This document shows, one piece after another, positions 1-64,000 of a stretch of DNA of 64,000 nt; the first letter of the stretch is position 1; each line of letters starts with the position of its first letter. The notes below the pieces were generated by a model that searched no databases, was not told the origin of the DNA, and was given only the letters and a program-made list of their open reading frames with translations. The translations under genes were made by a program, and so were the position numbers. Source of the stretch: Luteitalea pratensis. GTDB taxonomy: Bacteria; Acidobacteriota; Vicinamibacteria; Vicinamibacterales; Vicinamibacteraceae. The stretch spans positions 434,001 through 498,000 of the forward strand of contig NZ_CP015136.1 in assembly GCF_001618865.1 (NCBI RefSeq). The letters run 5' to 3'.

Positions 1-1923
1 CCGAGCCCCGGCGGTGGAGCACCCGTCCAGTCCGTGCGCATCCCTCCATCATCCGGCCCACGCCGTTTTGCCGTCGCCATCTTCACTGGTGGCGCGGCAC
101 CGGCCATTGCCCTGGGATCGGCGCCGTCCGCGCTGCCGCAGTCGCGCTGGCGGCAGCCGATCACGACCTCCATCCACCGGTCAGCATCCACTGACGCATA
201 CGTCGTGGACGACGTGCCGTTGCCGGTGGAGAACCCGTGGAAGCGGGCGGTGCGGGTGAGTGACATCCAGTTCCTCGCCGACGGCACCGGTGCCTGCGTC
301 ACGCTCGACGGCGACGTCTGGATCGTCCGCGGTCTTGCATCGCCTGACGGTGTCGTGGCGTGGCGGCGGTTCGCGTCCGGGCTGCACGAACCGCTGACCC
401 TGGCGATTCGAGACGAGCAGATTCACGTCTTCGATCGCAACGGCGTCTGGCGGTTGCGCGATACCGACGGCGACGGCGAGGCGGATCGGCACGAACTTTT
501 CTCGAACGCCTTCGCGCAGACGGCGGACATGCGCGAGTTCCCGAGCACGATTCGGCTGGGACCCCGGGGCGAGTTCGTGATCGCGAAGGGTGGGCAGGAA
601 GCGACAACGATCGGCAAGCACAACGGCAGCGTGCTCCGCCTGTCGGCCGACGGTCGATCGTCCACGGTCCTCGGCCATGGTCTGCGGCAGCCCGAGGTCT
701 CGGTGCATCCGCAGACCGGCCTGGTGATCGCGAGCGACCAGCAGGGCCACTACATCCCGAGCACGCCGCTGCACATCGTGCGCGACCGCCAGTTCTATGG
801 CTTCCTCAGCGACATCCTGCCGAAGGAGGTCTACCCGGAGCCAATCGCTGCCCCGGTCACGTGGATTCCGCACGACGTCAACGCCTCGGCGATGTCGCAG
901 GTGTGGATGCTCGAATCGCGGATGGGTCCGCTCGACAACGGCCTCGTGCACATCGGCTACAACCGCCCGGAACTGTTCCGCGTCCTGCTCGACCTCGAGC
1001 GGCCGGTGCCGCAGGCGGCGGTCGTGAGCCTGACGTCGGCCTTCGACTACCCACCGCTGAATGGTGCTGTCAATCCGGCCGACGGGCAGTTGTACATCGC
1101 CGGGTTCCAGATCATCGGGTGGGGGACGACGGCCACGCGCCTGGCAGGGCTGGGCCGGGTGCGGTACACGGGTGCGCCGGTCACGGTGCCGCGCCAGGTG
1201 ACTCCGATGCGTGAGGGCGTGCTGCTGCGTTTCGACATCGCCCTCGACTCGGTGGCCGCCGCCGACGTGGCCCGTTACGAGGCGGCGACCTGGGGCTACA
1301 AGCGGACCTTCCAGTACGGTTCGCCGAACTACAAGGCGGATGGGACCACGGGAACCGATCCCCTGGTGCCGAGTCGCGCGTATGTCTCGGCCGATGGCCG
1401 CGGCGTCTTCCTCGCGATACCCGACATGCGGCCTGTGATGCAGCTCAAGGTCGGATGGAAGGTGCGTGCCCGTGATGGCAAGGCCGTCGCGGGGGAGGCG
1501 TACACGACACCGTACGCACTCGAGCCGTTCAATCCACGTGCGGAAGGCTTTGGCGACCTCGTGATCGACTTGACCCGCCGCGACGCACCGCGGGCCCCCG
1601 TGGCTGCTGCCCCGGCGAGTGTGGACGAGGGCCGTCAGGTCTTCGTCAAGTACGGCTGCCTGGCCTGCCATGCCACGGAGCGTTCGTCGGCCACCAAGCT
1701 GGGCCCGCCCCTGGTGGGCGTCTTCGGCGCGCCCCGGCCAATCGTCGGCCGTGCGACCCCGGTGGTGGCCGATGAGACCTACCTGCGGCAATCGATCCGG
1801 GAACCCACGGCGGCTGTCGTCTCGGGTTTCGATCGTGGGGGCGTCGGCATGCCGAGCTTTGCCGGCGTGCTGAGCGATGAGCAGATCGAGTCCGTGATCC
1901 TGTTCCTGAAGAGCTTGAAATAA
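1..1923 (+). CDS. Beta-propeller protein with C-terminal cytochrome c domain (5' partial)
   Basis: The frame is open to the left edge, so the gene probably starts upstream; a GTG at 34 is the first internal candidate but gives no signal peptide. The visible part begins with a propeller of the large secreted PVC/acidobacterial type (NPWKRAVR, GDVWIV and DTDGDGEADRHE blades). After a long dehydrogenase-like middle, it ends in a class I cytochrome c domain with heme motif CLACH near the C-terminus and a distal Met in the GMPSF segment. The layout resembles DUF6797/sorbosone-dehydrogenase-like cytochromes. It is expected in the periplasm, passing electrons from an unknown substrate to the respiratory chain. 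The substrate cannot be read from sequence. Confidence 0.8.
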   Translation, partial: PSPGGGAPVQSVRIPPSSGPRRFAVAIFTGGAAPAIALGSAPSALPQSRWRQPITTSIHRSASTDAYVVDDVPLPVENPWKRAVRVSDIQFLADGTGACVTLDGDVWIVRGLASPDGVVAWRRFASGLHEPLTLAIRDEQIHVFDRNGVWRLRDTDGDGEADRHELFSNAFAQTADMREFPSTIRLGPRGEFVIAKGGQEATTIGKHNGSVLRLSADGRSSTVLGHGLRQPEVSVHPQTGLVIASDQQGHYIPSTPLHIVRDRQFYGFLSDILPKEVYPEPIAAPVTWIPHDVNASAMSQVWMLESRMGPLDNGLVHIGYNRPELFRVLLDLERPVPQAAVVSLTSAFDYPPLNGAVNPADGQLYIAGFQIIGWGTTATRLAGLGRVRYTGAPVTVPRQVTPMREGVLLRFDIALDSVAAADVARYEAATWGYKRTFQYGSPNYKADGTTGTDPLVPSRAYVSADGRGVFLAIPDMRPVMQLKVGWKVRARDGKAVAGEAYTTPYALEPFNPRAEGFGDLVIDLTRRDAPRAPVAAAPASVDEGRQVFVKYGCLACHATERSSATKLGPPLVGVFGAPRPIVGRATPVVADETYLRQSIREPTAAVVSGFDRGGVGMPSFAGVLSDEQIESVILFLKSLK

Positions 1924-1926
1924 CAA

Positions 1927-1963
1927 CCTTGCAAATGTGGAGTCTCGCTCCATAATTGCAAGG
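1927..1963. promoter_or_regulatory. Inverted repeat in front of the DUF4143 ATPase (likely autoregulatory operator)
   Basis: Two 16-bp arms (1927-1942 and 1948-1963) pair with only two mismatches around a 5-base centre. Outer ends are CCTTGCAA and TTGCAAGG. The right arm ends two bases before the ATG at 1966 and supplies the purine-rich ribosome-binding stretch (AAGG), so a bound protein or an RNA hairpin would block translation start. Function is inferred from position only. Confidence 0.6.
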
Positions 1964-1965
1964 TA

Positions 1966-3144
1966 ATGATCCAGCGGTTTCTTCTCAGGGACCTCGAGAT
2001 GGCGCTTGAGGACGCCCCGGCAGTCGTGATGCTGGGTCCCCGTCAGGTGGGAAAGACGACGCTGGCCCACCAGCTGACCGGCCAGCCTCCTCCGGTGTAT
2101 CTCGATCTGGAGTCCGAGGGCGATCGCGCCAGGCTCCAGGAACCTGAACTGTACCTTGAGCCGCTCGAAGGCTCGCTGGTTGTGCTCGACGAGATCCAGC
2201 GCATGCCGGACCTGTTCCAGTCTCTTCGCGGGCTGATCGACCGGGGGCGGGGACGTGGCCGCAGGACGGGACGGTTCCTCCTCCTCGGCTCGGCTTCGCT
2301 CGATCTGCTCAGGCAATCGAGCGAGAGCCTCGCCGGCAGGATCACCCAACTCGAGTTGACGCCCATCACCGGGCTCGAGGCGGGAGTCGAACACCTCGAT
2401 TCGCTCTGGGTCCGCGGCGGCTTCCCCGACAGCCTGCTCGCCCGTGATGAGAGGGCCAGTACACGCTGGCGGCAGAGCTTCATCCGAACGTATCTCGAGC
2501 GCGACATCCCCCAACTGGGCCCTCGGATTCCGGCCGAGACGTTGCGCCGCTTCTGGACGATGCTGGCACACCAGCAGGGCGCAGTTCTCAATGCGGCTCC
2601 CATCGCCCGGGCGCTCGGCGTGACCGGAAAGACGGTGGCCAGCTACCTCGATTTGATGGTCGACCTGCTTCTTCTCCGACGTCTGCAGCCGTGGCACCGC
2701 AACGTTGGCAAGCGGCTCGTGAAATCGCCGAAGGTCTATGTGCGCGACAGCGGCTTGGTGCACTCCCTCCTCGGTATCCCTGATCTCGATGGCCTTCTCG
2801 GCCATCCGATCGCAGGCATGACGTGGGAGGGGCTCGTGATCGAATCGCTCATCGCGTGCGTGCCGCGCGACTGGGAGCCTGCGTTCTATCGCACCAGCGC
2901 CGGAGCCGAGATCGATCTCGTCCTCGTTCCGCCGGGTGCGGCGCCCTGGGCAATCGAGGTCAAGCGGAGCGCCTCGCCACGACTGGAGCGCGGCTTCCAC
3001 TCGGCCTGCGACGACATTGCTCCCGCGCAGCGCTTCGTCGTCTATCCAGGGCGCGAACGATTCCCCCTGCCTGGTGGCGCTGAGGCCATCGATCTCGTGA
3101 CCCTGTGCGGCATCCTGCGCGCCCAGGCCGCCGGAGGACACTGA
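1966..3144 (+). CDS. ATP-binding protein, AAA ATPase with DUF4143 domain
   Basis: A 392-residue protein with the usual architecture of this family. An N-terminal AAA domain has Walker A GPRQVGKT at 24-31 and Walker B LVVLDE at 71-76. The C-terminal DUF4143 part carries a nuclease-like core (AGAEIDLVL followed by WAIEVKRS), resembling PD-(D/E)XK folds. Such genes are very common, often solitary and laterally mobile, and their role is unsettled; links to toxin-antitoxin or DNA metabolism are suggestions only. The ATG at 1966 follows a large palindrome that overlaps the ribosome-binding site. The stop overlaps the start of the downstream sulfatase (TGATG), so the two may be co-translated. Confidence 0.9.
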   Translation: MIQRFLLRDLEMALEDAPAVVMLGPRQVGKTTLAHQLTGQPPPVYLDLESEGDRARLQEPELYLEPLEGSLVVLDEIQRMPDLFQSLRGLIDRGRGRGRRTGRFLLLGSASLDLLRQSSESLAGRITQLELTPITGLEAGVEHLDSLWVRGGFPDSLLARDERASTRWRQSFIRTYLERDIPQLGPRIPAETLRRFWTMLAHQQGAVLNAAPIARALGVTGKTVASYLDLMVDLLLLRRLQPWHRNVGKRLVKSPKVYVRDSGLVHSLLGIPDLDGLLGHPIAGMTWEGLVIESLIACVPRDWEPAFYRTSAGAEIDLVLVPPGAAPWAIEVKRSASPRLERGFHSACDDIAPAQRFVVYPGRERFPLPGGAEAIDLVTLCGILRAQAAGGH

Positions 3145-4673
3145 TGCGTGCCACGCCCTTCCGATACCCGCCTGCGGACGACCTTCCACGTGCGGCCTTC
3201 GGCGTCTGGCGTTGGTCGCTCCTGCTCCTCTGCTGCGCGCTGGCCTCCACGATCGCGCACGCGCAGGCGCCGTCTGCGCCCGCGCGGCGTCCCAACATCC
3301 TCGTCATCCTCACCGATGACCAGCGTTGGGATGCGCTCGGCGTGGTCCAGCGCGAGATGGGGAAGGAGGCGCTGTTCCCGTGGCTGCAGACGCCGAACCT
3401 CGATCGCCTGGCGGCCGAGGGCGCGCGCTTCACCAACGCCTTCGTCACCACGTCACTCTGCTCGCCGAGTCGTGCGTCGCTCCTCAGCGGGCGATACGCC
3501 CGGCGCCACCAGGTGCTGAACAACTTCACCGAGTATCCCGACGACCTCCCGAGCTACCCGCTCCGCCTGAAAGCGGCAGGTTACGAGACGGCGTACGTCG
3601 GCAAGTGGCACATGGGCGAGGACAACGACGCCCAGCGTCCGGGCTTCGATCACTGGATGAGCCATCGCGGCCAGGGCAACTACTTCGACAACGAGTTCAA
3701 CATCGACGGCACGCGACGCCGCATCGACGGCTACTACACGACCGTGGTCACCGACCACGCCGTCCAATGGATCGGGAAGCCACACGAGAAGCCGTGGCTG
3801 CTCGTTCTCGGGCAGAAGGCGCCGCATGGCGGGCCGATTCAGCCAGAGCCGCGCTTCGCCCACGCGTTCGACGGGTTTCCGGTGCGCACGCCGGTCAACT
3901 ATCGCAGCTACCGCGCCAGCGAAGGCAAGCCGGCCTGGCTCGAGCAGAGCCTCGGCACGTGGCATGGCGCACAGGGCCCGCTCTACGACCTGAAGCGGCA
4001 CGACACCTTCGTGCGGACCTATCTCGCGACGCTGCTGTCGGTGGACGAGAGTGTCGGCCGGATCGTCGACGCGTTGCGCGCGTCCGGTCAGCTCGACGAC
4101 ACCGCGATCGTGTTCACCAGCGACAACGGCTTCGTGCTCGGCGAGCACGGTCGCGTCGACAAGCGGACGATGTACGAGGAAAGCATCCGGGTGCCGTTGC
4201 TGGTGCGGTATCCGCGCCTGGTGAAGGCGGGAACGGTGGAGTCGCGGATGGTGATCAGCCACGATCTTGCGCCGACCCTGGTTGCGCTCGGTGGCGGCCA
4301 AGCCCTGGCCGACGTGACCGGGAAGTCGTTCCTGCCGCTGCTGCGCGGCCTGCGCACGGACTGGCGTACGGCGTTCCTCTACGAGTACAACTACGAGCCG
4401 CAGTTCCCGTACACACCAAACGTGCGTGGCGTGCGGACCGATCGCTGGAAGCTGATTCGGTACCCACAGGGCGACGGGTCCCCCGATCGATTCACGGCGG
4501 AACTGTACGACCTGGCGCACGATCGGCACGAGCTGCGCAACCTGATCGACGATCCGGCTCATGCCGCGACACGGCGTGAACTCGAGCGGCGCTTCGACGA
4601 GGTCTCGCGCGAAGCCGGCCCCGACCACATGCCCGTCTACGCCGGCATCGTCGACGTGCGGCCGGTCCACTGA
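3144..4673 (+). CDS. Secreted sulfatase, family S1 (formylglycine-dependent)
   Basis: Hydrolyses sulfate esters of an unknown, probably polysaccharide, substrate. The start at 3144 is chosen because it follows GGAGGA and overlaps the previous stop; it gives 509 residues with an N-terminal hydrophobic segment (WSLLLLCCALASTIAHAQA) acting as signal peptide. The alkaline-phosphatase-fold metal site begins with NILVILTDDQ near residue 51. The formylglycine motif is CSPSR with Cys at 106, so a maturase is needed elsewhere. GKWHMG and TSDNGFVLGEHG are further active-site landmarks. The C-terminal region (RTDRWKLIRYP, ELYDLAHDRHELRNL) is complete, so the gene looks intact. Confidence 0.93.
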   Translation: MRATPFRYPPADDLPRAAFGVWRWSLLLLCCALASTIAHAQAPSAPARRPNILVILTDDQRWDALGVVQREMGKEALFPWLQTPNLDRLAAEGARFTNAFVTTSLCSPSRASLLSGRYARRHQVLNNFTEYPDDLPSYPLRLKAAGYETAYVGKWHMGEDNDAQRPGFDHWMSHRGQGNYFDNEFNIDGTRRRIDGYYTTVVTDHAVQWIGKPHEKPWLLVLGQKAPHGGPIQPEPRFAHAFDGFPVRTPVNYRSYRASEGKPAWLEQSLGTWHGAQGPLYDLKRHDTFVRTYLATLLSVDESVGRIVDALRASGQLDDTAIVFTSDNGFVLGEHGRVDKRTMYEESIRVPLLVRYPRLVKAGTVESRMVISHDLAPTLVALGGGQALADVTGKSFLPLLRGLRTDWRTAFLYEYNYEPQFPYTPNVRGVRTDRWKLIRYPQGDGSPDRFTAELYDLAHDRHELRNLIDDPAHAATRRELERRFDEVSREAGPDHMPVYAGIVDVRPVH

Positions 4674-4863
4674 GTCGGCCTTGGGCGCTGGGCCTTCGAC
4701 GTTCTCACGTAGCCGTCGACCTTGATCGACGGATCTCTCCGAGCGATCTGTCACGCACGGTGTCCGTCGGGCAAGCCCGACGGCTACACTCACGAGGCCT
4801 TGTCGCCTTTCAAGCCCTGAGACCTGAGACCTGAGACCTGAGACCTGAGACCTGAGACCTGTC
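4674..4863. repeat. Repeat-filled gap: two palindromes and a heptamer array
   Basis: A GTAG-type palindrome lies at 4709-4732 (stem CCGTCGA/TCGACGG). A second, with 9-bp perfect arms CCGTCGGGC and GCCCGACGG around AA, lies at 4762-4787 and ends in CTAC. At 4816-4861 the heptamer CCTGAGA is repeated about six times. The gap separates converging genes; no coding sequence is seen. Confidence 0.8.
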
Positions 4864-5499
4864 TTACCCGTTCACCACCGTCGTGACGAACTCCGCCTCC
4901 GGCACCGCGCCGAGGATGTCGGCGCTTTCGTTGATCACGGTCTTGGGGACGCCGGAGACGCGGAAGCGTCGGACGAGATCCGGGTACTCCACGGCGGAAA
5001 TCGCGGCGGTGATGACGTGATCGCTCTCGATCGCAAGCTGCCATCCCAGGCGGACCGCCCGGGGACAGTGGGGTCAAGTCGGCGTCGAGAAGATCTGCAG
5101 GTTGCGTGCTTCGGTGAGTGTCGCTACGAGCGAACGCGACTCTTCACTCAGCCCGGAGTCACCAGACGACGCGAGGACGATGCCCTGGAGCAGCGAGACG
5201 AGCTCGTAGCCGTCCGGCGCGCCGTAGAAGCGGAGGCCGCGATCGCGATCGCCGATGATCGCGAGGCCCGGCGCGGCGATGATGCCGTACAACTCGACAT
5301 CGGCCTTGTCGAGCACCATGTTCTTTTCCTCGAGCGTGACCAGCGGGTTCGCCCGAGTCAGGTCTTCGAGGATCCGTGTGGTCGTGGCGCATGTCTCGCA
5401 GCCGAACGCCTGCACGAACAGGACGAGCCGCACCGGGTTCGTCATGCACGCCAACCGCTCGGTCAACGCCTTCATCTCGTCGTCGCTGAAATAGCTCAC
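4864..5499 (-). CDS. Selenoprotein candidate: two-domain thioredoxin-fold disulfide oxidoreductase with UxxC motif
   Basis: Read through an in-frame TGA (5076-5074), this frame gives a 211-residue protein with the two-thioredoxin-fold plan of glutaredoxin-like protein disulfide oxidoreductases (PDO). The first fold carries CETC (Cys34, Cys37). The second reads IFSTPT-U-PHCPRAVRLG, so TGA falls exactly where the catalytic Cys of CPxC is expected (position 142, resolving Cys145). The frame stays open and family-like for 69 more codons (VEYPDLVRRFRVSGVPKTV, with the cis-Pro), ending in TAA. A hairpin with a GGUC loop follows the TGA. Start is GTG at 5499, with GAGG just upstream. The alternative is a nonsense mutation, but downstream conservation and the hairpin argue for selenocysteine. 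Role: thiol-disulfide exchange, probably cytoplasmic (no signal peptide). Confidence 0.82.
5041..5068 (-). promoter_or_regulatory. SECIS-like hairpin immediately after the in-frame TGA
   Basis: Counting from the base after UGA, bases 6-33 can fold into an 11-bp stem (three G-U pairs) with one bulged C and the apical loop GGUCC. The GGUC begins 18 bases after UGA. The E. coli fdhF SECIS, as I recall it, also has a stem with a single bulged base and a GGUC loop at nearly this distance, which is what SelB recognises. The fold was made by eye, not computed. Confidence 0.65.
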
Positions 5500-5741
5500 G
5501 CCTCGATGGTACGCCGTCGGCACACCACGCGTCGGCGCAGTGGTGGCGGCCTTGGAAAGCCTGACGCGGTTCCTCGACCTTCGGTGCCCGTCGAGCGCGC
5601 GCGACGGCTGCACACCGGAATCCCGACTCCCGACTCCCGACTCCCGAGTTCGACGTGGGTGATGCACGTGGTGCGCTATCGTTCCAGATGCCGATGAGCA
5701 CCTCACCGCTGCGCCATGGCCGGAGCGCCAGGAAAACGGCC
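5500..5741. repeat. Gap with CGACTCC heptamer array
   Basis: The divergent gap holds a short tandem array of the heptamer CGACTCC at about 5621-5647 and no convincing gene. The promoters of the flanking genes must lie here, but no strong -35/-10 pair is evident. Confidence 0.6.
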
Positions 5742-6485
5742 ATGCCCAATTCCGGGCCTTCGACATTCCGGCCTTCCGGCATTGCGGCATTTTCAGGGTT
5801 CCCGAAAGATACCGTCACGTTCCTGCGCGCGCTGGCCCGTCACAACGACGAGGCGTGGATGGAAGCCAACCGGGCTCGCTACCAGGCCGCGATCCTCACG
5901 CCAGCTCGCCAATGCGTCGTCGACGTGGGAGAGGCGTTGCATGCGGCAGGGTGCCGCGTGATGGCCGATCCGCGGGTGAACGGCTCGATCTTCCGTATTG
6001 CGCGGGACCGTCGATTCCGGCCGGATGCCCCGCCGTACAAGACCCACCTCGCGCTCGTCTGGTGGGCGACCGAAGGTGAGCGGTTGGCGCAGCCCTCGTT
6101 CTACCTCCAGATCACCGGCAAGTCCTTCGAGCTTGGCGTCGGTCTTCCCGAGGTGCCTCGTGATCGCCTGCCCGCCTTCCGCCGGTGGTTGACGCAGGGC
6201 GACCATGCCGAGCGCATGATGGCGGCCATGCAGCAGGGGACCGCCGCGGGGGTGGAGTGGACCATCCGCCAGCTCGCGCGTCCGCCGCTGGAATTCCGTG
6301 GACTCGAAGGCGCGCGGGCGCAGGCCGTTCGCTATACCGGCGGCTGGGGCGGCTGGACGCGCACGCCGCATCCGCCCGAGCTGTTCACGCCGGCGTTCAC
6401 CGGGTGGCTCGTCGAGACGTACAGGCCGCTCATGCCGTACTGGCGCGTACTCGCCGAAGGGCTTTCCCTAACGCCTAACGCCTAA
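5742..6485 (+). CDS. DUF2461 domain-containing protein (TIGR02453 family)
   Basis: A 247-residue protein of the DUF2461 family, recognised by the opening FSGFPKDTVTFLRALARHND, the basic RIARDRRFRPDAPPYKTH segment and the C-terminal YRPLMPYWRVLAEG. The family has no settled biochemical function. Start ATG 5742 follows AGGAAA; an upstream ATG at 5688 is possible. The first residues (RPSGIAAFSG) are encoded by repeat-like DNA similar to the ATTCCGGC arrays in other gaps. The last residues (LTPNA) and the TAA stop lie in a TAACGCC heptamer array, so both ends of this gene border repeat sequence. Confidence 0.85.
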   Translation: MPNSGPSTFRPSGIAAFSGFPKDTVTFLRALARHNDEAWMEANRARYQAAILTPARQCVVDVGEALHAAGCRVMADPRVNGSIFRIARDRRFRPDAPPYKTHLALVWWATEGERLAQPSFYLQITGKSFELGVGLPEVPRDRLPAFRRWLTQGDHAERMMAAMQQGTAAGVEWTIRQLARPPLEFRGLEGARAQAVRYTGGWGGWTRTPHPPELFTPAFTGWLVETYRPLMPYWRVLAEGLSLTPNA

Positions 6486-6660
6486 CCCTACGCTCAACGC
6501 CCACACGCCCAACGCCTCGCACAGCGTGCGCCGGTTGGTCTGGGTGCTCAGGCAGCTCTGGCGTCGGGCCGATGGCCGAAGCCGACGGCCGTCGAGGACG
6601 CCGTAACCTGGGCCCTACGCGTCCCGGGCTGAGCCAGATCGCGGTGCACTTACGGTCAGG

Positions 6661-6689
6661 TTGACAGCTTGTGAAACTTTTCACATTAT
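6661..6689 (+). promoter_or_regulatory. Sigma70-type promoter of the ACIII-caa3 operon
   Basis: TTGACA at 6661-6666 and CATTAT at 6684-6689 are separated by 17 bases, a near-consensus housekeeping promoter. It lies about 200 bases upstream of actA, leaving a long leader. The spacer is almost filled by a CRP/FNR-type palindrome. Confidence 0.7.
6670..6685. promoter_or_regulatory. CRP/FNR-family operator TGTGAAACTTTTCACA
   Basis: The 16-bp site matches the classical TGTGA-N6-TCACA pattern, and its symmetric 7-bp arms TGTGAAA/TTTCACA are perfect. It sits between the -35 and -10 elements, a position where a bound regulator would normally repress. The binding regulator is not in the window. Confidence 0.65.
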
Positions 6690-6835
6690 GGGCCGGGTCT
6701 GGCCGGCGGCTCGACCTGATGGGGGACGGTCGTCGGTGGCCGTCATTCCGGTCGCCCGTTCCTTACGGGGTGTTCACGAACTAGGACCAATTCAGTCGGA
6801 TCTCGTCGCGAACTCGTTGCGCGCGCCCACTGTTT

Positions 6836-6848
6836 TTCTGTGACAGAA
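6836..6848. promoter_or_regulatory. 13-bp palindrome TTCTGTGACAGAA in the operon leader
   Basis: Perfect 6-bp arms TTCTGT/ACAGAA surround one central G, 48 bases before the actA start. It could be a second operator or an RNA element. Only the symmetry is seen; the function is unknown. Confidence 0.4.
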
Positions 6849-6896
6849 TACGCGCCGCCTTACGCGTCCAGCGGTAGGTGTGTCGCTACCTGAATC

Positions 6897-7547
6897 ATGA
6901 GCCAGATTTTCCCGCGCAGCGCCAACGCGATCGCCCGTTTCTCCCTGGTCGGGGTCCTGCTCTTCGGCGGGTTGGTGACCTCGATCATCGGGATGGCCTT
7001 CCGATCCGATTACGTGACCGGCGCCAACGCGAACATCGAGCAGCCGGTGCAGTTCAGCCATCTCCATCACGCCGGCGGCATGGGGATCGATTGCCGCTAC
7101 TGTCACACCTCGGTCGAGCAGGCCGCCTCGGCGAACATCCCACCGACCAAGACGTGCATGAATTGCCACACCCAGATCTGGGCCCAGAGCCCCTATCTGG
7201 AGCCCGTGCGTGCGAGTTTCAAGACCGGTGAGTCGCTGGTCTGGACGCGTGTCCACGACCTGCCCGACTTCGTGTATTTCAACCACTCGATCCACGTGAA
7301 GAAGGGCATGGGCTGCGAAACCTGCCATGGCCGCATCGACCAGATGCCGGGCATCCAGCAGAAGAGCTCGCTGCAGATGGAGTGGTGCCTGAACTGTCAC
7401 CGCAATCCCGAGCAGTACGTCCGTCCGCATGAAGCCGTCTTCACGATGGGGTACGTGCCCGAGGGGAATCAGCTCGAAATCGGCCGCAAGCTGGTGCAGG
7501 AATACAAGATTCAGAGTTTGACGACCTGTTCGACGTGTCACCGGTGA
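6897..7547 (+). CDS. actA: Alternative complex III subunit ActA, pentaheme cytochrome c
   Basis: First gene of the alternative complex III (ACIII) operon. ACIII is a quinol:electron-acceptor oxidoreductase that replaces cytochrome bc1. The 216-residue protein has one N-terminal membrane anchor (about residues 10-33) and five CxxCH heme motifs (CRYCH, CMNCH, CETCH, CLNCH, CSTCH), exactly the ActA pattern. The hemes sit on the outer face of the membrane and pass electrons towards ActE or the oxidase. The ATG at 6897 is preceded by a long leader with the operon promoter. A 96-bp gap separates it from actB. Confidence 0.95.
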   Translation: MSQIFPRSANAIARFSLVGVLLFGGLVTSIIGMAFRSDYVTGANANIEQPVQFSHLHHAGGMGIDCRYCHTSVEQAASANIPPTKTCMNCHTQIWAQSPYLEPVRASFKTGESLVWTRVHDLPDFVYFNHSIHVKKGMGCETCHGRIDQMPGIQQKSSLQMEWCLNCHRNPEQYVRPHEAVFTMGYVPEGNQLEIGRKLVQEYKIQSLTTCSTCHR

Positions 7548-7643
7548 GGACGTCCGGTGTGACAGGCGCGGCGGCCAGGACGGTCGTCTCGCGTGGTCGT
7601 CTGCCCGCTGTCGGCCCGGGGCCGTCAGCTTCCGTTGCGAACC

Positions 7644-10600
7644 ATGAGTGATATCGATCTGTCGGCCATTCGCGCCCGGCTCGCCTCGGCTTCGGGGCCC
7701 ACGTTCTGGCGCAGCCTGGACGAGGTTGCCGAGACGCCGGAGTTCCAGCAGTACCTGCAGCGCGAGTTCCCCGAGAACGCGGCGGAGTGGAGCGATCCGG
7801 CCGGGCGGCGACAGTTCCTCAAGTTGATGGGCGCATCGTTGGCGCTCGCCGGCGTGACCGGCTGCACGCGGCAGCCCACCGAACACATCGTCCCCTACGT
7901 CGTCGCGCCCGAGGGCTACGTCCCGGGCAAGACGCAGTTGTTCGCGACGGCGATGCCGCGTGATGGCTACGCCGAGCCCATGCTGGCCGTGAGTCATCAC
8001 GGCCGGCCGATCAAGATCGAGCCGAACCCGGAACACCCGGCCGGCGGCGGCACCAGCCGCTATGCGCAGGCGTCGATTCTCGGCCTCTACGATCCGGATC
8101 GCTCCCAGGCCCTCACGTACATCGGCGAGATTCGTTCGTTCACGGATTACCAGACCGCGATGGCCGGCGCACTCAACGCGCAGCGCGCCGTTGCCGGCGC
8201 CGGCCTCCGCATCCTCACCGGTACGGTCACCTCGCCGACGCTCGCCTCGCAGATCGAGGCCACGCTGCAGGCCTTCCCGCAGGCGCGCTGGATCCAGTAC
8301 GAACCACTGGGCGGCGGCGTCGCCGACGTACTGGGCCGCGCCTTCGGCCAGCGCGTCGAGCCGCGACTGAAGATCGAGAACGCCGACGTCATCCTGTCGC
8401 TCGACGGCGACTTCATGGATTGCGGGCCGGGCGAGATTCGCAACGCCCGGGCGTTCGCCGATCGGCGTCGTCTCGAGGGCGGCGTGACCACCATGAACCG
8501 GCTGTACATGGTGGAGAGCCGCACGAGCAACACCGGCACCAAGGCCGACCACCGTCTCGCGGTCCGTGCCGCCGACATCGACGCCGTAGCGCGCGCGATC
8601 GCCGCCAGGGTGGGGGTGGCCGGCGTGACGGCTGGCGCACTGCCTCCAACGGTGACGCAGGCCTGGATCGACGCCGCGGCTGCCGACCTCAAGGCGGCCG
8701 GTGCCAAGGCGCTGGTCGTGGCTGGTGAACAGCAGTCCGCAGCCGTCCAGGTGCTGGCGGCGGCGATGAACCAGGCGCTCGGCGCCGTCGGCTCCACCGT
8801 CGAGTATCTGCCGTCGCAGGCGGCGCGTGTCGACGGACGCATGGGCACGCTCGGCGAACTGGTCGGCGAGATGGCCGGGCGCAAGGTCGACCTGCTCGTC
8901 ATGGTCGATGTCAATCCGGTATACGACGCGCCAGTCGATCTCGGCTTCGCGGATCAGCTGAAAAAGGTCACGGTGCGCGTCCACGCGGGGCTCTACGTCG
9001 ACGAGACCGCGGAACTGTCGCAGTGGCACGTGCCGCTCACGCATTACCTGGAGAGCTGGGGCGATGTCCGCGCCGCCGACGGGACGGTGTCGATCATGCA
9101 GCCGCTGATCAACCCGTTGTACGACACGGCGCGCAGCCCGCACGAGGTGCTGGCGGCCTTTGGCGACACCCCCCTGGCGACGGCCTTCGAAACGGTCAAG
9201 GCCTACTGGGACGCGGCCTACGGCGCTGGATCGTTCACGGCACCCGACGGTGCGGCCTTCGCCAGCGGCGACAAGTTCTGGCGGCGCGCGGTGCACGACG
9301 GCTTCATCCACGGCACCGCCGCCACCGCGGTGACGATCGGAGCCCCGTCGGCGATACCGGCGGCTCCGGCTGCGCCGGCGCCGGAAGCCGTCGAGGTGAC
9401 GTTCAGCGGCGACGCCAGCGTCCATGACGGCCGCTTTGCCAACAACCCGTGGCTGCAGGAACTGCCCAAGCCCCTCAACAAGGTCACCTGGGACAACGTC
9501 CTCATCATGAGCCCGCGCACCGCCGAGAAGTACGGCATCGCGGCGCAGAAGATGACCAGGTATCAGGCCCATGTGGCCACCGTGACCCTGAACGGGCGGT
9601 CGGTCTCCGGGCCGGTGTGGGTGCAGGCCGGTCATCCCGACAACTCGGTCAACCTGCAACTCGGGTACGGCCGCTCGCGTGCCGGCCGGGTCGGCACGGG
9701 TCTGGGCTACAACGCGAACCTGGTGCGCCGTTGGTCGGCGCCCTTCTTCGCCGTCGGCGCACAGGTGCAGGCGACTGGCGACACTTACACGGTCGCCAGC
9801 ACGCAGATGCACTTCAACATGGAGCAGCGTGCGGTGGTTCGCGCCGCGCCGCTGCCGCTGTACAAGGCCGAACCCACGTTTGCCCAGCATATGACGCATG
9901 TCCCCAAGTACGAGGACACGCTGCATGGCAACGAGTGGCAGTACGCGGGCTACAAGTGGGGGATGGTCATCGACCTCAACGCCTGCGACGGGTGCAATGC
10001 CTGTGTCGTGGCGTGCGTGTCGGAGAACAACATCCCGGTCGTGGGCAAGGAGCAGGTCGCCAGGGGGCGCGAGATGCACTGGATCCGCATCGACCGCTAC
10101 TACGAGGGCGATCTCGACAACCCCACGGTGCACGACCAGCCCCTCACGTGCATGCAGTGCGAGAACGCACCGTGCGAGGTGGTGTGTCCCGTCGCCGCGA
10201 CGACGCACAACGAGGAGGGGCTGAACGACATGGTCTACAACCGCTGCGTGGGCACGCGCTACTGCGCGAACAACTGCCCCTACAAGGTGCGGCGGTTCAA
10301 CTTCCTCCTCTTCTCCGACTGGGACACCAAGTCGCTGAAGATGGCGCGCAATCCCGAAGTCACGGTGCGCAGCCGCGGCGTGATGGAGAAGTGCACCTAC
10401 TGCGTGCAGCGCATCAGCTCGGCGCGCATCACGTCCAAGCTCGAGGATCGGCGGATTCGCGATGGCGAGATCCGTACCGCGTGCCAGACGGCGTGCCCGA
10501 CCAAGGCGATCCACTTCGGCGACCTGAACGACCCGGGCAGCCAGGTGGCCAAGCTCCGCGCCGAGCCGCGCAACTACGGGCTGCTCGAGGATCTCAACAC

Positions 10601-10808
10601 GCGGCCGCGCACCACGTATCTGGCCGCCGTGCGCAACCCGAACCCGGTGATCTCCCCGGAGGCAGCGCAGGTGACCACCGGCGGTCACGGCGCTGCGGCC
10701 GAGGGGCATGCCCCGGCGACCGCGCCCGGGGAACACCCGGCTGCGCCTGGCTCCGGCGAGACAAGCGGCAAGGCGGCGGCTCCGGCCGCGCCGGCCAAGA
10801 CGCACTAG
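7644..10808 (+). CDS. actB: Alternative complex III subunit ActB, molybdopterin-like domain fused to iron-sulfur domain
   Basis: A 1054-residue fusion typical of ActB: an N-terminal molybdopterin-oxidoreductase-like domain without visible cofactor-binding cysteines, then a four-cluster ferredoxin module. Cysteine runs seen include CDGCNACVVAC, CMQCENAPCEVVC, CVGTRYCANNC and CTYC with CQTACP. Residues 51-56 onward read GRRQFLKLMG and end in GVTGC, a twin-arginine signal with a lipobox-like Cys, so folded export by Tat is expected. The ATG at 7644 is chosen over an in-frame start at 7593 because the shorter protein keeps the known ActB N-terminus. The C-terminal tail is rich in Ala, Pro and Gly. 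Confidence 0.94.
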   Translation: MSDIDLSAIRARLASASGPTFWRSLDEVAETPEFQQYLQREFPENAAEWSDPAGRRQFLKLMGASLALAGVTGCTRQPTEHIVPYVVAPEGYVPGKTQLFATAMPRDGYAEPMLAVSHHGRPIKIEPNPEHPAGGGTSRYAQASILGLYDPDRSQALTYIGEIRSFTDYQTAMAGALNAQRAVAGAGLRILTGTVTSPTLASQIEATLQAFPQARWIQYEPLGGGVADVLGRAFGQRVEPRLKIENADVILSLDGDFMDCGPGEIRNARAFADRRRLEGGVTTMNRLYMVESRTSNTGTKADHRLAVRAADIDAVARAIAARVGVAGVTAGALPPTVTQAWIDAAAADLKAAGAKALVVAGEQQSAAVQVLAAAMNQALGAVGSTVEYLPSQAARVDGRMGTLGELVGEMAGRKVDLLVMVDVNPVYDAPVDLGFADQLKKVTVRVHAGLYVDETAELSQWHVPLTHYLESWGDVRAADGTVSIMQPLINPLYDTARSPHEVLAAFGDTPLATAFETVKAYWDAAYGAGSFTAPDGAAFASGDKFWRRAVHDGFIHGTAATAVTIGAPSAIPAAPAAPAPEAVEVTFSGDASVHDGRFANNPWLQELPKPLNKVTWDNVLIMSPRTAEKYGIAAQKMTRYQAHVATVTLNGRSVSGPVWVQAGHPDNSVNLQLGYGRSRAGRVGTGLGYNANLVRRWSAPFFAVGAQVQATGDTYTVASTQMHFNMEQRAVVRAAPLPLYKAEPTFAQHMTHVPKYEDTLHGNEWQYAGYKWGMVIDLNACDGCNACVVACVSENNIPVVGKEQVARGREMHWIRIDRYYEGDLDNPTVHDQPLTCMQCENAPCEVVCPVAATTHNEEGLNDMVYNRCVGTRYCANNCPYKVRRFNFLLFSDWDTKSLKMARNPEVTVRSRGVMEKCTYCVQRISSARITSKLEDRRIRDGEIRTACQTACPTKAIHFGDLNDPGSQVAKLRAEPRNYGLLEDLNTRPRTTYLAAVRNPNPVISPEAAQVTTGGHGAAAEGHAPATAPGEHPAAPGSGETSGKAAAPAAPAKTH

Positions 10809-10811
10809 GAC

Positions 10812-12263
10812 ATGTGTGGTGGCGCGCCCGCGTGGCGCGCCGCCGCTGATGCAGCAATCAGGACAGGACGCGAGGCAACCTTGCTAGACCACGCGAAGGA
10901 AGCAGTACCCGGAGCGCGCTACCTGGCGCCAGGGCACAACTTCGGATCGATCTCCGACAAGATCGCCGGGATCATCACGGGGCGCACGCCCTTCAGCTGG
11001 TTCGTCGGGTTCTTGATCGGCTTCAGCATCCTCCAGCTGCTGCTGGTGGCGCTGACCTACCTCGTGTTCAAGGGCACTGGCATCTGGGGCGTCAACAACC
11101 CGGTCGGCTGGGGCTTCGCAATCATCAACTTCGTGTGGTGGATCGGCATCGGCCATGCCGGCACGCTGATCTCCGCCATCCTGATGCTGTTCCGGCAGCA
11201 CTGGCGCACCTCGATCAATCGCGCCGCCGAGGCCATGACGGTCTTTGCGGTCGCCTGCGCGGCCATCTTCCCGATCTTCCACACCGGCCGTCCCTGGCTC
11301 GCGGCCTACTGGCTGTTCCCGTATCCCAACTCGATGGCGCTGTGGCCCAACTTCCGCAGCCCGTTGATCTGGGACGTGTTCGCGGTCTCCACGTACGCGA
11401 CGGTCTCGATCGTGTTCTGGTACATCGGCCTCATTCCCGACCTCGCCACGATGCGCGATCGCGCGAAGTCGCCGATCACGCAGCGGCTGTACGGCATGTT
11501 CGCGCTCGGCTGGCGCGGCTCGGCCATCCACTGGCAGCGTTACGAGACGGCGTCGCTGATGCTGGCGGGTCTGAGCACGCCGCTGGTGCTGTCGGTCCAC
11601 ACGGTGGTGAGCTTCGACTTCGCCGTCTCGGTGATCCCGGGCTGGCACGCGACGATCTTCCCGCCCTACTTCGTCGCCGGCGCGATCTACGCCGGATTCG
11701 CGATGGTGCTGACGCTGATGATCCCGATGCGCGCCATCTACGGTTTGCACGACTTCATCACCGAGCGCCACATCGACAACATGGCCAAGGTGACGCTGGC
11801 CACCGGCCTGATCGTCTTCTACGGCTACTGCATGGAGGCGTTCTTCGGCTGGTACAGCGCCAATCAGTTCGAGCAGTTCATGATCACGAACCGGATGACC
11901 GGTCCGTACGCGGGCTACTACTGGGCGCTGATCACCTGCAACGGCGTGATTCCACAGCTGCTCTGGTCCCGGAAGATCCGCACGTCGGTGGTGCCCCTCT
12001 TCGCCGTGTGCATGGTCGTCAACGTGGGCATGTGGCTCGAGCGATTCGTGATCGTCATCACCTCGCTGCATCGCGATTTCCTGCCCGGCTCCTGGGGCAT
12101 GTACTACCCGACCGTGTGGGACTGGAGCACGTTCATCGGCACGATGGGCCTGTTCCTGACCCTGTTCTACCTCTTCATCCGCGTGCTGCCGATGATTTCG
12201 ATCTTCGAGATCCGCACCCTGACGCCGGCGGCCCACGCCAAGGGGGATGCGCACCATGGCTGA
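10812..12263 (+). CDS. actC: Alternative complex III subunit ActC, NrfD-like quinol-oxidising membrane subunit
   Basis: A polytopic NrfD/PsrC-family protein with about ten membrane segments, the site where ACIII oxidises menaquinol. Motifs include WGFAIINFVWWIGIGHAGTLISA, HTGRPWLAAYW and WHATIFPPYFVAGAIYAGFA. It lies between actB and actD, as in other ACIII operons, and overlaps actD by 8 bp. The start is uncertain. ATG 10812 lies 3 bp after the actB stop and would encode a palindromic GC-rich stretch, whereas TTG at 10881, with GAGG upstream, starts LLDHAKEAVPGARYLAPGHN and looks more natural. Confidence 0.93.
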   Translation: MCGGAPAWRAAADAAIRTGREATLLDHAKEAVPGARYLAPGHNFGSISDKIAGIITGRTPFSWFVGFLIGFSILQLLLVALTYLVFKGTGIWGVNNPVGWGFAIINFVWWIGIGHAGTLISAILMLFRQHWRTSINRAAEAMTVFAVACAAIFPIFHTGRPWLAAYWLFPYPNSMALWPNFRSPLIWDVFAVSTYATVSIVFWYIGLIPDLATMRDRAKSPITQRLYGMFALGWRGSAIHWQRYETASLMLAGLSTPLVLSVHTVVSFDFAVSVIPGWHATIFPPYFVAGAIYAGFAMVLTLMIPMRAIYGLHDFITERHIDNMAKVTLATGLIVFYGYCMEAFFGWYSANQFEQFMITNRMTGPYAGYYWALITCNGVIPQLLWSRKIRTSVVPLFAVCMVVNVGMWLERFVIVITSLHRDFLPGSWGMYYPTVWDWSTFIGTMGLFLTLFYLFIRVLPMISIFEIRTLTPAAHAKGDAHHG

Positions 12264-12807
12264 TGTCCAGCAGTCCGCTGGCGTCTACGGCGTGATGGCC
12301 GAATTCGCCGACGCAACCGAACTGGTGGCCGCGGCCAAGGCGGCCCACGCCGAAGGCTACCGGCAGATGGATGCGTTCACCGCCGCGCCGATCCACGGCC
12401 TGGCCGAGGCCCTCGGCCACGACGACCGGCGCGTGCAGAAGTTCACGTTCATCGGCGGCGTGCTCGGGTTCCTGGGCGGTTTCGCGCTCTGTTACTGGAC
12501 CTCGGTGATCAACTACCCGCTCAACATCGGCGGCCGCCCGCTCAACAGCTGGGTGGCGTTCTCGATCCCGACGTACGAGACGACGATTCTCCTGTCGGCG
12601 CTGGCCACCGCGGGCGGCATGCTGGCCATCAGTGGCCTGCCGATGCCCTACCACCCGGTGTTCAACGTCGAGGCCTTCCGCAAGACCGCCAGCAGCACGG
12701 GCTTCTTCCTGTGCATCGAGGCCACCGATCCGCGGTTCGATCTCGCGCGGACGCGGGTGTTCCTCGAGGGACTGCGCCCCAGGGCGATCAACGAGGTGAA
12801 CGCGTAA
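12256..12807 (+). CDS. actD: Alternative complex III subunit ActD (DUF3341)
   Basis: A 183-residue DUF3341 protein with two membrane segments (about residues 65-85 and 105-130), the usual ActD of ACIII. The N-terminal GVMAEFADATELVAAAKAAH stretch is the cytoplasmic domain signature. It is a structural subunit flanking ActC and ActF with no cofactor. Its start overlaps the end of actC, so coupling is likely. C-terminal FFLCIEATDPRFD is typical. Confidence 0.93.
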   Translation: MADVQQSAGVYGVMAEFADATELVAAAKAAHAEGYRQMDAFTAAPIHGLAEALGHDDRRVQKFTFIGGVLGFLGGFALCYWTSVINYPLNIGGRPLNSWVAFSIPTYETTILLSALATAGGMLAISGLPMPYHPVFNVEAFRKTASSTGFFLCIEATDPRFDLARTRVFLEGLRPRAINEVNA

Positions 12808-12810
12808 GCC

Positions 12811-13524
12811 ATGGCCCACGCACTGAACATCGTCCGGGCGGCTCGGGGAGCCGCCCCTCCCGAGGTGGGGTGCGCCTCCGGACGCACGCGGCAGGGCCGC
12901 ACCAGCCGGTTCGCCCTCATGGGCGGGCTGCTGCTGGCCGGCGGCCTGCTCGCGGGCTGCCGCCAGGACATGCACGACGCGCCGCGCTACGAAGCGCTCG
13001 AGGAGAGCGACTTCTTCGCCGACAAGCGGGCGATGCGCCCGATCCCGGAAGGCACGGTCGCCCGCGGCAACCTGCGCGAGGACGACGTCTACTACACCGG
13101 CAAGCGGGATGGCGAAATCATCCAGGAACTGCCCGCGCAGGTGAAGGTCGACAAGGCCCTCCTCGACCGCGGCCAGCAGCGCTTCAACATCTACTGCGCG
13201 CCGTGCCACTCGCCGCTCGGCGACGGCAACGGCACCGTCGTCCAGCGCGGCTACAAACGGCCGGCGTCGTATCACGACCCGCGGCTCCGGAACATGGGGA
13301 TCGGCTACTTCTACGACGTGATCACGAACGGCTTCGGCCAGATGCCGGACTACACGGCGCAGGTGGCGCCCGCGGATCGCTGGGCGATCGCCGCCTACAT
13401 CCGGGTGCTGCAGCGCAGCCAGGCGGGCACGATCGAGGATGTGCCGGCCGACCATCGCGGCGAACTCGACGGCAAGGCGCCGGCGGCCGAAGCGTCCCAT
13501 GGAGGAGGGGCCGCGCATGACTGA
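12811..13524 (+). CDS. actE: Alternative complex III subunit ActE, monoheme cytochrome c lipoprotein
   Basis: A 237-residue lipoprotein cytochrome: the hydrophobic segment LMGGLLLAGGLLAGC supplies the lipobox Cys, and CAPCH is the single heme motif, with a later Met (QMPDY) as probable sixth ligand. It is the ACIII subunit thought to hand electrons on to the oxidase. Residues 10-22 (RAARGAAPPEVG) are encoded by a copy of the 26-bp dispersed palindrome at 12836-12861, an apparent in-frame insertion ahead of the signal segment; an internal ATG at 12919 would avoid it. The end overlaps actF. Confidence 0.93.
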   Translation: MAHALNIVRAARGAAPPEVGCASGRTRQGRTSRFALMGGLLLAGGLLAGCRQDMHDAPRYEALEESDFFADKRAMRPIPEGTVARGNLREDDVYYTGKRDGEIIQELPAQVKVDKALLDRGQQRFNIYCAPCHSPLGDGNGTVVQRGYKRPASYHDPRLRNMGIGYFYDVITNGFGQMPDYTAQVAPADRWAIAAYIRVLQRSQAGTIEDVPADHRGELDGKAPAAEASHGGGAAHD

Positions 13525-14704
13525 GCCCACTCTCAACCCCGCGGACTTCCAGGCGCCGCCGCAGATCGACACGATGCAGAAGGTGGGGCTGGGGATGGGG
13601 CTGGTCGGCCTCATCGGCCTGGCCGTCGGCTTTGCCGGCGACCACGCCCAGTTCTACAAGTCGTACCTGCTGGCGTACGTATTCGTGCTCGGGATCCCGA
13701 TCGGCAGCCTCGCGTTGCTGATGATCCACCACCTGTCGGGCGGTCGCTGGAGTCTCGCGCTGCGCCGGACGTTCGAGGCCTCGGCCCGCACCATCCCGCT
13801 GATGGCGGTGCTGTTCCTGCCCGTCATCCTCGGCATTCACGACCTCTACGAGTGGTCGCACGCGGATGTCGTGGCCGCGGACCCGATCCTGCTGCACAAG
13901 GCGCCGTACCTGAATCAGGCCGGCTTCATCCTGCGCGCTGCCGGCTACTTCGCCATCTGGTCGTTCCTGGCGGTGATGCTGGGCCGATGGTCGGCGCAGC
14001 AGGACAGCCAGGACTTCCCGCTCGATCGCTTCAACAAGATCAGCGGGCCGGGCGTCCTGATCCTCAGCCTCACGGTGACGTTCGCCTCGGTCGACTGGGT
14101 GATGTCGCTCGATCCGCACTGGTTCTCGACGATCTTCGGGCTGTGGTTCCTCGTCGGCATGGCACTGACGGCACTCGCGTTCTCGATCGTCGTCGCGTCG
14201 TTGCTGCACAGCAACGGCCACGTCGCCAAGGCGCTGTCGACGGACCGTTTCCACGACTACGGCACGCTGCTCTACGCCTTCATCATGCTGTGGGCGTACC
14301 TGGCCTATTCACAGTTCCTGATCGTCTGGTCGGCGAACCTGCCCGAGGAGATTCCGTACTACCTGCGCCGCTTCGGCGACGGCTGGCAGGGCGTGACGCT
14401 GGTCCTCGTCGCGGGCCACTTCGTGTTGCCCTGGCTGCTGCTGCTGTTCCGTTCCACCAAGCGCATCACGCGTCGCCTGGTCACGGTGGCGTGCCTGATG
14501 CTCGTCATGCGGTTCCTGGACGTGTTCTGGCTGATCGCGCCATGGGTCAAGCAGGGCGCGTTCGGCGTGCACTGGATGGACATCGCCGCCGTGTTCGCGG
14601 TGCTCGGCTTGTGGGTCGGCGCCTTCTGCTACCTGTTGAAGGGCCGGGCTGTCCTGCCGGTGGGCGACCCGTATCTTCCGGAGGCGTTGGCCGATGGCCA
14701 CTGA
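13517..14704 (+). CDS. actF: Alternative complex III subunit ActF, NrfD-like membrane protein
   Basis: The second NrfD-like polytopic subunit (395 residues, about ten membrane segments), paralogous to ActC. Recognisable parts are YEWSHADVV, WSFLAVMLGRWSAQQD, FASVDWVMSLDPHWFSTIFG and VMRFLDVFWLIAPW. ATG 13517 follows GGAGGAGGGG and overlaps the actE stop by 8 bp. It overlaps the next gene by 11 bp, so the whole block is translationally coupled. Confidence 0.94.
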   Translation: MTEPTLNPADFQAPPQIDTMQKVGLGMGLVGLIGLAVGFAGDHAQFYKSYLLAYVFVLGIPIGSLALLMIHHLSGGRWSLALRRTFEASARTIPLMAVLFLPVILGIHDLYEWSHADVVAADPILLHKAPYLNQAGFILRAAGYFAIWSFLAVMLGRWSAQQDSQDFPLDRFNKISGPGVLILSLTVTFASVDWVMSLDPHWFSTIFGLWFLVGMALTALAFSIVVASLLHSNGHVAKALSTDRFHDYGTLLYAFIMLWAYLAYSQFLIVWSANLPEEIPYYLRRFGDGWQGVTLVLVAGHFVLPWLLLLFRSTKRITRRLVTVACLMLVMRFLDVFWLIAPWVKQGAFGVHWMDIAAVFAVLGLWVGAFCYLLKGRAVLPVGDPYLPEALADGH

Positions 14705-15257
14705 TCACCATCACCCCCGCACCTCGCACGGCGACGACGGACCCGGGCCGTTGAACCACGAGCCGACCGACATCTCCCTCGAGGGGATCGGCAAGCTCAC
14801 CATCGGCTTCGTGATCATCCTGCTGGTCGTGTCGACGGCCATGTACGGCACTTACCGGCTGCTCGATCGCCGGGCGCGTGCGGCCGACGCGGCGGCGTCG
14901 AAACTCGACAAGGGCTACGGTCGCGTGGACGTCGCCGGCGCTCCGTTGATGAACGCGCCGAACGCCCTCGAGGCTGGTGGCCGCCTGCCCGCCGGTCCGA
15001 AGATGCTCACGAACGAACCAGTCTGGCTGCGCGACGTTCGCGCCCAGCAACTGGCCGCCACGACCACGTACGGCTGGGTCAACAAGGAAGCTGGCGTCGT
15101 CCGCGTGCCGATCGAACGCGCCAAGCAACTGATCCTCGAAGCAGGGTTGCCGGCGACAACGGCCCCCGCTGCGGCCCCGGAACCTGCGGCCGCTGCACCG
15201 GCGCCGGCCGCCCCTGGCGCGACGACTCCCGCGGCGCCGCCGCCGGGCGTGCACTAG
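14694..15257 (+). CDS. ACIII-associated single-pass membrane protein of unknown function
   Basis: A 187-residue protein with a polar N-terminus, one membrane helix (about residues 39-60, FVIILLVVSTAMYGTYRLLD), then an outer domain containing YGWVNKEAGVVRVPIERAKQLILEAGLP and an Ala/Pro-rich tail. Proteins with this RVPIERA-type block recur between ActF and SCO genes in ACIII operons; I know of no assigned function. A GGAGG site precedes its ATG inside actF. It may aid assembly of the ACIII-oxidase supercomplex, which is an inference from position. Confidence 0.85.
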   Translation: MATDHHHPRTSHGDDGPGPLNHEPTDISLEGIGKLTIGFVIILLVVSTAMYGTYRLLDRRARAADAAASKLDKGYGRVDVAGAPLMNAPNALEAGGRLPAGPKMLTNEPVWLRDVRAQQLAATTTYGWVNKEAGVVRVPIERAKQLILEAGLPATTAPAAAPEPAAAAPAPAAPGATTPAAPPPGVH

Positions 15258-15261
15258 GACA

Positions 15262-15325
15262 ACGGTAGGGCCGGCTCTCCGAGCCGGCCGAGAGCAGGAA
15301 AACAGGAACTCAGGAAGTCAGGTAC
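15262..15325. repeat. 26-bp palindrome plus CAGGAA-rich repeats inside the respiratory operon
   Basis: A copy of the dispersed 26-bp palindrome occupies 15262-15287 (stem GGCCGGCTC/GAGCCGGCC, loop TCC, preceded by GGTAG). It is followed by degenerate CAGGAA/CAGGAAGT repeats up to 15325. It fills the only sizeable gap between the ACIII genes and sco. Confidence 0.8.
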
Positions 15326-15330
15326 TTACG

Positions 15331-16224
15331 ATGCACGCACTCGCCATCCTTCGTCACGCAGCGCTTGCGACCCTCCTGGTCGTCACGGCCGCCGTGTGGC
15401 CGGTGGCCGGACAGGGTGCCATCCGGTCCGAGCCGGGCGACCCGTCGGACAAGAAACCGAGGGCGCTCGAGGGCGTCACCTACGCGCAGCGGCTCGGGGA
15501 TCAGGTGCCCGCCGACCTCGCGTTCGTCGACGAGACCGGCAAGTCCGTGCGTCTCGGCGACTACTTCGGCCGACGTCCGATCGTGCTCGCGCTGGCGTAC
15601 TACGAATGCCCGATGCTCTGCACGCAGGTGCTGTCGGGGATGACCGCCGGGCTCAAGGGCCTCAAGTTCAGCGCCGGGCAGGAGTTCGAGGTCGTCGTGG
15701 TCAGCATCGACCCGGGCGAGGGGCCCGGGCTGGCAGCGGCCAAGAAGGCGACCTACGTCGCGCACTACGACCGCGAGAACACCGCCGGCGCATGGCACTT
15801 CCTCACCGGTCACAAGGCGGACATCGATCGCCTCGCGCAGACGGTGGGCTTCTCGTATTCGTACGACGAGACCATTGATCAGTACGCGCACGCCGCAGGG
15901 CTGTCGATCCTGACGCCCGACGGCAGGATTGCGCGATACCTCTTCGGCATCGACTTCGCGCCACGCGACCTGCGCCTGGCCATCGTCGAGGCAGCCGACC
16001 GCAAGATCGGGTCGCCGGTCGATTCGGTGCTGCTGTATTGCTATCACTACGATCCGGCCACGGGAAAGTACGGGCTGATGGCGATGCGGATCGTGCGGAC
16101 CGCAGGCGTGCTGTTCGTGCTCGCGATGGTGGCGGGCTGGGTGGTCCTGCGGCGCCGCGAGCGCCGCGGCCTGTACGGCGTTCCCCCGGTGGGTGTGCCG
16201 CCGGGCGCTTCACACAAGGCGTAA
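15331..16224 (+). CDS. SCO1/SenC/PrrC family copper chaperone
   Basis: A thioredoxin-fold copper protein that delivers copper to, or reduces, the CuA site of cytochrome oxidase subunit II, whose gene follows directly. The 297-residue protein has an N-terminal signal or anchor, the copper motif CPMLC (Cys93, Cys97) and the distant ligand His187 in DQYAHAAG. A C-terminal membrane helix (LFVLAMVAGWVVLRRR) is an extra anchor, as in several acidobacterial SCO proteins. Start ATG 15331 is preceded by repeat sequence with a weak AGG. Confidence 0.93.
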   Translation: MHALAILRHAALATLLVVTAAVWPVAGQGAIRSEPGDPSDKKPRALEGVTYAQRLGDQVPADLAFVDETGKSVRLGDYFGRRPIVLALAYYECPMLCTQVLSGMTAGLKGLKFSAGQEFEVVVVSIDPGEGPGLAAAKKATYVAHYDRENTAGAWHFLTGHKADIDRLAQTVGFSYSYDETIDQYAHAAGLSILTPDGRIARYLFGIDFAPRDLRLAIVEAADRKIGSPVDSVLLYCYHYDPATGKYGLMAMRIVRTAGVLFVLAMVAGWVVLRRRERRGLYGVPPVGVPPGASHKA

Positions 16225-16234
16225 GTCAAAGGAT

Positions 16235-17221
16235 ATGGGCGGCACCTTCACACTCTTTCCCACGCAGGCGTCGACGATGGCAGGTCGCGTCGACAACCTG
16301 TACTTCTTCATGCTCGCGGTCACCCTGTTCTTCTCGGTGGTCGTGGCGGGCCTCGTCGTGACGCTCGCGGTCAAGTACCGTCGCCGCAAGGCCGACGACG
16401 TGGGCGCGAACATCCACGGCAGCACGGCGCTCGAGGTCATCTGGACCGCGATCCCGCTGCTCATCGCCATGGTGATGTTCGTGTGGGGCACGAGCGTGTA
16501 CTTTGCGCTCGCCAAGCCGCCCGCCGAGGCGATGGAGGTCTACATCGTCGGCAAGCGCTGGATGTGGAAGGCGCAGCACCTCACCGGACATCGTGAGATC
16601 AACCAGTTGCACGTGCCGGTGGGGACGCCGGTCAAGCTGCTGATCTCGTCCGAGGACGTGATCCACGCCTACTACATCCCGGCGTTCCGCCAGAAGATCG
16701 ACGCCGTACCCGGCAAGACCACGACGATGTGGTTCGAGGCGAGCAAGGCAGGCACCTACCAGCTGTTCTGCGCGGAGTACTGCGGCACCCAGCACTCGGG
16801 CATGATCGGCAAGGTCGTCGCGATGGAGCCGCGTGAGTTCCAGCAGTGGCTCAGCGGCGGCGCACCGGCCGGGACGCTGACCTCGAGCGGCGAGCAGGAA
16901 TTCGCCATGCTCGGTTGCGTGACCTGCCACCGCGACGACGGCTCGGGTCGCGCGCCGTCGCTCGTCGGCGTGTTCGGCAAGCCGCAGCGGATGGCCAACG
17001 GCACGACCGTCATCGCCGATGAGAGCTACCTGCGCGAATCGATCCTCAATCCGCAGGCGAAGGTGGTGCAGGGCTATCAGCCGCTCATGCCGGCCTACCA
17101 GGGACAGATCAGCGAGGACAACCTCGTGACGCTGCTCGCGTACATCAAGTCGCTCGAGAAGCCGGCGGCCAAAGGCGCGCCGGCGACGGACGAGAGTGCC
17201 GCCCCCGCGGGCAGGCAGTAG
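16235..17221 (+). CDS. ctaC: Cytochrome c oxidase subunit II with fused cytochrome c (caa3 type)
   Basis: A 328-residue subunit II. Two membrane helices come first, then a cupredoxin CuA domain with CAEYC, HSGM and an upstream His, then a C-terminal cytochrome c domain with CVTCH and distal Met (LMPAYQGQ). The fused cytochrome makes this a caa3 oxidase that can take electrons straight from ACIII. ATG 16235 is used because AAAGGA precedes it; an upstream in-frame ATG at 16193 overlaps sco and adds no sensible sequence. Confidence 0.95.
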
Positions 17222-17230
17222 GACACGGCC

Positions 17231-18877
<1,647 letters not shown>

Positions 18878-18878
18878 G

Positions 18879-19535
18879 GTGAGCCACTCGACCGCGCACG
18901 CCGCGCATCACCCGGCGCTGCAGCACCATTTCGACACCCTCGAGCAGCAGCAGAACGCCAGCACGCTCGGGATGTGGTGGTTCCTGGTCACCGAAGTGCT
19001 GTTCTTCGGCGGTTTCTTCATGACGTACATCCTCTACCGGTGGATGTACAACGCCTCGTTCCATGAGGCGAGCCACGAGCTCAACGTGTGGCTCGGCCTC
19101 TTCAACACCGCGGTCCTCATCGGCAGCTCGCTGACGATGGCGCTAGCGGTGCGTGCCAGCAAGACGGGCGAGAAGTCGCAGCTGGTGATGTTCCTCATCC
19201 TGACGCTGCTGCTCGGGAGTGTCTTCCTCGGCGTGAAGGTGATCGAGTACTCGGAGAAGTTCACCCATCACCTCGTGCCGGGCGCACACTTCCAGTTCCA
19301 CGACGCAACCCTGAAGAACGGCGCGGAGATCTACTTCTCGCTCTACTTCGGGATGACCGGCCTGCACGCCACGCACATGATCTTCGGCGGCTTCGTGCTC
19401 GTGCCGCTGATCGTGATGGCCGCCCGCGGCAAGTTCGGTCCCGCCTGGTATACGCCGATCGAGCTCTTCGGGCTCTACTGGCACTTCGTCGACATCGTCT
19501 GGATTTTCCTGTTCCCGCTGTTGTATCTGATGTGA
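18879..19535 (+). CDS. ctaE: Cytochrome c oxidase subunit III
   Basis: A 218-residue heme-copper oxidase subunit III with about five membrane helices and no cofactors. Recognisable parts are GMWWFLVTEVLFFGGFF, EIYFSLYFGMTGLHATHMIFG and LYWHFVDIVWIFLFPLLYL. Start GTG 18879 follows GAGG one base after the ctaD stop. The gene ends just before a repeat-filled gap that separates it from the last operon member. Confidence 0.95.
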   Translation: MSHSTAHAAHHPALQHHFDTLEQQQNASTLGMWWFLVTEVLFFGGFFMTYILYRWMYNASFHEASHELNVWLGLFNTAVLIGSSLTMALAVRASKTGEKSQLVMFLILTLLLGSVFLGVKVIEYSEKFTHHLVPGAHFQFHDATLKNGAEIYFSLYFGMTGLHATHMIFGGFVLVPLIVMAARGKFGPAWYTPIELFGLYWHFVDIVWIFLFPLLYLM

Positions 19536-19542
19536 CGGGAGT

Positions 19543-19785
19543 CGGGAAACGGGAAACGGGAAACGGGAAACGGGAAACGGGAAACGGGAAACGAGATTCG
19601 GGAACCTGGAGATGAAGCCGCCGGACTTGTCCGGCGGTCGATTTAGCACTGACCGTCGACCTGAAGGTCGACGGCGACAACGGCGGACCTGAGGTCGGCG
19701 GTAGCGTCAGCTCTCAGGCGTCAAGCGTCAAGCGTCAAGCGTTAGGCGTTCCATCAGGCATCAGGCATCAGGCATCAGGCATTAC
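19543..19785. repeat. Composite repeat gap inside the oxidase operon
   Basis: The 252-bp gap between ctaE and ctaF is almost entirely repeat. GGGAAAC heptamers lie at about 19543-19592. Palindromes lie at 19618-19637 (CCGCCGGAC/GTCCGGCGG), 19653-19674 (CCGTCGACCT/AGGTCGACGG) and 19681-19700. GCGTCAA heptamers then CATCAGG heptamers lie at about 19717-19783. No gene is seen; transcription presumably continues through it. Confidence 0.85.
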
Positions 19786-19787
19786 CA

Positions 19788-20084
19788 ATGTCCCACGTCG
19801 CTCCCAAGTCGCAGCTCTTCGCCGTCTTCGCCGCCCTCATGGTGCTCACAGTCGCCACGGTGCTCGTCTCGCGCCTGAACCTCGGGTATTTCAACCTGCC
19901 GGTGGCCATGGTGGTGGCCGTGACCAAGGCGTTGCTGGTCATCCTGATCTTCATGGAAGTGAAGTACAGCCCGAAACTGGTGCAGGTCACTGCCGGGGTC
20001 GGCTTTCTGTTTCTCGGCATCATGATTCTCTACACGATGACCGACTACCTCAGCCGAAACATGCTCGGCGTCGCTGGGCGCTAG
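19788..20084 (+). CDS. ctaF: Cytochrome c oxidase subunit IV family protein (caa3 type)
   Basis: A 98-residue protein with three membrane helices, including VTKALLVILIFMEVKYSPKLV, which is the signature of the prokaryotic COX4/CtaF family that packs against subunits I and III. It is the last gene of the respiratory operon, separated from ctaE by repeats and followed by a hairpin terminator. Confidence 0.9.
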   Translation: MSHVAPKSQLFAVFAALMVLTVATVLVSRLNLGYFNLPVAMVVAVTKALLVILIFMEVKYSPKLVQVTAGVGFLFLGIMILYTMTDYLSRNMLGVAGR

Positions 20085-20117
20085 CGGCAGAGCGCTTCGG
20101 CGAAGAATGAAGTCTGG

Positions 20118-20141
20118 AGGGCCGGCGAAAGCCGGCCTTTC
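20118..20141 (+). terminator. Rho-independent terminator of the ACIII-caa3 operon
   Basis: Arms GGCCGGC and GCCGGCC (20120-20126, 20131-20137) close on a GAAA tetraloop, extend outward by G-T and A-T pairs, and run into TTTCG. It lies 34 bp after the ctaF stop. Confidence 0.7.
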
Positions 20142-20176
20142 GTGCGTCTGGGCACCCCGGCCTGACCGGAGACTCG

Positions 20177-20602
20177 GTGACGGCGAGTCCGCAGTTGACG
20201 GTGGACGACTCGCCCTTCCTGCTGAACGTCCCTCCGACGTTGGCCGCGGGCGCCAGCGTCGGTCCGGTGCTGATGCTCCGTGTGAACATCAGCCCCGCCG
20301 CCCTTCCAGGCACGTACGGGGGCACTCTCGCGGTGCTCGGCGGAAGCAGCCCTGGGGCGTTGGGCGCGCTCGACGACGAGACGTTCGAGGTCATCGTGCG
20401 CCAGACGTCCACGGCCGTGCCGGAACCGGCGACGTGGCTCCTCGCGGCGAACGGGTCGGCGGTGATTGGCATCCGGCGCCGTCGACCGCTGACCGTCGAA
20501 AGATCGATTGGACGGTCACGTCGGGCTGGGACAGCCCGACGCTACCTTCGGCGAATCCCGGTACCCGGTACCCGGTACCCGGTACCCGGTACCCGTGTTT
20601 GA
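20177..20602 (+). pseudogene. Truncated PEP-CTERM protein fragment
   Basis: The frame has no credible beginning. From about 20165 it reads like the last part of a secreted beta-rich protein (TVDDSPFLLNVPPTLAAGASVG) and then a PEP-CTERM sorting tail, VPEPATWLLAANGSAVIGIRRRR (PEP box, hydrophobic segment, Arg cluster). The frame then runs into an unrelated palindrome and GGTACCC heptamers. PEP-CTERM tails are processed by exosortases, so the genome probably encodes that system. The small size, missing N-terminus and missing natural stop suggest a decayed gene. Confidence 0.6.
20557..20595. repeat. GGTACCC heptamer array
   Basis: Five tandem copies of GGTACCC, itself nearly self-complementary, sit between the PEP-CTERM remnant and the reductase gene. 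The same unit recurs at 54889-54916. Confidence 0.85.
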
Positions 20603-20646
20603 GGCCTCCCCGCCGAACGGGTGGGCCAGCCACACCGGCGCGGTAG

Positions 20647-20670
20647 CATGTGGGGACCTGTCCCCACATG
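20647..20670. promoter_or_regulatory. 11-bp-arm perfect palindrome overlapping a start codon
   Basis: Arms CATGTGGGGAC (20647-20657) and GTCCCCACATG (20660-20670) are perfectly complementary around CT. The right arm ends in the ATG of the downstream reductase (20668). As DNA it could be an operator; as RNA it would bury the start codon in a strong hairpin. No better ribosome-binding site is seen. Confidence 0.6.
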
Positions 20671-22353
20671 CCCACTCCAGTCCTTCTTGCCGTTGACGAC
20701 GATCCCGCGGTGCGCGCGGCGCTCGAACGCGACCTGCGCCAGCACTACGACGATGACGACATCCCTGTGGACCGTCAGTACGAGGTCATGGCCACCGGTT
20801 CGGGGACGGCGGCGATCGACCTGATCGGCCGCCTGCAGGGGCGCCGGCAACCGATTGCGCTGGTCCTCTCGGATGAGCGCATGCCGGGGATGAGCGGTGT
20901 CGACCTGCTCACGAAGGTCCGCGAGATCTCGCCAGACACCAAGCGAGTCCTGCTCACCGCCTACGCCGACACCGACGTGGCGATCCGCGGCGTGAACCGG
21001 GCGCGACTGGATCTGTACCTCACCAAGCCCTGGAACCCGACCGAACTTTTCTCGCCGATCGACGATCTCCTGGCCGTCTGGCGCGCCGAGTTCCGCGCCG
21101 AGAGCCACCTCACCGAACTGTTCGGTGATCGTTGGTCGAAACAGTGCTACGAACTGCGAGAGTTCCTCTCGCGTAACCGGGTGCCCTTCCACTACCACGA
21201 CACGGCCACCGCCGAAGGCCAGGAAGCCCTGCGGACCATGGCGGGCAACACGATGCCGCCGCTGCCGTTCGTGGTGACCGAGGACGGCCAGCGGCTCGAG
21301 CATCCGACGACGACGGACCTGGCCCGGCACGTGCACTTGCAGACGCGCGCCGAGTTCGAGCGGTACCACCTCGTGGTGGTGGGCGCCGGTCCTGCCGGCC
21401 TGACGTCGAGCGTCTACGGCGCATCCGAAGGCCTGAAGACGTTGCTGCTCGATCGCGATGCGCCTGGCGGGCAGGCGGGTCTCAGCGCCCGCATCGAGAA
21501 TTACCTCGGATTTCCGGAAGGCCTCTCGGGGCGTGATCTTGCCAATCGAGCGGTGACGCAGGCGCGCCGGTTCAAGGTCGAGATCGTGAGTCCGCAGGCG
21601 GTGACCGCCCTGGACGTCGACAACGAGTACAAGGTCCTGACCTTCGCCGATGGCAGCAAGGTCCAGGCCGACACGGTCGTCCTCGCGATGGGCGTGCAGT
21701 GGCGCAAGCTCTCCGGCGTCGACGACCTCGATCGGTTCACAGGGGCCGGTGTCTACTACGGCGCCTCGATGGCCGAGGCGCGCACCTGCCAGGACGAGAC
21801 GGTGCACATCGTCGGCGGTGCGAACTCCGCGGGCCAGGCGGCGCTCAACTTCGCTGAGTACGCCCACAAGGTCGTGATGCTCGTGCGTGGGCCGGACCTG
21901 GCCGCCTCGATGTCCGAATACCTGATCCGGAACATCGAGGCGCACGACAAGATCGAGGTGTCGACCAACACCTGCGTGGTCGGCGCCGATGGCGACGACC
22001 GCCTCCGCTGCCTCGAACTCGCGTCACCAAGCGGCGAGGGCCGGCGCAAGGTGGAGGCGACCTCCCTCTACGTGATGATCGGCGCGGCCCCCGATACGGA
22101 GTGGCTCGGCGACGTCGTTGCGCGCGATGCTCATGGCTACATCCGCACGGGTCCGGACCTGCCGCGCATCGACGGGACGACACGCGTCAAGGGCTGGCCT
22201 CGTTCCAGGGAGCCCTGGCTGCTCGAGACGTGCGTGCCCGGCGTGTTTGCGGCCGGTGACGTCCGCTGCGGTTCGGTGAAGCGGGTGGCGTCGGGTGTGG
22301 GTGAGGGGGCCGTGGCCATCCAGTTCGTGCACCAGTACCTCGCGGGGAAGTGA
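20668..22353 (+). CDS. Fused response regulator - glutaredoxin-like - FAD/NAD(P) reductase
   Basis: A 561-residue three-domain protein. Residues 1-130 are a receiver with phospho-acceptor Asp69 in LSDERMPG and the conserved Lys in LYLTKPW. About 150-225 is a glutaredoxin-like fold (LTELFGDRWSKQCYELREFL ... LPFVVTEDGQRL). From about 235 comes a thioredoxin-reductase-type flavoprotein (VVVGAGPAGLTSSVYGASEG, APGGQAG, IVGGANSAGQAALNFA, GVFAAGDVR). The CxxC of true thioredoxin reductases is replaced (GVYYGASMAEA), so it cannot act as a standard one. Family relatives carry a cyclic-nucleotide domain in place of the receiver. It is followed 1 bp later by a histidine kinase, its likely phosphodonor. 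Confidence 0.9.
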   Translation: MPTPVLLAVDDDPAVRAALERDLRQHYDDDDIPVDRQYEVMATGSGTAAIDLIGRLQGRRQPIALVLSDERMPGMSGVDLLTKVREISPDTKRVLLTAYADTDVAIRGVNRARLDLYLTKPWNPTELFSPIDDLLAVWRAEFRAESHLTELFGDRWSKQCYELREFLSRNRVPFHYHDTATAEGQEALRTMAGNTMPPLPFVVTEDGQRLEHPTTTDLARHVHLQTRAEFERYHLVVVGAGPAGLTSSVYGASEGLKTLLLDRDAPGGQAGLSARIENYLGFPEGLSGRDLANRAVTQARRFKVEIVSPQAVTALDVDNEYKVLTFADGSKVQADTVVLAMGVQWRKLSGVDDLDRFTGAGVYYGASMAEARTCQDETVHIVGGANSAGQAALNFAEYAHKVVMLVRGPDLAASMSEYLIRNIEAHDKIEVSTNTCVVGADGDDRLRCLELASPSGEGRRKVEATSLYVMIGAAPDTEWLGDVVARDAHGYIRTGPDLPRIDGTTRVKGWPRSREPWLLETCVPGVFAAGDVRCGSVKRVASGVGEGAVAIQFVHQYLAGK

Positions 22354-22354
22354 C

Positions 22355-23758
22355 ATGAGTGATCCGCAAGCCGAGCCGCTCGTCGACGCCTTGCGTCGCG
22401 TTCGTGTCTTCGACGGGTTGGACGACGCACAGCGGCAATGGCTCGCGGAGCGGATGGAGGAGGCCCACTTCGAGGTGGGCCACACCCTGTTCGAGGTGGG
22501 GGCGGTGGCAGACCGCATGATCGCGATGCTTTCTGGCGAGCTCCAGGTCGTGGTCTCGGGCACGAACGAGCCCTTCCTCTTCGTGCACGAGGGCGACGTG
22601 TCGGGCTTGCTGCCGTACTCGCGGATGACCGTCCTGCGCGCGACCGCCCGGGCGACACGACCCAGCCGCGTCGCGTTCCTGCACAAGCGGCATTTTCCAG
22701 ACCTGTTGCGCGAGTTGCCGTCGGTGGCCGAGCGGCTCGTGTGGATGATGGCCGACCGCATCCGGGAGTTCGCGGTCCACGAGACCCACCGCGAGAAGCT
22801 GATGGCGCTCGGGAAGCTCTCGGCAGGCCTCGCGCACGAGCTCAATAATCCGGCGTCCGCGGTGCAGCGGGCGGCCGCACAGCTCTGTACGCTGCTCACC
22901 GAGTTGCAGGCGCACGCGGCGGGTGCCGCGGCGTCGTCGCTGGCCGAGCGGCTGATGGTGACCGACACGCCGGGCGATCCGCTCGACCGGTCGGATCGCG
23001 AACGCGGCTTGCGCCAGTGGTCGAAATCGGCCGGCCTCGATGTTCCCCGGGATGCATTGACCGCGCTTGCCGATGCCGGCCTGGACGCCAACGAGGTCAC
23101 GCAACTTGTCGCAGGCATCCCCCAGAGTGAGGTCGCGTCCCTGCTGGTGCGGATCACAATGGCGTGGCGGGCCCGGTCGCTCGTCGACGACATCGAGAAG
23201 GCGACGACGCGCATTGCCGATCTTGTCGGGGCGATCAAGGAGTACGCCTACCGCGACCAGGCGCCGACCCAGACGGTGGACGTGCGCTCGAGCCTCGATC
23301 GGACGCTGACGGTGTTCACGCCGCGGCTGAAGCACGGCGTGACCGTCGAGCGGGACTACCAGGAAGACCTGCCGTCGATCCAGGCCAACGCAGGCGAGTT
23401 GACCCAGATGTGGACCAACCTGATCGACAACGCCCTCGACGCCATGCAGGAGAGCGGCACGCTGCGCGTTCGGGCTGCCCGTGACAATGAGACGCTCGTG
23501 GTCCAGATCGGTGACAGCGGACCAGGCATCCCGAAGGAGATCCAGCGCCAGGTATTCGAGCCGTTCTTCACCACCAAGCCGCAGGGCGAAGGCACCGGCC
23601 TCGGCCTCGACATCGTCCGCGGCATCGCCCAGCGGCACCAGGGGGCGGTCCGCGTGTTGCATTCGGAACCCGGGGATACGGTGATGCAGGTGCGGTTGCC
23701 GATTGGAAGCGTCGCAAACGAGGAGAACGCCAGTGGCGATCACGTGCCGGCATCGTGA
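22355..23758 (+). CDS. Histidine kinase with N-terminal cyclic-nucleotide-binding-type domain
   Basis: A 467-residue cytoplasmic kinase without membrane helices. Residues 10-140 are a cNMP-binding/CRP-like sensory domain ([21 protein letters not shown] ... GELQVVVSG). The dimerisation/phosphoacceptor helix has [16 protein letters not shown] with His161. The ATPase domain has N (LIDNALDA), G1 (IGDSGPGIP), F (FEPFFTTK) and G2 (GTGLGL) boxes. It sits between the receiver-reductase and the UBP zinc finger gene with 1-bp and overlapping junctions, so the three are one operon. Its cognate receiver is most likely the reductase fusion upstream. Confidence 0.92.
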
Positions 23759-23999
23759 CCAGGACACGCATCCGTCCCCGCGCAACAATGGCTGCGAGGA
23801 GTGCCTGAAGAGCGGCGACACATGGGTGCACCTGCGCCTGTGCCTCGTGTGCGGTCACGTCGGTTGCTGCGATTCGTCGAGAAACAAGCACGCGACGCAG
23901 CACTTCCACGATACGCAGCATCCGCTCGTGCGCTCGCTCGAGCGCGGCGAACACTGGGCCTGGTGCTACGCCGACGAGGAGTTCTTCGACGAGGCGTAG
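23733..23999 (+). CDS. UBP-type zinc finger protein
   Basis: An 88-residue protein that is essentially one UBP (BUZ) zinc finger: CRH at the start, then [27 protein letters not shown] and [11 protein letters not shown] supply the Cys/His ligands. In eukaryotes this fold binds the C-terminus of ubiquitin; bacterial copies have no known ligand. Start GTG 23733 has AGGAG seven bases upstream and overlaps the kinase by 26 bp. A conserved link to receiver-reductase fusions suggests a shared redox or signalling role (inference). Confidence 0.88.
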
Positions 24000-24013
24000 C
24001 TGCTACCGCCGAT

Positions 24014-24121
24014 CTCAAGTCTCAAGTCTCAAGTCTCAGGTCTCAAGGAAGATCGACATTGAGGGTGTGGTTGCCTGAGACCTGAGTCCTGACTCCTGAG
24101 ACCTGAGTCCTGAGACCTGAA
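24014..24121. repeat. CTCAAGT and CCTGAGA/CCTGAGT heptamer arrays
   Basis: Four to five CTCAAGT/CTCAGGT units are followed, after a short unique stretch, by alternating CCTGAGA, CCTGAGT and CCTGACT units. This fills the gap between converging genes. Confidence 0.85.
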
Positions 24122-24126
24122 GCTGT

Positions 24127-25392
24127 TTAGCCGCCCGGCGCAAGTTGCAGCGCGAGCTGCTTGAGGAACAGGCCGACGTCGGTGACAACGCCTACCGTCT
24201 GCGCAGAGCCGCGATCGGATAGCTTGGTGACGACGGCGGGGTTGATGTCGACGCACACGACCTTGACCCATGACGGCAGCATGTTGCCGACGCCGATGGC
24301 ATGCAGCATCGACGAGAGCATCACCACCAGGCCGGCGCCTTCGAGCAGCGCCGCATAGCGCTCCTGCGCCTCGATGAGGTCCATCACCGTGTCGCGCAGC
24401 GGCCCGTCGTCGCGGATGCTGCCGGCGAGCACGAAGGGCACCCGGTGCGTGACCAGGTCGTACATCACGCCGCTCGTGAGTACCCCGGACTCGACGGCCG
24501 GGACGATGCCGCCGGCGCGGTTGACCCGGTTGATCGCTTTCATGTGGTGCTTGTGTCCCTCGTGGACCGGCACGCCCTGGGCGAGGTCCACACCGAGGGA
24601 GGTCCCGAAGAAGCACGACTCGATGTCGTGCACCGCGATCGCGTTGCCGGCCAGCAGCGCGTCCACCCAGCCGGTTCGAATCAGCTCGGAGAAATAGGGA
24701 GCGCCACCGGTGTGCACCACCACCGGACCGGCCACGAACACGATGCGTCCGCCGCGCGCCCGCACGTCGCGCATCACGTGGGCGATGCGCGCCACGGTGG
24801 CTTCCACGCGCCGCTCCGACGAGATGTCGTTGGCCATGAAGGCGAAGTGCTGCCGATCGCGCTCCTGGAACTCGGGGACGATGCGGATGCCGTCGGTGCC
24901 GCAGACCACCCGGTCGCCGCGGCGGACGTCGCGCAGCTTGCGGCAGGTCGCGCGCGCGTTGTCCGCGCTGACGACGACGATGGCGTCCATGCGTTGCTGC
25001 TGGACATCGAGCCATCGACCGTCGACGCGCACGGTCGTGCGGTGATTGGTCGTCGAGTAGAAATCTTCCGGCACGGCGCCGTCCATGTCCGCCTCTCGGA
25101 CAACGGCGTCGGTTTGCACGACCGGGGCGCATCCGAGCGGCAACAACGCCTCGAGAATGCGATCCAACTGCTCGGACGAAAATGCAGAAACCCGAAGAAC
25201 GAGCTCGGAGACGTCGTTGTTGGTGCGACCGATCTCGAACTTTTGCACCTCGAATGCGCCTTCGTGCGCGATCACCGCATCGAAGATCGTATTCAATAAT
25301 CCGGAGTCGATCAGGTGTCCGTGCGCTTCGACGACGACGGCGGTCTCGCCCTTCATGACGGCAGAGTAGGTCAACGGCGCGGAAAATCCCAT
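24127..25392 (-). CDS. TIGR00300/LOR-SDH family protein, probable ornithine cyclodeaminase
   Basis: A 421-residue member of the LOR/SDH bifunctional-enzyme-like family (TIGR00300). The N-terminal domain (VVEAHGHLIDSGLLN ... VQKFEIGRTNND) is the arginine-guanidine-related module. The C-terminal half has the AGPVVVHTGGAPYFSELI and LLAGNAIAVHDIESCFFGTS blocks found in the archaeal-type ornithine cyclodeaminase. The likely reaction is conversion of ornithine to proline and ammonia; activity on arginine cannot be excluded. ATG 25356 (MKGETAVVVEAHG) fits the family N-terminus better than the ATG at 25392. It is divergent from the TonB receptor. Confidence 0.85.
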   Translation of the reverse strand: MGFSAPLTYSAVMKGETAVVVEAHGHLIDSGLLNTIFDAVIAHEGAFEVQKFEIGRTNNDVSELVLRVSAFSSEQLDRILEALLPLGCAPVVQTDAVVREADMDGAVPEDFYSTTNHRTTVRVDGRWLDVQQQRMDAIVVVSADNARATCRKLRDVRRGDRVVCGTDGIRIVPEFQERDRQHFAFMANDISSERRVEATVARIAHVMRDVRARGGRIVFVAGPVVVHTGGAPYFSELIRTGWVDALLAGNAIAVHDIESCFFGTSLGVDLAQGVPVHEGHKHHMKAINRVNRAGGIVPAVESGVLTSGVMYDLVTHRVPFVLAGSIRDDGPLRDTVMDLIEAQERYAALLEGAGLVVMLSSMLHAIGVGNMLPSWVKVVCVDINPAVVTKLSDRGSAQTVGVVTDVGLFLKQLALQLAPGG

Positions 25393-25421
25393 CTCATATC
25401 GGCCGGCTCACACCGCGCGGC

Positions 25422-25450
25422 TTGAAGTTCTGTCGAGTCTTCACTACCCT
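25422..25450 (+). promoter_or_regulatory. Candidate promoter of the TonB-dependent receptor
   Basis: TTGAAG (25422-25427) and TACCCT (25445-25450) are 17 bases apart, 36 bases before the ATG at 25486. A GGGGG run (25472-25476) gives the ribosome-binding site. The match to consensus is moderate. Confidence 0.4.
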
Positions 25451-25485
25451 TCGTCATCGTTCAGTCACAACAGGGGGTCACGCGT

Positions 25486-28400
25486 ATGAGTGGATTCTTC
25501 AGCGGATCCGGGACGCGATTGCTAATCGCGCTATGTCTTGTCGCCGCCACGAACGCGGCGGCGTGGGCACAGTCGGGCCTGGCAACCATCACCGGCATCG
25601 TCACGGATACCCAGGGCGCAGCAGTGCCAGGTGTCATGGTCACGGCGACCAACACGGCAACCAGCGTGCCGTACACGGGTGTGAGCAACGAGGCGGGCGT
25701 CTACACCATCAACGCCCTGCCGATCGGCACCTACCAGGTGAAGGTCGAGTTGCAGGGCTTCAAGGCCGTGACCGTCAGTGCCTCGCTTTCGGCTGGCCAG
25801 ACGGCACGTATCGACGCCGCGCTCGAGGTCGGGAGTCTCACGGAGTCGGTCGAGGTGACCGCCACCAGCGCCATCCTGCAGACCGAGAACGCCGTCGTCG
25901 GCGGCAAGTTGGACCGCGAGCAGGTGGAGAAGCTGCCGATTCAGGGACGCAACCTGTCAACAGCAGCGCTGTACACGAGCGGTGTGACCACGCCGAATCC
26001 ATCGTCGTTCAACAGCCTGAAGAACACGGGCGGCGGACGTCCGTTCGTCAACGGGCAGCGCGAGCAGGCCAACAACTTCATGCTCGACGGCGTGGACATG
26101 AACGACGCCATCGACAACCTGATTGCCTACCAGCCGAGCCCGGACGCGGTGGAGCAGGTCAGCGTCGAGACGAACAACTACTCGCCCGAGCAGGGCAACG
26201 TCGCCGGCGCCATCATCAACATGGTGCTCAAGTCTGGGACCAACAGCGTCAGCGGCAACGGCTTCTACTACTGGCGCGACAACGAACTCGCGGCGACGCC
26301 GTGGGCGACCAATAGGGCCGGCGGCCGGAAGTCCGAGTTCTCGCGCGACATCTTCGGCGGCACCGTCGGCGGCCCGATCGCGAAGGGCAAGCTGTTCTTC
26401 TTCGCCGACTACCAGGGCGGACGGCAGGAGGCCCCGCCTGCCGACTCGTTCACGACCGTCATCCCGGATCCGTGGCGCAACGGCGACCTGAGCAGCCTGC
26501 TGCCGGGCATCGTCATCTACGATCCGCTCACGAACCAGCCGTTCCCGAACAACCAGATCCCGACGAGCCGGTTCAGCCAGTTCGCCCGGAACCTGCTCGC
26601 GAACGAGGCCCTGTACCCGCGGGCCAATGTCACGCGCGCGATGTCGGACTTCCGCAACAACTACCTCGGCAAGGCCGCGTCCTCCGAGCGGACGAACCAG
26701 TTCGACGCCAAGATCGACTGGAACGCGTCGACCAATGACAAGATCTACGTGCGCTACTCGAAGCAGACGCACTTGTCCGAGACCGAAGAGACGGCCATGC
26801 CGTTGCTGTACGGGTCGATCAGCGAAAACCCGTTCTGGAGCGTGGCCGGCAACTGGAACCGCATCTTCGGGGCCAACATCGTCAATGACCTACTCGTCGG
26901 GTACAACGACAACTCGTTCAACAACGTGCCACTTGATCTGCGTGGACTCGGGTCGTTGAACAACCAGCTTGGCATCGGTGGCAGTCAGCCGATACCCGGT
27001 CTCACCCAAGTTCTCATGGGCAACAACGTGACCAACATCGGCACGCTCGGCGGCGCGAGCAACACCAACAACGGCGTGTTGCAGATCAACGAGCGTCTCA
27101 CCTGGCTGAAGGGCCGGCACACGCTGAAGTTCGGCGGGTCGTGGAACCATTACGTGATGGAGCGCTACTACGCCGGCAACAACGGCGTGTTGGGCTACAT
27201 CGGCTACGGCGGCACATTCACCCGCGCAGTGGGCGCCAGCACGGGTGGCGCCCCGTTTGCCGACTTCCTGCTCGACTACGTCTCGAGCAAGGGCCGCGGT
27301 TCGCTCACCGACGCGTGGACGCAGCTGCAGGATCGCACCGCGCTCTATGTGGCCGACGACTACAAGATCACCGACAACCTGACGTTGAACCTCGCCATGC
27401 GATGGGGCTACACGTCGCCGCTGGTTGAGAAGGACGATCGCCAGGCCAACTTCGACCTGACCAATGCCGAGCAGCTGCTTGCCGGACAGAACGGCAACAG
27501 CCGTGCCCTGTATGAGCCGTATTACAACGGCTGGGAGCCGCGTCTCGGCGCCGCTTACAGGGCCGGGGAGAAGTGGGTCTTCCGCGGCGGCTACGGCATC
27601 ACCCAGTACATGGAAGGCACCGGCGCGAACCTGCGCCTGCCGCTGAACCCCCCGTTCTTCTTCGAGTCGCAGGTTGACTGGGTCGGCCCGAGCGGTCCGT
27701 CCGGCACGATCTCGACCGGCTTCGAAGGCCTGCAGGCGCTCGACCGGCCCTCGGGCCAGCTGAGGGCGTGGGACCCGAACCTGCGGCCGCAGTTCACCCA
27801 GCAGTGGAACGCCTTTGCTGAGTACCTGCTGACATCGCGCGCCTCGATCAACATCGGCTACGTCGGCAACAAGTCGACCCACCTGGTGACGCCGATCGAT
27901 GGCAACCAGGCTCTCCCCGGTACCGGTCCCGCGAGCACGTGGCTCCCGCTGCAGCAGCGTCGCCCCCTGTTCGTCTTCAACCCGCTGATCAACAGCATCA
28001 GCACCACGGCGTCGCGCGGCCGCAGTGACTACCACTCACTGCAGACGACGTTCCGGCAGCGCCTGACCGCAGGTCTCGATTTCGTGGCCAACTACACCCT
28101 GGGCCGGGCCAATTCGAACAACCTCGGGTACTACGGTTCGGGCGGCGTGGCGGCGGAAAGCGCCTACCCGGTCAACAGCTACGACATCGAGGCCAACTAC
28201 GGCCCGGCGTTCTTCGACGCCAGGCACATCTTTTCGATGGCGGGCAGCTACCAGGTGCCGTTTGGCCGCGACCGCGCCCATGGCTCGTCGATCAGCAAGC
28301 CGCTCGACTGGGTGGTCGGAGGCTGGGACGCCAGCTTCGCCTTCACGGCGCACTCCGGGTACCCGATCACGGTGCAGGACGGCACCACTGCGGCCAATCC

Positions 28401-28767
28401 GTCACTCCAAACGACCAGGGCTGTGCCATTCCCGGACCTGATCGGCGATCCCGTCCCGGCCGATCAGAACATCAACATGTGGTTAAACCGATCGGCGTTC
28501 CAGTCGCCCGCGCTCGGCACATTCGGCAACGCAGGCGTTGGTGTCGCGCGCGCCCCGAAGTACTGGAACGTGGACTTCTCGCTGTCCAAGCGGTTCGTCA
28601 CCTTCGGGCGCCAGTACATCCAGGTGCGCGGCGAGGCGTACAACCTGCTGAACCACCCGAACTTCGGTCCGCCGGATCGCAACATCCAGAACCAGACGTT
28701 CGGTACGATCACCAGCACGATCGGTGACCCCCGGGTCATTCAGCTCGTCGCCAAGTACTTCTTCTAG
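25486..28767 (+). CDS. Oar-like TonB-dependent receptor with carboxypeptidase regulatory-like domain
   Basis: A 1093-residue outer-membrane protein. After a signal peptide (LLIALCLVAATNAAAWAQS), a CarboxypepD_reg-like domain covers about 30-115 (ITGIVTDTQGAAVPGV ... YQVKVELQGFKAV). A plug domain follows (LPIQGRNLSTAALYTSGV ... NFMLDGVDMND), then a long beta-barrel ending in aromatic-rich VIQLVAKYFF, the barrel-assembly C-terminal signature. This Oar/SusC-like type is greatly expanded in Acidobacteriota and imports oligosaccharides or peptides; the ligand is unknown. There is no SusD partner next to it. It is monocistronic, with its own promoter candidate and terminator. Confidence 0.95.
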   Translation: MSGFFSGSGTRLLIALCLVAATNAAAWAQSGLATITGIVTDTQGAAVPGVMVTATNTATSVPYTGVSNEAGVYTINALPIGTYQVKVELQGFKAVTVSASLSAGQTARIDAALEVGSLTESVEVTATSAILQTENAVVGGKLDREQVEKLPIQGRNLSTAALYTSGVTTPNPSSFNSLKNTGGGRPFVNGQREQANNFMLDGVDMNDAIDNLIAYQPSPDAVEQVSVETNNYSPEQGNVAGAIINMVLKSGTNSVSGNGFYYWRDNELAATPWATNRAGGRKSEFSRDIFGGTVGGPIAKGKLFFFADYQGGRQEAPPADSFTTVIPDPWRNGDLSSLLPGIVIYDPLTNQPFPNNQIPTSRFSQFARNLLANEALYPRANVTRAMSDFRNNYLGKAASSERTNQFDAKIDWNASTNDKIYVRYSKQTHLSETEETAMPLLYGSISENPFWSVAGNWNRIFGANIVNDLLVGYNDNSFNNVPLDLRGLGSLNNQLGIGGSQPIPGLTQVLMGNNVTNIGTLGGASNTNNGVLQINERLTWLKGRHTLKFGGSWNHYVMERYYAGNNGVLGYIGYGGTFTRAVGASTGGAPFADFLLDYVSSKGRGSLTDAWTQLQDRTALYVADDYKITDNLTLNLAMRWGYTSPLVEKDDRQANFDLTNAEQLLAGQNGNSRALYEPYYNGWEPRLGAAYRAGEKWVFRGGYGITQYMEGTGANLRLPLNPPFFFESQVDWVGPSGPSGTISTGFEGLQALDRPSGQLRAWDPNLRPQFTQQWNAFAEYLLTSRASINIGYVGNKSTHLVTPIDGNQALPGTGPASTWLPLQQRRPLFVFNPLINSISTTASRGRSDYHSLQTTFRQRLTAGLDFVANYTLGRANSNNLGYYGSGGVAAESAYPVNSYDIEANYGPAFFDARHIFSMAGSYQVPFGRDRAHGSSISKPLDWVVGGWDASFAFTAHSGYPITVQDGTTAANPSLQTTRAVPFPDLIGDPVPADQNINMWLNRSAFQSPALGTFGNAGVGVARAPKYWNVDFSLSKRFVTFGRQYIQVRGEAYNLLNHPNFGPPDRNIQNQTFGTITSTIGDPRVIQLVAKYFF

Positions 28768-28828
28768 GAAAAGGAAGAAGGGCGAAAAGGGCGAAAAGAC
28801 GGAAAGGCAGAATCGAAGGACGAAGGGG

Positions 28829-28870
28829 AAAGGCCTTCAGGGATTCAAGTCCTTGAAGGCCTTTCTTTTC
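28829..28870 (+). terminator. Rho-independent terminator after the TonB receptor
   Basis: The 11-bp arms AAAGGCCTTCA (28829-28839) and TGAAGGCCTTT (28854-28864) are perfect, extended inward by three further pairs, and followed by CTTTTC. Upstream, at 28770-28825, lies a copy of the GGGCGAAAA/AGAATCGAAGG repeat family. Confidence 0.85.
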
Positions 28871-28884
28871 CGATGGGGTTTTTC

Positions 28885-28910
28885 GTAGTCGTCGACCTTC
28901 AGGTCGACGG
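28885..28910. repeat. GTAG-type palindrome
   Basis: GTAG followed by stem CGTCGACCT/AGGTCGACG, the same palindrome class as at 4709, 19653, 30227 and 41857. It lies 11 bp from the end of the minus-strand propeller gene. Confidence 0.8.
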
Positions 28911-28921
28911 AACTTGCTGGT

Positions 28922-30028
28922 TCAGGAACTCCGCACACCCACGCCGAAGGAGTTTCCGGCGGCCACCGGCTTGGTTCCCTCGACGTCTATCTCGAGCAGT
29001 TTCTCGCTGCCGATCTGGCGGCCTGTCTCGTCCTGCAGGCTCTTGACGATCTGCTTCGTCTTCACGTCGACGACTTCGCCCGTCGACGGCCAGGCGTGGC
29101 GGCCGTCAAGGCTGAAGGTGATCCAGCCTGGCTGATCGCGCACCTTGACGGTTGCGATCTGCTTCGGCGGCATCACCGTCGCGTCGAATACGTGCATCGC
29201 AAGGTTGTGGCCGTCGCAGAGCCAGATTTCCTTGCCGTCCGGTGTGACGCCGATGCCGTGGCTCGGGCAGGCGTGTCGCGCGACCGGGCCCTTCTGGTAG
29301 CCGGTGACGTCGACCTTGTGCAGCACCGCACCGGTCCGAAGGTCGCCAATTTCGAACCCGAGTCGTTCGTTGACGTTGACGTAGGCCAGCCCGCGCGCGG
29401 CGTCGACGGTGAACGGTCGGATGGACGCCGAGAACGGGCCGACCTTGCTCGTCACGGCATGCGTGGCTGAATCAGCGACGTTCAGGTACGGCGACTTGAG
29501 GCCTGCCAGGTACACGCGCGCGCCGTCCGGCGCATAGAGCGTGTTGTGCGCTCCGGAGTTGACGATGATCGAGGTGCGCGTCTCGCCCGTCAGTCCGTCG
29601 ATGACGTTCCAGTGCGGGCCCTCGAAGGACGGCACGTAGAGTGTGCGGCCGTCTGGCGATGCCGACAGCCGGTCGCAACCGCCGGCGGGCGCGACGTCCC
29701 ACGCGATCGTGTCGGTCGCGAGATCGATGCAGAGCAGGCGGCTGATCGTGGTGACCCAGAGGCGTCCGGTCGCCGCGCTCGCCGCCACACCCTTCACGTT
29801 CTCGACTTCCTTGCCCGGCGCTGCGGCCCACGTGGGGATGCGCCTCACGAACGCGTAGTCACGGTCGATGTCGTAGACCAGCACGCCGACGCCGCCGTAC
29901 TGCTGGTAGTTCCTGATGCCCGGCTGGGCGATATAGAGGAGTCGTTGTCGTGCCGGCGCCGCGGCCAGTCCGGCAAGAGATGCCGCGGCGACCGCGCCGG
30001 TCGTGGCCAGGAACTCACGTCGCTTCAT
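28922..30028 (-). CDS. Tat-exported YncE-like beta-propeller protein
   Basis: A 368-residue protein starting MKRREFLATTGAVAAASLAG, a twin-arginine signal, with GGGAGG ahead of the ATG at 30028. The rest is a seven-bladed YVTN/YncE-type propeller (GRLWVTTISRLLCID, DRLSASPDGRTLYVPSF, SHGIGVTPDGKEIWLCDGHN). Such proteins bind ligands or scaffold partners in the periplasm; enzymatic activity is not established. There is no operon partner. Tat export suggests folding or cofactor loading in the cytoplasm, though no cofactor motif is visible. Confidence 0.85.
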   Translation of the reverse strand: MKRREFLATTGAVAAASLAGLAAAPARQRLLYIAQPGIRNYQQYGGVGVLVYDIDRDYAFVRRIPTWAAAPGKEVENVKGVAASAATGRLWVTTISRLLCIDLATDTIAWDVAPAGGCDRLSASPDGRTLYVPSFEGPHWNVIDGLTGETRTSIIVNSGAHNTLYAPDGARVYLAGLKSPYLNVADSATHAVTSKVGPFSASIRPFTVDAARGLAYVNVNERLGFEIGDLRTGAVLHKVDVTGYQKGPVARHACPSHGIGVTPDGKEIWLCDGHNLAMHVFDATVMPPKQIATVKVRDQPGWITFSLDGRHAWPSTGEVVDVKTKQIVKSLQDETGRQIGSEKLLEIDVEGTKPVAAGNSFGVGVRSS

Positions 30029-30476
30029 GGGGCCTCCCGGTGCGCGGATGATAGTCCAAGGCGGCATTTTGACAGAACGTCGAACGCTGAACGCCGAACG
30101 CCGACGCGGCAGCACTTGCCGTCGACCTCGGCATCGACGGTCGACCTGAAGGTCGACCGCTACGAGTCGTCGTTACCCATCGCAAGAACCTTCCGTCTGA
30201 GGGCTCTCTCCAGCGGAAGATAGACTGTAGGCGTCGACCTTCAGGTCGACGCGCATGGCGCGAACGCCGAACGCCGAAGCGAAGGTCGAACGATGGGCCG
30301 GGCTCGGCCACCTTCGCGCATCGCGCTTCGGCGCCCAAGGAGAGCCGGCCCTACCCAAAGAACGCCGAACGTCGAACGCCGAACGCAGTCGCGAAGGCCG
30401 ACGGCCGATTGCCGAAGGCCGGTGTGTAGGCGTCGGACTTGTCCGACGCGCGGTGACCGCCGGACAAGTCCGGCGG
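30029..30476. repeat. 448-bp repeat-rich gap without genes
   Basis: GAACGCC/GAACGCT heptamers occur at about 30070-30105 and again around 30260-30285 and 30361-30385. Palindromes lie at 30138-30163, 30227-30252, 30426-30449 and 30457-30480. A partial 26-bp palindrome copy lies at 30338-30355. The last palindrome reaches into the stop codon of the permease gene on the minus strand. No reading frame here has protein-like composition. Confidence 0.8.
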
Positions 30477-31664
30477 CTACAACTCCCGCAGCGCGTTGAC
30501 GATCGGGAGGCGCGCGGCGCGGATGGCGGGGAGGATACCGCCGATCAGTCCCATCACCAGGGCGCAGACGAGACCCTGCACGAGCAGCGTCGGCGTCACG
30601 CGGAACGCGAACGCCACCTGGCTGAACGACTGGAAGTTCATCGTCGACGTACGGTAGCCGTCGAAGAGCACCCAGGCGAGGACGCCGCCGAGCACGCCGC
30701 CGAGCAGGGCGAGGACTGCCGACTCGGCCATCACCGACGTGACAATCGAAAGGGCCCCGAAGCCGAGTGCCCGCAGCGTGGCGATCTCGCGCGTGCGACT
30801 GGCCACCGCGTTGTACATCGTGTTGATGGCGCCAAACACCGCGCCGATCGCCATCAGGGCCGCGACGACGAAGCCGACCGTCCTGATCAGCGTCTGGAGC
30901 ACGGTCGACTGGGCGGCGAGGTAGTCCGTCTCACGCTCCACCATCACATTGAGCCGCGGATCGCCGGCCAGTGCTGTCCTGAACGACTCCAGCGAGTCCT
31001 CGCGCTCGAGCTGGACGTACACGGACTGGAACGAGTCACCCCGTCTGTACGCGCCCTGCAGGACCTTCGCGTCGCACCAGAGCTCTGATTCGGAGATGGC
31101 CCCGTCGGCCTCGAAGATGCCGACGACTTTCCAGGCGTTCTCCCCCCAGCGGACGTCGTTGCCTACCGCGAGCCCGGCGAACTGGCCGGCGGCAGCACGT
31201 CCGACGATGATCTCGTTTCGGCCCGGCTCGAATCGTCGGCCCTCCACGAGCTTGAGACGAGGGCGCACGGCGAAGGCGCCCGACTCGACACCCCGGAGCG
31301 GCACGTTGGCGTCGGTCCCCGTCGATCGTTTCGGATGATTGACGATGACGAACAGCTCGGCCGACGCAATCGGCCCGTCCGCTCCTCGTGTCAGGCCTGG
31401 CGCGTCCTTCACGATCTGCGTCTGCTCGCGCGACAGGCCGCTCGACATCTCCGAGTCTGTGCCCGAGCGCAGGACGATCGCGGTGCGCGGGTCACCGGCC
31501 GTCGTCATGGCGGCACGGAAGCCCTGCGCGATCGACAGCACCGAGACGAACACGACGACCACGCCCGCGATGCCGACGATGGCGACGACCGACGAGCCGA
31601 GGCGTTGCGGGATGCTGCGGATGTTGACCAGGGTGATGGCAAGTATCTGGGACAGTGCCTGCAT
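30477..31664 (-). CDS. FtsX-family ABC transporter permease (MacB-like), second copy
   Basis: A 395-residue permease with the MacB/FtsX plan: an N-terminal helix (SSVVAIVGIAGVVVVFVSVLSIAQG), a large periplasmic domain, then three C-terminal helices (VGFVVAALMAIGAVFGAINTMY ... LALLGGVLGGVLAWVLFDGY ... LLVQGLVCALVMGLIGGILPA). It is last in a four-gene operon of adaptor, ATPase and two permeases. ATG 31664 lies 5 bp after the previous stop. Its TAG stop is part of a GTAG palindrome. Probably exports a lipophilic compound or drug, or moves lipoproteins; substrate unknown. Confidence 0.9.
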   Translation of the reverse strand: MQALSQILAITLVNIRSIPQRLGSSVVAIVGIAGVVVVFVSVLSIAQGFRAAMTTAGDPRTAIVLRSGTDSEMSSGLSREQTQIVKDAPGLTRGADGPIASAELFVIVNHPKRSTGTDANVPLRGVESGAFAVRPRLKLVEGRRFEPGRNEIIVGRAAAGQFAGLAVGNDVRWGENAWKVVGIFEADGAISESELWCDAKVLQGAYRRGDSFQSVYVQLEREDSLESFRTALAGDPRLNVMVERETDYLAAQSTVLQTLIRTVGFVVAALMAIGAVFGAINTMYNAVASRTREIATLRALGFGALSIVTSVMAESAVLALLGGVLGGVLAWVLFDGYRTSTMNFQSFSQVAFAFRVTPTLLVQGLVCALVMGLIGGILPAIRAARLPIVNALREL

Positions 31665-31669
31665 GATGA

Positions 31670-32824
31670 TCACCCCTGGCGCCGAAGCGCATCGACAATG
31701 CGGAGCCGGCTGGCCTGCCAGGCAGGGAGCACACCGGCCGCCACGCCCACCAGCAGGATGAGACCGACCCCGAGCACGAGGTCGCGTGTGGGCAGGACGA
31801 GCGCCGGCAGCAGCCCGCCCGTGGGATCGCCGCGCTGCGTGATCGCCCACGCCAGGAACAGTCCCGTGCCGCCGCCCACCAGTGCCAGCAGCACCGACTC
31901 CAGCAACACGAGGCCGAGCAGTTGGCCATCGGTGAAGCCGAGCGTCTTCATCACCGCCAGTTCGTTGGTGCGCTCGCGGACGGCCTGTCCCATGGTGTTG
32001 GCGGCAACCAGCAGCATGGTGAACAGCACCGCCGCGAGGATGGCCATCAGGATGCTGCCGATGTCGCCGATCTGCTTGGCGAACGCCTGCACGAAGGCCT
32101 TCTCGGTGGACGTCTTGGTCTCCGCCGAGGAGTTGGCGAACATGGCGTCGAGCCGACCCGCCACCGCATCGGACTGTTGCGGATCGCTCACACGGATGAC
32201 GTACCACCCGACCTCGTCCTTGAGGATGGTGCGTGTCTCGTTCAGGTAGTCATAGTGGAAGAGGAACTGGGTCGTGTCGGTGCCCTGCGCACCCGCCTCG
32301 TAGATGCCCTCGATGGTAAACGTCCAGGGTGATTCGTCTGGCTTACGGAAGATCGTCGCCTGGAGCGGCACGCGATCACCGACCTTCCAGCCGAACCGGT
32401 CCGCGAGGGAGCGACCGACGATGGCGCCTGTGCGATTGGCATACCACGCTTGCTTGCGATCGGCGGAGAGCACGAACGCGGGGTACATCTGCAGAAATGG
32501 CTCCGGCTCCACCGCGAACTGCGCGAAGAAGTTCTTCGGGTCCTGGTAGATGCCGCCGAACCAGCTCTGATGCGTGACCGTCGTCACCCCGGGGCTGGCC
32601 GCAATCCGGCCCTGATAGCTGCGCGGCAGCGGCTGGATGAACGAGACCTTCTGGATCATCACCAGCCGATCCTGTCCGGCGAGGTCCACGCCCAAACTGA
32701 ACGCCGCCTTGAGCGCCATCAACGCGCCGAACAGCACGAAGGCGACGACGATCGACAGCGCCGTGAACAGCGTCCGCAACTTGCGGCGCATCAGGCTGCG
32801 CCAGACGAGCGGCAGGAATTTCAT
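31670..32824 (-). CDS. FtsX-family ABC transporter permease (MacB-like), first copy
   Basis: A 384-residue paralogue of the following permease: MKFLPLVWRSLMRRKLRTLFTALSIVVAFVLFGALMALK gives the cytoplasmic helix and first membrane segment. The C-terminal helices are ILMAILAAVLFTMLLVAANTM, LLGLVLLESVLLALVGGGTG and LVLGVGLILLVGVAAGVLPA. Two distinct permeases in one operon imply a heterodimer. The start overlaps the ATPase stop by 4 bp. Confidence 0.9.
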   Translation of the reverse strand: MKFLPLVWRSLMRRKLRTLFTALSIVVAFVLFGALMALKAAFSLGVDLAGQDRLVMIQKVSFIQPLPRSYQGRIAASPGVTTVTHQSWFGGIYQDPKNFFAQFAVEPEPFLQMYPAFVLSADRKQAWYANRTGAIVGRSLADRFGWKVGDRVPLQATIFRKPDESPWTFTIEGIYEAGAQGTDTTQFLFHYDYLNETRTILKDEVGWYVIRVSDPQQSDAVAGRLDAMFANSSAETKTSTEKAFVQAFAKQIGDIGSILMAILAAVLFTMLLVAANTMGQAVRERTNELAVMKTLGFTDGQLLGLVLLESVLLALVGGGTGLFLAWAITQRGDPTGGLLPALVLPTRDLVLGVGLILLVGVAAGVLPAWQASRLRIVDALRRQG

Positions 32825-33525
32825 GCCGTCACCTCTGTCACGAGCTGCCCCTTCTCGAGGTGCACCAGGCGCGACGCGCAGGCGGCCGCGTGCGGGTCGT
32901 GCGTGACCATCACAATCGTCTTGCCGTGGTCACGGTTGAGCGCCTTGAGCAGTTCGAGGATCTCGTCGCCTGCCTTGCGATCGAGGTCGCCGGTCGGCTC
33001 GTCGCAGAGCAGCAGGGTGGGGTCCGTGACGATGGCACGGGCAATACCGACGCGCTGTTCCTGGCCGCCTGACAGCTGCCGCGGGTAGTGCCTCGCTCGA
33101 TCGCCGAGCCCGACCACCGACAGCGCGATGCTGGCACGCTTGCGTCGCTCGGCCGCGGACAGCCGCGTGAGCAGCAGCGGCAGTTCCACGTTGCGCTGTG
33201 CGGTCAGCACCGGCAGCAGGTTGTACAGCTGGAACACGAAGCCGATGTGCGACGCGCGCCAACGGGCCAGCGCGCCCGACGACAGCTGATCGATCCGCTC
33301 GCCACCGATGTCGATGCTGCCGCCGGTCGGTTGATCCAGGCCGCCGAGCAGGTTCAGCAGGGTGGTCTTGCCGGAACCCGACGGTCCCATCAGCGCGAGG
33401 AACTCGCCCTGCGCGATTTCCAGGTCGACCCCTTGCAGCACCTCGATGCGCTCGCTGCCGCGACGATAGGTTTTCTGCAGCTGTCGGACCTTCACGAGCG
33501 ATGCGGCGGAGGTGGGAGCATTCAT
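32821..33525 (-). CDS. ABC transporter ATP-binding protein (MacB/LolD type)
   Basis: A 234-residue nucleotide-binding subunit with Walker A GPSGSGKT at 47-54, signature LSGGQEQR and Walker B LLLCDEPTGDLD, as in the LolD/MacB/FtsE class. It energises the two permeases encoded downstream, with 4-bp overlaps on both sides. The mechanism is probably mechanotransmission rather than direct transport, as known for MacB-type systems. Confidence 0.93.
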   Translation of the reverse strand: MNAPTSAASLVKVRQLQKTYRRGSERIEVLQGVDLEIAQGEFLALMGPSGSGKTTLLNLLGGLDQPTGGSIDIGGERIDQLSSGALARWRASHIGFVFQLYNLLPVLTAQRNVELPLLLTRLSAAERRKRASIALSVVGLGDRARHYPRQLSGGQEQRVGIARAIVTDPTLLLCDEPTGDLDRKAGDEILELLKALNRDHGKTIVMVTHDPHAAACASRLVHLEKGQLVTEVTA

Positions 33526-34757
33526 GGTCTGGCTTCCTCGATGGACGAGCCGTCCGCGAGCGTGGCGGGAGCATCGACGATGACGCGATCGCCGGCCGCG
33601 ATGCCGCTCGTGACCTGGGTGTCGGTGCCGCTGGTGCGGCCGACCTGGATCGAACGGCGCACTGCGCGGCCGCCGGCAGCGACGAAGACGAAGGGCGCGG
33701 CGCCACCCTCGCGGCGGACGGCGCCGGTCGGCACCCAGAGCGTCGGTGCCTGGGCGGTTTCCGACGCCACAGGGGCGGCTTTCAGGAACGTGACCTTGAC
33801 GCCCATGTCAGGCAACAGGCGCGGGTCGAGCGCGTCGAAACCGATGCGGACCAGCACGGTTGCCTTCTGCCGATCGGCCGTCGGCACCGTCGTGATCACG
33901 TGCGCCGGAACCGACCAGTCCGGATACGCATCGAGGACGGCGCGCACCGGCTGCCGGTCGGACACGCGCGTGATGTAGCTCTCGTTGACGTCGACCTCGA
34001 TCTCGAGCGAGGTCATGTCGACGATGGTGCAGATGCCGGTGCGGGTGAAGCCGCCGCCGGCCGACACCGGCGAGATCATCTCCCCGGGCTGCGCGTCCTT
34101 GGAGACGGCCATGCCGCTGAACGGCGCACGGATGACCGTGTCGTCCATGTCGGTGTGGCGCAGGGCCACCTGCTGCTCGGCGACGTTGACGTCGGTACGT
34201 GCCGCCTGCAATCGCGCGCGCAGCGCATCGACCTGGGCGTTGGCCGTGTCCAGATCGGCTGCCGGCACGACGCCTTCCTTCTCGAGCCGCTGCTGGCGGC
34301 CGAGCGCGAGTTCGGCCTCGCGGATCCGCACCTCCGTCTCGAGCAACTGGTTGCGGGCCGAGGCGAGCTGCGCTTCGGCCAGTTGCAGCATCGCGCGTGC
34401 CGTGGAGTCCTCGAGGCGGGCGAGCACCTGTCCCTGCCTCACGGCCATGCCTTCCTCGACATGCACCGAGACCACCTTGCCCGTGATCCGTGAGGAGACG
34501 GTTGCGCGCCGCCGAGCGGTGACGTACCCGGACGCGTTCAGCACCGCGTCATCGGGAGAACCGGCTCCGCCGCCCCTGGCGACGACGGCTGTCGTCTTGA
34601 CATGGGCGATAACGGGGCGGTTCCAGTACCACCAGCCACCGCCGGCAGCCAGCAGGACGAGCACCAATGCCACCCAGCGACCTGGCGAGCGCACCGCGGC
34701 GCCGCGGCTGTCGCGGTCGAGTTTCAGGGCGGCGAGATCGGTTCGGAGGTCGTTCAC
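33522..34757 (-). CDS. Efflux RND/MacA-type periplasmic adaptor subunit
   Basis: A 411-residue membrane-fusion protein with an N-terminal membrane anchor (WVALVLVLLAAGGGWWYW). Then come a lipoyl half-motif (ITGKVVSVHVEEGMAVRQGQVLARLED), an alpha-helical hairpin of Gln/Ala/Arg-rich heptads (about 125-195), and the second lipoyl and barrel domains (VIRAPFSGMAVSKDAQPGEMI). It is first in the operon, with the ATPase and permeases downstream, and would connect them to an outer-membrane factor not found here. Confidence 0.92.
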   Translation of the reverse strand: MNDLRTDLAALKLDRDSRGAAVRSPGRWVALVLVLLAAGGGWWYWNRPVIAHVKTTAVVARGGGAGSPDDAVLNASGYVTARRRATVSSRITGKVVSVHVEEGMAVRQGQVLARLEDSTARAMLQLAEAQLASARNQLLETEVRIREAELALGRQQRLEKEGVVPAADLDTANAQVDALRARLQAARTDVNVAEQQVALRHTDMDDTVIRAPFSGMAVSKDAQPGEMISPVSAGGGFTRTGICTIVDMTSLEIEVDVNESYITRVSDRQPVRAVLDAYPDWSVPAHVITTVPTADRQKATVLVRIGFDALDPRLLPDMGVKVTFLKAAPVASETAQAPTLWVPTGAVRREGGAAPFVFVAAGGRAVRRSIQVGRTSGTDTQVTSGIAAGDRVIVDAPATLADGSSIEEARP

Positions 34758-34932
34758 GCAATTTCTCGAGGGTGTCGGCGGCGCGGCGTCGTGCCGGCTC
34801 CAACGTGGCTTTCATACGCGAGCCGTCCGCGTCCGTTCGTCGTCATCGGTGAATCGACGCCGGCACCCGGTGGACATCTGACATGACGATTGGACCAGTT
34901 CCGTACCAGGGATTCATCGGTATGCTGGACAC

Positions 34933-35430
34933 ATGGTCCATGTCCCCATGCTCAGCGCCGATCCTGAGGCCTTTTACTCGGAATTGCGTGCACAGCTCGA
35001 GGCACTGGTCGGCGACGAACGCGACGCGATTGCGAACCTGGCCAACGCTGCCGCGCTCATCTGGCACACCGCTCCTGAGTTGAACTGGGCTGGATTCTAC
35101 CTGCGTCGGCGCGAGAACGAACTGGTGCTCGGGCCGTTCCAGGGCAAGCCGGCGTGTGTGCGTATTTCCGTCGGCAAGGGCGTCTGCGGCACCGCGGTCG
35201 CGCGCGGCGCGTCGGTGCTCGTGGAGGATGTGCATGCGTTCCCCGGACACATCGCGTGCGATGGGGCATCCCGATCCGAGTTGGTGGTGCCGATCAGGCA
35301 CGCCGGGCGTGTGATTGGCGTCCTGGACCTGGATAGTCCCCGGATAGGGCGGTTCACCGAAGCGGATCGGATGGGGTTCGAGGGCCTGGTCCGGATCCTG
35401 GAGCAGACGGGACTTGATTCCGTGTGGTAA
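34933..35430 (+). CDS. msrC: Free methionine-(R)-sulfoxide reductase, GAF domain
   Basis: A 165-residue GAF-fold enzyme that reduces free L-methionine-(R)-sulfoxide using thioredoxin. The family signature is complete: NWAGFYLRR, LVLGPFQGKPACVRI, GKGVCGTA and FPGHIACD. The three cysteines are 75, 85 and 109, with the same 10 and 24 residue spacing as the catalytic set of the E. coli enzyme. Start ATG 34933; ATG 34948 is possible. Monocistronic. The candidate Sec-containing PDO at 4864 is another thiol repair protein in this window, but there is no physical link. Confidence 0.94.
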   Translation: MVHVPMLSADPEAFYSELRAQLEALVGDERDAIANLANAAALIWHTAPELNWAGFYLRRRENELVLGPFQGKPACVRISVGKGVCGTAVARGASVLVEDVHAFPGHIACDGASRSELVVPIRHAGRVIGVLDLDSPRIGRFTEADRMGFEGLVRILEQTGLDSVW

Positions 35431-35485
35431 CACGTATTAGGATGCGTGTTGTAACGCGCATCTGCCGTACGGCGTATACACGGCA
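35421..35485. promoter_or_regulatory. Cluster of CGTGT/ACACG half-sites upstream of the YceI gene
   Basis: Half-sites CGTGT (35421), ACACG (35430) and CGTGT (35445) form overlapping inverted repeats, followed by a TTGTAA (35449) and TATACA (35475) pair that might be a weak promoter with a long spacer. The order and spacing suggest operator use; the regulator is unknown. Confidence 0.35.
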
Positions 35486-35593
35486 ACCCGGTAGGCCGCA
35501 GGCGCGGTCGCAACCGGCTCGATCGGAAACCCGTCCCGGGAACCCTCCGCCCACTGGCGGTTGGGCACCGGTTGCAGTCTCAGGAGCCCTCCC

Positions 35594-36184
35594 ATGTTCA
35601 GCCGCCTCGTCCTTGCCGGCGCCGCCCTTGTTGTCGCCGCCCTCCCTGCCACCGCGCAGACCTGGAAAATCGACAGCGCGCACTCGAGCGCCTCGTTCAC
35701 CGTCAAGCACATGATGGTCAGCAACGTCCACGGCCGCTTCGGCAAGGTCGAGGGTACCATCGTGTACGACGGCCAGAACGTCGCCGCCGCGCAGGTGGAC
35801 ACGACCATCGACGCGACCACCATCACGACCGACAACGAGAAGCGCGACGCGCACCTCAAGACTCCGGACTTCTTCGACGCAGCCGGCTTCCCGACGATCA
35901 CCTTCAAGAGCAAGCGAGCCGAAGTCGTCGGCCCGGGCAAGTTCAAGCTGATCGGCGACCTGACGATGCGCGGCAAGACGAAGGAAGTCGTGCTCGACGT
36001 CGAGGGCCCCACCGCTCCGGTGAACGCCCAGGGAAGCCAGCGCGTGGGCGCCACTGCGACCACCACGCTCAACCGTCACGACTTCGGTGTCAGCTGGAGC
36101 CGCACGATGGACGGCGGTGGCTACGTCGTCGGCGACGACGTCAAGGTCACGATCGAGCTGGAGCTGATCAAACAGACATCGTGA
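35594..36184 (+). CDS. YceI family periplasmic lipid-binding protein
   Basis: A 196-residue lipocalin-like protein. The signal peptide LVLAGAALVVAALPATAQT is followed by WKIDSAHSSASFTVKHMMVSNVHGRF, the classical YceI opening, and later HLKTPDFFDAAGFPTITFKS, LTMRGKTKEVVLDVEG and NRHDFGVSWS. YceI proteins bind isoprenoids such as polyprenols or quinone-like molecules and are linked to stress in several bacteria. ATG 35594 has GGAG upstream. Monocistronic, followed by a GAACGCT heptamer array. Confidence 0.93.
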   Translation: MFSRLVLAGAALVVAALPATAQTWKIDSAHSSASFTVKHMMVSNVHGRFGKVEGTIVYDGQNVAAAQVDTTIDATTITTDNEKRDAHLKTPDFFDAAGFPTITFKSKRAEVVGPGKFKLIGDLTMRGKTKEVVLDVEGPTAPVNAQGSQRVGATATTTLNRHDFGVSWSRTMDGGGYVVGDDVKVTIELELIKQTS

Positions 36185-36260
36185 CGAACGCTGAACGCTG
36201 AACGCTGAACGCTGAACGCTGAACGCCGAACGCTGAATCTTCGAAGGCCGAAGGCCGATG
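36185..36260. repeat. GAACGCT heptamer array
   Basis: About seven tandem GAACGCT/GAACGCC units (36185-36235) run directly from the YceI stop and grade into GGCCGAA units. Because 7 is not a multiple of 3 and each unit junction contains TGA, all plus-strand frames are closed here. Confidence 0.85.
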
Positions 36261-36271
36261 GCCGATGGGCA

Positions 36272-37867
36272 TTACGTGGCCCTTATGAGATCGATCAAGG
36301 CCTGGATGTGGTCGGCGTCCTGTGCCCCCTTGTCCTTGCGCCAGCGCGCGATGCGGGGGAAGCGGACGGCGACGCCGCTCTTGTGGCGGGTCGATCGCTG
36401 GACGTTCTCGAACGCGACCTCGAACACCAGCGCCGGAGTGACGCGACGCACCGGCCCGAACTTCTCGAGCGTGTTCGCCCGCACCCAGCGATCCACCTGT
36501 TCGATTTCCTCGTTCGAGAGTCCCGAGTAGGCCTTCGCCACCGGGACCAGTTCACCGTCCTTCCACAGCGCGAACGTGTAGTCGGTGAACAGCGTCGCCC
36601 GCCGGCCGTTACCCGGCTGCGCGTACACCAGCACTGCATCGACCGAGAAGGGGTCGACCTTCCATTTCCACCAGTCGCCCTTGCGGCGTCCGGTGCCGTA
36701 TGCCGAGTCGAGTCGCTTGAGCATGTAGCCTTCGACGCCTCGCGTCCGTGACTCCTGCCGCAGCGTGCCGAGTGCCTCCCAGTCGGGTTCCGTGACGATG
36801 GGCGACAGCCGCAGGCCCGGAGCATGCCGCGCGATGAGTGCCTCGAGGCGGAGCCGCCGTTCCGCCAAGGGCATCGCACGCACGTCGCGGCCGTCGTCCT
36901 CGAGCAGGTCGTACGCCATGAATGCGGCAGGGGCACTGGCCAGGGCCTGCCGGGTGAGATTCTGGCGGCCGATGCGGAGCTGCAGCCGCGCGAAGGGCAG
37001 GGGCCCATCGCCGTCCCACGCGAGCACCTCGCCGTCGAGCACTGTGCCATCGGGAAGCGCCGCCGCTGCCGAGACGACCTCGGGGAACCGTGCCGTGATC
37101 ACTTCTTCACCGCGCGACCAGAGGTAGGTGTGGCCGGCGCGTCTGATCAGCTGCGCGCGAATGCCGTCCCATTTCCACTCTGCCTGCCAGTCCGCACGAG
37201 GCCCGAGCGACTCCACGCCCTGCTCCAGCGGGTACGCCAGGCAGAACGGGTAAGGCCGCGACGTCTCGTCGGCCAATCCATCTGGCGCCATCAGCGCAGC
37301 GAACGCCTGCGCCGATGGGCTCCACTGGCCCATCAGCCGGAGGGTCATGACGTCGGTTCCGACGCCTGCGACTGCCGCCAGCGCCCGAACCACCAGCGTC
37401 TGCGAGACTCCGACCCGCATCTCACCGGTCAGCAGCTTGTTGAGCAGGTACCGCTCGAACGACGGCAAGGCGCGCCACCAGCGCACGACATCCTCGCGTT
37501 GCGCGTCGGGCGGCTTCGCACGCAGGCCCTCGAGCCGCTCCTCGATCCAGACGTGCAGCGGGACGGTGCGCTCGTCACCCTCCGCGGGCACGCCATCGAG
37601 GAGCAGCGCCAGCGTCTCGGCGAAATCCCCGACCGCCGCGTACGACTCGTGGAGCAGCCATGGCGCGATGCCCGTCGTGTCCTGCGTCCACTCGCGCAGC
37701 AGCTTCGTCGGCAACAGCCGCAACAGGCGCCGGCCCGCCAGGAAGAAGACCGTCCACGCGGCGTCCTGCGGTGGCGCCTCCCTGAAGTAGGCCTCGAGAG
37801 CCGCCACCTTGGCGTTGGTGGACAACGTGCGGTCGAGTGTGGCGTAGAGTGCGGAGAAGCGTTGCAC
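36272..37867 (-). CDS. ATP-dependent DNA ligase (ligase of the ligase-exonuclease pair)
   Basis: A 531-residue ligase with an N-terminal DNA-binding domain and a nucleotidyltransferase core. The adenylated Lys232 lies in EWKWDGIRAQ. Other motifs are DGEVLAW (IV-like), AYDLLEDDGRD, VEGYMLKRLDSAYGTGRRKGDWWKWK (motifs IV-V) and an OB-fold end. It seals nicks using ATP, in contrast to the NAD-dependent housekeeping LigA. GTG 37867 (MQRFSALYATLD) lies 5 bp after the exonuclease stop, so the pair is an operon, probably for DNA repair. The usual third partner, a helicase, does not follow. Confidence 0.93.
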   Translation of the reverse strand: MQRFSALYATLDRTLSTNAKVAALEAYFREAPPQDAAWTVFFLAGRRLLRLLPTKLLREWTQDTTGIAPWLLHESYAAVGDFAETLALLLDGVPAEGDERTVPLHVWIEERLEGLRAKPPDAQREDVVRWWRALPSFERYLLNKLLTGEMRVGVSQTLVVRALAAVAGVGTDVMTLRLMGQWSPSAQAFAALMAPDGLADETSRPYPFCLAYPLEQGVESLGPRADWQAEWKWDGIRAQLIRRAGHTYLWSRGEEVITARFPEVVSAAAALPDGTVLDGEVLAWDGDGPLPFARLQLRIGRQNLTRQALASAPAAFMAYDLLEDDGRDVRAMPLAERRLRLEALIARHAPGLRLSPIVTEPDWEALGTLRQESRTRGVEGYMLKRLDSAYGTGRRKGDWWKWKVDPFSVDAVLVYAQPGNGRRATLFTDYTFALWKDGELVPVAKAYSGLSNEEIEQVDRWVRANTLEKFGPVRRVTPALVFEVAFENVQRSTRHKSGVAVRFPRIARWRKDKGAQDADHIQALIDLIRAT

Positions 37868-37872
37868 TCGGC

Positions 37873-38901
37873 TTACGCCTCCTCGCCGTGCACGCAGGCG
37901 TCGATCACACCGGCATCGAGGCCGCGCTCCGCACACGCGCGTGCGAGCACGTCGGCGTACCCGTGCGTCGCGAGCACCCGCCGCGCGCCGGTTGCTTCGA
38001 TCGTGTCGAGCAGCGCCGGCCAGTCGGCATGGTCGGAGAGCACGAAGCCCCGATCCACGCCCTTCCACCGCCGGGCGCCCCTGACGCGCATCCAGCCTGA
38101 CAGCATCGCGGTGGCCGCATCGGGAAACCGCTTCAGCCATGGCGTGTTGATCGCGGACGGCGGCGCGATGATCACCCGCCCGCGCGTCGCCGCGCCCCTG
38201 GTCTCGTCGAGGACGGCCTCGACGTCGGGCAGCGGCGTTCCAGCATCCCGGTACGCATCGACCATGCCCGCCACGGCACCGTGCACGAGCGCAGGCTCGT
38301 CCAGCGAGAAGGTAGGGCCGGCTCTCCGAGCCCGGCCGCTGTCGCAGAGCAAGGCGAGCACCCGCTGTGCCTTGCCGAGGCTGTAGGCGTAGAGCACCGT
38401 GGGACGACCCGCCTCGCGGTTGCCGGAGATCCACGTGCGCAGGTCGGCGGTCACGTCCTCGACCGGCGGCCATCGATAGATCGGGAGCGCGAAGGTCGCT
38501 TCACTCACGAACGTGTCGCACGGCACGATCTCGAATGGCGTGCAGGTCGGGTCGGGCTGGCGTTTGTAGTCACCCGACACGACCCACGTCTCGCGTCCGT
38601 CGTGCACGCGCACCTGTGCCGAACCAGCCACGTGTCCCGCCGGGTGCAACGAGACGTCCACGTCGCCGATGCGTTGCCTCTCGCCGTACGTCCAGCCGTC
38701 GATCGCCACGTCCGGTCCGAGGCGTCGTCGCAGTACCGGCAGGCCGGGTACGGCGCAGACGTAGCGAGACGAGCCCGGGCGCGCATGGTCGGCATGCGCG
38801 TGGGTCAGGATGGCGAGGTCGACCGGTCCAGCCGGATCGATGTGGAATGGGCCCGCTGGGCAGAAGAGGCCGTCGGCGGTGGCGCGCAGCATATTGGTCA
38901 T
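37873..38901 (-). CDS. Ligase-associated DNA exonuclease, metallo-beta-lactamase fold
   Basis: A 342-residue beta-CASP-like metallo-beta-lactamase nuclease (SNM1-like) with metal motif HAHADH (His34, His36, Asp38, His39) and later GDYKRQPDPTC, HPAGHVAGSA and ATHGYADVLA. Family members trim DNA ends for the neighbouring ATP-dependent ligase. Residues about 189-197 (GRARRAGPT) are encoded by a copy of the 26-bp dispersed palindrome at 38311-38337, just before the conserved HGAV segment, so a repeat seems to have been accepted in frame. ATG 38901 is used; upstream in-frame codons lie within a TGATGCC array. Confidence 0.9.
   Translation of the reverse strand: MTNMLRATADGLFCPAGPFHIDPAGPVDLAILTHAHADHARPGSSRYVCAVPGLPVLRRRLGPDVAIDGWTYGERQRIGDVDVSLHPAGHVAGSAQVRVHDGRETWVVSGDYKRQPDPTCTPFEIVPCDTFVSEATFALPIYRWPPVEDVTADLRTWISGNREAGRPTVLYAYSLGKAQRVLALLCDSGRARRAGPTFSLDEPALVHGAVAGMVDAYRDAGTPLPDVEAVLDETRGAATRGRVIIAPPSAINTPWLKRFPDAATAMLSGWMRVRGARRWKGVDRGFVLSDHADWPALLDTIEATGARRVLATHGYADVLARACAERGLDAGVIDACVHGEEA
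38311..38337. repeat. 26-bp palindrome copy inside the exonuclease gene
   Basis: GGTAG plus stem GGCCGGCTC/GAGCCCGGCC (one extra C in the right arm), within coding sequence. The extra base makes this copy 27 bp, a multiple of three. Confidence 0.85.
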
Positions 38902-39248
38902 GCCTGATGCCTGATGCCTCACGCGCGTCGAACAAGCTCGACGCCTACACCTGGCCGCGGGTCTTCGTAGCCGAAGCCTTCCACCTCCGCCACGGCTACG
39001 GCGGACAAGTCAGGTCGACGGGCACCACAGGTCGACGAGCGGTTCCGCAGGGCCGGGCTCGGAGAGCCGACCCTCCCCTGACTGTGAGGGCACACACGTG
39101 CGTCGAGCAAGCTCGACGCCTACAGCCGCGAATGCCGCGATGCCGCAATGCCGGAACGCCGCGATGCCGCAATCTCGAAAACTGCCCTCGACATTCCAGC
39201 ATTCCAGCATTTTCGGCATTTCGATCTGGTGGTTATTCGACCTCGTGG
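38902..39248. repeat. 347-bp repeat gap without genes
   Basis: TGATGCC heptamers (38900-38920) are followed by palindromes of the TCGAGCTTG class at 38925-38948 and 39100-39123. A GTAGCC/GGCTAC pair with GGACAAGTC follows at about 38967-39022. A 26-bp palindrome relative lies at 39049-39075, and GCGATGCCG/ATTCCAGC arrays at about 39125-39222. Nothing protein-like is seen. Confidence 0.8.
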
Positions 39249-41753
39249 TTACGGCACGCACGTGCCGAGCGCGGCCGCACCAGCGCTCCAATGCACGCCG
39301 GGCGCGTCCGCGTAGTGCGCCCACTCCACGACCAGCGGCGCGGCCGCCGCGCCTGGCGCGGACTCCACGAGCATGCCGAAGCGAGTGCCGAAGGCCTGGG
39401 GGAACAGGCTCGGCACGTTCACGTTCTGGCGCGCGCGCGCCGCGATGGGCACGTCGGCACTCGAGGGCAGCGAGCCTTCGCGCAACAGCGTCGCACGCAG
39501 CGTCGTCGGCGAGGCGCCGGTGTTGGCGACGAGGACGTACGTGTCCACACCAGCCGCCCACTCGCCCTCGGCGATCGCCCAGCGGGGACACGTCTGCTCG
39601 GCGCCCAGGCTGACATGCGCCTCGCGCCAGGTCGCCGACGATCCGGGCCACCACATGGCCCGTTCGGCGACGATCGGCGCATCGGCATTGATCACCATCG
39701 ACACGGCCGTCGAGGCGAGCGACAGGCCGGGCGCCGGGGTCTCGTCGTTGACCAGCACCGTCAACCGGCTGCGTGCCTGCACTACGTGGATGACGGGCGG
39801 TGTTGGCCCGCCAGGCAGGAGATATTCGACGCGCACGGGCACCGGTGAGGTCCCGGGATTGCCGAGCAGCAGGTACTGCTGGAACAGGGGACCGGTGTAG
39901 CCCTCGGCGAAGAACCACGAGGTACGCAGTGCGGGCGCCCCGGCGCTGGCATGCCCGGCCTCGAACGCGTTGGGCACGGATCGGTACATTGCGCGTTCGG
40001 CGACGATCGGCACGTCCGACACGATCACCGCGGAGGACGCCGCGCCACCGGCCGGCGTCTGCGGACCCGCCTCATCGTCATTGACCCAGATGGTGCGTCG
40101 TGAATGCGGCGGCACCTGGTGTTGGCGCACGAGCGGCGCCAGCGGCGGTTCACGCAGGTACGTCACCGTGACCTGCGCAGGGAGATCGCCCGGGTTCTGC
40201 AGCAGGTAGAACAGCGCGAATCCGGTATACGTGGCGCCCTCGGCGAAGTACCACTCCGTCGAGGGACCGGAGAGGCCGTGCTCGGCATGGCTGCCGCGCC
40301 CCTGGTCCCATTGCACGAGTCGATCGACGGCAACGAAGACGTCCGACTCGACGACCGTCGCGAACGCGTGCCCTTGCAGTTCAGCAATGGCGTTCGTGTC
40401 GACGGTGACACGCTGCGACGCAGGGACCTGCCGCGCCAGCCGCACCACGACGCCGTCGTCGCGTTCGAAGCGCACCTGCGTGTACGCCGTCGCCGTTGCC
40501 GACGGGTTGGCGAGCGCGATGCGGGTGGCGAACGTGCCTTGCCTCAGGCCCTCGGCCAGCAGGCGTCGTGCGAATCCCCGCGGGTGCGTGCCGGCGGCGC
40601 GTTCGCCGGCGTTGTCGATGCCGTCGCCGTCAGGGTCCCCATCGGCGCCGTTGTCTCCGTTGCGGCTGCCCGGATCGAGGCCGTAGTCCCGCTCCCAATC
40701 GTCGGGGAGCCCGTCGGCATCGGCATCGGCTGGCGCGGCGGCGGGCCGCCATCCGAGTGTCACCACTTCGAAGCTCGTCGATCGCATCGCGTGGACGGCC
40801 GACACGATGTCGTCCATGTACGGCGTCCAGCGCGGGTCGTTCGTGCCGGTCACGAACATGTCGCTGCCGTTGTCGGCGACGATCAGGCCGTACGTCTTCA
40901 TCGCCTGGAACAGCCGCTGCACATGCGGCGAGTACGACGAGATGTCCACGCTCGCCTTGAGGCGAAGCCGGGCCCCCATCGGCAACGCCCCGGCCGTACT
41001 TCCGGCGCGATGGGATGCGGGCCACACGTAGCCGTTCGTGGCGCGGACCGTCATGCGGAGCGCGTGACGAATCGGCTCGGTGCCGAACATCTCGTCGTAG
41101 CGCACCAGCCCCGGCAGGATGGCGAGGCCGGCGGCATCGGCGCTTGTCCAACCCTCTGGGCGCCGGCCGTTGCGGGTCATGTCGAACACGGCGCCCGACT
41201 CGGCCTCCCACCGGTTGGACGAGCCATTCCAGCGGGCGCGATACAACTCGTACAGCAGGCGGTTGTCGCGGTCGACGAGGATCAGGTGTCGGTCCCCACC
41301 GGGATCGAGCTGTCCTGGCTGGCCGCCTTCCACGTAACCGCCCGTGGTCCTGGCGGCCGGCGGAATCGGATAACCGGGTGGTCGTCCCGGTGCGCCGTCG
41401 TCGCTCTCGTCGCCATAGGCAACCCAGCTGACTGGCACGAGTGGCTGGGAACCGGGCACGCTGACGTACGGCATGCCGTACGTCGCCGTGGGGTCGCCCG
41501 CGTCGTTGGCCGAGGCGCCCCAGTCCGGGTGGACCCGCTTGCCATTGCTACCGCCAATCCAGGCGATGAAGGCGGCGCTGCCTGGATCGACGGGCGCCTG
41601 GCTGACGTCAACGTTCCACCAGTTGTCGGCCGGAAACAGGGGCAGCGGCTGCGGCAGCGGCCCGGCGGGTTGCGCGAGGCCAGCACCGGCGCCGAGCAGG
41701 ATGCCGGTCAGGAGAAGAGCGGCGAGGCGAAACGAGTGGGGCGACGAGACCAT
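39249..41753 (-). CDS. Large secreted protein with repeated beta-sandwich modules
   Basis: An 834-residue exported protein of unknown function. A signal peptide (LAALLLTGILLGAGAGLAQP) precedes a domain of about 300 residues (DNWWNVDVSQAPVDP ... YELYRARWNGSSNRWEAESG ... MTRNGRRPEGWTSADAAGLAILPGLVRYDE). A calcium-binding linker of thrombospondin type 3 kind follows (DADADGLPDDWERDYG, DPDGDGIDNAGE). The last 430 residues hold at least three related modules opening WYFAEGATYTGFALFYLLQN, WFFAEGYTGPLFQQYLLLGN and WAIAEGEWAAGVDTYVLVAN, each with VIVSDVPIVAERAMY-type ends. The modules look like adhesion or scaffold units (DUF5719-like). No catalytic motif was recognised. Confidence 0.85.
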   Translation of the reverse strand: MVSSPHSFRLAALLLTGILLGAGAGLAQPAGPLPQPLPLFPADNWWNVDVSQAPVDPGSAAFIAWIGGSNGKRVHPDWGASANDAGDPTATYGMPYVSVPGSQPLVPVSWVAYGDESDDGAPGRPPGYPIPPAARTTGGYVEGGQPGQLDPGGDRHLILVDRDNRLLYELYRARWNGSSNRWEAESGAVFDMTRNGRRPEGWTSADAAGLAILPGLVRYDEMFGTEPIRHALRMTVRATNGYVWPASHRAGSTAGALPMGARLRLKASVDISSYSPHVQRLFQAMKTYGLIVADNGSDMFVTGTNDPRWTPYMDDIVSAVHAMRSTSFEVVTLGWRPAAAPADADADGLPDDWERDYGLDPGSRNGDNGADGDPDGDGIDNAGERAAGTHPRGFARRLLAEGLRQGTFATRIALANPSATATAYTQVRFERDDGVVVRLARQVPASQRVTVDTNAIAELQGHAFATVVESDVFVAVDRLVQWDQGRGSHAEHGLSGPSTEWYFAEGATYTGFALFYLLQNPGDLPAQVTVTYLREPPLAPLVRQHQVPPHSRRTIWVNDDEAGPQTPAGGAASSAVIVSDVPIVAERAMYRSVPNAFEAGHASAGAPALRTSWFFAEGYTGPLFQQYLLLGNPGTSPVPVRVEYLLPGGPTPPVIHVVQARSRLTVLVNDETPAPGLSLASTAVSMVINADAPIVAERAMWWPGSSATWREAHVSLGAEQTCPRWAIAEGEWAAGVDTYVLVANTGASPTTLRATLLREGSLPSSADVPIAARARQNVNVPSLFPQAFGTRFGMLVESAPGAAAAPLVVEWAHYADAPGVHWSAGAAALGTCVP

Positions 41754-41960
41754 GTCAGCTCAGTCGCTGGGGCAGTTCGGTGAATCGGCCCGGCAACGTC
41801 TCGGCTTCAGTAATGCCTGATGCCTCATGCCTCATGACGCACTGGTACCTGTGGTCGTAGCCGTCGACCTTGGTCGACGGACATCTTCCGACGTCGGTGG
41901 AAGAACGCCGCGTGCGTCGAGCAAGCTCGACGCCTACACCTACGCCGGGCAGGTTGGCGC
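41754..41960. repeat. TGATGCC array and two GTAG/CTAC palindromes
   Basis: TGATGCC/TCATGCC units lie at 41814-41836. Palindromes lie at 41857-41880 (GTAGCCGTCGACC/GGTCGACGG) and 41914-41937 (GCGTCGAGC/GCTCGACGCCTAC). Downstream end of ggt and upstream of the secreted protein; no gene. Confidence 0.8.
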
Positions 41961-43811
41961 TCACCAGGCGATCACGGCGCGTTCCCTGCGCACGTCGGCG
42001 GCGCCGCGCAGGTGACCTGTGGCCGGGTCCGCGCCCGCCGCGACGACACCGGTCGAATACGTCACCGGCAGGTAGAGGCGCAGCGTGTGACCACGAGCCT
42101 CGAGATCCTTGCGCACGGCCTCCGGTATGCTCCGCTCCATTTCGAGCACGCCCGGATCGATCCGGTGGTCGCGGAACGAACTCTGGATTGAGAGCGTGTT
42201 GAACCGTGCCGAGTCGACGGCCGCCTGCAGCGGCAGGCCGAAGTCGATCACGTTGACGAGCACCTGAAGGATCTGCTGGTCCTGGCTGTCGCCGCCCGGC
42301 GTGCCGATGGCGAGGAACGGCGCGCCGTCTTTGGTCACGATCGTCGGCGTCAGCGTCGTCCGCGGCCGCTTCCCGGGCGCGACGATATTGGGGCTACCGG
42401 GTTCGAGACGGAAGGCCTGCATGCGGTTGCTCAGTGGGACGCCCGTGTCGCCCGCGACGAAAGCGCCACCGAGCAGCCACCCGGACGAGGGTGTCGCCGA
42501 GAAGAGGTTGCCGTCCTTGTCCGCAACCTCGATGGCCGTCGTGTCGCCCGACTCACCGGGCGTGCCGACGCGCCTGATGTGCGGGTCGCGCGCCATGCAC
42601 GGCGTTGGTAGGGACGGCTCTCCGAGCCGTCCATCTCCGCAGCGCGCCTCGATGGTGCTGTTGCCATCAAAAGGGCCGGGATTCCCCGGCCGTTGCTCGA
42701 GGCTCGCATGTTTCATGTCGATCAGCGCGTGCCGATCCTTCGCGTAGGCCTTCGACAGCAGGCCGGTGATCGGCACCTTCACGAAGTCGGGATCGCCGTA
42801 GTAGCGATCGCGATCGGCGTAGGCCAGTTTCATGGCCTCCGTCATTGCGTGGATGCTGTCGGCGCTCAGGTGACCCATCGCACGGAGGTCGAAACCCTCG
42901 AGCAGGTTCAGGGTCTGCAGCAGCACGGGGCTCTGATTCCAGGGCCCGGCCTTGTGCACGGTGTAGCCGCGGTAGGTGACGCTGTAGGGCTGCTCGATCT
43001 TGCTGTGATAGTTCGCGAGATCGGCTTCGGTGATCATCCCCCCTTCGGCCTGCACTGCCGCCGCCAGCTGGCGTGCGATGTCGCCCGTGTAGAAGGCATC
43101 CCGTGCGCGTCCGATTGCCTTCTCGCGCGGCTCCCCTGATTTCAGCGAGGCGGCCTCCGCATCAACCAGCCGGCGCAGGGTTCGAGCCAGGTTCGGCTGG
43201 CGGAACATCTCGCCCGCCCTGGTCACCCGGCCCTCCGGGTAGTACGTGCGCATGGTCGCGGCGTACGGCTCACAGCCCCTGCGCTCGCTGGTGAGATAGC
43301 GGCTGAGGAACTCGTACATCGGGAAGCCGTCGGCGAGCCTGATGGCCGGCGCGAGCACCTCGCCGAGCGACTTCGTGCCGTACTTCGCCAGCGCCAACGA
43401 TGCGGCGTCGACGACGGCGGGGATGGTCGCGGCCAGCGGCCCGTTGGCGGGGATCGACGTCTTGCCGGTGAATGCCTCTGGTGTCGCGGCCAGGGGGGCC
43501 GTGCCCTGCCCGTTGATCACGACCACCTCGCGGTTCTTCGCGAGGTAGATGACCATCGGCGCCTCTCCACCCAACCCGAAGTGCGAAATCTCGACGACAG
43601 CCGCCGCGAAGATGGCGGCAATGCCGGCGTCCACCGCGGTGCCGCCGTTGGAGAGCAGTTCCGCGCCCGCTTCCGCGGTGTATGTACGGCCCGCGGCGAC
43701 CACTCCGTGCGTGCCGGGGAACTCGGGGCGGAGGGATTGGGCACTGGCGGGCACGGCCTGGGCCAGCCCGAGAAGCAACACGAGGGCAACACGAGACATG
43801 GCCCAAAGCAT
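41961..43811 (-). CDS. ggt: Gamma-glutamyltransferase
   Basis: A 616-residue Ntn-hydrolase that cleaves gamma-glutamyl bonds of glutathione and transfers the glutamyl group. The N-terminal signal peptide (VALVLLLGLAQAVPASAQ) indicates periplasmic location. The proenzyme cleavage nucleophile is Thr424 in SGDTTAIEVADKDGN; other motifs are GGTAVDAGIAA, GPWNQSPVLLQTLNLL, YADRDRYYGDPDF and GTPGGDSQDQQILQVLVN. Residues 393-402 (DGRLGEPSLP), just before the cleavage site, are encoded by a 26-bp palindrome copy (42607-42632), an in-frame insertion into the processing region. The start may be ATG 43811 or 43799. Confidence 0.93.
   Translation of the reverse strand: MLWAMSRVALVLLLGLAQAVPASAQSLRPEFPGTHGVVAAGRTYTAEAGAELLSNGGTAVDAGIAAIFAAAVVEISHFGLGGEAPMVIYLAKNREVVVINGQGTAPLAATPEAFTGKTSIPANGPLAATIPAVVDAASLALAKYGTKSLGEVLAPAIRLADGFPMYEFLSRYLTSERRGCEPYAATMRTYYPEGRVTRAGEMFRQPNLARTLRRLVDAEAASLKSGEPREKAIGRARDAFYTGDIARQLAAAVQAEGGMITEADLANYHSKIEQPYSVTYRGYTVHKAGPWNQSPVLLQTLNLLEGFDLRAMGHLSADSIHAMTEAMKLAYADRDRYYGDPDFVKVPITGLLSKAYAKDRHALIDMKHASLEQRPGNPGPFDGNSTIEARCGDGRLGEPSLPTPCMARDPHIRRVGTPGESGDTTAIEVADKDGNLFSATPSSGWLLGGAFVAGDTGVPLSNRMQAFRLEPGSPNIVAPGKRPRTTLTPTIVTKDGAPFLAIGTPGGDSQDQQILQVLVNVIDFGLPLQAAVDSARFNTLSIQSSFRDHRIDPGVLEMERSIPEAVRKDLEARGHTLRLYLPVTYSTGVVAAGADPATGHLRGAADVRRERAVIAW
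42607..42632. repeat. 26-bp palindrome copy inside ggt
   Basis: GGTAG plus stem GGACGGCTC/GAGCCGTCC with loop TCC. Compared with other copies, the C-to-A change in one arm is matched by a G-to-T change in the other, preserving pairing. Confidence 0.88.
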
Positions 43812-44096
43812 AGGCCAGCGCGGGGCGGCTTCGCGTCGAGCAAGCTCGACGCCTACGAATCGCGCGAAGCTCGACGCCTACGTGTCGCGTCAAGCACGAC
43901 GCATTCGTCTGGTGGGCGTCGACCTTCCACCCTCGCCAAGACTCCGGCGGACAAGTCAGGTCGACGCTCGGCGGATTCGACGCGGTCGTCCGTTCGACAT
44001 TCCGGCATTCCGGCATTCCGGCATTCCGGCATTACGAGGCTCTTACCACCAATGTGTGGACCTCGCCAGGGTCGCCCCACGTACCATGCAGCAGTC
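43812..44096. repeat. Repeat gap: TCGAGCTTG palindromes and CATTCCGG array
   Basis: A palindrome at 43833-43856 and a partial one at 43862-43880, a GTCGACCTT/CAGGTCGAC pair at about 43918-43965, and four to five CATTCCGG octamers at about 43998-44036. The promoter for the ABC genes must lie in or after this, but none stands out. Confidence 0.75.
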
Positions 44097-44942
44097 ATGC
44101 TCGTCATTTCCCACATCGTGAAGCGCTACGGCACGCGAGTCGCCGTCGACGACCTGTCGCTCGAGGTCAGGCCCGGCGAGATCCTCGGCCTGCTCGGGCC
44201 CAACGGTGCCGGCAAGAGCACCACCATGCATGTGGCGACGGGATTGCTGCGGCCAGACGCCGGCTCGGTGGCTATCGGCGTCCACGGCCCGCCGACCTCA
44301 CCCGACGCTCGCCGCCGGCTCGGCCTGGCGCCGCAGAACCTTGCCGTCTACGACCTGCTGACGGCCGAGGAGAACCTGGCGTTCTTCGGCCAACTGTACG
44401 GGCTCTCCGGTGCGGCCCTGAAGGCGCGGGTCGACGCCGCGCTGTCGTTCGTGGGACTGGGCGATCGACGCCGCGATCGCGTCGACACCTACTCGGGCGG
44501 CATGAAGCGGCGGCTCAACATCGCGGCCGCGGTGCTGCACGAGCCGGAACTGGTGCTGCTCGATGAACCGACGGTGGGCGTGGACCCGCAATCGCGCAAC
44601 GCCATCTTCGACAGCATCGAGGCGCTCAAGGCGGAGGGCCGCACGCTCGTGTACAGCACGCACTACATGGAGGAAGCGGTCCGCCTGTGCGATCGGGTGG
44701 CGATCATCGACGCCGGCCGGGTGCTCGCGCTCGACACCGTGGCGGGGCTGATCCGCACCCATGGCGGGACGCCATCACTCCAGGTTCGACTGGCTGGCCG
44801 TGACGTCGTGCTGCAGACCCACGACCCGCTCGCGGAGCTCAATCGACTGTCGCTCGAGGCACCGGTCGAGTCGTTCCGCGTCGACGAACCGACGCTGGAA
44901 CAGGTCTTCCTGACGCTCACCGGTCGCACCCTGCGAGACTGA
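44097..44942 (+). CDS. ABC-2 type transporter ATP-binding protein
   Basis: A 281-residue ATPase of the DrrA/CcmA class: Walker [10 protein letters not shown] at 34-42, signature YSGGMKRRL, Walker [14 protein letters not shown] and the H-loop STHYMEEA. The C-terminal extension ([24 protein letters not shown]) is the usual end of exporters partnered with ABC-2 permeases. ATG 44097 starts the conserved [12 protein letters not shown]. The permease follows 11 bp later. Substrate unknown: antibiotic, lipid or polysaccharide. Confidence 0.92.
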
Positions 44943-44953
44943 GGCCCCTCCAA

Positions 44954-46234
44954 ATGTCAGCCATGCTTGCGATTGCGATCAAGGACCTGCGGACGTTCAC
45001 CCGGCAGCGCGCCTCGCTGTTCTTCACGTTCATCTGGCCGCTCTGCGTGGCGGTCCTGTTCGGCGTGCTGTTTGGCGGCAGCGACAGGCCGACGCCGCGA
45101 CTGCCCATCGTCGTGGTGGACGAGGACAAGACCGAAGGCTCACGCGCCTTCGCCGATCGGTTGGTCGCGCGCGACACCTTCGATGCCAGCGTCGCGGTCA
45201 GTCGCGCCGATGCGCTCGAGGCGGTGCGCAAGGGCGAGCGGATTGCGGCGGTCATGCTGCGACCTGGCTTCGGCGAGGCGACCTCGCGGATGTTCTACGG
45301 CACGCCGCCCGAGGTGCAGCTCTACACGGACCCGAGCCGGCAGGCCGAGCGCGGCATGCTCGAGGGCCTGCTGATGCAGCAGGGCGCCGAGCGAATGCAG
45401 GCGATGTTCTCCAATCCGGCCGGCGGGCGCGAGAACGTGCAGAAGGCACTGCAGGATCTCAAGAAGGGCGCACCTGGCGCTAACCCAGGCCTCGAGAAGT
45501 TCCTTGGGCAACTCGACACGTTCCTCGGCACGCCCGACGCCGCGCAGCTTGGCTCGGCTGACAGTGCACCGCCCGCAGCCGGCGCCGGCTGGGAGCCGTT
45601 GCGGATTACGAAGGAGGACCTGCAGCGCCAGCGCACGGGCCCGCGCAATGGCTACGACGTGACGTTCCCGCAGGCCATTCTGTGGGCGATTTTCGGGTGC
45701 GTGATGGCGTTCGGCACGACGTTCGCCTCGGAGCGCGTCCGCGGGACGCTGGTGCGCCTGCACGTGTCGCCGCTCTCGCGCGCACAGGTGCTCGCTGGCA
45801 AGTCGCTGGCGGCCCTGATCGCCATCTGCCTCGTTGAACTGTTGCTGATCCTGCTCGGCATCACGGCCTTCGGCGTGCGGGCTTCGTCGTGGCCTTTGCT
45901 GCTCACGGCGATCCTCTGCACCGCGGCCGCCTTCGTGGGCATCATCCTGCTGCTGGCGTCGATGGCCCACACCGAACAGGGTGTCGGCGGGATGGCGCCG
46001 GCGGTGATGATGCCGTTGTTCCTGCTCGGCGGCGCGATGGTGCCGCTGATGTTCATGCCGCCCTGGATGGCCCGGATCGGCTACCTCAGCCCCGTACGCT
46101 GGGCGATCATCGCCCTCGAGGGTGCGATCTGGCGCGACTTCGGCGTGGCCGAGATGGTCGTGCCGTGCACGATTCTCCTGGCGGTGGCCGTCGTGACCTT
46201 CACGATCGGCGCGCGCCGGCAGGCCGCCGACTGA
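44954..46234 (+). CDS. ABC-2 type transporter permease
   Basis: A 426-residue permease: the first helix follows [24 protein letters not shown] periplasmic domain of about 170 residues ([21 protein letters not shown] ... [20 protein letters not shown]) follows. Then come five C-terminal helices ([37 protein letters not shown] ... [23 protein letters not shown]). The domain order is that of YhfN/NatB-like exporters. It is cotranscribed with the ATPase upstream. Confidence 0.92.
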
Positions 46235-46244
46235 GCGCCGACGA

Positions 46245-46345
46245 CAATTTCAAAATTGCAGAATTTCAGCATGTCACACACATTGGTTCGCCCCGCTGAC
46301 CTTGTACGTGACATTCTGCAATTCTGAAATTCTGAAATTCCGAGG
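46245..46345. repeat. AT-rich TGAAATTC / TTGCAGAATTTC repeat
   Basis: AATTGCAGAATTTCAG (46253-46268) and its inverted relatives ATTCTGCAATTCTGAAATTC (46313-46332) flank a GC-rich centre, so the pair can form a hairpin. The same AT-rich family is at 49328-49425; it stands out from the GC-rich surroundings. Confidence 0.75.
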
Positions 46346-46355
46346 AGCCACACCG

Positions 46356-47237
46356 ATGTCCATCGCCGACAAGGGCTACACCCACCCCGAGGCGCTCGTC
46401 TCCACCGAGTGGGTGGCCGAGCACCTGCAAGACCCGAACGTCCGCCTGGTCGAGTCCAACGAGGATCCGCTCGTGTATCCGTCGGGGCACATCCCGGGCG
46501 CCGTGCAAATCGACTGGACCGCCGACCTGAACGACCCGCTGCGGCGCGACTACATCGCGGCGACCGAATTCGCGGCCCTGGTCTCGCGATTCGGCATCAC
46601 CCCGGAGACGACGGTCGTGCTCTACGGCGACCGCAACAACTGGTGGGCCTGCTACGCGTTCTGGGTCTTCCAGCTGTTCGGGCACACCAACGCGCGCATT
46701 CTCGACGGGGGTCGGCTCAAGTGGGAGAAGGAGGGGCGTCCGCTGCCGCGCGACGTGCCGAAGTATGCCGCCTCCACCTATCCGGTGCCCTCCGAGCGGC
46801 AGGACAGTGCGCACCGCGCGTTCCGTGCGCAGGTGCTCACGCATAGCGAGGCCGGCGGGCAACTCGTCGACGTGCGCTCGCCGGACGAATACACCGGTGC
46901 CAAGCTGCACATGCCCGAGTACCCGCAGGAAGGCGCCATGCGGGGCGGACACATCCCCGGCGCGAAGAGCGTGCCGTGGGCCCGCGCCATCAATCCCGAG
47001 GACGGCACGTTCAAGGACGCCGAGCAACTGAAGGCCATCTATCTCGGTGAGAAGCACCTCGACCCGTCCAAGGCGACCATCGCCTATTGCCGCATCGGCG
47101 AGCGGAGCAGCCACACGTGGTTCACCCTGAAGTACCTGCTCGGGTTCGAGAACATCCGCAACTACGATGGCAGTTGGACCGAGTGGGGCAACCTCGTCGG
47201 GGTCCCGGTCGCGAAGGGTCCCGAACCTAACGCCTAA
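46356..47237 (+). CDS. Sulfurtransferase, two rhodanese domains
   Basis: A 293-residue thiosulfate or 3-mercaptopyruvate sulfurtransferase. The first rhodanese domain is inactive (the loop position reads YGDRNNWWA without Cys). The second carries Cys245 in [13 protein letters not shown] as the persulfide carrier. The [29 protein letters not shown] segment is typical of the SseA/GlpE-like family. ATG 46356 has GAGGAG eight bases upstream. The C-terminal residues PNA and the TAA stop lie in a CCTAACG heptamer array, exactly as at the DUF2461 gene. Confidence 0.93.
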
Positions 47238-47356
47238 CGCCTAACGCTTAATGCCTGATGCCTGATGCGTGATGCCTATCGCTTGACGCGGCGACGGTAG
47301 GGCCGGCTCTCCGAGCCCGGCCCAGTACACAGGCCGAATGACGAAGGCCGACCAGT
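47229..47356. repeat. CTAACGC and TGATGCC arrays with a 26-bp palindrome
   Basis: CTAACGC/TTAATGC/TGATGCC/TGATGCG heptamers run from the end of the rhodanese gene to about 47290. A 26-bp palindrome copy lies at 47296-47322 (stem GGCCGGCTC/GAGCCCGGCC), then GGCCGAA units begin and continue to about 47390, inside the possible N-terminal extension of sufE. Confidence 0.85.
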
Positions 47357-47404
47357 ATGGCGAAAGCCGAAGGCCGAATGCCGAAGGCCGTCAGTGAAAT
47401 CGTG

Positions 47405-47851
47405 ATGACCACCAAAGAGAAACTCGAGGAGCTCCAAGAGACGCTGGACATGTTCGCCGATCCGGCCAGCCGGGCCGACCTGCTGATCGGGTTCGCGGAC
47501 AAGTTCCAGGAGGTGCCTGCAGAGGTCGCGACACGGCCGTACCCGAAGAGCCACCAGGTGCCGCAGTGCGAGTCCGAGGCATACGTGTGGTCGACGCTGA
47601 ACCCGGACGGCACGCTTCGGCTGCACTTCGCTGTCGAGAACCCGAGCGGGATCTCTGCAAAGGCGCTCGCGGTGATCCTCGATGCCATTTTCTCGGGTCA
47701 GCCCGCCGAGGACGTCCTCGCGCTCGACTCGGACATCGTCGAGCGCGTGTTCCGCCAGAACATCTCGATGGGCAAGGGCCTCGGACTCAAGTCGATGGTG
47801 CTCGCCGTGCAGGCGCTCACGCGCGACGCCCTGAAGCGGGCGTCGGCCTGA
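47405..47851 (+). CDS. sufE: SufE family cysteine desulfuration protein
   Basis: A 148-residue sulfur-acceptor protein for Fe-S cluster assembly. It takes persulfide sulfur from a SufS-type desulfurase on Cys55 in VPQCESEAYVW. Family features are LEELQETLDMFADPASRADLL, RPYPKSHQVPQC, and the C-terminal GLSSKA-like GISAKALAVILDAIFSG. ATG 47405 is used; upstream in-frame starts at 47357 and 47378 are in repeat DNA. It follows a sulfurtransferase gene, giving a small sulfur-trafficking pair. Confidence 0.9.
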   Translation: MTTKEKLEELQETLDMFADPASRADLLIGFADKFQEVPAEVATRPYPKSHQVPQCESEAYVWSTLNPDGTLRLHFAVENPSGISAKALAVILDAIFSGQPAEDVLALDSDIVERVFRQNISMGKGLGLKSMVLAVQALTRDALKRASA

Positions 47852-47852
47852 C

Positions 47853-49327
47853 ATGCGCCGCCTCGTCGTCGCCACCAGCCTGGCGGCGGTGTTCATCGTC
47901 GGCGTCGCTGGAGATTACCTGGGCGCCGGACAGACGCCCGGCGCTCGACTCCCGACTCTCGACTCCCGACTCCCGAACCCGCGTCCCAACCTCCTGATGA
48001 TCGTGACCGACGATCAGGCGAGCTGGACGCTCGGCTCGTACGGGAATGCGGATGCGCGCACCTCGCAGATCGATCGGCTCGCGGCCGAGGGCGTGCGCTT
48101 TGCCAACGTCTTCACGCCGTCACCGGTGTGCTCCCCGAGTCGCGCGACTTTGCTCGCGGGCCTTTATGGCACGCAGGTCGGCATCACCGACTGGATCAAC
48201 CCGGATGAAGCCGAGGCCGGCGTCGGCCTGCCGCCCGAGACGACCACGTGGGCCGAGGCATTGCAACGGGCCGGATACCGCACCGGCCTTGTCGGCAAGT
48301 GGCACCTGGGTTCGCAACCGCGCTTCCACCCGACCCGCCACGGATACGGGTCCTTTTTCGGTTTCCTGGGCGGTGGCACCGAGCCCATGAACCCGAGGTT
48401 GTCCGACGAAGCCGGCGTCGAGAGAGTATTCCCAGGGCCGGAACCCGACGTGCTCACCGAGGCGGCGCTGCGCTTCATCGCGCAGGAGCCGGGCCGGCCA
48501 TTCGCCTTGTCGCTCCACTATCGCGCGCCGCACACACCCTACGGTCCCGTGCCCGAGCAGGACCTCGCCCCATTCCGTGAGGCGGCGGTTGCCATCCCCG
48601 TCTTTCCCGGCCTCGACCAGGCACAGGTGCGCCAGTGGACGCGCGAGTACTTCGCGAGCATCCATTCGATCGATCGCAACGTCGGACGACTGCTCGACAC
48701 GTTGCAGCAGACCGGCCTCGACAAGACTACGGTCGTCATCTTCACGAGCGACCACGGCTACAACATCGGCCACCACGGCCTGCACAGCAAGGGCAACGGC
48801 ACCTGGATCGTCGGCGGCGTCAACGGCCCGGCGATGCCGAACATGTTCGACACGTCACTGCGTCCGCCATTCCTGGTGCGCGGTCCTGGCGTTGCCGGCG
48901 CCGCGCGCGTCGTCAGCGAGATGGTGTCGTTCGAGGACATCTATCCCACCGCGCTGTCCCTGGCCGGTGTGCCGATGCCCGTCGACGCGCCACGGCACGG
49001 GCGCGACCTGGCACCGTTGCTGCGCGGCGAGGCCATGCCGCAGTGGCGTGACGCGGTCTACGGGCAGTACGACATCCACCACTACGCGATCGCACACTGC
49101 GGATGATCCGTGAGGCAGGGTGGAAACTGGTGCGGTCGTACGGCACGACCACGAAGGATCAGCTCTTCGATCTCGAGGCCGACCCGGGCGAGCTCAAGAA
49201 CCTGTGGAACGCGCGCGAGCAGGCGGATCGCCGCCGCTCGATGGAGCGACGACTGCGCGAGTGGATGCGCTCGATCGACGATCCGGTATTGAAGGAGCGC
49301 GGGCTCCTGTATCAGCCCGCGCCCTGA
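47853..49327 (+). pseudogene. Sulfatase with a single frameshift near the C-terminus
   Basis: The main frame (47853-49106) gives signal peptide, metal-site NLLMIVTDDQASW, formylglycine motif CSPSRATLLAG, GKWHLGS, TSDHGYNIGHHG and then reads YDIHHYAIAHCG-stop. The missing end (MIREAGWKLVRSYGTTTKDQLFDLEADPGELKNLWN) continues in another frame from 49103. Adding one base around 49094-49097 would restore AHMRMIREAGW, so a 1-bp deletion or an assembly error is the simplest reading. The upstream part holds all catalytic motifs. Residues 31-45 (ARLPTLDSRLPNPRPN) derive from a CGACTCC heptamer array between the signal peptide and the mature domain. Confidence 0.85.
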
Positions 49328-49425
49328 GAAATTGCAGAATTTCAAAATTGCAGAATTTCACCACCACCGGAGCACCCCGAAGGTTGGCGTTGGTCATGCA
49401 ATTCTGAAATTCTGAACGTATGAAA
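49328..49425. repeat. AT-rich inverted repeat TTGCAGAATTTC
   Basis: Two direct copies of AAATTGCAGAATTTC (from 49328) and an inverted partner ATGCAATTCTGAAATTC (49396 onward) flank a GC-rich centre between converging genes. The hairpin could serve as a terminator in either direction. Same family as 46245-46345. Confidence 0.75.
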
Positions 49426-49429
49426 TTAC

Positions 49430-51592
49430 CTAGTTGCTCCCCGTCGGCTTCACCACGACGCCGAGTGTGGCCGCCAGGAACGCCCACTTGTCCGCGGCTT
49501 CCTCGATCTGCTTGCTCGTGGGCTTGCCGGCGCCGTGCCCGGCCTTGGTCTCGATGCGGATCAGCACCGGATTGGGCCCCTTGTGCGAGGCCTGCAGCGT
49601 CGCGGCGAACTTGAAGCTGTGGGCCGGGACGACGCGGTCATCGTGGTCGGCGGTCGTGACCATCGTCGCCGGGTACGCGGTGCCGGGCTTCAGGTTGTGC
49701 AGCGGCGAGTACTTGTAGAGGACATCGAAGCCCTCCTTGGTCTCCGAGCTGCCGTAGTCGGACTTCCATGCCCAGCCGATCGTGAACTTGTGGAACCGGA
49801 GCATGTCCATCACGCCGACGGCCGGCAGGGCCGCGCCGAACAGATCGGGCCGCTGCGTGATCGCCGCGCCGACCAGCAGGCCGCCGTTGCTGCCCCCGCC
49901 GATCGCCAGCTTCGGCGTCGACGTGTACTTCTCCTTGATCAGGTACTCGGCCGCGGCGATGAAATCGTCGAAGACGTTCTGCTTGTTCTTCAGGCGGCCC
50001 GCGTCGTGCCACGCCTTGCCGTACTCGCCGCCGCCGCGCAGGTTGGCGACGGCGTAGACCCCGCCCATCTCCATCCACGCGAGGTTGGCGGGCGAAAACG
50101 ACGGCGTCAGCGAGATGTCGAAGCCGCCGTAGCCGTACAGGTAGGTCGGGTTCGCGCCATTCTTCGCCAGGCCCTTCTTGTGCGTGATGAACATCGGCAC
50201 CTTCGTGCCGTCCTTCGAGGGATAGAACACCTGCACCGTCTCGTACTGCGCCGGGTCGAACGCGACCTTCGGCTGCTTGAACGTGGTGCTGCGACCGGAG
50301 GCGACGTCGAGCTTGAGGATCGCGGTCGGATAGGCAAACGACGAAAACGCGTAGAAGCCCTCGGCCTGTTCGCGACGGCCGCTGAACGACACCGCGCCGA
50401 TTGTCGGCAGCTTCACTTCGTGTGTCATGGTCCCATCGAGCCCGTACACGCGCAGCTTGTTCTGGGCGTCGATCTGCCAGGTGGCGACGAACTGGTTCGC
50501 GGCCATCGTCACGTCGTCCAGCACGTCCTGCTTGGGCCCCTCGGCAATCACGGACTTCCACGAGGAGGACGACGCCTGGCCGAGCGTGATCGCCACCAGT
50601 CGCTTGCGGGGCGCGCCCTGGTTGGTGAGCACGTAGAACGTCCCGCCATCGTTGCCGACGATGTTGTACATGGCGTCGAAGTCGTTGAGAAACGGCTCCA
50701 CCTTGCTGTCGGGGCGGGCGAGGTCCTTCACGAAGATGCGGTTCTTCGGGTCGGTGCCTTCGCTCTGGTAGATCAGCAGGAACTTGCCATCGTCGGTGAC
50801 GTCGGCGCCCAGGCCCCAGTCGGGCTGATCAGGGCGCGCGTAGATGAGCACGTCGGCGTCCTGCGACGTACCCAGCTTGTGGAAGTAGACCTTCTGGTCC
50901 TTGTTGACGCCGGTCAGGGCCGCGCCCTCTTTGGGGGCGTCGTAGCGGCTGTAGAAGAAACCGGAACCATCGTGCAGCCACGCCGCGCTCGAGAACTTCG
51001 ACCAGCGCACCTCGTCGTCCAGGTCCTTGCCAGTGGCGATTTCGCGCACCTTCCAGCGGATCCAGTCCGAGCCGCTCTCCGACAGCGAATACGCCATGTA
51101 GCGCCCGTCATCGGAGAAGGTCGTGCCTCCGACCGCGACGGTGCCGTCGGCCGACAGCGTGTTCGGGTCGAGCAGGACTTCGGGCGGCGCCTCGAGGCTC
51201 CTGGCGCGGTAGTAGACCGCCTGGTTCTGGAGCCCGTCGTTGCGGGTGATGACGTAGTGCTCGCCGCGCTTGCGGGGCAGGCCGTAACGCTCGTAGTTCC
51301 AGAGCGTGGTCAGTCGCGAGCGGATGGCCGCACGCCCGGCAATCTTGCCCAGGTAGTCGAAGGTGACGGCGTTCTGTGCCTCGACCCATGCCTTGGTGTC
51401 GGCGGCGTTGTCGTCCTCCAGCCAGCGATACGGGTCGGCCACCTTCGTGCCGAAGTAGTCGTCCACCTGCGGCACCGTGCGGGTCTGCGGGTAGGCGGTC
51501 GGCGGAGCGGGGGCGGCGGTCTGGGCGGGGGCAGGTGTGCCGGCCGCGGCAATCAGCGGTGCGGTCATGGCAAGGGCAAGAAGGCTGCGCAT
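49430..51592 (-). CDS. Prolyl oligopeptidase family serine peptidase (S9A)
   Basis: A 720-residue exported enzyme cleaving short peptides after proline. ATG 51592 gives a signal peptide (SLLALAMTAPLIAAAGTPAPAQ) and the family opening DDYFGTKVADPYRWLEDDNAADTKAWVEAQN. The propeller lies at about 90-430. The alpha/beta-hydrolase domain has nucleophile Ser568 in GGGSNGGL, Asp in TADHDDRVVPAHSFK and His686 in KAGHGAG. Length and order match POP. Upstream in-frame codons (to 51775) lie in repeat sequence and are not used. Confidence 0.94.
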   Translation of the reverse strand: MRSLLALAMTAPLIAAAGTPAPAQTAAPAPPTAYPQTRTVPQVDDYFGTKVADPYRWLEDDNAADTKAWVEAQNAVTFDYLGKIAGRAAIRSRLTTLWNYERYGLPRKRGEHYVITRNDGLQNQAVYYRARSLEAPPEVLLDPNTLSADGTVAVGGTTFSDDGRYMAYSLSESGSDWIRWKVREIATGKDLDDEVRWSKFSSAAWLHDGSGFFYSRYDAPKEGAALTGVNKDQKVYFHKLGTSQDADVLIYARPDQPDWGLGADVTDDGKFLLIYQSEGTDPKNRIFVKDLARPDSKVEPFLNDFDAMYNIVGNDGGTFYVLTNQGAPRKRLVAITLGQASSSSWKSVIAEGPKQDVLDDVTMAANQFVATWQIDAQNKLRVYGLDGTMTHEVKLPTIGAVSFSGRREQAEGFYAFSSFAYPTAILKLDVASGRSTTFKQPKVAFDPAQYETVQVFYPSKDGTKVPMFITHKKGLAKNGANPTYLYGYGGFDISLTPSFSPANLAWMEMGGVYAVANLRGGGEYGKAWHDAGRLKNKQNVFDDFIAAAEYLIKEKYTSTPKLAIGGGSNGGLLVGAAITQRPDLFGAALPAVGVMDMLRFHKFTIGWAWKSDYGSSETKEGFDVLYKYSPLHNLKPGTAYPATMVTTADHDDRVVPAHSFKFAATLQASHKGPNPVLIRIETKAGHGAGKPTSKQIEEAADKWAFLAATLGVVVKPTGSN

Positions 51593-51639
51593 GTATGGGG
51601 ACTCCGAACACCAATAGTACTGCGACTGCCTGGCATGAG

Positions 51640-51732
51640 GTCGGGACCGCCGTCCCGGCCGTCCATCGTTGCCACCCACGGCGATCGTGGGCCGCACCCG
51701 GTGACGGACCGCTCGGAGAGCGGTCCCTACCT
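51640..51732. repeat. 26-bp palindrome copy with compensatory changes, plus second palindrome
   Basis: At 51706-51731 the arms GGACCGCTC/GAGCGGTCC and tail CTACC match the 26-bp element in reverse orientation, with two paired substitutions. A separate GGGAC/GTCCC palindrome lies near 51649-51664. The remainder up to 51833 has no gene. Confidence 0.8.
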
Positions 51733-51833
51733 CACCGAGGTGGTCGCCCACGATTGCGGTGCGAGCGCGGCCCATGTAGGCTGCAAACCTGCAGGCGACC
51801 TGTGCGCTTGCGTTCTCTTCCTAGGAGCGTCTC

Positions 51834-52724
51834 TTGTCTTTCCGCCTGATCGTGTTCCCCGCACTGACGATGGTGCTCGCCTGCGCCACCCTTGCACACG
51901 CGCAAGCTGCCCCCGCCGGCAAGCTGAGCATCATCATGTTCGGCGCGCATCCCGACGATTGCGACATCAGGTCGGCAGGTACGGCCGCCAAGTGGGTGGC
52001 GCTCGGCCACAAGGTGCGGTTCGTGTCGGTCACCAACGGCGACGCGGGTCACCACGAAATGGGCGGCGGCATCCTCGCGGCCCGGCGTCGCGCCGAAGCG
52101 CAGGAAGTGGGCAAGCGTCTCGGCATCGAGTACGTGGTGCTCGACAACCACGACGGCGAACTGGTGCCGTCGCTACAGGTGCGCGAGCAGATCATCGCGC
52201 AGATCCGGCAGGTCAAGGCCGATCTGGTCCTCGGGCCGCGCCCCAACGACTACCACCCGGATCATCGCTACACGGGCGTGCTGCTGCAGGATGCGGCGTT
52301 CATGGTCACGGTGCCCAACATCCTCACGCACATTCCCGCGCTGACGAAGAACCCGGTGTTCCTGTACTACCAGGACGGGTTCCAGAAACCGAACCCCTTC
52401 TCACCCGACATCGCGGTGGACATCACCGATACCTACGAGAAGAAGATCGACGCGCTCGACGCCCACGTGTCGCAGTTCTACGAATGGCTGCCATGGCACG
52501 CCGGCCGCCTCGACCAGCTGCCCAAGGACGTGAAGGCGCGCCGGGACTGGCTGAAGAAGGACCGCGGCAGCAACGTCTCGCCGGTCATGCGCACGGCGCT
52601 CGAGAAGTACTACGGCAAGGACGTCGCGGCGACGGTGCAGCAGTTCGAGGCGTTCGAGATCTGCGAGTACGGCGGCCGACCGAGCGCCGAGGAGATCAAG
52701 CGACTGTTCCCGTTCCTGCCGTAG
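51834..52724 (+). CDS. PIG-L family deacetylase, secreted
   Basis: A 296-residue zinc-dependent N-acetylglucosamine-type deacetylase (LmbE fold). Signal peptide LIVFPALTMVLACATLAHAQA; metal motif AHPDD (His39, Asp41, Asp42) and the third ligand in NDYHPDHRYTG. The substrate may be a GlcNAc-containing glycan or small molecule. Start TTG 51834 is supported by TAGGAG seven bases upstream. The C-terminus (FEAFEICEYGGRPSAEEIKRLFPFLP) is specific to the acidobacterial/planctomycete type. Confidence 0.9.
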   Translation: MSFRLIVFPALTMVLACATLAHAQAAPAGKLSIIMFGAHPDDCDIRSAGTAAKWVALGHKVRFVSVTNGDAGHHEMGGGILAARRRAEAQEVGKRLGIEYVVLDNHDGELVPSLQVREQIIAQIRQVKADLVLGPRPNDYHPDHRYTGVLLQDAAFMVTVPNILTHIPALTKNPVFLYYQDGFQKPNPFSPDIAVDITDTYEKKIDALDAHVSQFYEWLPWHAGRLDQLPKDVKARRDWLKKDRGSNVSPVMRTALEKYYGKDVAATVQQFEAFEICEYGGRPSAEEIKRLFPFLP

Positions 52725-52839
52725 CCACAGTGACCCGGGACGGGCCGCGCTCGTGCGGTCCGCTACCCGTCGGCCACGTAGCCGTCGACCGTCGCCAAGG
52801 CTAAGGCGGACACGTCAGGTCGATGGTCAGGAGTTCCCG
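52725..52839. repeat. Degenerate palindromes between deacetylase and DUF6265 gene
   Basis: A diverged relative of the 26-bp element (GGGCCGCGCTCGTGCGGTCC, from 52742) and a GTAGCCGTCGACC half-palindrome at about 52781, paired loosely with GTCAGGTCGATGG at 52814. Confidence 0.6.
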
Positions 52840-53373
52840 ATGCGTCGCGCCGTTGCCGTCTTCGTACTCGTCCTCGCGACGCTGCCGCTGATGACCACCG
52901 GCGCGCTCGCGCAAGCCAGCGCGCCCACGGCGTCGCTGCAGGACCTGTCGTGGCTGGCGGGTCGCTGGGTCGGCACCACGGCCAGCGGGCAGCACATCGA
53001 GGAGATGTGGATGCCGGCGCGCGACGGCATGATGATCGGCAGCTTCCGCTGGGAACGCGGACAGGGCCGATGGCTCTTCGAGTTCATGTCCCTCGACACC
53101 GGCTCGTCTGCAGCGCCGACGCCGCTGACGTTCAGGCTGAAGCACTTCGATCGCGGCTTCCGCGGCCTGGAGGACAAGGCGGTCTCGACGACCCTGATGC
53201 CCATTGAGGTGAGCGGGTCGCGAGTGCTCTTCGAGATGAAGGAAGGCGAGCGCGTCGTCCGTATCACCTACTCGCATCCGGCGCCGGATGGCCTGCTTGT
53301 CGTCTTCGACGAGACGGCGCCAGGCCAGACCGCGGTCCACATCGAGTTCCCGTTCAGGCGCGCACAGCCATGA
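52840..53373 (+). CDS. Secreted DUF6265-like protein
   Basis: A 177-residue protein with a signal peptide (AVAVFVLVLATLPLMTTGALAQA) and one lipocalin-like domain opening LQDLSWLAGRWVGTTASGQHIEEMWMPARDGMMIGSFRW, the pattern of the DUF6265 family. Function unknown. ATG 52840 follows CAGGAG. The stop overlaps the SDR start by 4 bp, so the two are cotranslated. Confidence 0.85.
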   Translation: MRRAVAVFVLVLATLPLMTTGALAQASAPTASLQDLSWLAGRWVGTTASGQHIEEMWMPARDGMMIGSFRWERGQGRWLFEFMSLDTGSSAAPTPLTFRLKHFDRGFRGLEDKAVSTTLMPIEVSGSRVLFEMKEGERVVRITYSHPAPDGLLVVFDETAPGQTAVHIEFPFRRAQP

Positions 53374-54161
53374 CGCCTGCCGCGCCTCCCGTTCGCGACC
53401 TCCTGGACCTCCGCGGCCACGTCGCCCTCGTGACCGGCGCCGGGGCCGGCATCGGCACCGGGATCGCCGCTCGCCTTGCCGAGGCGGGCGCCCACGTGGC
53501 GGTCCACTACCACCGCAGCGACGCTGGTGCACGCGAGGTGGTGTCCCGGATCACCACCTCGGGCGGCACTGCCCGTGCGTACCAGGCCGACCTCACCGCC
53601 GCCGCCGCCGTTCACGACCTGCACGCCCGCATTACGGCCGACACCGGCGTGCCCGACATCCTCGTCAACAACGCCGGTACCTATCCTCTCGGCTCGATCC
53701 TCGACGTCGATGCTGCGGACTGGCAGGCGGTCGTCACCGCCAACCTCACGAGCGTCCACCTGGTCACGCAGGCCGTCGCTCGCGGATTGCGGGACGCAGG
53801 GCGTGGTGGGGCGATCGTCAACATCGCGTCGATCGAGGCGTCCAACGTGGCGCCCGCCCACAGCCACTACGCCGCGGCGAAGGCCGGCGTGGTGATGTAC
53901 ACGAAATCGGCGGCGCGCGAACTCGGTGCGTTGGGCATCCGCGTCAACGCCGTCTCACCCGGCCTGATCTGGCGCGCGGGCCTCGACCAGGCGTGGCCGC
54001 AGGGCGTATCGGCCTATACCGACGCGACGCCGCTCGGCCGGCTCGGTCGCTTCGAGGACGTTGCCGACGCCTGCCTGTTCCTGGTCTCCGCCGCGTCGCG
54101 CTGGATCACCGGCACTGACCTCGTGGTCGACGGCGGCGTGCTCACCAACCGCGCGTACTAG
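53370..54161 (+). CDS. Short-chain dehydrogenase/reductase
   Basis: A 263-residue classical SDR: cofactor motif TGAGAGIG at 22-29, NNAG in ILVNNAGTYPLG, and the catalytic Ser-Tyr-Lys set (NIASIEASN, YAAAKAG). The end, LFLVSAASRWITGTDLVVDGG, is typical of FabG-like enzymes. The dinucleotide is uncertain, since no acidic residue clearly follows the second strand; NADP(H) is likely. Substrate unknown. Coupled to the DUF6265 gene. Confidence 0.93.
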   Translation: MTPAAPPVRDLLDLRGHVALVTGAGAGIGTGIAARLAEAGAHVAVHYHRSDAGAREVVSRITTSGGTARAYQADLTAAAAVHDLHARITADTGVPDILVNNAGTYPLGSILDVDAADWQAVVTANLTSVHLVTQAVARGLRDAGRGGAIVNIASIEASNVAPAHSHYAAAKAGVVMYTKSAARELGALGIRVNAVSPGLIWRAGLDQAWPQGVSAYTDATPLGRLGRFEDVADACLFLVSAASRWITGTDLVVDGGVLTNRAY

Positions 54162-54164
54162 GTG

Positions 54165-54362
54165 AAGATAAAATGGGCAAAAAGCCCAAAAATGGCGAAA
54201 AGAGAGAATCGAAGGGCAAAGGGCTGAAAGCGATGATGGACAAAGTCCGAAAGACATGGGGCGTCCGTGGTCCCCTTCTGTTCTTAAGGCCTTCGCGGCT
54301 TCGGACCTTCGGCCTTCGATTCTGCCGTTTTGCCCTTTTCGCCCTTTTTGCCCATTTTACCT
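54165..54362. repeat. Long inverted repeat of GGGCAAAAAG / AGAATCGAAGG type
   Basis: The left arm opens with AAAATGGGCAAAAAG (54170-54184) and continues GCGAAAAGAGAGAATCGAAGG. The right arm (54309-54358) is its near-complement, ending CTTTTTGCCCATTTT. A related single copy lies at 28770-28825. The transcript would form a long stem between SDR and cupin genes. Confidence 0.8.
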
Positions 54363-54369
54363 TTGACCG

Positions 54370-54879
54370 GTGACCAGAGACGACGTGATCCTGCGGCTCG
54401 GACTGGCGCCTCTCCCGGGCGAAGGCGGTTACTTCCGGCAGACGTGGATGTCTCCAGAATCCATCGGGGGTGGAGTCCTTGGCGATCGCTATCCGCGTGC
54501 GACGACGGTCGGCACGGCGATCTACTACCTCGTGACCGATGCTCCGGATGGCTTCTCGGCCCTGCATCGGTTGCGCACCGACGAGGTCTTCCACTTCTAT
54601 CTCGGTGACCCGGTCGAGCAACTGCTGCTGCACGCGGATGGTCGCAGTGAGCTGGTGGTGCTCGGACACGACCTCGCCGCGGGTCAGCGCGTGCAGCATG
54701 TCGCCCCGCGGGACACTTGGCAGGGCACATGCCTCCGCGATGGCGGGAGTTGGGCGCTGCTCGGAACGACGATGGCGCCGGGGTTCGACGTGTCGGACTA
54801 CGAAGCGGGAGACCGCGCTGCACTGAGTGCCGCGTATCCGCACCAGGCCGCGCGGATCGCCGCCCTCACGCGCGTGTGA
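54370..54879 (+). CDS. Cupin domain protein (DUF985)
   Basis: A 169-residue DUF985 cupin with single-domain beta-barrel features: LGLAPLPGEGGYFRQTW, ATTVGTAIYYLVTDAPDGFSALHRLRTDEVFHFYLGDPVEQLLL and WALLGTTMAPGFDVSDYE. The His/Glu pattern (SALHRLRTDEVFHF) may hold a metal. Family function is not settled. Start GTG 54370, directly after the long inverted repeat. Confidence 0.9.
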   Translation: MTRDDVILRLGLAPLPGEGGYFRQTWMSPESIGGGVLGDRYPRATTVGTAIYYLVTDAPDGFSALHRLRTDEVFHFYLGDPVEQLLLHADGRSELVVLGHDLAAGQRVQHVAPRDTWQGTCLRDGGSWALLGTTMAPGFDVSDYEAGDRAALSAAYPHQAARIAALTRV

Positions 54880-54888
54880 GACTGCCGG

Positions 54889-54916
54889 TACCCGGTACCC
54901 GGAACCCGGTACCCGG
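54889..54916. repeat. GGTACCC heptamer array
   Basis: Four GGTACCC/GGAACCC units between converging genes, the same unit as at 20557-20595. Confidence 0.85.
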
Positions 54917-54918
54917 TG

Positions 54919-55704
54919 CTAACCGTGAATCGTCGCTTCGGCCAGCAGCTTCTTGAGTCGGTTGTCGGGGCCGCGGCTTGCCACCAGCCGGGTGCCATCG
55001 CGGAGGATCACCGCGTACTCGCCGTGGAACAGCGGCTGCAACTCGCGGATGCGATCGGCGTTGACGATCGTCGACCGGTGAATGCGGATGAACTGCGACG
55101 TGTCGAGCACCGACTCCATGCCCTTCATCGTCTCGCGCAACAGGTGCGACTGCGCGCCCATGTGCAGCCGCACGTAGTTGCCCTCGGCCTCGATCCAGTC
55201 GATGTCGTCGACCTTGACGAAGAACACGCGACCAGAGGACTTGACGACGATCCGCTGTTTTTCGCGCTGCTCGGCGGTGAGCGACGCGACGAGCGAGCGG
55301 AGCCGATCCTTGTCCACTGACCCTTCGACGTCGTCCCGTTTCGTGATTGCCGTACGTGCGCGCTGCAACGCCTGCGAGAAGCGTTCGGCGTTGAAAGGCT
55401 TGAGCACGTAATCGAGCGCGTGCACCTCGAAGGCCCGCAGCGCGTACTGGTCGTAGGCGGTCACGAAGACCACGTGCGGCATGATCTCGCCCTCGAGTGC
55501 CCGCAGGACGCCGAAGCCGTCGACGCTGGGCATCTGCACGTCGAGGAACACGAGGTCGGGTCGTTCCTGCCGAATGGCGTCGATCGCCTGCTGGCCGTCG
55601 CCGACCTCGCCGATCACGGCGACGTCGTCGTGCATTCCCAGCATCATCCGGACGCGTTCGCGGGCAAGGGGCTCGTCGTCGACGATGAGGGTGCGCAGGG
55701 TCAT
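54919..55704 (-). CDS. LytTR-family response regulator
   Basis: A 261-residue response regulator: receiver domain with Asp55 in LVFLDVQMP and acidic pair IVDDEP, then a LytTR DNA-binding domain (RVFFVKVDDIDWIEAEGNYVRLH ... QFIRIHRSTIVNADRIRELQP). It is the partner of the adjacent LytS-like kinase, which it overlaps by 4 bp. Target genes cannot be predicted; LytTR proteins bind direct repeats of about 9 bp. Confidence 0.94.
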   Translation of the reverse strand: MTLRTLIVDDEPLARERVRMMLGMHDDVAVIGEVGDGQQAIDAIRQERPDLVFLDVQMPSVDGFGVLRALEGEIMPHVVFVTAYDQYALRAFEVHALDYVLKPFNAERFSQALQRARTAITKRDDVEGSVDKDRLRSLVASLTAEQREKQRIVVKSSGRVFFVKVDDIDWIEAEGNYVRLHMGAQSHLLRETMKGMESVLDTSQFIRIHRSTIVNADRIRELQPLFHGEYAVILRDGTRLVASRGPDNRLKKLLAEATIHG

Positions 55705-56978
55705 GCAGAGACTCCTTCGACCGACGCGGCCAGTTCGGCCCCGTCGCCAATCGGCAGGCGCAACCGCACCACGGCTCCGCCATCAGGGTGGTTGGAGAGC
55801 GTGAGCACGGCACCTGGACCGTACAGTTCGCGCAGGCGCTCCCGCGTGTTGCGAAGGCCGATGCCGCGCACGGGCAGGCCTTCCGGCCCGAGCCTGAATC
55901 CGGGCCCGTCGTCCCTCACGGCAAGTTCCAGCCAGTCCCCCCTGCGGCGCGCGGTCACCTCGATGCGTCCGCACTCCGGGCGAGTGGCCAGGCCATGCTT
56001 GATGGCGTTCTCGGCGATCGGTTGGAGCACCTGATTAGGTACGAGGACTTGCAGCAGGTGTTCCGGGACGTCGACGTCGACCTTCAGCCGGTCGTGGAAT
56101 CTGGTCCGCTGGATATCCAGGTAGCGGCTCAGGAACTCCACTTCCTGTCCCAGCCGCACCTCCTGGACCCCAATCGAGTCCAGCGACATGCGGAGCAGGT
56201 CACTGAGCTGCGTGATCATCTCGTCGGCGCCGATCGGGTCGCGGTGCACGAGCGTGGAGATGGCATTGAGTGTGTTGAAGAGGAAATGCGGGTGCAGCTG
56301 GCCCTTGAGGACCTCGAGCTGCGCGCGCGCCAGCCGCGCCTCGAGCTGCGACGCCCGCAGCGCCCGGTCCCGGAAGCGCCTGTAGTTGTGCCAGGCCTGG
56401 TGCACCGCCACGAGCACCCAGTACGACTGGAATGCCAGGTAGAACTGCGAGACCAGCAGCCACGTGAAGGGCAGCGGCTCGGGGTCCACGAACGGGATGT
56501 GGCTGACCGCCCACCGGCAGCCCGCGTACGCGACGCACACCGCCAGCGATCCGAGGACATGCACCCCGAACGAGCGCCGCCAGTTGCCCGGCTCGAGCGG
56601 GAACCGGCGCGCCATCGTGAAGATGGCCGGAGCGAGCAGCAGGAACGGCAGCCAGGTGGCAAACCCCGAGAAGATGATTTCGCCCAGCGGCAGTTGGACG
56701 CCACGCATCCGGTACTGCAGCGCCAGCTGCGGCATCGTCACCAGGCTGAGCACGACCAGCACGGCTGCGAGGAGGAGCCAGCCGCGGCGCTCGATGGCGT
56801 CGGTATGAGAGCCGTTCGGCATGCGCAAGGTGTCCACCACCGCGGTCCGGAGGTCGCCCATGCGTGGCCGAGCCACCTCGTCCAGCGAGGGGACGCGGGG
56901 CGCTGCCGCAGGGTGGGGTTGGGAGAGCCGGCTGAGCCAAGCCACAGCCCGTCCTATCCCGCGGCACAACCTCTCCAC
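55701..56978 (-). CDS. LytS/YpdA-like sensor histidine kinase
   Basis: A 425-residue membrane kinase with four N-terminal helices (about 67-180). The His_kinase domain has phospho-His in LKGQLHPHFLFNTLNAISTL, then LQPIAENAIKHGL (N box) and VRDDGPGF ... GIGLRNTRERL (G boxes). The start is uncertain: ATG 56978 gives a long Pro-rich cytoplasmic leader, while ATG 56822 (MPNGSHTDAIERRGW) starts just before the first helix. Operon with the LytTR regulator. Confidence 0.9.
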   Translation of the reverse strand: MERLCRGIGRAVAWLSRLSQPHPAAAPRVPSLDEVARPRMGDLRTAVVDTLRMPNGSHTDAIERRGWLLLAAVLVVLSLVTMPQLALQYRMRGVQLPLGEIIFSGFATWLPFLLLAPAIFTMARRFPLEPGNWRRSFGVHVLGSLAVCVAYAGCRWAVSHIPFVDPEPLPFTWLLVSQFYLAFQSYWVLVAVHQAWHNYRRFRDRALRASQLEARLARAQLEVLKGQLHPHFLFNTLNAISTLVHRDPIGADEMITQLSDLLRMSLDSIGVQEVRLGQEVEFLSRYLDIQRTRFHDRLKVDVDVPEHLLQVLVPNQVLQPIAENAIKHGLATRPECGRIEVTARRRGDWLELAVRDDGPGFRLGPEGLPVRGIGLRNTRERLRELYGPGAVLTLSNHPDGGAVVRLRLPIGDGAELAASVEGVSA

Positions 56979-57314
56979 AACAATTCCGGGACGAACCGGA
57001 TGAAAGTGGGACGAACGGGAGGGTGCGCGGGTTCAGTGCGCACCACCAATTAATGCCGAGAATGCCGAGAATGCCGGGAGTCGAACGCCTAACGCCTAAC
57101 GCCTAACGCTCGACGCTCGACGCTCGACGCTCGACGCTTGACGCTTGACGCCCAAGCCTAAGCCCTGAGCCATGGGCCCTGAGCCTAAGCCTGAGACCTG
57201 AGTCCTGAGCCCTGAGTCCTGAGACTGAGCCCTAAGACTGAGCCCTGAGACTGAGCCCTGAGACTGAGCCCTGAGACCTGAGACCTGAGACCGAAGGCCC
57301 AAGGCCGGCGTAGT
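56979..57314. repeat. Densest tandem-repeat array of the window (336-bp gap)
   Basis: Consecutive blocks: GAATGCCGA units (from 57053), CTAACGC (57086 onward), GCTCGAC and GCTTGAC heptamers (to about 57150), then CCTGAGC/CCTAAGC/CCTGAGA/CCTGAGT and a longer GACTGAGCCCTGA unit (to about 57290). Virtually no unique sequence remains. No gene is present. Confidence 0.88.
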
Positions 57315-57545
57315 TCAGTGCGCCGGACCGTTACCCGTGGTACCGACCCAGCGGAGGAGGTCGGGCGATGCCTGCGTGGCGGCGGCCACGGCTTCGGCGA
57401 GTTCGGCGAATCGCTCGTCCTCGATGCGCAGGTTCAGGTCGCCGATCTGCACGTGCAGGCAGCCGTGCTCGCAGCGGTAGACGGAGCATTCCCCCGCCTC
57501 GCCGAGCACCTCGTACTGGTCGTCCGTGATTCCGTGATCGGCCAT
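57315..57545 (-). CDS. Small conserved Cys/His-containing protein of unknown function
   Basis: A 76-residue protein: an N-terminal segment (TDDQYEVLGEAGECSVYRCEHGCLHVQIGDLNLRIEDERFAEL) with four clustered residues, Cys-x5-Cys-x-His-x-Cys-x-His, suitable for metal binding. A helical end follows. The pattern CEHGCLHVQIGDLNLRI recurs in small bacterial proteins without a settled function. Codon usage and composition fit a real gene. It is bounded by the dense repeat array at its 3' end. Confidence 0.65.
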   Translation of the reverse strand: MADHGITDDQYEVLGEAGECSVYRCEHGCLHVQIGDLNLRIEDERFAELAEAVAAATQASPDLLRWVGTTGNGPAH

Positions 57546-57689
57546 GGCAACCGGACGCAGGTCCGGAAGGGCAGCGTAGCCTTCCGTTCCCGATGGGTCA
57601 AGCGGAGCCGAAACGACCCTGCTCTAGACCCCAGACGGGAGATCCGCCTGCATCAACGCACCGGGACCCTGGCGCGGGTGTGTTCGCGC

Positions 57690-58163
57690 CTACGATCCCG
57701 AAGTCGTGAGCGAGGAGGCGCAACCGCCCTCAGCGCCAGCGACGGTCAGCCTCCCGGGCGCCGCCTGCGACACGGGGATATCGGGTGACGCCGCGCTGCC
57801 AAGCGGGCGCTGCAGCGGCCGAAGTAACGGCGGCGTGCCGCTCATCACGCCGGATGCAGGCAGTCCGCCAACGATCGTCCGCAGCGACGTCTTGCGTCGC
57901 CGCCGTCCTGTCCCACCCGCCAACGTTGCGAGTGCGAGCGACCGGTATCGCCAGGCGAGGAGCGCGGCAAGCACCCACTCGGCGATGCGTGTGGTGCTCC
58001 CGTCGATCGAGGCGGCCACGATGGCGCGCACGTCGTTGAAGCCAAGCCACCAGGAGTCGGGTACGACCGGCCCGAGCTGGGGAGCCGCCGCCATGCCGTC
58101 TGCGCACGGAGCCGTCGCGCCGAACACGAGGGAGAGCGTCACGAAGAGCTGGGTGCGAGTCAT
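57690..58163 (-). CDS. Putative exported protein with one internal membrane segment
   Basis: A 157-residue frame with a signal-like N-terminus (LFVTLSLVFGATAPCADGMAAA), a hydrophobic stretch (IAEWVLAALLAWRYRSLALATLAGG) and a low-complexity Pro/Arg/Ser tail. GGAG lies ahead of the ATG. It may be a degenerate PEP-CTERM-like protein: the WVLAALLAWRYR segment with trailing basic residues resembles such anchors, but no PEP box is visible. The opposite strand is also open (57706-58296), so this call is tentative. Confidence 0.45.
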   Translation of the reverse strand: MTRTQLFVTLSLVFGATAPCADGMAAAPQLGPVVPDSWWLGFNDVRAIVAASIDGSTTRIAEWVLAALLAWRYRSLALATLAGGTGRRRRKTSLRTIVGGLPASGVMSGTPPLLRPLQRPLGSAASPDIPVSQAAPGRLTVAGAEGGCASSLTTSGS

Positions 58164-58263
58164 GGAGGACTCCGGGATGAGTGCGAACTTGTCAGGAACT
58201 ATTCAACCAGTGGCTTTCGATCACACCTTGATACGCGTTAGGCTGAGAACGAACGGCTCATGC

Positions 58264-58292
58264 TTGACAGCCGCGCCCGCCCTCGTCGATAA
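58264..58292 (+). promoter_or_regulatory. Promoter of the ECF sigma gene (shared signature)
   Basis: TTGACA (58264-58269), then 19 bases, then ATAAGTAAG (58289-58297). The same -35 element, spacing and downstream 9-mer occur at 62136-62169. With -10 read as CGATAA, the spacer is 17. Confidence 0.55.
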
Positions 58293-58315
58293 GTAAGCCT
58301 CTTCCTTCGATCTCG

Positions 58316-58912
58316 ATGGCTGACCCAGGAGATGCACCCTCCGGGGGCCCCGCATCTGCCGTGACCGTGCTCCTCAGGCGGTGGAGTTCTGGTGACGCTG
58401 GTGCGCTCGATGCCCTGTTGCCGGCCGTACAGGAGGAGTTGCGCCGGCTGGCGCGTTCCTACATGCGGCGCGAGCGTGAGGGACATACACTCGAGCCGAC
58501 CGCCCTCGTGCACGAGGCGTACATCAGGCTGGTGGATCAGCACGACGTGCGCTGGGCGAGCCGTGGGCACTTCTTCGCCATCGCGGCCCAGGCCATGCGT
58601 CGCGTCCTGGTCGATCACGCGCGCGGGCACGTCGCCGCGAAGCGAGGCGGCGGTGCCGAGCGCGTGACCTTGAGCGGCGTGGCGGCGGCAGGGGCGGAGC
58701 GGCCCGACGTCGACGTGCTGTGGCTGAACGAAGCACTCGAGCGCCTCGCCCGGTTGGACGAGCGGCAGGCACGGGTCGTCGAACTGCGCTACTTCGCGGG
58801 GATGTCGGTCGAGGAGGTGGCCGAGGTCCTGGAGATTTCACCAGCGACTGTGAAGCGGGAATGGTCGACCGCGCGGCTCTGGCTGGCGCACGCGCTCAAG
58901 ACGGGACACTGA
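58316..58912 (+). CDS. ECF-family RNA polymerase sigma factor (TIGR02999 type)
   Basis: A 198-residue sigma factor of the ECF class common in Acidobacteriota and Planctomycetes. Region 2 is EELRRLARSYMRREREGHTLEPTALVHEAYIRLVD and FFAIAAQAMRRVLVDHARGH. Region 4 is LDERQARVVELRYFAGMSVEEVAEVLEISPATVKREWSTARLWL. The class is characteristically encoded beside Ser/Thr kinases, as here (59484), rather than with an anti-sigma factor. The promoter at 58264 predicts a transcript start only about 15-20 bases before the ATG and no ribosome-binding site, so the message may be almost leaderless. Confidence 0.93.
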   Translation: MADPGDAPSGGPASAVTVLLRRWSSGDAGALDALLPAVQEELRRLARSYMRREREGHTLEPTALVHEAYIRLVDQHDVRWASRGHFFAIAAQAMRRVLVDHARGHVAAKRGGGAERVTLSGVAAAGAERPDVDVLWLNEALERLARLDERQARVVELRYFAGMSVEEVAEVLEISPATVKREWSTARLWLAHALKTGH

Positions 58913-58934
58913 GACATTCGTCGGGCCATTCCGG

Positions 58935-58969
58935 GAGGACGGGCACGCCGGGGAGATGCGCCCGTCCTC
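58935..58969. terminator. GC-rich hairpin between converging genes
   Basis: Perfect 10-bp arms GAGGACGGGC and GCCCGTCCTC separate the sigma factor from the minus-strand secreted protein gene. There is no T-run, so termination is likely but unproven; it could act in both directions. Confidence 0.5.
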
Positions 58970-58982
58970 GGTGGCCGCTGCG

Positions 58983-59393
58983 TCAGCGGGCGAAGACTGC
59001 CAGTGTGTAGGCGCAGGGCTGGACGCGGCACGCCACCATCTTGACCTCGGCGCGGTAGCTGCCGGTGTTCGAGGTGATGATGGCCACTTCGGGCGTGCCC
59101 GCCGCGCCGACGTGACGGTCGAGTTCGCGGCCGGATGACGAAAACAGCTGCATGTCGACGCTGCAGCCATCCGCGCACGCCGCCTCCAGGTGATACTCGC
59201 GGCCCTTCTCGAATGCGAGGGTGTGCACCGCAGTTTCCCCGGCGCCGAGGGAGGACGCGTAGGCCTCCACCTGCTCCAGGGTGTTGCCGCGGCGGGTCGA
59301 CGAAGGACGCGTGGCGACGGTCATGGTGTCGGCGGCCATCAGGAGCAGGGTCAGGGCGCTGGCGGCGATTTGCTTGGGGGTCACGGCGGTCAT
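58983..59393 (-). CDS. Small secreted protein next to kinase and sigma factor
   Basis: A 136-residue exported protein: signal segment (IAASALTLLLMAADTM) then a beta-rich domain (GETAVHTLAFEKGREYHLEAACADGCSVDMQLFSSSGRELDRHVG ... GSYRAEVKMVACRVQPCAYTLAVFAR) with paired cysteines likely in disulfides. It resembles short pre-peptidase C-terminal (PPC)-like modules. ATG 59393 follows GGAGGAA. Placed between the sigma factor and the kinase, it may be an envelope sensor or target, which is an inference. Confidence 0.7.
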   Translation of the reverse strand: MTAVTPKQIAASALTLLLMAADTMTVATRPSSTRRGNTLEQVEAYASSLGAGETAVHTLAFEKGREYHLEAACADGCSVDMQLFSSSGRELDRHVGAAGTPEVAIITSNTGSYRAEVKMVACRVQPCAYTLAVFAR

Positions 59394-59483
59394 GCATTCC
59401 TCCAATGGAAGACCGCTCGAAGCGGTCACTCGTCTGGATACGCGTAGCCGCACCAGGGCAGGGCTCACGAGGGCGTAAGGCAC

Positions 59484-62108
59484 ATGACGATGGACATGAC
59501 GCCGGAGCGCTGGGCCGCGATCAAGCGGGTGCTCGACGAGCTCCTCTCCATGGGGCCCTCCGAGCGCGAGGCCTTCCTGCGTCGATTCGACGACTCGTTC
59601 CGTCGCGACGTGACCGCACTCCTCGCAGCCGACCCGCGATTCCTGGAGCACCTCCTGCCCACCGAGATGGGAGGGGAGGACGAGGTCGCAGAGGTGCTAG
59701 TCGGCCGATATCGCATCGAGCGCGCGCTCGGACGGGGAGGCATGGGGGCGGTCCACCTGGCGCACGACCTCCTCCTGAATCGGCCGGTGGCCGTCAAGCG
59801 GCTCCGGGATCAATGGCTCGAGGAGGCCGATGCGATGCGGAGCCTCGTCGCTGAGGGACGCGCCCTCGCCGCGCTCGACCATCCCCACATCGCCCGCGTC
59901 CAGGATGTGCTCGAGACGTCGCCGCCCGCGCTGGTGATGGAGTTTGTCGAGGGCAGCACGCTCGAGGCCTGGCTGAAGGAGGGGCAGCCCGCCGCTGCCG
60001 TCCTCGCCGCGATTCACCAGATCGTCGATGCCGTGGCCTACGCACACCGCCGCGGGATCGTCCACTGCGACATCAAGCCGCGCAATGTCCTGGTTACGCC
60101 CGAGTCGCAGGTGAAGATCATCGACTTCGGCATCGCGCTCATGTGGGCGGTCGTCGAGACCGTTACGAGCGACGGGACGCGGGTGAAGCGGTACACACCC
60201 CGCTATGCCGCTCCGGAGGTCGTCCGCGGCGCGACGCCGACGCGACCCTCCGACGTCTACAGCCTCGGCGTCCTGATCGACGACGTCATCGACGGCTGCC
60301 GCGAGGCGGATGCGCCGCTGCCGGCGCCGCTGGCCGCGGCGCTCGCGCAGGTGGCACGTCAGGCGCGGGCTGCCGATGCCGACGCCCGACCGCGTGACGG
60401 CGCCGCCCTGGCCGCGCTCATCCCGGCTGACGAGGCCCGGGCCACGTCCTGGGCACATTGGCGGATGGTGGCCCTGACGACCCTGGTCGTCTGTGCCTCC
60501 TGTGTCGCTGGTGGCGTCGCGGTCGTCGGCGACAAGGTCTCGGCCTCGACGATGCCGATCATTGCCGTCGTGCCGAGGGTCGATGCCGACGCGTTCTCTA
60601 CGGTCTCGGCTGGCGCAGCGGATCTGCTCAGGGCCGGACTCGCGCCGCTCACCAGGGCACGACTGGCCAAGGGCGAGGTGCCGCCCTTCCAGGACAACGT
60701 GCCAGACCTCGTCAAGCGGCTGCGCGATCAGGGCCTGTCGCACGTCCTGGTTCCAACGGTCGCGCCTGTCGGTTCGGGGGTCCGCATGAGCGTGGTCATC
60801 TACCTGGCCCGGGACGGGACCATCGTGAAGACCATCACCCGTCATGGCCAGCTCGATGCCATGGGCACGCTGGCTCGCGCGGTGGCCGCTCAGGTGCGGA
60901 CCTGGCTCGGCGAACCCTCACCCGTGTTGCGCGAGGTCGCGCCGGCGTTCCAGCCGAGCCCGGAGGCCCTCGAGTACTACTCGCAGGCCCGGGTGTACAG
61001 CGAGCGCCCGGACAAGCCGGGCTCGCTCGCCCAGGCGCGACGGCTGCTGGAGCAGGTCGTGGCGATGCAGCCGGCGTACGCCGAGGCGTACGCCGAACTG
61101 GCGAGAGTGCTGCTCATGCAGTATTCGGTCACTCCTGCGCCCGAGCTCGTGATCAGGGCCCAGGATGCACTCGTGGAGGCGCAGCGACAGGGCGGCGACC
61201 TCGAGGACGTGCTCCTCGGTCATGCCCTGGTCAAGCAGGTCACCGGCCGCCCTGACGAGGCCGTGCCGTACCTGCACCGCGTGCTCGATCAGGCACCCGA
61301 CAACGATCGGGCGCTGCGATTGCTTGGCCGCATCGACGTCACGCGTGGGCGCACCGAGGCCGGGCTCGACCTGCTCCGGCGAGCTGTCAGGGTTCGCCCG
61401 AGCTTCAACAACTACCGGGCCCTGGGTACAGCGCTGCATGGGGAGGGGCGGTATGACGAGGCGCTGGTGGCGTTCGAGCGGCTCGCGGTGCTGCAGCCCG
61501 ACAATCCGTGGAGCCACCAGATGATCGGGACGACGTACCAGTTGATGGGCAAGGACGATCTCGCGCTCGCAGCGTACGAGCGATCGCTCAACGTGCGCCG
61601 TACCGCCTACTCCCTGACCAACTTCGCGACCATCCTGTACGGGCGAGGAGACCTGCAACAGGCCGAACGCTACTATGCCGAGGCCGTAGCCCTCGAGCCA
61701 GAAAACCCGCTGCTTCACCGCAACCTCGGCGACGCCCAACTCCAGCGCGGTCGGCGGGACGCGGCGCATGAGACCTACGGCAAGGCGCTCGCCGCGGCCG
61801 ATGCCCTGCTCAAGGTGAACGCCGCTGACACCGTGGCCATGGGCAATGCCTCGTACGCGGCGGCGCGTCGCGGCGAGTGCGACGTGGCCCTCGCTTACGC
61901 CGAACGACTGGCCGTCATCGCACCGACACTGGTGCGGGCGCTCACCAACCGCGCCAATGCCAATGCGTTGTGTGGACGGCACGCGGCGAGCGCCGCGATC
62001 CTGAAGGCCCTCAAGACGCGCGGCCGCGCGCCATCGGCCGTGCTCGAGAAAGACGTATGGAAAGCAGTCGAAGGTCTGCCGGAGTATCAGGGTCTCGAAG
62101 GCCTCTGA
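59484..62108 (+). CDS. Ser/Thr protein kinase with C-terminal TPR repeats
   Basis: An 874-residue transmembrane kinase. The N-terminal 70 residues (ERWAAIKRVLDELLSMGPSEREAFL) match the TIGR02999-linked kinase leader. The kinase domain has the Gly loop LGRGGMGAVH, Lys105, catalytic Asp196 in HCDIKPRN (HCD in place of HRD) and DFG with Asp214. A membrane helix (about 325-348) precedes an outer domain and at least six TPR-like repeats to the end (EAYAELARVL, ALRLLGRIDVTRG, RYDEALVAFERLAVLQPDNPW, AERYYAEAVALEPENPLLHRNLGDAQ). Such kinases phosphorylate the neighbouring ECF sigma factor in some bacteria; here that is inference. Confidence 0.93.
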   Translation: MTMDMTPERWAAIKRVLDELLSMGPSEREAFLRRFDDSFRRDVTALLAADPRFLEHLLPTEMGGEDEVAEVLVGRYRIERALGRGGMGAVHLAHDLLLNRPVAVKRLRDQWLEEADAMRSLVAEGRALAALDHPHIARVQDVLETSPPALVMEFVEGSTLEAWLKEGQPAAAVLAAIHQIVDAVAYAHRRGIVHCDIKPRNVLVTPESQVKIIDFGIALMWAVVETVTSDGTRVKRYTPRYAAPEVVRGATPTRPSDVYSLGVLIDDVIDGCREADAPLPAPLAAALAQVARQARAADADARPRDGAALAALIPADEARATSWAHWRMVALTTLVVCASCVAGGVAVVGDKVSASTMPIIAVVPRVDADAFSTVSAGAADLLRAGLAPLTRARLAKGEVPPFQDNVPDLVKRLRDQGLSHVLVPTVAPVGSGVRMSVVIYLARDGTIVKTITRHGQLDAMGTLARAVAAQVRTWLGEPSPVLREVAPAFQPSPEALEYYSQARVYSERPDKPGSLAQARRLLEQVVAMQPAYAEAYAELARVLLMQYSVTPAPELVIRAQDALVEAQRQGGDLEDVLLGHALVKQVTGRPDEAVPYLHRVLDQAPDNDRALRLLGRIDVTRGRTEAGLDLLRRAVRVRPSFNNYRALGTALHGEGRYDEALVAFERLAVLQPDNPWSHQMIGTTYQLMGKDDLALAAYERSLNVRRTAYSLTNFATILYGRGDLQQAERYYAEAVALEPENPLLHRNLGDAQLQRGRRDAAHETYGKALAAADALLKVNAADTVAMGNASYAAARRGECDVALAYAERLAVIAPTLVRALTNRANANALCGRHAASAAILKALKTRGRAPSAVLEKDVWKAVEGLPEYQGLEGL

Positions 62109-62479
62109 CGAGGGTACGACCGACGCAGCGTTCGCTTGACACGGCCACGACGTTCGGACCATAAGTAAGGTCCCTCCTACAAACGAGAGTTGCCCCGGCG
62201 TGTATCGGGCGAGATGTTCTGTACCTTCGTTGCCAGCGTGGCAAGGAAATAGCTGACGGTGACGGCGCAGCCGACGCTCGCGGGGAGGAAGTCCCTGGGT
62301 GGATGGCCGACGGCACTGGCACGCGGGTGCGAGGCACGCCGGACTCGTCGATGAGCCGATCGGCGTCGTCGCTACGCGTAACGGGTGGCGGCACGTTCAC
62401 GCAGGTGTTCCAGAACGGGCCAACCGGTGGCACATGTCCTGGCGTCACGGCCGGGCGCCGCCCAACTGGAGGAGTGTCC
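62109..62479. other. 371-bp gap with promoter and long leader
   Basis: Holds the promoter at 62136-62169. The remaining sequence up to 62479 is a possible 5' leader of about 300 bases for the lipoprotein gene; an in-frame ATG at 62303 would make part of it coding. No other gene or tandem repeat is seen. Confidence 0.6.
62136..62169 (+). promoter_or_regulatory. Second promoter with TTGACA-N19-ATAAGTAAG signature
   Basis: TTGACA (62136-62141), 19 bases, ATAAGTAAG (62161-62169), matching the sigma-gene promoter in sequence and spacing although the spacers differ. It lies 28 bp after the kinase stop. Confidence 0.55.
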
Positions 62480-63184
62480 ATGACCGTCACATCGCGCGTT
62501 TCCACGCTTGTCTTCCGTTCCGGCCTGTATCTGCTGCTCGCCCTTGGCGCGGCCGCATGCTCCGGTCACCGAATCCTGGTGCAGAAACCAGAGCAGGTGA
62601 TCTGCGTGAGCGACGAAGGGACGGTTCGCGCGTGTCTCGTCACCGATCCCGGCGATGGCAAGATCACCAAGAACATCCCCATCGGCAATACGGGGTGTTA
62701 CTGGTTCAATCTGATCGAGAACCCGGGGGAGAAGAACAAGCAGTTCAGGCGCGAGGCCACAGGCCGCCCGCGCCAGTTCACGTTCCTGGTCGTCAACCAG
62801 TGCGCGGCGTCTGTCGACGTCAGGTTCGACATCGCCAAGAAGAGGACCGTCGATCTGGAGTTCCTCGACGGGCCAGTTCGCGCGGATGCCGGCGCCCAAG
62901 GGCCTTGCGAGGTGGTGCCAAAGCAGACGGCAGAGCCGGGCGCTCCGAAAGAAGGGGAACCGAAGGGGCCCGATCATTTCAGGCAACTGCGCCAGGGCCC
63001 GATCGCGGCCAAAAGCGACGTCAGTGTGCAGTGCCACACCTTGCCCTACCCACACAAGCTCATTGGCGGCAGGAGGCTGCGTCGAACGTTCAATCTGGTG
63101 GCGACGGGATACGACGGCAAGCCAATCACGGAGGTCCCGTTCGATCCGGACGTGGAGCTGGAAAAGGCCGGCAGCACCCCGTAG
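62480..63184 (+). CDS. Putative lipoprotein of unknown function
   Basis: A 234-residue protein with a lipoprotein signal (GLYLLLALGAAACSGH; lipobox Cys near residue 27). It has no recognised domain. Visible features are several cysteines (VICVSDEGTVRAC, NTGCYWFN, NQCAAS, GPCEVV, VQCHTLPYPHK) and a Pro/Glu/Gly-rich loop (EPGAPKEGEPKGPDH). The ATG at 62480 with GGAGGAG six bases upstream is preferred to an in-frame ATG at 62303. It shares a promoter signature with the sigma factor gene, suggesting co-regulation with the kinase-sigma island. Confidence 0.75.
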   Translation: MTVTSRVSTLVFRSGLYLLLALGAAACSGHRILVQKPEQVICVSDEGTVRACLVTDPGDGKITKNIPIGNTGCYWFNLIENPGEKNKQFRREATGRPRQFTFLVVNQCAASVDVRFDIAKKRTVDLEFLDGPVRADAGAQGPCEVVPKQTAEPGAPKEGEPKGPDHFRQLRQGPIAAKSDVSVQCHTLPYPHKLIGGRRLRRTFNLVATGYDGKPITEVPFDPDVELEKAGSTP

Positions 63185-63264
63185 GTCACTGCACGTCGCC
63201 GGCGGCGTCCGGCCCGTGAGCGCCGCTGGACACCGACGCGGCTTCCGGGGTCTCATACCTCCGC

Positions 63265-63993
63265 ATGGAGCGCCAGTACCACCAGTGGTTTTCGCCCCGC
63301 CTCGGCTTCGACATGGGGCTCGTCTCGTACGGCCACTACGGCACGCCGCTGCTCGCCTTTCCGACGAGCGGCGGCGATGAGTGGGAGATGGAGGGTCAGG
63401 GCATGATCCGCACCCTCTCGCCGTACATCGAGCAGGGGCGCATCAAGGTCTTCGGCGTGCGCTCGGTGTCCGACGCGTCCTTCTACAACCGCGGCGCCCA
63501 CCCGTTCCACCGCAGCTGGATGCAGAAGCAGTACGACGAGTACATCCGCTGGGAGGTCGTGCCGTTCATCCACGACCACTGCAAGGGCATCCCGCCCATC
63601 GCCGTCATGGGCGCCTCGCTCGGCGCGTACCATGCCGCCAACAGTGCCTTCAAGCACCCCGACACCTTCAAGTGGTGCTTCGCGATGTCGGGCGTGTACG
63701 ACATGCGCCGCTTCATGGACGGGATGTACGACGACAACTTCTACTTCAACAACCCGATGGACTACCTCGGGGCGACGACCGATCCCTGGTTCTACCAGCA
63801 GATCGCCACCTCGCAGGTACACCTCGCCACCGGCTCCGGCGCGTGGGAGAAGCCGGAAGAGACCTACCGCTTCGCCGCGCTGCTGCGTCACCGCAACATC
63901 CCGCACCACCTCGATGACTGGGGCCCGCAGGGCGGGCACGACTGGCCGTACTGGCACCACATGATGTGGGAGTACATTGGGCGAACCTTCTAG
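63265..63993 (+). CDS. Alpha/beta-hydrolase, esterase-D-like family
   Basis: A 242-residue cytoplasmic hydrolase. The nucleophile elbow is MGASLGAYHA (Ser near residue 119). The family-specific blocks are GDEWEMEGQGMIRTLSPYIEQGRIKVFGVRS, YDEYIRWEVVPFIHDHC and the catalytic His in PQGGHDWPYWHHMMWEY. This PHB-depolymerase/esterase-like type is common in Acidobacteria; the substrate is unknown. It is complete, ending 8 bp before the window edge. Confidence 0.9.
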   Translation: MERQYHQWFSPRLGFDMGLVSYGHYGTPLLAFPTSGGDEWEMEGQGMIRTLSPYIEQGRIKVFGVRSVSDASFYNRGAHPFHRSWMQKQYDEYIRWEVVPFIHDHCKGIPPIAVMGASLGAYHAANSAFKHPDTFKWCFAMSGVYDMRRFMDGMYDDNFYFNNPMDYLGATTDPWFYQQIATSQVHLATGSGAWEKPEETYRFAALLRHRNIPHHLDDWGPQGGHDWPYWHHMMWEYIGRTF

Positions 63994-64000
63994 AATTGCA

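Follow-up and report, generated by a model that had tools for sequence, protein, structure and literature searches.

A predicted selenocysteine-containing protein disulfide oxidoreductase with two thioredoxin folds in Luteitalea pratensis

The window analysed here (the whole stretch of 64,000 nucleotides from the Luteitalea pratensis genome) carries on its minus strand a coding sequence (4864-5499) for a predicted selenocysteine (Sec)-containing protein disulfide oxidoreductase (PDO) of 211 residues. The frame opens with a GTG at 5499, meets an in-frame TGA at codon 142 (5074-5076), and continues for 69 sense codons to a TAA at 4866-4864; a plain list of open reading frames stops it at the TGA. 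The initial annotation had placed this TGA at the first Cys of a second CxxC motif, with a normal CETC motif in the first fold and 69 codons from the TGA to the TAA, and both the coordinates and the translation agree. In the second half, the motif reads TPT-U-PHCP, where U is the predicted Sec (U-P-H-C, 5065-5076), and the first half contains C-E-T-C (5389-5400, read from the sequence), both on the minus strand.

The GTG and the residues that follow it are kept in two congeners, G317 and G362. Directly before the GTG, on the same strand, is the hexamer TACCAT (5506-5511), a possible -10 element, and TANNNT-like hexamers are similarly placed in G317, G362 and G373. From its position, our guess would be that the transcript has a leaderless start. 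A perfect tandem array of the 7-base unit CCTGAGA (6.6 copies, 4816-4861) begins two bases past the stop codon, and G317 and G362 have similar runs 3′ of the gene.

Upstream and divergent from the PDO gene is a DUF2461 gene, and 1.4 kb off is a multihaem cytochrome gene, the head of a respiratory operon that we take to be alternative complex III. A convergent sulfatase gene lies downstream. In 10 of the 19 loci covered by gene clustering, a multihaem cytochrome gene is found no more than ~4 kb from the PDO gene. No conserved reductase or peroxiredoxin was recognised beside the PDO gene in the gene clusters of these 19 loci, part of which was scanned against family libraries. One thioredoxin reductase scored above cut-off in the genome (398.5 bits; G000:C1:4632184-4633083). 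The window also encodes, at 20650-22353 on the plus strand, a 567-residue protein that joins a response-regulator receiver domain with a flavoprotein part resembling thioredoxin reductase.

The surroundings of the gene vary among relatives. In G317 (L096:9502-10470) and G362 (L097), an ArsS radical SAM gene and a dehydrogenase-like ORF separate the PDO gene from the respiratory operon, and the ArsS gene of G317 matches TIGR04167, '(seleno)protein ArsS', with 417 bits; by gene clustering, both genes are absent at the corresponding place in the window. In five genomes, the PDO gene is immediately preceded by a small ORF of the same orientation (G183, L105:8679-9173; G077; G253; G261; G293). The ORF of G183 contains a CARC motif, and the one small upstream ORF tested had no NCBIfam or Pfam match.

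The translated protein belongs to NCBIfam TIGR02187 (PDO_seleno_TRX), with 209.8 bits against a cut-off of 185 and residues 6-209 aligned to positions 2-207 of the 209 in the model, and it is the sole match to this model in its genome. AlphaFold2 predicted a stand-alone protein of two thioredoxin folds (mean pLDDT 96.5). The best PDB matches by sequence were PDOs of Aquifex and Pyrococcus, and Foldseek gave TM scores (normalised to the query, as throughout) of 0.94 to the P. furiosus PDO (1a8l) and 0.92 to that of A. aeolicus (2ayt). Archaeal and Aquifex PDOs as a group (1a8l, 1j08, 2hls, 2ayt and 2ywm) share the whole-length fold (TM 0.91-0.94) at 28-32% identity, and three of them (2ywm, 2ayt and 1j08) have Cys where the Luteitalea protein has Sec.

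The tandem thioredoxin folds also resemble the N-terminal domain of AhpF (5h29, 6il7 and 1zyn; TM 0.82-0.89). In AhpF, this domain is joined to a part resembling thioredoxin reductase, retains the second motif only, and relays electrons for reduction. The Luteitalea PDO differs in that it stands alone and retains the first-fold CxxC. Its scores stayed below the cut-offs of the AhpF models (40.7 of 502.9 bits for TIGR03140 and 64.4 of 687.65 for TIGR03143).

Across 396 genomes of the phylum, 72 matches were found in 71 genomes, and across 193 genomes of the class, 115 matches in 112 genomes. Together these made 162 distinct loci, the Luteitalea gene among them, all of which were extracted and aligned. 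The column of residue 142 held TGA in 108 homologues, TGC in 31 and TGT in 23, giving 54 Cys codons in all, and Cys occupied the +3 position in 162 of 162. The initial annotation had proposed that homologues be aligned at this site and had counted unrelated residues there against its reading; only Cys or TGA is found. Inside the matches (72 rows for the phylum and 115 for the class) there were either no stops or one TGA, and never a TAA or TAG. Many of the 90 later loci show TGAs elsewhere in the extracted frames, which were bounded by TAA or TAG only, while the class matches themselves contain no second stop; judged by column, we took these TGAs to be flank before the start or normal ends.

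The Sec form dominates the PDO family in the class Vicinamibacteria, where 100 of the 115 matches have exactly one TGA and 15 have none. Two draft assemblies, G440 and G468, hold Sec and Cys copies together. Four congeners were found (G317, G362, G540 and G541), each with a single in-frame TGA at the column of residue 142, which speaks against a sequencing error. In three congener pairs, dN/dS was 0.13, 0.14 and 0.08 after the TGA, compared with 0.12, 0.15 and 0.12 before it. The codons past the TGA are thus under purifying selection (dN/dS 0.08-0.14).

We built a tree of 71 sequences with the Cys/Sec column masked and one short sequence (L095) left out. On this tree Cys and Sec must have been exchanged nine times, and in eight cases well-supported branches leave no other option; with shuffled labels, about 23 changes are needed. 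One genus pair is split, with Cys in G323 and Sec in G331. The Cys gene of G323 still shows the downstream hairpin described below (z -2.27 against synonymous shuffles), as expected after a recent loss of Sec. An otherwise Sec-containing clade of 21 holds two Cys forms, G261 (nested) and G253 (basal, on a long branch); selA had no match in the G261 genome and no more than a weak one in that of G253. Overall, 28 of the 29 genomes that carry a TGA form have a strong selA match (E 1e-90 or better), compared to 18 of the 42 that carry Cys forms (Fisher p 2e-6, for genomes that are related and not independent). The exception, G333, has a TGA form but a weak selA match (4.4e-5) in an assembly that is 97% complete.

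The Luteitalea genome is a single contig of 7.48 Mb. The initial annotation had made its proposal depend on the genes for Sec insertion, and selA, selB, selC and selD are all present. The tRNA-Sec scored 65.7 bits (cut-off 47) and has the anticodon tca; a second, weaker tRNA match above cut-off is a tRNA-Ser. The matches to selA (492.4 bits), selB (326 bits, or 347.2 including a C-terminal piece) and selD (324.7 bits) all exceed curated cut-offs. The selD gene (G000:C1:7469558-7470478, L051, minus strand) has an early in-frame TGA of its own, in the context CAG-U-ASKL, so that SelD is probably itself a selenoprotein, a known situation. An apparent inverted repeat follows the selD TGA.

Folded to minimum energy, the 42 bases that follow the UGA give a hairpin of 13 pairs starting at the sixth base, a putative bacterial SECIS element (5038-5068, minus strand). 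Counted from the UGA, GGUC occupies positions +18 to +21 (5056-5053). The initial annotation had described a hairpin with a single bulged base and a GGUC apical loop, starting six bases after the UGA with the loop 18 bases downstream, a position it likened to that in E. coli fdhF. The fold bears out the start and the place of GGUC. The bulge has two bases (AU, on the 3′ side), and only GUC of the loop is unpaired, or GGUCC with the last G-C pair open.

Whether this hairpin stands out depends on the shuffle used. Against dinucleotide shuffles it is ordinary (z -1.36; 24 of 200 shuffles fold as well). Against synonymous shuffles that preserve the protein, which take their codons mainly from the usage of the gene in question, it gave z -3.0 (p 0.007) in the first run and z -2.95 (p 0.013) in the run on 162 loci. 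These two runs covered the first 30 TGA and 42 Cys genes, and then all 162. The mean z was -1.59 for TGA genes (n=108) and -0.42 for Cys genes (n=54), with p at or below 0.05 in 52 of 108 and 6 of 54 genes, respectively; the G+C content of the tested stretch is higher in the TGA genes (0.73 compared to 0.63). Averaged by family, z was -1.48 for 22 TGA families and -0.44 for 23 Cys families (p 3e-4), and the Cys families are also slightly negative (p 0.01). The signal was absent in the TGA families f93 (nine genes), f15, f21 and f94 (one gene each), with mean z from 0.05 to 1.43. These families might have a SECIS of another shape, or the model may be misplaced.

The outcome also depends on the register in which the stem is read. 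Of the 108 TGA genes, 61 have all six pairs of the upper stem in one or other of two registers (3.7 expected), as do two of the 54 Cys genes (1.1 expected); as the registers were set after inspecting the first 72 sequences, this count reuses those 72 together with the 90 later ones. A further register (34) gave a mean of 4.23 of 6 pairs in the TGA genes, compared to 3.93 for the chosen one. No fixed-register covariation was seen in 30 TGA genes (27 distinct), where 67.3% of cells were paired compared with 67.1% in shuffles; the 42 Cys genes likewise gave no support, and RNAalifold returned no pairs on the TGA genes. We read this lack of fixed-register covariation as slippage between the two stem registers.

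The two redox motifs differ in how well they are conserved. While the second motif is invariant in 162 of 162 homologues, the first-fold CxxC is not: where that region was readable, 74 of 107 Sec forms retain it and 33 lack it, as against 45 and seven of 52 Cys forms (L095, L282 and L277 have no readable first-fold region and were left out of these counts). The 33 Sec forms without it belong to family f3 (22), f11 (seven), f12 (three) and f7 (one), and have, for example, GGSESG or DPESEQ in its place. With the first CxxC lost and the UxxC kept, the C-terminal Sec site must work without a first-fold CxxC in those lineages.

The sequence features by which bacterial selenoproteins are recognised are found here: a TGA aligned with Cys, the genes selA, selB, selC and selD, and a downstream hairpin, the last being dependent on shuffle and register. 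We put the probability that the gene encodes a Sec-containing PDO at about 0.93, and judge from the sequence that Sec is almost certainly what would be inserted at UGA codon 142. A nonsense mutation or a sequencing error, in a gene that is decaying or mis-sequenced, would account for a plain ORF list ending the frame at the TGA. It has next to no probability given the same TGA in 107 other homologues, the four congeners among them, the purifying selection on the codons past it, and 72 and 115 rows of matches in which the only stop ever seen is one TGA. Readthrough of the UGA by tRNA-Trp, tRNA-Cys or another near-cognate tRNA, independent of the Sec machinery, could draw on the missing fixed-register covariation and on the four TGA families that lack a hairpin signal. 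We nevertheless regard it as very improbable, as the codon is Cys wherever it is not TGA (54 of 54), TGA forms accompany selA, and the genome has the full Sec set along with a selD that has its own early TGA.

Two other readings accept that Sec can be inserted and differ over what follows. The UGA might serve mainly as a selenium switch, with a 141-residue product as the working protein at low selenium; the part before the TGA does span the first thioredoxin fold with its CETC. However, this product would lack a motif in the 33 of 107 readable TGA forms that have lost the first CxxC, and constraint past the TGA is about equal to that before it, so we consider the switch quite improbable. Instead of a reductase fed by thioredoxin reductase, the protein might be an oxidase/isomerase, or else a selenoenzyme of the peroxidase type. 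Its closest solved relatives, PDOs and AhpF N-terminal domains, are electron relays for reduction, which makes this reading unlikely, albeit with points in its favour: no partner gene was recognised adjoining the PDO gene, and a study cited in the available text of PMC7278568 has a title that describes the Sulfolobus PDO as multifunctional.

As a Sec-containing PDO, the protein would be made when SelB, carrying Sec-tRNA-Sec, reads the UGA at codon 142, aided by the hairpin that starts six bases downstream. Sec would take the place of the first Cys in the C-terminal CxxC, and would be the attacking residue of the second site. We envisage a cytosolic disulfide reductase, in which an NADPH-dependent thioredoxin reductase would reduce the selenenylsulfide of the PDO; the more reactive selenolate could then reduce disulfides in proteins, or peroxiredoxins, and CETC in the first fold would provide a second site or a relay. 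The direction of the reaction, the electron donor and the substrates are borrowed from archaeal PDOs, and by that analogy they are somewhat more probable than otherwise. According to the available text of PMC7278568, archaeal PDO receives electrons from NTR and passes them on to peroxiredoxin.

The initial annotation had called such a protein little-described. This is correct as far as experiment goes, as we found no experimental study of a Sec member in a search with most subscription journals outside its scope. As a predicted selenoprotein, though, the family is on record in reviews and a 2006 survey, and the NCBI model is named for Sec. The portions seen of PMC9312934 (2022) and PMC13188914 (2026) list a 'Homolog of AhpF N-terminal domain (Grx-like domain protein)', TIGR02187, with a UxxC motif, as a predicted selenoprotein (example ABB15282.1), and PMC9312934 cites Kryukov and Gladyshev 2004 for it. 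The 2006 survey (PMC1794560), in the part available, reports the family in two organisms, Carboxydothermus and Symbiobacterium, which it files under Firmicutes and Actinobacteria, with no tie of the family to Acidobacteria in that part or in the portions seen of the reviews. The word AhpF is absent from PMC1088965 and PMC5029168. The selenoproteins of TIGR02187 have two thioredoxin folds and Sec in UxxC, as does the Luteitalea PDO. With the family already in these partly seen reviews and the model named PDO_seleno_TRX, the Luteitalea gene adds to a known selenoprotein family. Our search for literature on selenoproteins in Luteitalea, Vicinamibacter and Acidobacteria returned almost nothing, with a paper on nano-selenium in paddy soil for Luteitalea and none for Vicinamibacter, and we found no mention in print of the prevalence of Sec in Vicinamibacteria or of the loss of the first motif, again with most subscription journals outside the scope and some sources seen in part.

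The gene thus adds a well-supported selenoprotein for a bacterial group on which we found scarcely any selenoprotein literature. The 108 Sec and 54 Cys genes, with at least eight exchanges on the tree of 71, form a large natural series within one family in which the reasons for keeping or losing Sec can be sought, and in lineages that lack the first CxxC the Sec site stands by itself, which makes its role directly testable. We tentatively suggest, as a possibility somewhat short of even odds, that the PDO of Vicinamibacteria is now chiefly a selenoenzyme, cut down to a single Sec site in families f3, f11 and f12. If so, a two-site PDO would have been turned into a single-site reductant like the AhpF N-terminal domain, and the Luteitalea gene would represent the state before the loss.
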